IMG/VR virus record: IMGVR_UViG_3300024352_000178 | Coordinates: 1-23,078 of that record | Length of the DNA stretch: 23,078 nucleotides | Direction: 5' to 3' (one strand) | Source: a virus | Part shown: positions 1 through 23,078 of the stretch, in pieces | How the letters are laid out: each line of letters begins with the position of its first letter | How positions within the stretch are numbered: the stretch's first letter is position 1 | Translations under genes and position numbers: made by a program | The notes under the pieces: generated by a model | The model's input: only the letters and a program-made list of their open reading frames with translations | What the model was told of the DNA's origin: nothing | Database searches by the model: none

Positions 1-82
1 CAGACGTAAGACTCGTGGCTGCAAGCGAAATTGAACGCTCATCGACGAATTGGTCCCAGGCGTTCATCAGGGTGAGGGTCAT
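1..82 (-). CDS. 5' part of a gene cut by the window edge; possible tyrosine integrase N-terminus
   Basis: Only 27 codons are visible, beginning at an ATG at position 82 and open to the left edge (MTLTLMNAWDQFVDERS...). The segment reads as an amphipathic helix followed by a Ser/Thr-rich stretch (ISLAATSLTS), which resembles the start of the SAM-like core-binding domain of phage tyrosine recombinases (helix, then a 'tsltsdy' turn). This is a resemblance only: no catalytic Arg/His/Tyr can be seen because the gene is cut off. It is the first gene after the tail fibre and has its own promoter-like sequence directly upstream (111-139), which fits a separately expressed gene. There is no clear Shine-Dalgarno. 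It could equally be an unrelated hypothetical protein. Confidence 0.4.
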   Translation of the reverse strand, partial: MTLTLMNAWDQFVDERSISLAATSLTS

Positions 83-110
83 GACTAGGATGTTTGAAGG
101 GGATGCACGA

Positions 111-139
111 ATGGTACACCCCCTAGACCAGCCTGTCAA
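111..139 (-). promoter_or_regulatory. candidate sigma70-type promoter between tail fibre and the next gene
   Basis: On the minus strand there is a perfect -35 hexamer TTGACA (134-139), a 17-base spacer, then TACCAT (111-116), which matches 4 of 6 positions of TATAAT. It points at the partial gene starting at 82. The -10 lies inside an imperfect inverted repeat (99-122, GGGG...CCCC with TGCAC/GTACA arms), which might be an operator or a weak terminator for the fibre transcript; no T-tract follows it. Inference from consensus match only. Confidence 0.4.
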
Positions 140-158
140 GCCCCTTTAGTGAGTAGGA

Positions 159-3100
159 CTACAAGCCTGCAGCGGTGAGGCGACCTTCAAGATCTGCGAT
201 CTTTTGAAGAGCTTCCTGCAGCGCAGCCGTCAGCAGCGGCACCAGCTTGGATTGGTCGATGCCTTGGTAGATCGGGTTTCCATCTGCATCCACCTCATCC
301 TTGGTGCCGGTAACGCACTCGGGGACAACGGCCTGAGCTTCGTGGGCGATGAAGCCGTCAACCGTGTTAGTGGGGTCGGCAATGAAGTTGAAACGGCTGG
401 GTTTCAGTTGATTGACACGAGCAACAGCGTCTGACAGTGGGACAACGTTATCCTTGAGACGGTAGTCAGAGGAGGTGTTAAAGGAAGTAGAAGTTCCAGA
501 TGTAGAAATGCCGCCAACAACTCCATTGTCATTGTAAAAAGCCAGGTGGCCATAGGAGCCTGTGCCACTACTTCTAGACCTCCAGTAATTTTGACTGTTA
601 AATCCAATCTGCGCTCCAAAATTGCCAGCAGTATTCGGATCTCCTGTAGTATTAAATCTGATGTAACCCTCTTGCGTAATCCTCATCCGCTCCGTCGGGC
701 TGCTCGCTCCATCGGCGGTAGTGGAGAACACTAGGCGGCCTGGCATGTCGTTAGTGCCAGGGGCAGCATCTACCCAGGCGGCAATGCTTGCAGCTCTCCT
801 ATCGGCTGTACCGTCTGTACCTTCAAAAATAATGCTGCCCAACAAATCTTCTTGAGCAACTGAAGTTTTAGAGTTAGCAGTTGTTCCTCTGCTACGAGAA
901 ATGTAAATAACAGGACCATTATTGGCAGTGGTTCCCATGTTGCCTCTCACCAAGAGGCGTGATGGATCTCCAGCAGTGCCTTCTAATTGAAAGTAAGGGC
1001 TGTTGGCATCGTTATCCGTGGTAGCAGCAGAAGACGTGCCAACTAAAAAACGACCTGAACTATCGAACCGGCCTCTTTCGCTGTTGCCTGCATAAAACAG
1101 CATGGCACCAGATGCTGAGCCAAGGCGCACGTGACCGATTGTTGTACCAGAGTCCTTAAGTGCAACCCAGTTTTCACTTTGATCCGTCCTAAATGCTGAC
1201 GAGATTGTGGAACCAGTTGCAGAAACATCTAATGCGTAGCTAGGCGCAGTAGAGCCAATCCCTACTCGTTGCTGGTTATCAATACGCATTGCCTCAACGG
1301 CTGCGCTTGACGTATTTCCTGTAAAAAACCGAATGTTGCCAACAGTGTTATTAGTTCCTCTGCATTTCAAATCAAGAAATTCTGATCCAGCGGATGTGTA
1401 ATTAATTTCTGCTTCGGGGGTTCCGCCAGCGCCAAAACGGATTCCGTTATTGCCTGCAATATGCAGCAAGCTGTTAGGGCTACTAGTCCCCAGACCTAAG
1501 CGGCCACTGGAGTCAATTCTGAGTCGCTCAACATCACCAGTCTTAAATACAAGTGCTCCGGATGAGTTAAACATTCCGGTCGCATAGGATCCGCTGCCAC
1601 TTAAGAAAATGCCGCCGCCATTGCGCGACATATAATCGTTGGCAGTGTATATGTTTCCTGCAACGTGCAAAGGCTGCAAAGGACTGGCTTCACTGACGCC
1701 GATGTTGCCACTCGCATTAACAAACAACCGCCCAGTGCCATTAGTCGAGATGGCTACTTGGTCTGCGCCAGGTGAGTAAATGCCGGTGTTGGTGTCGCCA
1801 GAGATAAACAGTGAAGGAGAACCAGCAGAGCCTGAGGTAATCCCCAGAGCACCAGTCATGGTATCGCCAGCCAAAGAAACAGTTGTAGTATCTACATAGT
1901 TCTTTGTAGCTGCATCTTGAGCAGAGGTAGGATCTGTAACGTTAATAATCTTGTTGCTATTAACATCAAGTTGATCAGCAATAACAACGTTACCAGTACT
2001 GCTAGAGATAGTCCGGTTAAGAACATCAAGGTTACCACCAAGTTGAGGAGTAGCATCCGACGCCACATCAAACGCAATAGAACCAGACGGAATGGTAACA
2101 AAGCCAAGCTGTTGATCTACTTCAAAGAAATCACCAACACTGAATTTACCGTTATGATCCGTGATAGCAGTCCAAATAGCACCGTTGTTCAACTCAACAC
2201 GTTGGTTGGCTTCAACAGGAACACCACCATTTTCAGGAAGGGCGTTATAGTTGGTACCAGAACCGACATACTCCATCGTGTGACCACTAGAAGCAATCAT
2301 GGAACGAAGGAAGAACTCAGCAGTAGCAGGAGTCGTTACAGCACCATTAAGACCCAGGTTAACACTACGATTAACAGGATCTGGACGGCTAATTGTCACA
2401 TCCCATCCAGCACCATTAGCAACAGCAGAAAGGATTGGATACTCAACACCATTCAGCTCAACCAGCATATTGGGTTGAGGACGGGTTGCATCACCATGCC
2501 AAGAAGGATCTGCGGTAGGTGCACCAATGGTAAAGGTAGTAGCACCATCAGCAGCATTAGTACTAAGAGCTGCAGTAAAGACCGGATCAACCGAACGACC
2601 ATCAGCAATCAAGGAATACCGACCAAAGTCAGAAGTTGAAGCAGCAAGGTTAGCCTGACCGCCATTCAGACACTTGATGTGATAATGAGTAAAGAAAGCA
2701 TAGGAGCTAGTAGCTTGGCAATAACCGTTATTGGTAACAAGAATGGCAGGACCATCAAGACCGACGTGGGTATAGCTGTCACAAACAATAGAACGAAGCG
2801 GTGAGTTAATGGACGGAACATCACCATCAACAATAATGCCACCACCAGTCGGTGCAGAGTCGGTATCACCAGCAGAACCACCAGCAGGACGGTTAGCATT
2901 CAGGTTGCTGTTATCAATCTCACTGTCGGAGAAGTTCGTACAATTTTGAATGTACGGAGATTTGATAATAGTTGCATCATTGTAGAATGCAACGTTCCAA
3001 CCTTGGTTGGGAGGAAGACCAAACGTAGCATCAGGGTCAATAGAACCCACATCACCACGAGTACCAGATGCTTTAAGACCAGTAAAGGTCAAGTTAGCAA

Positions 3101-4709
3101 GGTAAGAACCGCTGTTAACTTCAAACAAGTTATTGGTTTCAGTTGCAGCAGTAGGATGCACCACACAGCTGCGTAGAGCTTGACCAATCACCGAAACATC
3201 ACGGCGCTTGATCTGAATGGGCGCAACTTCTTGATAGACACCAGGAGCAACTACAACAACTTGTCCATCACCAGTACCGCCAACAGTCAATTGGAAGCCA
3301 GAACCAGTACCACCAAGATTAGTGTTACTTGCAGACAAAACATCACCAATTGAATACTCTTGAAGAGTAGCCACACTGGTAACAGTGGCAACAGTAACAA
3401 CACCGCCAACAACAGTAATGTTAGCTTGAAGTCCAGTGCCAGAACCTCCAGTCAACGGAACATTGGTGTAAGTTCCAGTCACATAACCGGAACCACCGTT
3501 GCTGATTGAAGTAGAAACTTCAGCGTTGATCTGTTCAATAGCAGCTTTAATTGTTTGCTTAGGACGGCTAATACGGTGACCATCATTGGCATTATCACCA
3601 TTAGCTGCATCAACATAAACAACTTTAGTTTGGCTGGTAAACGTACCACCAGAACTAATACCAATCCAACCACTACCATTCCAAACAGAAAGTGTTTTAT
3701 CAGCATCATTCTGGAACCAAGTTTTACCTACTTCCCAGTTAGAACCTGTAGGAGTAGCGGTTTGGACAATGGTATCAAAACGACGAGCAGCAGCACTAGC
3801 AGTAAAGATGTTGGTATCTGCCGGAGCCGGAGAACCAGCATTCTGTTCTGCATAGGTAATAATGTCTGCATCTTTAATTCGATCGAAATCAATCGAGTTT
3901 GATGCAAGACCAAGGGTGATCGTACCGTCACCATCATTGGTAACAGTGATACCAGTACCATCCGTTGCAATGTCACCAGTAATGGCAGCATCAATCATGT
4001 CGTCGATCTTTGCCGTAGTGGCAATCGTCGCGTCATCATTAGCCCAAACTTCAGCACTGGTGACAATATCAGATGCTTTGATACGATCAAGATCTATAAG
4101 TCCAGCACCCAAACCAAGGGTAATAGTGCCATCGCCATCATTAGTAACGGTAATGCCAGTACCATCGGTGCCAATATCACCAGTGATAGCAGCGTCAATC
4201 TTACTATCCACTCGGTTGTCGATAGCAGCAGTCGTTGCAACCGTATCGTCATTATCCGGCCAAACCTCAGCAGAGGTAATGGTCTCAGTAAGTTCATCTT
4301 GGAACCGTGCATCAATGGCAGCGGTTGTAGCAATCTGGGAATCAGAGCTGACCCAAGCTTCCGTGCTGTGGATGGTTTGGGTATCGTTATCCCAAGTGTT
4401 ATTCTTAATTTCTTGAACAGCATAGTTGTTCTGCAAGAAGTCTTCATTCAAGTCCTGAGCACGAATAGCAGAACCAGCAAAGAATGTAGCCTTCAAGCTG
4501 TCAACATTAGTGTCCCGATAAATTCTAATAGCGACTCCGTTAGCCGGAGCCGTATTAAACAGGACAGTTGTAGCGTTGGCAAGAGTGTATGCAGTTGTCA
4601 GAGTGCCATTAAGACTTACCTTAATGTCATCTTCATCAATGTATTGGAAAGTGAATGCATAGGAAGTGGTTGAACCATTCCCTGTATAAGTGTTTTCAGT
4701 TACAGCCAT
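159..4709 (-). CDS. T7-like tail fibre with cyanomyovirus-type module and C-terminal S74 chaperone
   Basis: This 1516-residue fibre (T7 gp17 is 553) should bind host receptors. Residues 1-110 match the T7 fibre N-terminal tail-attachment domain (TENTYTGNGSTTSYAFTF, later AIRAQDLNEDFLQ). Residues 115-288 hold internal repeats: a '(S/T)E(V/A)W..D..IATTA.ID' unit three times and a 50-residue unit twice (171-220, 239-288). Residues 361-880 resemble right-handed beta-helix structural proteins of cyanomyoviruses (YVDAANGDNANDG, PKQTIKAA, SPYIQNC, RSMIASSGHTMEYVGSG). Residues 945-1413 carry recurring beta units such as SSGRLGLGTSSP. Residues 1414-1516 are a peptidase S74 intramolecular chaperone with the SDYRLK motif: Ser1414 and Lys1419 would form the self-cleavage dyad, and IAHEAQAVVP follows. 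The C-terminus is probably cleaved off after trimerisation. The start is 36 bases after the previous stop and has no strong Shine-Dalgarno. Confidence 0.93.
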   Translation of the reverse strand: MAVTENTYTGNGSTTSYAFTFQYIDEDDIKVSLNGTLTTAYTLANATTVLFNTAPANGVAIRIYRDTNVDSLKATFFAGSAIRAQDLNEDFLQNNYAVQEIKNNTWDNDTQTIHSTEAWVSSDSQIATTAAIDARFQDELTETITSAEVWPDNDDTVATTAAIDNRVDSKIDAAITGDIGTDGTGITVTNDGDGTITLGLGAGLIDLDRIKASDIVTSAEVWANDDATIATTAKIDDMIDAAITGDIATDGTGITVTNDGDGTITLGLASNSIDFDRIKDADIITYAEQNAGSPAPADTNIFTASAAARRFDTIVQTATPTGSNWEVGKTWFQNDADKTLSVWNGSGWIGISSGGTFTSQTKVVYVDAANGDNANDGHRISRPKQTIKAAIEQINAEVSTSISNGGSGYVTGTYTNVPLTGGSGTGLQANITVVGGVVTVATVTSVATLQEYSIGDVLSASNTNLGGTGSGFQLTVGGTGDGQVVVVAPGVYQEVAPIQIKRRDVSVIGQALRSCVVHPTAATETNNLFEVNSGSYLANLTFTGLKASGTRGDVGSIDPDATFGLPPNQGWNVAFYNDATIIKSPYIQNCTNFSDSEIDNSNLNANRPAGGSAGDTDSAPTGGGIIVDGDVPSINSPLRSIVCDSYTHVGLDGPAILVTNNGYCQATSSYAFFTHYHIKCLNGGQANLAASTSDFGRYSLIADGRSVDPVFTAALSTNAADGATTFTIGAPTADPSWHGDATRPQPNMLVELNGVEYPILSAVANGAGWDVTISRPDPVNRSVNLGLNGAVTTPATAEFFLRSMIASSGHTMEYVGSGTNYNALPENGGVPVEANQRVELNNGAIWTAITDHNGKFSVGDFFEVDQQLGFVTIPSGSIAFDVASDATPQLGGNLDVLNRTISSSTGNVVIADQLDVNSNKIINVTDPTSAQDAATKNYVDTTTVSLAGDTMTGALGITSGSAGSPSLFISGDTNTGIYSPGADQVAISTNGTGRLFVNASGNIGVSEASPLQPLHVAGNIYTANDYMSRNGGGIFLSGSGSYATGMFNSSGALVFKTGDVERLRIDSSGRLGLGTSSPNSLLHIAGNNGIRFGAGGTPEAEINYTSAGSEFLDLKCRGTNNTVGNIRFFTGNTSSAAVEAMRIDNQQRVGIGSTAPSYALDVSATGSTISSAFRTDQSENWVALKDSGTTIGHVRLGSASGAMLFYAGNSERGRFDSSGRFLVGTSSAATTDNDANSPYFQLEGTAGDPSRLLVRGNMGTTANNGPVIYISRSRGTTANSKTSVAQEDLLGSIIFEGTDGTADRRAASIAAWVDAAPGTNDMPGRLVFSTTADGASSPTERMRITQEGYIRFNTTGDPNTAGNFGAQIGFNSQNYWRSRSSGTGSYGHLAFYNDNGVVGGISTSGTSTSFNTSSDYRLKDNVVPLSDAVARVNQLKPSRFNFIADPTNTVDGFIAHEAQAVVPECVTGTKDEVDADGNPIYQGIDQSKLVPLLTAALQEALQKIADLEGRLTAAGL
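3846..4199 (-). repeat. diverged tandem duplication inside the tail fibre gene
   Basis: Two 50-codon units (4050-4199 and 3846-3995) encode nearly the same protein, IDAAITGDI(G/A)TDGTGITVTN through DRIK.(S/A)DI(V/I)T.AE, separated by a copy of the shorter ATTA.ID unit. The DNA copies differ at many third codon positions while the protein is kept, so the duplication is old and under protein-level selection. It probably adds length to the fibre shaft near the tail attachment. Confidence 0.75.
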
Positions 4710-4745
4710 TTACGCTAGTAAGTAATTGGGAATGGGTGGATTAGA

Positions 4746-7700
4746 CTATTTGTTTTTCCATTCAAGTATGGAAACACCACGCTGTTGATATGCTTTATCA
4801 AGACCTTGTTCGTACTGACGACGCATTACTTCATCACGGTTGCTTAATTGTACTTCAGCCAATCGCTTAGCACGGTCAAGAGCAACGTCAATCTGGCGAT
4901 ACAGGTTCATCCATTGGTTAGGATCAATACGGGAACCGTTACCACGTTCAGTCTTAATAGATTCACGCCAAGTTTTAGCGTTAGTATCTTGCATGATGCG
5001 TTGAAGTTCACGCTTAAAGTAACCTTGTTGACCCATCAAGGAGAACAGCTCAGAACGCTCTTTAGGAGTGTATTCAACACCTTTGGTGCTCTTGTTGAAG
5101 CTAGGCCGTGAGTCATATTCAATGTCAAGCAGGAACTGACGTTCAGCAGATTGACCTTCGTACACTTTCATAGGAGACACAGCATTCCATGCCCGTACAA
5201 AGAAGTTCTCAGGGTAACCAACTTTAGTACCGTCAATCCAGTCATGCTTATCAGGCAATGCACCTTTGGAATCAACAACATCCAAGAACTTGTTACGGTT
5301 ACGAAGAAGTTGAGTGAACTCCATATCCAACTCACGCAAAGAAGGTGCCATAAGGCGACCCAGTTCATTACGCGCACCGGACAACGGAGCAAGAGAAGAA
5401 GCAAAAGAAGCTGCCCAACGATTCAATGCAGCAGGATCACCACGAAGAACATCGTTCATAGGCTCAATACCAGCAAGCATAGACCTGTTGGTAATCGTTG
5501 CTCCTAGTAAGAAACCAAGTTTATTGATTGTTGTTGCAAGATCATTCTCAGTAATGGAATCAAAGTTATCCATTACATCGGCAGTCAAAGACAGGAAATC
5601 AGCGATAGGCCCAAGACCATCGTAGCTGTACCATTTACCGTCCCACCCTTTGTAAGTACGAGGTTTCCAGCCAAGTTCTTGACGAACACGATTACGTTCT
5701 TTATCGAAATGACCACTACCACGAAGGTTACCATTAAGGAACATAGCCCCTGCTGCAAACATGGTGATAGTACCAATAGCCTTACGACCACGAACTTCTG
5801 CACGAAGAGTGTTAAAGGTATCCATCATATTCTCATCAACGGGTAGACCACGCTTGGTGAGAATCTCTTGGACTTCATCAACAGTAAAGTTGCTAAGAGG
5901 TTTGTAAGCAATCTCGTTGTATTCCTTAGCAAAGAAGGACCACGGACTGTGCTTATTAGCCATATCCAAAATGTTCACACTCGTGCGTGGAAACATCAGG
6001 AACGGCTTCATAGCCGGGTACTGGTTAATAAGGTTAGACAAACCATCAACAGCAGGACTGTCAAGGTTCATAGCAATTTCACGGCTAGCATAATCAACAG
6101 CTTTGTTGGTGATCATACCAGTCGAATCAAACATTTCATTGTATTGATCATCCAAAGCTTTTTTCATGCCATCAGCATCAAGCTTTCGACCACCATCAAT
6201 AAACTTGTCGTAGATGCGACCACGTGCTTCAGCATTGGCAATCATAGCCCGTGCAAAACCGTCAAAAGCTGTCATCATGTTTGGACCAAAACGAAGCCAC
6301 GGGTGGTTTGCTAAATCGTTAAGTGCTTCTGCTTTGTTGTACAAAGCCATTGGACCATCATTACCACGTTGCTGAGACGCCAAAGCATACGAATGAAGAA
6401 TGTCCATTGTTGCTTCGTTTTTCTGCACAAGGTCATCACGCATGATGTATCCAACAGAAGTTGGGTCAGTAGCCGCTTTACGGTAAACATCAGTCATGTG
6501 CTTCAGACCCTTTTGTAGAGTATCAGCAAATGCGGAGTATTGATACCAACCACGCTTTAAAGTCTTAACGTCACCAGCAATAGCAGCACCACCAAGAACA
6601 GCAATAGGCTTCTCAAGCAACAAAGCAGCGTTAGCAAAACCAGCTTTTAATGGAGTAGAAACAGAGGTAAGAACAGAGTTGTAGATGTTACTCCACATAC
6701 CCTGAACAATGACGTTAGGTAGTTCTGGATTACCATCAACAAAGAACTTAGGGAACCAATCCCCAAGAGTTTGATCCACGTACCTGTTCAGCTTAGACAT
6801 GGTATCAATGTTGCCATCCGTAAACTCCCATGCCATTTGCAATGGCTTAAGGTATTCAGGACGCTCCTTAGATACTTGACGAAGGGTATCGACAGTACGC
6901 TTAGCACGATCAATGATTTCTTGATCGGTAGCTTTCTTAGTTTCGTTGAAGCTTTCAACCATCTGTTGAACCTTACCAAAATCTTTCTCGTTAAGGTGAG
7001 CGTAGATTTGCTTAAGGCTATTCAGACCTTGACCACGAAGTTGCTTAGCGCGACCTTGGACAACAGTAAGGTATTCAATCTTATCAAGGATCTGTTCTTG
7101 TGCTCGTTCAATAGCACCGGTACCATCCATCAAACGTGCACCTTCTGCAAGGTCAGCAATTTGACCACCAAGAGACGTAGCTAGATAACCTTGAACACGA
7201 ACGGTATCCAAGTTAATGTACTCATCCCGTAAAGTACGAAGAGCCTGCAACGAAGCAGTAAAAGCAATGTCACCTTTGGTATCAACAGCAATCCGTTCGA
7301 CACCATCAACAACACTAGAAAACTCTTTAAAAACCTTTTGCATTTCCGTTACATCCATACGAGGATCCAACAGAATCTTACTAAGGCGATCACCTTCTGC
7401 AATCACATCAGCTGTTGTGATGGTGGCTTCATCACCCAGCATCACTTTGTATTTACCAGCAGAAGTAAAAGAATCTTTAAGTGCCTGGTCTACTTCATCG
7501 AACTTAGAAGGATCAGCGGTTCTAAGAACATACTTTGCAGCAGTTTCAGACATGAAATTACGAAGTCGTCCATAAACAGTTCCATAATTTCTAGAAATCC
7601 GTACTTGGTCAATGCCAGCGCCGACGACTCCCATCGAGTCCACACCACGGATACCTTCTTCATCAATGTCAAAAGCATTATGTGTACCGAGATAGGGGCC

Positions 7701-8630
7701 AAGTTTACCAGTGACTTCTCCGTAGACTCCACGTTCATCAAGAGCCTCTTCCCGACGACCAGCAGATTCAAGAACTTCATCTTCAACGGTTACTGCTCCT
7801 GTTTCATGCTGCCTTTTAAAGTTAACAGCTCTTTCATCTAAAGGAATAAAGCTAGTAGCTTCTTTTGTTTTAAGAGTAGCACGAATCAGTTTACCAGCAC
7901 CAACCAGAAAATCAGTGAAGATACCAAGACCAACACCTTCATTAACGTTCTTAGCACGGATCACATCAGGTGAGTCACCGTCAACGGTTGCCCAGTCATC
8001 AGAGATCCAGCTAAAGGTTTTGGGGAACATCTTTTTAAGTGTCCCCTGAAGGTTGTCGTCGGTTTCGTTGAGTTTATTGGTAGCATCAACAAAAGCACCA
8101 GAACCAGCTGCAATACCAGCTTCACCTAACCACTTAACCAGTGCATTCTTACCAAGTTCCCACTTAACCTTAGCGTTAGCAGCAGACGCTGCACCACCAA
8201 GACCACGAGTGATTAGAACAGTAGGAAGTACAACAGAAGAGATTTCCCGTGCAGCTTGGAACAACTCATTCTTAAACTTAGGGATCTTAGGAAGATCAGG
8301 AGTAGGAAGAACATTGTAAAGATCTACTGCCCAGTCAACCATACCGGTTGGGGCAGCCAGACCACCTTCAAAGATGTTACGAGCAGCTTGTCCCACATCT
8401 TGTGGAATAATGCTAGTAGACTCTTCTTCTTTAGCTTCAGGTTTAGCTTGTTGCTGCTGACTAGGCGTACCAGGTTTAGCAGCAGGAGTTGCAGAAGCAG
8501 CCTGTTGTTCGGCTGCTTGCATAATTTGAACAGTTTGTTCGGATTGAGCCTTATCTTGAAGCAATTGATTTTTAATGTCATCGCTCAAAGGCTCATCCTT
8601 AGCGTTGAACTCCTCGTAAGGATTGTACAT
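4746..8630 (-). CDS. internal core protein, gp16-like
   Basis: At 1294 residues, and placed directly before the fibre gene, this matches the slot and size of T7 gp16 (1318), the largest internal core protein, which is ejected into the cell and forms the transmembrane channel for DNA entry. The N-terminus is Gln/Ala/Pro-rich (about 1-70). Hydrophobic stretches are visible at about 131-152, 660-685 and 950-966 (TITMFAAGAMFLNGN), candidates for membrane contact; the rest is helical and charged. Unlike T7 gp16, I see no transglycosylase signature (Glu-Ser plus G..G..Q.M) at the N-terminus; that activity lies in the preceding gene. The gap to the upstream stop is two bases, indicating co-translation. 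The call rests on order and length rather than on a diagnostic motif. Confidence 0.8.
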   Translation of the reverse strand: MYNPYEEFNAKDEPLSDDIKNQLLQDKAQSEQTVQIMQAAEQQAASATPAAKPGTPSQQQQAKPEAKEEESTSIIPQDVGQAARNIFEGGLAAPTGMVDWAVDLYNVLPTPDLPKIPKFKNELFQAAREISSVVLPTVLITRGLGGAASAANAKVKWELGKNALVKWLGEAGIAAGSGAFVDATNKLNETDDNLQGTLKKMFPKTFSWISDDWATVDGDSPDVIRAKNVNEGVGLGIFTDFLVGAGKLIRATLKTKEATSFIPLDERAVNFKRQHETGAVTVEDEVLESAGRREEALDERGVYGEVTGKLGPYLGTHNAFDIDEEGIRGVDSMGVVGAGIDQVRISRNYGTVYGRLRNFMSETAAKYVLRTADPSKFDEVDQALKDSFTSAGKYKVMLGDEATITTADVIAEGDRLSKILLDPRMDVTEMQKVFKEFSSVVDGVERIAVDTKGDIAFTASLQALRTLRDEYINLDTVRVQGYLATSLGGQIADLAEGARLMDGTGAIERAQEQILDKIEYLTVVQGRAKQLRGQGLNSLKQIYAHLNEKDFGKVQQMVESFNETKKATDQEIIDRAKRTVDTLRQVSKERPEYLKPLQMAWEFTDGNIDTMSKLNRYVDQTLGDWFPKFFVDGNPELPNVIVQGMWSNIYNSVLTSVSTPLKAGFANAALLLEKPIAVLGGAAIAGDVKTLKRGWYQYSAFADTLQKGLKHMTDVYRKAATDPTSVGYIMRDDLVQKNEATMDILHSYALASQQRGNDGPMALYNKAEALNDLANHPWLRFGPNMMTAFDGFARAMIANAEARGRIYDKFIDGGRKLDADGMKKALDDQYNEMFDSTGMITNKAVDYASREIAMNLDSPAVDGLSNLINQYPAMKPFLMFPRTSVNILDMANKHSPWSFFAKEYNEIAYKPLSNFTVDEVQEILTKRGLPVDENMMDTFNTLRAEVRGRKAIGTITMFAAGAMFLNGNLRGSGHFDKERNRVRQELGWKPRTYKGWDGKWYSYDGLGPIADFLSLTADVMDNFDSITENDLATTINKLGFLLGATITNRSMLAGIEPMNDVLRGDPAALNRWAASFASSLAPLSGARNELGRLMAPSLRELDMEFTQLLRNRNKFLDVVDSKGALPDKHDWIDGTKVGYPENFFVRAWNAVSPMKVYEGQSAERQFLLDIEYDSRPSFNKSTKGVEYTPKERSELFSLMGQQGYFKRELQRIMQDTNAKTWRESIKTERGNGSRIDPNQWMNLYRQIDVALDRAKRLAEVQLSNRDEVMRRQYEQGLDKAYQQRGVSILEWKNK

Positions 8631-8632
8631 TG

Positions 8633-11512
8633 TTATACTTTTGTACCGTGTAAGAATTGAAAGCGTCTGCCGTCGGGAAGTTCAATAATGAGATGGTCGG
8701 TACCTTCATCACCTTTGAATGTATCGACAACTTTAGCTCCATTTTTCAGCCTCACTGGCGTACCAGATGGTGCTGCATAATCAATACCGAATGATGCACG
8801 TGAGCGGTGACGTGCTTCATCATCAGTAATTTTTGTGCCTTTAGAAAGAGATTTCCACTTACCATTTACATTAACTTCTACAAAGCTATCAACCTCAGTC
8901 GGTTGAATCTTGGAGAAACCAGTAGTAGTAATAGTACCTCTATCAACACGTTTCAAATCAAGGTGAGGACCCGTAGATCCATACCCAAGACTTCCGATCT
9001 TATAGACAACGGAAGGACGCATAGTTGCAGGATCACGCCAAGCAGAGCCGTAGCCGTACTTAGCAGCAGATTTGAGAACCTTGGGAAGATAATCCCTGTT
9101 CTCTTGAGATTTACCAATGCCGCCAAGACCACTGTTGTAGGCTTGAATAGCACGATTAACATCACCACCGGTAGCCGCAATCAAACCCTTAAGGTGTTTG
9201 GCTGCATAGTTAATGCTCGCTACAGGATCGTCATAGTTTACACCAGGATGATACTCTGGCATGATTTGAGCGATACCTCTAGCACCCGCACTAGACCGAG
9301 TTCTACCGTAAATAACATCATCACGCCAACTCGATTCAACTTCAAGAATACCAGTAAGGATAGCAGGATCAATGCCATTGGCCGCTGCAGCCTTCTGTAT
9401 GGTGCTTCCGAAGCCTTTAGGTACAACTGCTGGCTGGAAGCTTCCCATGCTGCTCAGAGCCCGTACAGAGCGGTTATACGTCGGTAGACGATTGAGCAGT
9501 GACTGCATCTGAGTGGACATGGTTGTATTAGCTATTTCCAAAGATTGAGGAACAGCTAACGGACGCATACCTGCAGCATCACGTTGACGATTGATAACTT
9601 CAAGACCGGTAATACCTAATTTAGATCCCCAGTATTGAGCCTCAAAAGGTATCTTCCAACCGGGTTCACCGTAACCATCTTCAATTGCAGTTAGTTCTGC
9701 AGCGTTGAAGATAAGACCAGGTTTCTTGTTAAGAGAAGCTTTACCTCCTCCAAGAAATGAATCGTTAATCTTCTTTAGCTTTCCATTGATAGCAGCAGAG
9801 GTTTTAGCGTTGCCAAGACTAAAGCTAGAGAAGTTACCATTTTTATCAATGGCATAACGACCACCAGCATCAAACTCAGCCATTACTTCAGTAACGGCTT
9901 GGTTAGCAGCTTGAGCAGCGTTTAGCTCTCCAGTTGCTACATACTCAGAAACCTTACGGTTAAACTTAGCTTGAAGCTCACCAATCACAAGAGTAGCCAT
10001 GCCACTAGCAGAACCATCTGGAGAAACCTTCACACGAGGATTAGTTTTAACGTGGTTCTCAATGGCTTTGAGTTGAGTTTTAAATTGACCAGTAGTAGAC
10101 CTAGAAGCTTCTTGTTTCTTAGCTGCATCCATCCACTTGGTTTGTGTTTTCCAAGGGGCTTGTGCAACCATCTCAGTAGTGAGAAGGTTCTGCTCAGCAA
10201 GCTTTTCAAACCTATCATTCAACTCTTGCTCAGCTTTAGCATCAATACCGTAAGTAGATTCTAGTTGTTTAAGATAAGAGCTTTCTTTGCCGTACTTATC
10301 AAAGTATTGTTGTTGTGCACCTTTGATGTTAGCCTCAGTGGCTTCATCAGGGTTATTACGGAAATACTCTTCTAGTTGTTGCTCACCTTGTTTGGCGAGC
10401 ATTTCACGGTCAGCTTCATCAGCAGCAAAGTTAGCACGTGCATTAGCAGCACGCTCTTTGTCAAAGGCTAGAAATTGAGTTTTCCAACGAGTACCGACAG
10501 CAGTTCCAGATTCAGGATCTACAGTATTTTTAATGTTGTTATAGCGTTCAAGCGATAATTCACCTGCTTTATCTAGGTTACCCAGATGCTTCCAGAACTC
10601 TGACCAAGCACCACGCAATCCAAGATGATTACCCCGTGCATCAACAGTCGCAGACATACGACGAACCCAAGCTAGTGGGTCGTTATCGACTAGCAGTTCT
10701 GCATCTGCAAGCTCACGGGTCTTAAACGATTCATTCTGAGCAAACTCAAAACGAGCTTCACCAATAACATCAGTCCTTGCTTTCCGCATAGACGGGAAAG
10801 CATGTTCATTAAGAAGAGTGGTGTTAACACCTACAAGACCATATTGTTTGTAGAACTCAGAGTTGAGTGCACGAACAGCTTGGGCGGTTCTGACTGGATC
10901 ACCTTTAGCTTCAGATGGAGTGAAAACAGTACCATCCTTCAAACGAATTTGAAGAGTGTTGTTGTTTTGAAGTTGATCTTCAAGCCAAGGTTTGTAAGCA
11001 TCACCAGCTTGCTTAGCCATTGCACGGGTGAACCCGATCTTTTCATAATGACCGAGTTTTTTGTACAGGTTAGCAACTTCAAATGGTTCGCCTTTAGCAA
11101 GTGCATCGTTAGCTGTGATTTGCATTGCTGCATCACCAAGCTTAGCACGGTTAAGGGTTTCAGTGTACTCTTGCCACTCTTCAAATGTAGCACCGGCTTC
11201 CAAGGCTTTATTCATGCCTCGTTCCATGCCAGCTTCGGCGTACATCTCTACACCAGCTTGAACGACTTTACCCAGGGTCTCAGAGAACTGAACCATCCGA
11301 GAACCTTCTTCAAGGTTTAAACGGTTAGCAAGATCTTGAAGTTTAGCTGTTTCGTTAAGTGCATCACCCTCAGCTTTGATGTTAGAAAGCTCAACTTGTT
11401 TGTTACGCTCAAGTTGGTCAGTCTGATCGGTTAATTGAAGAGGATTGAACCCTTGGCGTTCTATCGGGCTTTGATAGCCTTGTTGTAGTTGTAGTTCTTT
11501 AGATAGTGCCAT
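8633..11512 (-). CDS. internal core protein, gp15-like, with C-terminal transglycosylase and M23-like tail
   Basis: This 959-residue protein sits in the T7 gp15 position (747 residues) and is longer by about the size of a C-terminal addition. Residues 1-690 are mostly charged and helical, as expected for a core protein. Residues 700-822 form a soluble lytic transglycosylase (SLT) domain: EVESSW with Glu726 as likely catalytic acid, GARGIAQIMP, and AYNSG. These would cut peptidoglycan during genome entry. Residues 843-959 carry M23 endopeptidase-like pieces in permuted order: STGPHLDLK (His850, Asp852), then HRSRASFGIDYAAPSGTPV (His902, Asp911), then FLHG (His955). It is likely part of the ejected channel complex with the gp14- and gp16-like proteins. 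It starts three bases after the gp14-like stop. Confidence 0.88.
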   Translation of the reverse strand: MALSKELQLQQGYQSPIERQGFNPLQLTDQTDQLERNKQVELSNIKAEGDALNETAKLQDLANRLNLEEGSRMVQFSETLGKVVQAGVEMYAEAGMERGMNKALEAGATFEEWQEYTETLNRAKLGDAAMQITANDALAKGEPFEVANLYKKLGHYEKIGFTRAMAKQAGDAYKPWLEDQLQNNNTLQIRLKDGTVFTPSEAKGDPVRTAQAVRALNSEFYKQYGLVGVNTTLLNEHAFPSMRKARTDVIGEARFEFAQNESFKTRELADAELLVDNDPLAWVRRMSATVDARGNHLGLRGAWSEFWKHLGNLDKAGELSLERYNNIKNTVDPESGTAVGTRWKTQFLAFDKERAANARANFAADEADREMLAKQGEQQLEEYFRNNPDEATEANIKGAQQQYFDKYGKESSYLKQLESTYGIDAKAEQELNDRFEKLAEQNLLTTEMVAQAPWKTQTKWMDAAKKQEASRSTTGQFKTQLKAIENHVKTNPRVKVSPDGSASGMATLVIGELQAKFNRKVSEYVATGELNAAQAANQAVTEVMAEFDAGGRYAIDKNGNFSSFSLGNAKTSAAINGKLKKINDSFLGGGKASLNKKPGLIFNAAELTAIEDGYGEPGWKIPFEAQYWGSKLGITGLEVINRQRDAAGMRPLAVPQSLEIANTTMSTQMQSLLNRLPTYNRSVRALSSMGSFQPAVVPKGFGSTIQKAAAANGIDPAILTGILEVESSWRDDVIYGRTRSSAGARGIAQIMPEYHPGVNYDDPVASINYAAKHLKGLIAATGGDVNRAIQAYNSGLGGIGKSQENRDYLPKVLKSAAKYGYGSAWRDPATMRPSVVYKIGSLGYGSTGPHLDLKRVDRGTITTTGFSKIQPTEVDSFVEVNVNGKWKSLSKGTKITDDEARHRSRASFGIDYAAPSGTPVRLKNGAKVVDTFKGDEGTDHLIIELPDGRRFQFLHGTKV

Positions 11513-11515
11513 AGT

Positions 11516-12205
11516 TTAACCTTTTGCCATTGTTCGACCAACAGACATAGCAGTAGAAGCACCGCCAACCAATGCATTCATAATTGTCAATCCTGCATTA
11601 GGACTGAATGGTTGACTGGGCATAGCTGCTGCAGTAAACTGTTGAAGCTCAGGAAGAATACCAAGATCTCCATAAGCATTGAAAACGGATTGAGTAGCTT
11701 GCCGACCAAGTGCTTGACGGCTTCTACCTGTTTGACCAACAACACCTGCAAGCCTTTCAGCTTCCATGGCAGCATTGCGACCAAACGTACCAAGTGTTCC
11801 AAGAACATCAGCACGTTGGCGTGAACGGCTACTACCTTCAAAAGCTGCACGGTTAAATCCAACAGCTTGTGACAATGCTGCTAATTGACCTTGACGAGAA
11901 TAAGCAGATTGAGCAAACGCTTGACCTAATTCACGTTGCAGATCTTCACCAGCACGAGCAAAGTCTTCTTGAATGAATCCAAGGTTTTGAGCAAAGCGTC
12001 CAGTTTGATAACCATAAATGTCAGCAGTGCGCTTGTTAGAAGCAGCAATCAACTTGGCATTTAATTGGTTCTCACGTAGAACTCTATCCTTTTCTTGTTG
12101 ATACTGTTGTTGCCGTTGGCGGCTTTCTTGGCTAGCTCCAAACAATGACTGTCCAATAGACAGTGCGCCCATAATACTGGCGCTTACTGGTTCAAATGCT
12201 ACCAT
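11516..12205 (-). CDS. internal virion protein, gp14-like
   Basis: A 229-residue protein in the T7 gp14 slot (196 residues). The N-terminus has a short hydrophobic segment (SASIMGALSIGQSLFGA, about 8-24), followed by a long Gln/Arg/Glu-rich helical stretch (about 25-75) likely to be coiled coil, and a Gly/Ala-rich, moderately hydrophobic C-terminus. This matches T7 gp14, which inserts in the outer membrane at the start of DNA ejection. It overlaps the end of the gp13-like gene by 14 bases and precedes the gp15-like gene by three, so the three are translated as a block. Assignment is by position, size and composition. Confidence 0.78.
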   Translation of the reverse strand: MVAFEPVSASIMGALSIGQSLFGASQESRQRQQQYQQEKDRVLRENQLNAKLIAASNKRTADIYGYQTGRFAQNLGFIQEDFARAGEDLQRELGQAFAQSAYSRQGQLAALSQAVGFNRAAFEGSSRSRQRADVLGTLGTFGRNAAMEAERLAGVVGQTGRSRQALGRQATQSVFNAYGDLGILPELQQFTAAAMPSQPFSPNAGLTIMNALVGGASTAMSVGRTMAKG

Positions 12206-12647
12206 AATTTACCTTTGCAAATTCCACATAATAGATGTTTCGTGTGTCGCATAGCACGACGTTGATAACCTTGAAACCAATGAGCTTCAAGAACTTTCTT
12301 AGATTATTGTTCTGAATATCTACTCGGTTCCAAAGAACTGGTCCCAAGGTCTTTACAAACTCTCTTGCCCATTTGATAAAAGCTTTGGGGTGCTTACGGA
12401 CTTCATGTGTCATGTTCATCCATACACACCCTTCAGCAGTTACACCAAACAACGCAGCAGGTTTGTCGTCAGGACTAATTAGAAAGAAGGTTTTACTTTC
12501 GAGTACATCATACGACATACAAAGAACTGGATTGATACCAGCTCTAAAGAAATCAGCTACACCTTCTTCCAATAAGTCTTTAGCTATCACAGGTACATCT
12601 TCTAAAGCAGCAGGTCTTACTTTAAAGCCTGAGGTGGAATTGCTCAT
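12192..12647 (-). CDS. gp13-like internal virion/assembly protein, GNAT-like fold
   Basis: A 151-residue protein in the T7 gp13 slot (138 residues). It begins with a beta/alpha pattern typical of acetyltransferase-like folds (FKVRPAALEDVPVIAKDL), with a central beta region (AALFGVTAEGCVWMNM) and a C-terminal part with NNNLRKFLKLIGFKVI, which parallels the 'hirFLKtiGa' segment of T7 gp13. The family looks like a GNAT fold recruited to virion assembly; I see no evidence that it acetylates anything. It lies three bases after the tail tube B stop and overlaps the next gene by 14 bases. Confidence 0.7.
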   Translation of the reverse strand: MSNSTSGFKVRPAALEDVPVIAKDLLEEGVADFFRAGINPVLCMSYDVLESKTFFLISPDDKPAALFGVTAEGCVWMNMTHEVRKHPKAFIKWAREFVKTLGPVLWNRVDIQNNNLRKFLKLIGFKVINVVLCDTRNIYYVEFAKVNYGSI

Positions 12648-12650
12648 AAA

Positions 12651-15584
12651 TTAAGATCCTCGGTAGAAACGATTGCTATACTTACCTTCCCACGTCATGT
12701 CTAAAAGACTCACAGGAAATGGAGTATCTCCAATAATTCGGATAGCAGTGTTTTTGTTACGTTGATAAATAGGGACAACGTGTACAGAATCAGCAGAAAG
12801 ATTAACGTTGTTTAAAACGTAGGTATTAGGTAAAGTAGTAGACACTACATTCTCCCACGTTGGAATACCAGTCAAATCAATTTCATAAGTTACAGGACCG
12901 CTAAGACCTGTAGCAACGTTGATTCGATGAAGAATAAGATCAGCAGTTTGATCACTGCTTACATAACTTCCTTCACTTTTAGTGATGTAAAATTTAGGGA
13001 GTTCCAGAGACATTTCATACTGGTATCCAATAATCAGATCACGTCCACGATAGTCTCCAGCAATGTCTGCATAGTAAGCACCTGCTGTACCTGCTACAGT
13101 TGGTTCTAATACAGCACCAACGGATTGACTTGAAGTAGCGTTGCTACCACCGATGTACCCACCAAGAGCTACAACTACAAAAGTTTTACCGCTTGCAGTT
13201 TCATACGGAAGAAAAATGCGAGTAGTATCAGCGTTGGAGTCATAGGTACGATAAGGGTTAATGGACCAGTAATCCAAAAACACATCAGTTTTCTCACCAG
13301 TAGGAAGAGTCAAAAACCCTTCATCACTAGATTGACGAAGATTAAATGCTTGAACTTCAACTTCAGTTCCATTAGCAACAATTGCATAGTAAGTACTTTG
13401 GTCAAAGAATTGATCAAGTAACGTACCAGTTAAAGTCCACTTATACCAAGACTGAACACGCTTTTCACTAAGCTGTAAAAAACGGTATTGATAAATAGTG
13501 CTGTTCCCAATAGTTCCAAGAGAAATAATGGATGCAGCTGCAGACGAGATAAGGCTGTCAATTGTGCTTGGAATAAGTTCAGGGATGTTATAGGTTAGTT
13601 CCTCAGCAAGAGGAGGACTATCGTTCCTAATATCTACAAGGTTAAAGAGTTTAGTATAAAGAGGTGTTTTAGCAATAAAGTTAGTAGAGATACCGGTTGA
13701 TACAGCTTCAATATCAGCCTCACACTCATACGACGACATAGTGTTAATCTTTGCCGTCTTAGGACTCAAAATGTCAGAGTCAGTGCTTAGCAAGAATTGT
13801 TCAGTGTTACCAAATAGAATCAGACCAACAGCAGTAGGTCGGACATAATTCAAAGTAACTGGCTTAGCGGTTGATGCCGAAATATCAATCGGGTCATCAT
13901 CTGTAGCAGTAAGAGCGGTAGTGTTAAAGAAGTTGAACAGGTCACCTGCTCTACTCATTGTCACGGTTTCATTGGACAAGAACCCAAGGCGGTTCCTATA
14001 CAAGAACATGTGACGAATAGTTGTACCGACAAAACTAGGATTGGGATTAGTAGTAAGATCACCAATCAATCTTTCATCCCAAGTTACTGGTCCATAAGTA
14101 AAGGAGCCATCAGTTTGCCGGACCAATTGGTGAGGCATGGTGAGGGGATCAAACCTATATGTAATTCCAGGTCCAACCGTTTCTTCCCATGTACCTACAC
14201 CATAAGTAGCACCGGAAGAAGAGTTAAATTTAAGCCACATATCATCAACTTCCACATCACCAGAGTTGACAACTTTGACTACATAACCATCTTTAGCTTG
14301 GCTAGGCAAAGCGGAAACCGTTGCAACAGTTTCTTGGAAAGCATACATTGCATCTTGTGATGGACCGCCTACAACTTCAATGGTAAAGGCAGCAGTACAA
14401 CTAATGTAAATACCAGCACCAACTCTTACAGCAGTGTAAGTTTTACCACCAAAAGTTTGACCATTAATATCACCAACAAGGTCACTAAGAATCTGATCTA
14501 CATCACCACCTGAACCAGCATTATAAGAACCACGAAGAGTGCCATCAAGCTTAATTTGATAGTGACCAGTGCCAACAATACTAAGAACAACAAAAGCTTG
14601 ATGAGGAAGAGCAGCAGTGGTAGTTGCTGCATCCATTTGGACTGTTTTAGCTTTGTTTAATACAAATGTGTAATCATTAAGCGTTAGAACTTCAATGTCC
14701 TCAGGGTCAGCATCTTTGAGATAAGCATTAGCAGGAACAGTAGTGATAGCACAGTCATTAACTTCAGTGTTGTAAAGACCAAGCTTGGTTGCTTCATCAG
14801 CTACAGCGTTACTGTAGTTGGTCTGAGCATTATTCATTGCAGCCAAGGCAGTAGCCAGTTGACCAGCAGTGTGTGTAGCTGCTACCGTATGAATCGCTGT
14901 AAAGACTCTGTAACCCTCTGCAGCAAGCTTTGGATGCTCATCGGTACGTTCGGTACCAAGAGTATATCCAGCGGGCAAGGAGACGCTTGTAGACACCACT
15001 GTGTCAGCGTTCTTAACTACATAAACCCCATCAGCATTTTTTGTGATACCTGAATACAGGTAAACTTCGTAAAAAGTGTTTGGTGTAGCAGAAGGAATGT
15101 AATTGTACTTTACATCAAACAATTCTTCTGTAGTGGCATTCTGTCCGGCAAGAGCTTCAGCGTAATTAGATTGAGCGGTATGAAGTTCTGTAAGCCTAGT
15201 TTTCCTGACGTTTACTGCTGCATTGTAATTAGCAAGTGTAGTTTTTACATCTGCAATAACACACGTACCAGGAACACCTGTATTACTACCCATGTTAACA
15301 GCACGGGGGGAACCATCTGATAGGCTCCAAATACGAAATACATTGTTTGCATATTGAGCAACGTATTTCTCATCCTGATCCCTAAGAATCGAAAACCAAC
15401 GACCAGTAGTGGCAGCGTTTGTCAACGACTCAATGTATTCACCACCAGGACGCTTCAACATACCCAACGCAAAGTCAGGCAAGGTATTCACTGCATCTCT
15501 GACTTGTCCAGGAAACTTCCTGCTATCAGGTTGTTGAGAGATACCAAGAAAAAGGTTTGGGATTCTCTGGGAAATGGTACTCAT
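12651..15584 (-). CDS. tail tubular protein B, gp12-like
   Basis: This forms the conical nozzle of the podovirus tail. The start is typical: SQRIPNLFLGISQQPD, then PGQVRDAVNTLPDFALGMLKRPGGEY. The rest includes the beta-rich propeller segments (DYTFVLNKAKTVQMD; WDERLIGDLTTNPNPSF; FLYRNRLGFLSNETVTMSRAGD; FNFFNTTALTATDDDPID). At 977 residues it exceeds T7 gp12 (794), mostly because of about 180 residues inserted at 108-288: an Ala-rich helix (112-146), a beta-rich section (150-235) and a second long helix (238-277). Its ATG overlaps the stop of tail tube A by four bases (ATGA), and the gp13-like gene follows after three bases. Confidence 0.9.
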   Translation of the reverse strand: MSTISQRIPNLFLGISQQPDSRKFPGQVRDAVNTLPDFALGMLKRPGGEYIESLTNAATTGRWFSILRDQDEKYVAQYANNVFRIWSLSDGSPRAVNMGSNTGVPGTCVIADVKTTLANYNAAVNVRKTRLTELHTAQSNYAEALAGQNATTEELFDVKYNYIPSATPNTFYEVYLYSGITKNADGVYVVKNADTVVSTSVSLPAGYTLGTERTDEHPKLAAEGYRVFTAIHTVAATHTAGQLATALAAMNNAQTNYSNAVADEATKLGLYNTEVNDCAITTVPANAYLKDADPEDIEVLTLNDYTFVLNKAKTVQMDAATTTAALPHQAFVVLSIVGTGHYQIKLDGTLRGSYNAGSGGDVDQILSDLVGDINGQTFGGKTYTAVRVGAGIYISCTAAFTIEVVGGPSQDAMYAFQETVATVSALPSQAKDGYVVKVVNSGDVEVDDMWLKFNSSSGATYGVGTWEETVGPGITYRFDPLTMPHQLVRQTDGSFTYGPVTWDERLIGDLTTNPNPSFVGTTIRHMFLYRNRLGFLSNETVTMSRAGDLFNFFNTTALTATDDDPIDISASTAKPVTLNYVRPTAVGLILFGNTEQFLLSTDSDILSPKTAKINTMSSYECEADIEAVSTGISTNFIAKTPLYTKLFNLVDIRNDSPPLAEELTYNIPELIPSTIDSLISSAAASIISLGTIGNSTIYQYRFLQLSEKRVQSWYKWTLTGTLLDQFFDQSTYYAIVANGTEVEVQAFNLRQSSDEGFLTLPTGEKTDVFLDYWSINPYRTYDSNADTTRIFLPYETASGKTFVVVALGGYIGGSNATSSQSVGAVLEPTVAGTAGAYYADIAGDYRGRDLIIGYQYEMSLELPKFYITKSEGSYVSSDQTADLILHRINVATGLSGPVTYEIDLTGIPTWENVVSTTLPNTYVLNNVNLSADSVHVVPIYQRNKNTAIRIIGDTPFPVSLLDMTWEGKYSNRFYRGS

Positions 15585-16198
15585 CGCATCAAAGCTTGAT
15601 AAGGTTGATAACTTGTGTAGTAATTCTGACCATCCTTAAAACCAAACATCGAGTAATCCCCTTGGTTGCATTCATATTCAATGGCTGCAGCACGGGTATA
15701 GACTTCTTGTTCAGCAAGGAGTTTGTTGATCTCTTGATCACCAATTAACTTGGTGGCACACATACGAGCAGCACGAGCAGTGATGTACGTTTGAATAGCA
15801 GGGGGTACATCAGTGAAATCAAAGTACCAGGTCAGATCAACGTGAACAGGTTCAGTAAAAGTAAATGTATGATGAAGACGGTCATACAACTTTCCATCAC
15901 GGCGTACTAAATCAAACTCATTTTTATGATGTTCGACATTAGCATCCATTTGAAGGACATTGTACGGATATAAAATTTGATTAGTGATTGAATCTGGAAC
16001 CATCTCGTAGTCCCGTTCTGTGTTAAAGATCCAACCTTCAGATTGAACTTGACGATTGATTTCTCTAAGAGTATTCAGAACAATGGATACTTCGGGGTTC
16101 TGTAGATCCAGCGTGGTGACAGGAGCCTGTCCCACAGAGCTTAGTATTTGATTAACAGCATCCAGTTCGGTGGACACAGCATAAGTAGGAAAGGGCAT
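15581..16198 (-). CDS. tail tubular protein A, gp11-like
   Basis: At 205 residues this agrees with T7 gp11 (196), the gatekeeper ring between portal and nozzle. Characteristic features are the N-terminal TELDAVNQILSSVGQAPV and REINRQVQSEGWIFNTERDY, followed by DLTWYFDFTDVPPAIQTYIT and an Ala/Arg-rich helix (ARAARMCATKLIGDQEINKL). It is the first gene after the capsid terminator, and its ATG is preceded by AGG at a suitable distance. The stop overlaps the start of the tail tube B gene. Confidence 0.92.
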   Translation of the reverse strand: MPFPTYAVSTELDAVNQILSSVGQAPVTTLDLQNPEVSIVLNTLREINRQVQSEGWIFNTERDYEMVPDSITNQILYPYNVLQMDANVEHHKNEFDLVRRDGKLYDRLHHTFTFTEPVHVDLTWYFDFTDVPPAIQTYITARAARMCATKLIGDQEINKLLAEQEVYTRAAAIEYECNQGDYSMFGFKDGQNYYTSYQPYQALMR

Positions 16199-16215
16199 AG
16201 TACCTATCAGAAATT

Positions 16216-16243
16216 AAAAAAAAGGGGACCCCGAAGGATCCCC
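16216..16243 (-). terminator. rho-independent terminator after the capsid gene
   Basis: Read on the minus strand, GGGGATCC-TTCG-GGGTCCCC forms an 8-bp stem (one U-G pair) closed by a UUCG tetraloop, followed by eight T residues (plus-strand A-run 16216-16223). It begins 21 bases after the capsid stop. T7 has its late terminator in the same place, after gene 10, so it probably lowers expression of tail genes relative to capsid. Confidence 0.93.
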
Positions 16244-16263
16244 AATGTTGAGTACGAAAAGAA

Positions 16264-17388
16264 TCAGAACTCAGAAGGTGCAGTAGCGCCCACATACAGC
16301 TCAACAGCTGCAGCAGGGTTCAGGTAATCAGCACCCATAGCCAGACGGCCAAGGATAACGTCACCCTGGTAGATCACCGACACGTCACCGCTGGTCACTT
16401 GCACTTGAGGACCAATTGCCTCAACCACACCAGCAGCTTCCTTCTGGAAGATCAGACCACAGGACTTGGTACCAACTTCAGCAGCGGTACCGTAGTCGTT
16501 CTTGATACCGGTCACAGCACCGTCAGCGTTCTCCAGGGCAGGACCCACGAAGCTACCAACGTTACCAGGAGAAGTCTCACCGGTAGTACCGCCGTACTTG
16601 GTACCATAGTTGCCCAGGAAGGGGATGTTCATGGACTTGTAGATCTTGATACCGGCAATCTCAATGATGCCGTTACCCTTTTGCAGGGAATCACCTTGAA
16701 CATCGCGGTTCACGAGACCGTTAGAACCGATGGCTTGGATCAGAGCGTAGTACTGGCGGGGGTTCAGAACACCCACACGACCGTCGCTGCTGACACCTTT
16801 CTCATCCATAGCGGCTGCAGCGTCATAGAACGCATTAACCAGAGCAGTGGAATCAAAAGCATCCGAATCGTTGGCAGAAGAACCAACGCGGATTTGGGTA
16901 CCACCAGGCTCAACGAAGCTGGCTTTGGTGATGGGGCTAGCCTTACGTGCACCGCGAGCGATAGCACGGAAGATGTAGCGGTCATACTTCTCAGCAAGAG
17001 CATAACCGATCTTGCGAGAGATCTCCGAACGCAGATCGTAGTGAGCCAGTACTTCGTCAAGCTCATACACAAAAGCCGAAGAAATCAGAAGGTCATCACA
17101 GGTGATGGTCTTCTCAGCCACCGGAGGTGCAGCATCGCTGTTACCCAGGATAGCGTTGCCAGGAGTATGGAACTCGGCAGTGGTGCGACCCGTGTAGATG
17201 AACTGCAGAGACTTGCCGTTCTTCAGGGTACGCTTCATAACCAGATCACGAGCAATCGACTCGTACTGGAAACCTTTGAACATCTCACCAGAAAAGAGGG
17301 TGAGATACAGAGCACGGGCATCACCCGCACCATTAGATTGACCAGGACGAGTCAGGCTCGTGGTCAAAGAGGAAGTTTGATGTGCCAT
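16264..17388 (-). CDS. major capsid protein, gp10-like
   Basis: A 374-residue protein (T7 gp10A is 345) with the HK97-type podovirus capsid pattern: a flexible N-terminus (SLTRPGQSNGAGDARALYL), LFSGEMFKGFQYESIARDLV, then GKSLQFIYTGRTTAEFHTPG, equivalent to the T7 'GKSAQFPVLGRTQA' segment. The central NPRQYYALIQ and the IKIYKSMNIPFLGNYG segment fit the axial domain. It builds the icosahedral shell on the gp9-like scaffold. It stands alone between a structured leader and a strong terminator, unlike the tightly packed neighbours, which suggests an independent high-level transcription unit. No obvious Shine-Dalgarno precedes the ATG. Confidence 0.93.
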   Translation of the reverse strand: MAHQTSSLTTSLTRPGQSNGAGDARALYLTLFSGEMFKGFQYESIARDLVMKRTLKNGKSLQFIYTGRTTAEFHTPGNAILGNSDAAPPVAEKTITCDDLLISSAFVYELDEVLAHYDLRSEISRKIGYALAEKYDRYIFRAIARGARKASPITKASFVEPGGTQIRVGSSANDSDAFDSTALVNAFYDAAAAMDEKGVSSDGRVGVLNPRQYYALIQAIGSNGLVNRDVQGDSLQKGNGIIEIAGIKIYKSMNIPFLGNYGTKYGGTTGETSPGNVGSFVGPALENADGAVTGIKNDYGTAAEVGTKSCGLIFQKEAAGVVEAIGPQVQVTSGDVSVIYQGDVILGRLAMGADYLNPAAAVELYVGATAPSEF

Positions 17389-17417
17389 TGATAGAGAGAA
17401 AGAAGTTTGTTACTTGC

Positions 17418-17433
17418 TCTCAAACGTTTGAGA
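17418..17433. repeat. 16-bp perfect palindrome in the capsid leader
   Basis: TCTCAAACGTTTGAGA is a perfect palindrome 30 bases upstream of the capsid start codon. In the direction of capsid transcription the T-run comes before it, not after, so it is not a normal terminator for that strand. It could be a protein-binding operator or an mRNA hairpin at the 5' end of the capsid message. Confidence 0.5.
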
Positions 17434-17451
17434 AAAAAATTGTGTAGCCAT

Positions 17452-17479
17452 ATTGTGTTGTCGTCTTTCCGACTGTCAA
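17452..17479 (-). promoter_or_regulatory. candidate promoter for the capsid gene
   Basis: On the minus strand a perfect TTGACA (17474-17479) is followed after 16 bases by CACAAT (17452-17457; 4 of 6 matches to TATAAT). It lies upstream of the palindrome and the capsid gene and downstream of a terminator-like hairpin. Position is favourable but the -10 is weak; a phage RNA polymerase promoter could also lie here unrecognised. Confidence 0.3.
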
Positions 17480-17480
17480 C

Positions 17481-17545
17481 GGCTAAGGGTATCGGCGTAC
17501 CGGCCTCAGCCAATGAAAGGGGAGTCCGACTCTGAGGTGCTCCCC
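17481..17545 (-). terminator. hairpin cluster after the psbA operon (weak terminator or structured leader)
   Basis: Two stem-loops lie here. GGGGAG/CTCCCC (17540-17545 with 17519-17524) encloses a 15-base loop and is followed on the minus strand by TTTCATT, a poor T-tract. Next comes a nested hairpin, GGCT...AGCC (17481-17511) containing GGTA...TACC (17488-17501). They separate the acidic-peptide gene from the capsid leader, so partial termination or RNA processing is plausible. Confidence 0.45.
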
Positions 17546-17552
17546 TAACGAT

Positions 17553-17669
17553 TCACTCAGTTTCTTCCTGAGTTTGTTCTTCTTCAGTTTGTGGTTCTTC
17601 TTCTTTTACTTCAGGCTCAGGAGTGTAACGAGTTACAAAGGCTTGAAGCTTAGAGGATTGGTGTGACAT
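17553..17669 (-). CDS. 38-residue acidic peptide downstream of psbA
   Basis: The ATG is two bases after the psbA stop. The 38 residues begin MSHQSSKLQAFVTRYTPEPE and end in a Glu/Gln/Thr-rich tail (about 17-38), strongly acidic. Coding is supported by tight coupling to psbA and by placement inside the operon; there is no recognisable domain. Small acidic peptides at this spot may be conserved in cyanopodoviruses, but I cannot confirm that here. A chance frame remains possible. Confidence 0.55.
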   Translation of the reverse strand: MSHQSSKLQAFVTRYTPEPEVKEEEPQTEEEQTQEETE

Positions 17670-17671
17670 AA

Positions 17672-18754
17672 TCAGCCGATGACTGGAGCCACCAAGGCGA
17701 CTGGAGTTGTCTCAGCAGCAGCAAGGTCCAGAGGGAAGTTGTGAGCGTTTCTTTCGTGCATGACTTCAAAGCCGAGGTTGGCTTTGTTAAGAATGTCTGC
17801 CCAAGTATCCACAACATGTCCCTGGTTATCAATAAGGGACTGGTTAAAATTAAAGCCGTTAAGATTGAAAGCCATCGTAGACACGCCAAGAGCAGCGAAC
17901 CAGATACCAACAACAGGCCAAGCAGCCAGAAAAAAGTGAAGGCTGCGGCTATTGTTAAAGCTCGCATACTGGAAGATAAGACGCCCGAAGTAGCCATGTG
18001 CCGCTACGATGTTGTAAGTTTCTTCTTCTTGTCCAAACTTGTAACCATAATTCTGAGAGATTTCCTCAGTGGTTTCACGGATAAGAGAAGACGTGACAAG
18101 GCTACCGTGCATAGCACTAAACAAGCTACCCCCAAATACACCAGCAACTCCCAACATGTGGAAAGGATGCATGAGGATATTGTGTTCAGCTTGGAAGACC
18201 AGCATGTAATTAAACGTGCCGGAGATACCGAGAGGCATTGCATCGGAGAAAGATCCTTGACCGAAGGGGTAGATGAGGAACACTGCAGTAGCAGCTGCAA
18301 CCGGAGCAGAGTAAGCAACGAAGATCCAGGGACGCATCCCTAGTCGATAGCTAAGTTCCCACTCTCGTCCCATGTAAGCATAGATGCCAATGAGGAAGTG
18401 GAAGACTGTGAGTTGGAACGGACCCCCGTTGTAGAGCCATTCATCAAGTGAACCAGCTTCCCAAATTGGGTAGAAGTGTAGTCCGATGGCATTGCTGCTC
18501 GGAATGACGGCTCCCGATATGATGTTGTTTCCATAGAGAAGAGACCCAGATACAGGCTCGCGGATGCCATCAATGTCCGTAGGAGGAGCAGCAATGAAAG
18601 CCAGAATAAAGCAAGTAGCTGCTGCGAGTAAACAGGGAATCATTAGAACACCGAAGTGTCCCACATAAAGACGGTTGTTAGTGGATGTAATCCATCCAAG
18701 GTATTTATCCCAGATGTTTGAACTCTTCTGAGGAAGAGCGAGAGTTGCGTTCAT
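17672..18754 (-). CDS. psbA: photosystem II D1 protein
   Basis: D1 is the reaction-centre core subunit of photosystem II in the thylakoid; a phage copy replaces host D1 lost to photodamage and keeps electron flow going during infection. The 360 residues are complete and all key residues are present, at one above canonical numbering: Tyr162 (TyrZ), Asp171, Glu190, His191, His199, His216, Ser265, His273, His333, Glu334, Asp343 and Ala345. The last is the C-terminal processing site (NFPLDLA/A). The residue equivalent to 130 is Glu (GREWEL), the high-light D1 form. The loop [15 protein letters not shown] is typical of phage and cyanobacterial D1. No intron interrupts it. I chose the ATG at 18754 because it gives the normal length; an in-frame ATG at 18772 would add six residues. 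The first 50 bases overlap the endonuclease gene in another frame. Confidence 0.97.
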
Positions 18755-19073
18755 CGTAGTAATCGAAAACATCTAATGCCTTATGGGCACGACGGTCACC
18801 CAAATATGGAAGCATTAAATTTAGCAATCGAGTAACATCTTGTTTGTTCCCTACTTGCCATTTCCAAGCGTCTTTATTTTGATGAGGCCGACGCGGGCAA
18901 TACGTAATTTTGTTGTTTATACAATCAGCAAGACGAGCGAATTTAAGTAAAACATCGTGATCTGTACTGACTAACTGAAGGTAGCAATAACCTTTTTTCT
19001 GACTAATGGAGATAGACCCTTCGCCCTCAAAGAGTCCAGCCATCCATGCGGTATCCGCGATTGTAGTATTCAT
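18705..19073 (-). CDS. free-standing single-motif LAGLIDADG homing endonuclease
   Basis: A 122-residue protein with one LAGLIDADG motif at residues 10-21 ([12 protein letters not shown]); Glu18 occupies the catalytic acidic position. It is followed by the usual beta strands and helices ([19 protein letters not shown], then [20 protein letters not shown]) of the family. One motif implies it acts as a homodimer, like I-CreI, cutting a pseudo-palindromic DNA site. It is free-standing, not within an intron or intein. It lies seven bases downstream of the rlpA-like gene, and its last 17 codons ([16 protein letters not shown] plus stop) run into psbA in a different frame. The length is short for a LAGLIDADG monomer (about 160), so the C-terminal part may be trimmed. 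The likely role is spreading itself and possibly linked psbA between phages. Confidence 0.82.
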
Positions 19074-19079
19074 TTGAAG

Positions 19080-19376
19080 TTAGTTAAGACGGGTTACTTT
19101 TACCCTTCCAACTCCAGAGTTAGTGAGACCGATTGCATCAGCCGCACCTTTACTGAGATCTAAACCCCTATCATAAGCATAGGGACCGCGATCATTGACC
19201 CGAACAACGGCACACCCACGATAACAAACTTTTAGTTTAGTACCGAAGGGGAGTGTCTTGTGCGCTGCAGTAAGGCCGTTTTGATTGTATCGTTCACCGT
19301 TAGCGGTGAGGTTTCCGTGGAAGCCAGGACCATACCAACTGGTGATCACCGACAGAGTAGTTAGAATAGGAATCAT
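19080..19376 (-). CDS. RlpA-like double-psi beta-barrel protein
   Basis: The 98 residues are essentially one RlpA-type double-psi barrel: SWYGPGFHGNLTANGERYNQ (13-32), LTAAHKTLPFGTKLKV (35-50), VVRVNDRGPYAYDRGLDLSK (57-76), AADAIGL. His39 and Asp62 match the conserved pair needed for transglycosylase activity in bacterial RlpA. Bacterial RlpA is a lipoprotein that cuts naked (peptide-free) glycan strands; this version lacks a lipobox, a convincing signal peptide and the SPOR domain. If active it could help lysis or virion entry, but no holin or export signal is visible nearby. It follows a 141-base hairpin-containing spacer, so it may begin the rlpA-endonuclease-psbA unit. Two Cys (51, 55) are close together. 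Confidence 0.85.
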   Translation of the reverse strand: MIPILTTLSVITSWYGPGFHGNLTANGERYNQNGLTAAHKTLPFGTKLKVCYRGCAVVRVNDRGPYAYDRGLDLSKGAADAIGLTNSGVGRVKVTRLN

Positions 19377-19517
19377 GAGAAATTAGCAAAGAACTTTTAT
19401 ATTGCTTACTTCTTCAGTTGAGCGTAGCGAAACGCTCGTTGTCCCGTCAAAACACTCGCAGTAATGACGGGACTTGTTGCGTCGTTTGCGGACGTTTCAA
19501 TGCGTCTTTTGCGGAGC
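19377..19517 (-). other. non-coding spacer with two hairpins and a direct repeat
   Basis: No credible gene is seen in these 141 bases. They hold a 6-bp stem GAGCGT/ACGCTC (19420-19437), a perfect 9-bp stem GTCCCGTCA/TGACGGGAC with a 15-base loop (19441-19449 and 19465-19473), and a 15-base direct repeat TGCGTC(G/T)TTTGCGGA (19478-19492 and 19501-19515; 14 of 15 identical). Neither hairpin is followed by a T-tract on the minus strand. A TATAAA sequence lies just upstream of the rlpA-like start but has no matching -35. Confidence 0.6.
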
Positions 19518-19667
19518 CTATTTCTTCTTGGCAGTCTTAGCTGCTTGCTTGAATTGCTTAGCAGTAGGAGCACCAGCAGAGCCAGGCTTCCTCATCTTTT
19601 CACCACTGCCTTCTTCAATGCGTTTCCGCTTGGCATGGATGTTTGCGTAGAGACCTTGTTTAGCCAT
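19518..19667 (-). CDS. 49-residue basic protein (MAK...GLYANIHAKRKRI type)
   Basis: The peptide reads [20 protein letters not shown], then SGEKMRKPGSAGAPTAKQFK, then a Lys/Ala-rich end (AAKTAKKK). The 'GLYANIHAKR.RI..GSGE.MRKPGS.GAPTA..F..AAKTAKKK' pattern recurs, as I recall, as a small conserved protein in many marine phages; its function is unknown to me. The high Lys/Arg content suggests nucleic acid or capsid-interior binding (inference). Its ATG shares one base with the stop of the preceding gene (TAATG), implying coupled translation. Confidence 0.85.
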   Translation of the reverse strand: MAKQGLYANIHAKRKRIEEGSGEKMRKPGSAGAPTAKQFKQAAKTAKKK

Positions 19668-19801
19668 TACTTTTTCTTTTTAGATTTACCAGCTTTGCTA
19701 AGTGCAATGGCTACCGCTTGTTTTTGTGGGTAGCCTTCACCCTTAAGTTTACTGATGTTAGAGGAGACAGCTTTATCGGATTTACCTTTCTTAAGAGGCA
19801 T
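19667..19801 (-). CDS. 44-residue basic protein (MPLKKGKS...[12 protein letters not shown] type)
   Basis: The peptide is [20 protein letters not shown], then [20 protein letters not shown] and KKKK. The 'S.NI..L...[16 protein letters not shown]' helix is a recurrent small-protein pattern in phages (DUF6496-like, from memory). Function is unknown; the Lys-rich ends suggest binding to DNA or RNA. It is joined on both sides by TAATG one-base overlaps, to hli upstream and the 49-residue gene downstream, so the three form a translationally coupled cassette. Confidence 0.82.
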
Positions 19802-19938
19802 TACCAGATACCAGGAATAATTTGACCAGTCAGTGCGTAAGCACCCAAAGCAGCCACGATGCCAAGCATAGCCAGGCGACCATTGAGCTGTTCAGCACGT
19901 TCATTATGTGGAACGGAATAATTGTGATCAGGATACAT
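19801..19938 (-). CDS. hli: high-light-inducible protein
   Basis: A 45-residue one-helix protein of the chlorophyll a/b-binding superfamily. The core reads [20 protein letters not shown], containing the E..NGR.AM.G motif that binds chlorophyll (Glu-Arg pair), and one membrane helix (about 21-40). The C-terminus, [11 protein letters not shown], is typical of cyanophage Hli. It should insert in the thylakoid membrane and protect photosystem II from excess light, supporting D1 made from the phage psbA downstream. It starts four bases after the scaffold stop and ends in a TAATG overlap with the next gene. Confidence 0.95.
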
Positions 19939-19942
19939 ACTA

Positions 19943-20728
19943 TCAAAACTCAAGATCAGAGCGTGCAAGTTTATCAATCACATCTTGACGGTAGGCAGGG
20001 TCTTGGTCGTAGCGCCGATCAGCCATAGCTTGAATAAGTTCAGCTTGACTACGGAATACATCTTGTGAACGTGCTGGCTTACCGCTCAGCATTTCTCCTT
20101 CTACTCCCACAGCATCAGTGTAACGATAGTATAATGCTTGCAGTGCAAGCTGAATAGCGTTGGTGTTGCCCGATTCAATAAGAGAATCAAAAGCTTCAAT
20201 TTCTCCTTCGCTAAAGTTTTCAGCTGCCCAACTGGTCAACTGATTGTAAGCGGCTTGACCGCCTACCATGTTTTGAAGTTGGTTAACTTCTTCGTTGCTC
20301 AACTCCCTACCAGATTGAGAGGGTTGTTGAGCTTGCATTTCAAAATAGGCTTGCACCAAATCTTGAGATGACATTTGGGAAAAAGCTTCAAGAGTTTCAG
20401 CACTCAGTTCCCCTGTCTCTGAATACTCATCACCAGCAATGGCAAATAAGTCGGACAAGGCACTGTAATCTTCACTCTCTTCAGATTCTTCAACTGGTTC
20501 ATCATCGTAAGATTCTTCTGCAGACTCTTCACGATTACCTCCAAGCTTCTTTTCAAGCTCCATATAAGCTCGTTCAAGCTCTTCAGCATTTTTATATTTA
20601 CCAGCCAACATGCCTTCATGTTGTTCCATCAACTCTTTGCCGATAGCAAGAGATTCAGCTTCATCGGATTCGATGGAAGACATTACTTCTGCATCGGGGG
20701 TGGGATCAAAGCTTAGAATTTCAGACAT
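19943..20728 (-). CDS. capsid assembly scaffold, gp9-like
   Basis: A 261-residue, strongly acidic, helical protein immediately after the portal gene, as expected for T7 gp9 (307 residues). A Glu/Asp/Ser-rich segment (about 67-95, for example EESEESEDYSALSDLF) is followed by Gln-rich helices and a basic C-terminal helix-turn-helix-like end (MADRRYDQDPAYRQDVIDKL ARSDLEF), the part that in scaffolds of this type contacts the capsid shell. It is expected to leave the head on maturation. It starts six bases after the portal stop. In T7 the capsid gene follows directly; here the seven-gene accessory island comes between. Confidence 0.9.
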   Translation of the reverse strand: MSEILSFDPTPDAEVMSSIESDEAESLAIGKELMEQHEGMLAGKYKNAEELERAYMELEKKLGGNREESAEESYDDEPVEESEESEDYSALSDLFAIAGDEYSETGELSAETLEAFSQMSSQDLVQAYFEMQAQQPSQSGRELSNEEVNQLQNMVGGQAAYNQLTSWAAENFSEGEIEAFDSLIESGNTNAIQLALQALYYRYTDAVGVEGEMLSGKPARSQDVFRSQAELIQAMADRRYDQDPAYRQDVIDKLARSDLEF

Positions 20729-20734
20729 AAAATT

Positions 20735-22312
20735 TTATTGCATTGGTGGAGCGGATTGAGTACCAAGGTATTGAGCAATGGCATCTTCCGCGTTGGGGTT
20801 CTTGGATGGGTCAGCGATAGGAGCTTTAAGCATATCGGGCATCTGTTGCATTTGCAGCATCTGTTGCTGCTGTGCCATAGCCCCTTGACGCTCCTGTTGA
20901 CGTTGATCCATCGACTTAACAAGATTCAATACATCAATACCTTGTGCAGCTGCCAAGCGTTTGATAGCTTCATCTGCATTGATATACTGCATCATTGCCT
21001 CAGGACCAAGTGCCTGAGAGATTGTTGCAATGAAGGTGGTAAGAGATTCACGATCTTGTCCTCTACCAAGAGCATTGATACCAGCAACGATGGTTGGGTT
21101 CACAAGATCTTTAGGGATCCGGGGAAGTTCACCTGAACGTTGGAGGACCAATAGCTTACGGTTAAGGTAAGGAATAAGGAACTCAACAGTCAACAGGGAG
21201 AATAGTCCCCCCAAGGATTGTTCGAGTTCGAGTTGAGTAAGGCGAACCTCTTCAGCTGTAGTGCGTTCTGATTGCCTTACAGAAAGAATCAGGAATGCCT
21301 CAGAGATTCTACGCTCAAGAGTTGCAGCAAGATTAGCTGCAGTACTGAAGTCAGCGGTCTTACCCACTTGGATAACACCAATGTCATCAGGCCGTCCTTG
21401 AACGATCGCACCGTTGCCTGCTTGGGCGATGGTCTGGGGTTTAGTCGTGCTTGAGGGTGATACCACGAAGACGACCTTAGCGGCTGCTGCAGAGCCTTCT
21501 ACGAGTGCCTGAGAGAGTGCATCAAGTGACTTGAGATCACCCAGAAATTCTTCGACTCTACCTCGTCCGTAGTTCTCACCATCAACAGAGTTGAAACGAA
21601 GGACTAGCCAAGGGTTAGCATCCTTCGGAGCTTTACCTTCTGTACCTTGAATCTTTTTACCGTACGCTTCTTGATGCCACAACCAACGGTTGTTGTCAAG
21701 ACGTACGTGAGTATAAACCTCTACGTCATCTTCGTAAGCGTAGTTACGATCATTGACTTGATGAGGTTTCTCTTGAAGCTCTTTAGGAAGAAGCTTTTTA
21801 TTAATCAGTTCTTTGGTGACGATCTCAATTACGTTACCATTACCATCACGTTCAACCACATAGCGGTTTAATGGATAGTGCTTCAACCCATCCTTACCCA
21901 TGTAGATAAGAGCGTTACCACCAACAACAAGATGTTTGATGGCTTGGTGAACAACGACACGATCACTGGAAGCAGCGATAGAGTCCATTACCATTCGCTC
22001 AATCTTGGCAAAGCTTAGGTCAAGCTCAGAACGGATCTCAGCAGGCAAATCAGTGCCTAGCTTATCATCACGAATTTGAAGCTTAAAGAAAGTAGTTTGT
22101 GGGGGAAGCAGTGCAAGCATAAGCTTAGCTGCCAATGTAACTACTGACTTAGCACCTACTGATTGCCAAGGTTGTTTAAGGGACTTGTGGGAAATCCTAT
22201 GCTCATCACGCTGGATGAGATAAGGAATTGTAAGCTCAGAGCATTCAACCGCAGTTTGGAGAAAGTTAGTACGGTAGCTACTTAGATGATCGTACCTTGA
22301 TTTAGCGTCCAT
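20735..22312 (-). CDS. portal (head-tail connector) protein, gp8-like
   Basis: The 525 residues agree with T7 gp8 (536), which forms the dodecameric portal at one vertex. Typical features: N-terminal CSELTIPYLIQRDE, KQPWQSVGAKSVVTLAAKLMLALLPPQTTFFKL, AIKHLVVGGNALIYM, WLWHQEAYGKKIQGTEG, NPWLVLRFNSVDGENYGRGRVEEFLGDLKSLDALSQALV, and SERTTAEEVRLTQLELEQSLGGLFSLL before a Gln/Met-rich C-terminus (about 470-500). It is preceded by the gp7.3-like gene with a four-base gap and followed by scaffold, the standard T7 order. Confidence 0.95.
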   Translation of the reverse strand: MDAKSRYDHLSSYRTNFLQTAVECSELTIPYLIQRDEHRISHKSLKQPWQSVGAKSVVTLAAKLMLALLPPQTTFFKLQIRDDKLGTDLPAEIRSELDLSFAKIERMVMDSIAASSDRVVVHQAIKHLVVGGNALIYMGKDGLKHYPLNRYVVERDGNGNVIEIVTKELINKKLLPKELQEKPHQVNDRNYAYEDDVEVYTHVRLDNNRWLWHQEAYGKKIQGTEGKAPKDANPWLVLRFNSVDGENYGRGRVEEFLGDLKSLDALSQALVEGSAAAAKVVFVVSPSSTTKPQTIAQAGNGAIVQGRPDDIGVIQVGKTADFSTAANLAATLERRISEAFLILSVRQSERTTAEEVRLTQLELEQSLGGLFSLLTVEFLIPYLNRKLLVLQRSGELPRIPKDLVNPTIVAGINALGRGQDRESLTTFIATISQALGPEAMMQYINADEAIKRLAAAQGIDVLNLVKSMDQRQQERQGAMAQQQQMLQMQQMPDMLKAPIADPSKNPNAEDAIAQYLGTQSAPPMQ

Positions 22313-22316
22313 CTAA

Positions 22317-22670
22317 TTAACCAATGTTAGTTCCGCTTGCACCCATGTCAATGTTAGTGCCAGGGGTACGATTGATACGAAGTGATGCAATACCAGTTGC
22401 AGCTCCAGGAGCTTTCTGACGTGTACGCATAAGGGGAGTTGTAGCTTCAGCAGCCGTTTTAACTTTGAAAGGTACTTTAGAACTTTCAGCAATCATTTTC
22501 AAAGCTTCTTGTTGACGCTTGTCTGCTTCAGCCTGCAGCTGCTGCATACGAGCTTGTTCAGCTTGGCGATCACGTTCAGCTTGTTCAATGATGTTACGTT
22601 GAGCAGTTTCTGCTCGCATTTGTTCTTGTTGGCGGTGGTGTTCGCGCCTAGCGGCTCCTCCTCCACACAT
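22317..22670 (-). CDS. gp7.3-like small virion/tail assembly protein
   Basis: A 117-residue protein: MCGGGAARREHHRQQEQ, then a long Gln/Arg/Glu/Ala coiled-coil helix (about 8-62), and a C-terminal SLRINRTPGTNIDMG. The end resembles the 'SLSVARSSGGGINI' terminus of T7 gp7.3, and the gene sits just before portal as 7.3 does. T7 gp7.3 is a minor virion protein needed for adsorption and host range. I chose the ATG at 22670 because AGAGG is 9 bases upstream; an upstream in-frame ATG (22718) lies inside the previous gene. Confidence 0.75.
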   Translation of the reverse strand: MCGGGAARREHHRQQEQMRAETAQRNIIEQAERDRQAEQARMQQLQAEADKRQQEALKMIAESSKVPFKVKTAAEATTPLMRTRQKAPGAATGIASLRINRTPGTNIDMGASGTNIG

Positions 22671-22674
22671 AATG

Positions 22675-22860
22675 TTAATCCTCTTGTGTAAGACGTGTAC
22701 GAATCCACTCCACAACACTTGCTTGACCAGACCGATACATGATCTGGTTAAGCGGAGTGTCAGGAGTAGGGTTGATTGGTGGATAAAGATCCTCTAGCTC
22801 AGCCAACAACTTTTCAACAGTCAGAAGGTTAAGCGTATTGAGGGAGGTTAGGGTTTGCAT
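22675..22860 (-). CDS. conserved-looking 61-residue protein, function unknown
   Basis: The protein begins MQTLTSLNTLNLLTVEKLLA and has a distinctive core YPPINPTPDTPLNQIMYRSG QASVVEWI. The 'L..LYPP.NPTP..PL..IMYR.GQ.SVVEWI' pattern is familiar from other marine podoviruses near the portal region, but no function is known to me. It overlaps the preceding gene by 32 bases and ends four bases before the gp7.3-like ATG; its last codons supply that gene's Shine-Dalgarno. An earlier in-frame ATG at 22923 exists but would lie deep inside the upstream gene. Confidence 0.75.
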   Translation of the reverse strand: MQTLTSLNTLNLLTVEKLLAELEDLYPPINPTPDTPLNQIMYRSGQASVVEWIRTRLTQED

Positions 22861-23078
22861 GTTCAAAGAACGCTGGCATACGTGCCCGCTTGGTATCGGA
22901 AAGCTCAGGAGCTTTACCTTCATACATCAGACGATCACTACTATCCAGCCAGAATTTTTTGTTCAGATATTTATTAGGGTTGTTAGCCTTGAGAGGCTGC
23001 ATCACCCAGCTTATAGTGGCTTTACGGAGCCGATCCAAAGAAGGACTCCAATCGAGGTTAAGCTCACGACAAACCAAA
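22829..23078 (-). CDS. 3' end of an unrecognised gene cut by the window edge
   Basis: Eighty-two codons are visible ending in ...FFEHANPNLPQYA. The first complete codon is TTG and no ATG is seen upstream, so the gene very likely continues beyond the window. The segment is mixed basic/aromatic (KANNPNKYLNKKFWLDSSDR; LSDTKRARMPAFFEH). I cannot assign a family. It overlaps the 61-residue gene by 32 bases and belongs to the same transcription unit. Confidence 0.65.
   Translation of the reverse strand, partial: LVCRELNLDWSPSLDRLRKATISWVMQPLKANNPNKYLNKKFWLDSSDRLMYEGKAPELSDTKRARMPAFFEHANPNLPQYA

Follow-up and report, generated by a model that had tools for sequence, protein, structure and literature searches.

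The question raised by this locus is which internal virion protein of a T7-like cyanopodovirus carries the peptidoglycan-cutting functions, and what kind of domain closes that protein. In T7, the wall is opened at ejection by the transglycosylase of gp16, and the tunnel through the periplasm is made by gp15; PMC8954989, where this is described, also reports that the gp15-like protein of K1E/K1-5 has lysozyme activity, the muralytic domain having moved from gp16 to gp15, and PMC11440229 describes a lysozyme-like domain on the OEP of PhiM1. Such a relocation is already known in kind. The window, i.e. the whole stretch of DNA that was analysed, is a virus record of 23,078 bases that represents a fragment of a T7-like cyanopodovirus, with the virion operon on the minus strand (Table 1). 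The gp15-like gene is flanked by the gp14-like and gp16-like genes, an order also found in P60, S-CBP1 and DSL-LC07. Its product matches PHROG 24152 over residues 74-953 (E=8e-40), a family whose function entry is "unknown", and the gp14-like protein matches PHROG 29086, also of unknown function (E=1e-5); in a phmmer search of the PDB for homology to T7 gp15, no gp15 chain was matched. Within the 959-residue ORF, the motifs of interest start at positions 724 (EVESSW), 743 (GARGIAQIMP), 791 (AYNSG), 846 (STGPHLD), 909 (GIDYAAPSGTPV) and 954 (LHGTKV); these places, as well as the numbering of His850, Asp852, His902, Asp911 and His955, had been given correctly in the initial annotation.

Table 1. 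Positions in the window of the internal virion genes and of the domains and residues of the gp15-like protein.
Feature	Position	Strand	Basis
gp16-like internal virion protein, 1294 aa	4746..8630	-	PHROG 6651 "internal virion protein", E=0
gp15-like internal virion (ejection) protein, 959 aa, with a putative wall-cutting cassette at the C-terminus	8633..11512	-	ORF; PHROG 24152
gp14-like small internal virion protein, 229 aa	11516..12205	-	ORF and gene order (by position)
SLT lytic transglycosylase domain, residues 704-806	9095..9403	-	Pfam PF01464
Putative circularly permuted M23-type domain, residues 832-959 (last 128)	8636..9019	-	Profile rotation; AlphaFold; 42-sequence alignment
STGPHLD stretch, residues 847-852 (His850, Asp852), corresponding to the M23 HxH strand	8957..8974	-	Invariant in 42 aligned tails
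His902, candidate substitute for the lost HxGxD histidine	8807..8809	-	Invariant; role inferred
GIDYAAPSGTPV, residues 909-920, with Asp911, corresponding to the M23 HxGxD strand	8753..8788	-	phmmer 5kqb, 3slu; Pfam M23
LHG, residues 954-956, with His955, corresponding to the M23 (Y)AHL strand	8645..8653	-	Invariant; rotated-model match ends there

An SLT lytic transglycosylase domain had been proposed on the gp15-like protein, with none on the gp16-like one, and this placement is borne out: PF01464 is detected in the former with E=4.4e-16 and 58.9 bits against a cut-off of 21.3, the motifs that mark members of the family are present (ES at 726, GIAQIMP at 746, AYN at 791), and Glu726 of the ES motif is, by analogy, likely the catalytic residue. 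A second SLT domain on the gp16-like protein was looked for and was not seen; that sequence gives no match to peptidoglycan hydrolases (SLT, M23 or other) in Pfam, PHROGs and NCBIfam, and Pfam shows no muralytic domain in its P60, DSL-LC07 and S-CBP1 counterparts. T7 gp15 is 747 residues long, and the window protein exceeds it by about 212 residues, vs about 260 for SLT and tail together, so that the equality between extra length and added module put forward earlier is only approximate. The gp15-like protein of the window resembles T7 gp16, the gp15-like protein of K1E/K1-5 and the PhiM1 OEP in having a muralytic domain on an ejection protein, although in T7 this domain stays on gp16, whereas here it is on the gp15-like protein; moreover, a putative M23-type partner, present in the window, is not mentioned for T7, K1E/K1-5 or PhiM1 in the available parts of PMC8954989 and PMC11440229.

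This partner is found in the tail that follows the SLT domain. The M23 enzymes, such as lysostaphin, LytM and MepM, are among the best-studied families of peptidoglycan hydrolases, and their canonical elements are arranged in the order HxGxD, (Y)AHL and HxH. In the tail the order is instead HxH, GxD and AHL: the HxH strand now opens the domain and the (Y)AHL strand closes it. The tail is related to M23 by sequence. Positions 4-51 of the Pfam M23 profile align to residues 908-955 of the gp15-like protein, and a phmmer search of the PDB with the tail retrieves the M23 enzymes 5kqb (E=3e-6) and 3slu, with the segments swapped, since GIDYAAP and what follows pair with an early stretch of the enzyme, and STGPHL pairs with a late one. 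The tail alone scores 17.6 bits with PF01551, against a gathering cut-off of 28.7, which is not reached, and the same profile matches 10 of 12 relatives (best E 4e-4). N-terminal halves scanned by themselves gave no M23 match in Pfam, their motif being too short to pass the filters of HMMER. Compared with the M23/LytM enzymes (PF01551; LytM, lysostaphin, MepM, phage M23), the same elements STGPHL, GxD...AAPxGTPV and AHL are present, but their order is permuted, two ligand positions are substituted (Ser907 and Asp852) and the Pfam cut-off is missed; on these three counts the tail is not a plain member of the family.

The earlier observation that M23 pieces stand in the wrong order was confirmed by rotation of the profile. 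Thirteen canonical domains (E. coli MepM together with phage and plasmid enzymes) were aligned, the alignment columns were rotated and the profile was rebuilt at every rotation. The window tail scores 17.7 bits with the unrotated profile vs 25.1 bits with the one rotated just past the (Y)AHL strand, a gain of 7.4 bits; the rotated profile gives one collinear match, the unrotated one two pieces in reversed order, and none of 60 shuffled tails scores above 3.3 bits, whatever the rotation. All the 42 related tails that were aligned score best at rotation columns 99-105, with a gain at column 102 of 3 to 11 bits (only 3 bits for P60); conversely, the canonical-order sister tails peak at columns 0-18 in nine cases out of nine and drop by 22-31 bits at column 102. 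When blocks were re-ordered at random (n=60), the best arrangement was equivalent to the same rotation after (Y)AHL. The whole gp15-like protein matches the rotated profile with E=3.5e-7 and 19.1 bits over positions 12-121 of 124, and single collinear matches are also obtained for the cyanomyovirus S-TIM54 (63.2 bits) and for the tape-measure proteins of Acinetobacter (61.2 bits) and Moraxella (57.0 bits) phages; with the unrotated profile these three proteins and that of the window all give two matches, the late part before the early one. The search with permuted M23 models suggested at the outset shows that the tail prefers the rotated profile, as do its 42 aligned relatives. At the sequence level, the identification of the last 128 residues as a circularly permuted M23/LytM-type domain is supported.

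The AlphaFold2 model of the tail, based on the alignment of 42 tails, is a single compact and confident domain (pLDDT 91.2, pTM 0.84). Foldseek against the PDB and VIA-align gave no M23 enzyme among the matches listed for this model, both aligners following chain order; Foldseek against BFVD gave relatives only (P60, S-TIM5, an uncultured tape-measure protein and one further protein). Lectins, in the top VIA rows (Z 4.0, rmsd 3.8, 83 residues), were treated as noise. The missing M23 matches would agree with a tail unrelated to M23, a small beta fold whose short STGPHL, GID and LHG motifs arose by convergence; they are also what is expected of a permutation, since the aligners keep chain order, and by themselves they are no positive proof of it. 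As a control, the canonical-order tail of the sister phage L147 was predicted (pLDDT 88.8): the fold search ranks the cyanophage A4 pre-ejectosome protein 9k2v first (E=8e-6), followed by many M23 enzymes at E ~1e-5, and the fold alignment gives lysostaphin at Z 12.9 (rmsd 2.6, 114 residues) and 9k2v at Z 10.3; thus, the pipeline recognises M23 when the order is canonical. The A4 internal protein has, as in the window, an M23-like domain within an ejection protein; however, it matches the canonical-order sister tail and is absent from the listed matches of the permuted one. Given this control, the one rotation optimum common to 42 sequences, the opposite behaviour of the nine canonical-order tails and the 57-63 bits of the S-TIM54, Acinetobacter and Moraxella domains, an unrelated fold appears very improbable.

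Tandem duplication is a common route to circular permutation, and fragments of two broken tandem M23 domains, or an assembly artefact, could therefore resemble the tail. However, the order is uninterrupted in all the 59 distinct tails collected (58 complete and one ending at a contig edge), whose sources are numerous metagenomes and three isolates with known sequence; the model is one compact domain, and no extra M23 half is found on either side of it in the gp15-like protein. We regard such an origin as scarcely credible.

If the tail is a permuted M23-type domain, its active site is also modified. In LytM the zinc ligands are His210, Asp214 and His293, and the catalytic residues are His260 and His291; the first canonical motif is H-x-G-x-D, with the His four residues ahead of the Asp. 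Because of this spacing, the residue that replaces the His is Ser907 and not the adjacent Phe908, to which the initial annotation (FGID) had pointed, although the replacement itself stands. In all the aligned tails Ser907 is found in place of this His, with Asp911 kept, and in the HxH motif the first histidine, His850, is kept and the second is replaced by Asp852; two of the three canonical zinc ligands are thus changed. His955 of LHG, on the strand where M23 enzymes have a catalytic histidine, is invariant. His850, Asp852, His902, Asp911 and His955 are present in 58/58 distinct tails of full length, with identity as low as about 41%. His902 may take over from the lost HxGxD histidine, and the tail may possess new metal ligands.

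The two substitutions, His to Ser907 and His to Asp852, are what would be expected if the permuted domain had lost catalysis and served as a peptidoglycan-binding anchor or structural element, the SLT domain doing all the cutting. Degenerate LytM domains are carried by EnvC and NlpD, and in this lineage activity could plausibly have been lost, since the canonical-order M23-like gp15 tails of sister phages (L147:5537-5962, L139, L166 and L260-L266) are without the HxGxD histidine and display SID where HLH is expected. On the other side, five residues kept in every complete tail, including both catalytic-type histidines, are unexpected in a pure binding domain; of the earlier alternatives "permuted or degenerate", the first is upheld by the rotation test and the second is disfavoured by this conservation. 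The relatives form a series: S-TIM54 has the full M23 residue set (HNGID, AHL, PHAH) in permuted order, and HxGxD is intact in the Acinetobacter and Moraxella domains, although they too show HLD, so that, unlike the window tail, all three keep the HxGxD histidine and S-TIM54 the HxH motif as well. As the sites run from complete to modified and the modified form is strictly conserved, the cyanopodovirus tail is more likely to be an active enzyme, whose altered and shifted metal site still works, than a decayed one; loss of catalysis is considered unlikely. The change of the last ligand from His to Asp is common to the canonical-order sister tails and the permuted tails.

The reading that we consider probable is that SLT and permuted M23-type endopeptidase form a two-blade ejection cassette, which takes up the last ~260 residues of the gp15-like protein. 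The SLT domain would cut the glycan strands and the permuted metalloendopeptidase the peptide cross-links; the cassette would be packaged in the capsid, ejected together with the gp14/15/16-like proteins and open a local hole in the peptidoglycan, where the trans-periplasmic DNA channel would form, both kinds of bond of the mesh being cut where the channel assembles. This mechanism is proposed because a glycan cutter and the permuted domain are recurrently paired. Along the permuted domain, the chain would start after the old (Y)AHL strand and run through HxH (STGPHLD), a linker between the former C- and N-termini, and HxGxD (GIDYAAPSGTPV) to AHL (LHG). Asp852, Asp911 and His902 probably make up the rebuilt metal site, and His850 and His955 would be the catalytic histidines. 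The SLT domain, the conserved permuted order and the invariant residues are observed; for the tail, we infer fold identity, metal binding, activity, timing and role at ejection.

Comparison with sister phages indicates that the gp15 C-terminal cassette is interchangeable, and that it is preceded by a shared linker, roughly KYGYGxAWxDPxxMR. At the place of the permuted tail, sister phages have canonical M23-like or M15-like tails: in L138 and L147, SLT domains that are almost the same are followed by different tails, one M15-like and the other canonical-order M23-like (L147; Pfam M23, E=1.3e-10). The cyanopodovirus gp15-like proteins P60 gp33, S-CBP1_0035 and DSL-LC07 WJZ48569 carry the same permuted tail at 40-46% identity and at the same gene position, but the preceding domain is Phage_lysozyme2 (P60, a sub-threshold match) or Glucosaminidase (S-CBP1 and DSL-LC07), whereas SLT is found in the window clade and in other lineages. 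Ahead of the permuted tail, L045 and L050 have a lysozyme-looking stretch with no Pfam match, and L073 and L081 no recognised hydrolase. A relative (L022/L048) has the same permuted tail and a clearly different SLT stretch (VGATGIAQFMP...), which suggests that the SLT domain is exchanged separately from the tail. Such an interchangeable cassette offers a clean system for studying how phages fit wall-cutting chemistry to the host.

In the M15-like gp15 tails (L138, L141, L142, L148 and L164), NYHDHIAF precedes NHGKGLAIDI, and in PDB 9flh HGKGLAID comes first and NHYDHVH last; judging from these two short motifs, the M15-like tail may represent another case of a zinc-peptidase-like domain that is circularly permuted, at the same cassette position.

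One viral scan for relatives of the tail gave 168 confirmed stretches, from which 79 loci were kept. S-TIM54 and the tape measures of Acinetobacter and Moraxella phages contain permuted relatives with the same cut point; their carriers are tape measures or other virion proteins, whereas in the window it is an ejection protein. These distant domains, aligned directly, are too divergent for use as search queries, and an IMG/VR search with the S-TIM54 domain returned only ordinary-order M23s. In cellular genomes, two GTDB scans confirmed no permuted relative; the three matches of one scan cover only 22-25 residues around STGxHL and were not accepted as such. L064 also gave weak matches in Thermus P23-45, Mastigocladus CHP58 and Arthrobacter MargaretKali, but these are canonical M23s. 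The tape-measure families PHROG 3519 and 1506 (L112 and L113, Acinetobacter-type phages) have a full-length permuted M23-type domain with no peptidase annotation.

We know of no natural permuted form of M23, and no report of a circularly permuted M23/LytM domain was found in the open-access papers searched. In the wall-hydrolase review PMC6403190, the sole mention of "circularly permuted" concerns NlpC/P60. The canonical profile misses or half-detects the permuted form, and wall-cutting domains in many virion proteins therefore go unannotated. The chances are roughly even that permuted M23 peptidases are widespread, unrecognised virion wall-cutters of Gram-negative and cyanobacterial phages, with a rebuilt Asp852/His902/Asp911 site in cyanopodoviruses. 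The contrast between S-TIM54, with complete residues, and the shifted cyanopodovirus form allows a direct test of how a metal site evolves once its domain has been permuted.

Two further regions of the window deserve mention. A psbA-like ORF of 366 aa lies in the region 17672-19073 on the minus strand, and its start is overlapped by a LAGLIDADG-like ORF at 18705-19073 (Pfam E=2e-6), as if a homing endonuclease adjoined the photosystem gene. Beside psbA, at 19080-19376 on the minus strand, an ORF of 98 aa codes for an RlpA-like double-psi beta-barrel (Pfam DPBB_1, E=1e-22), possibly a separate peptidoglycan enzyme.
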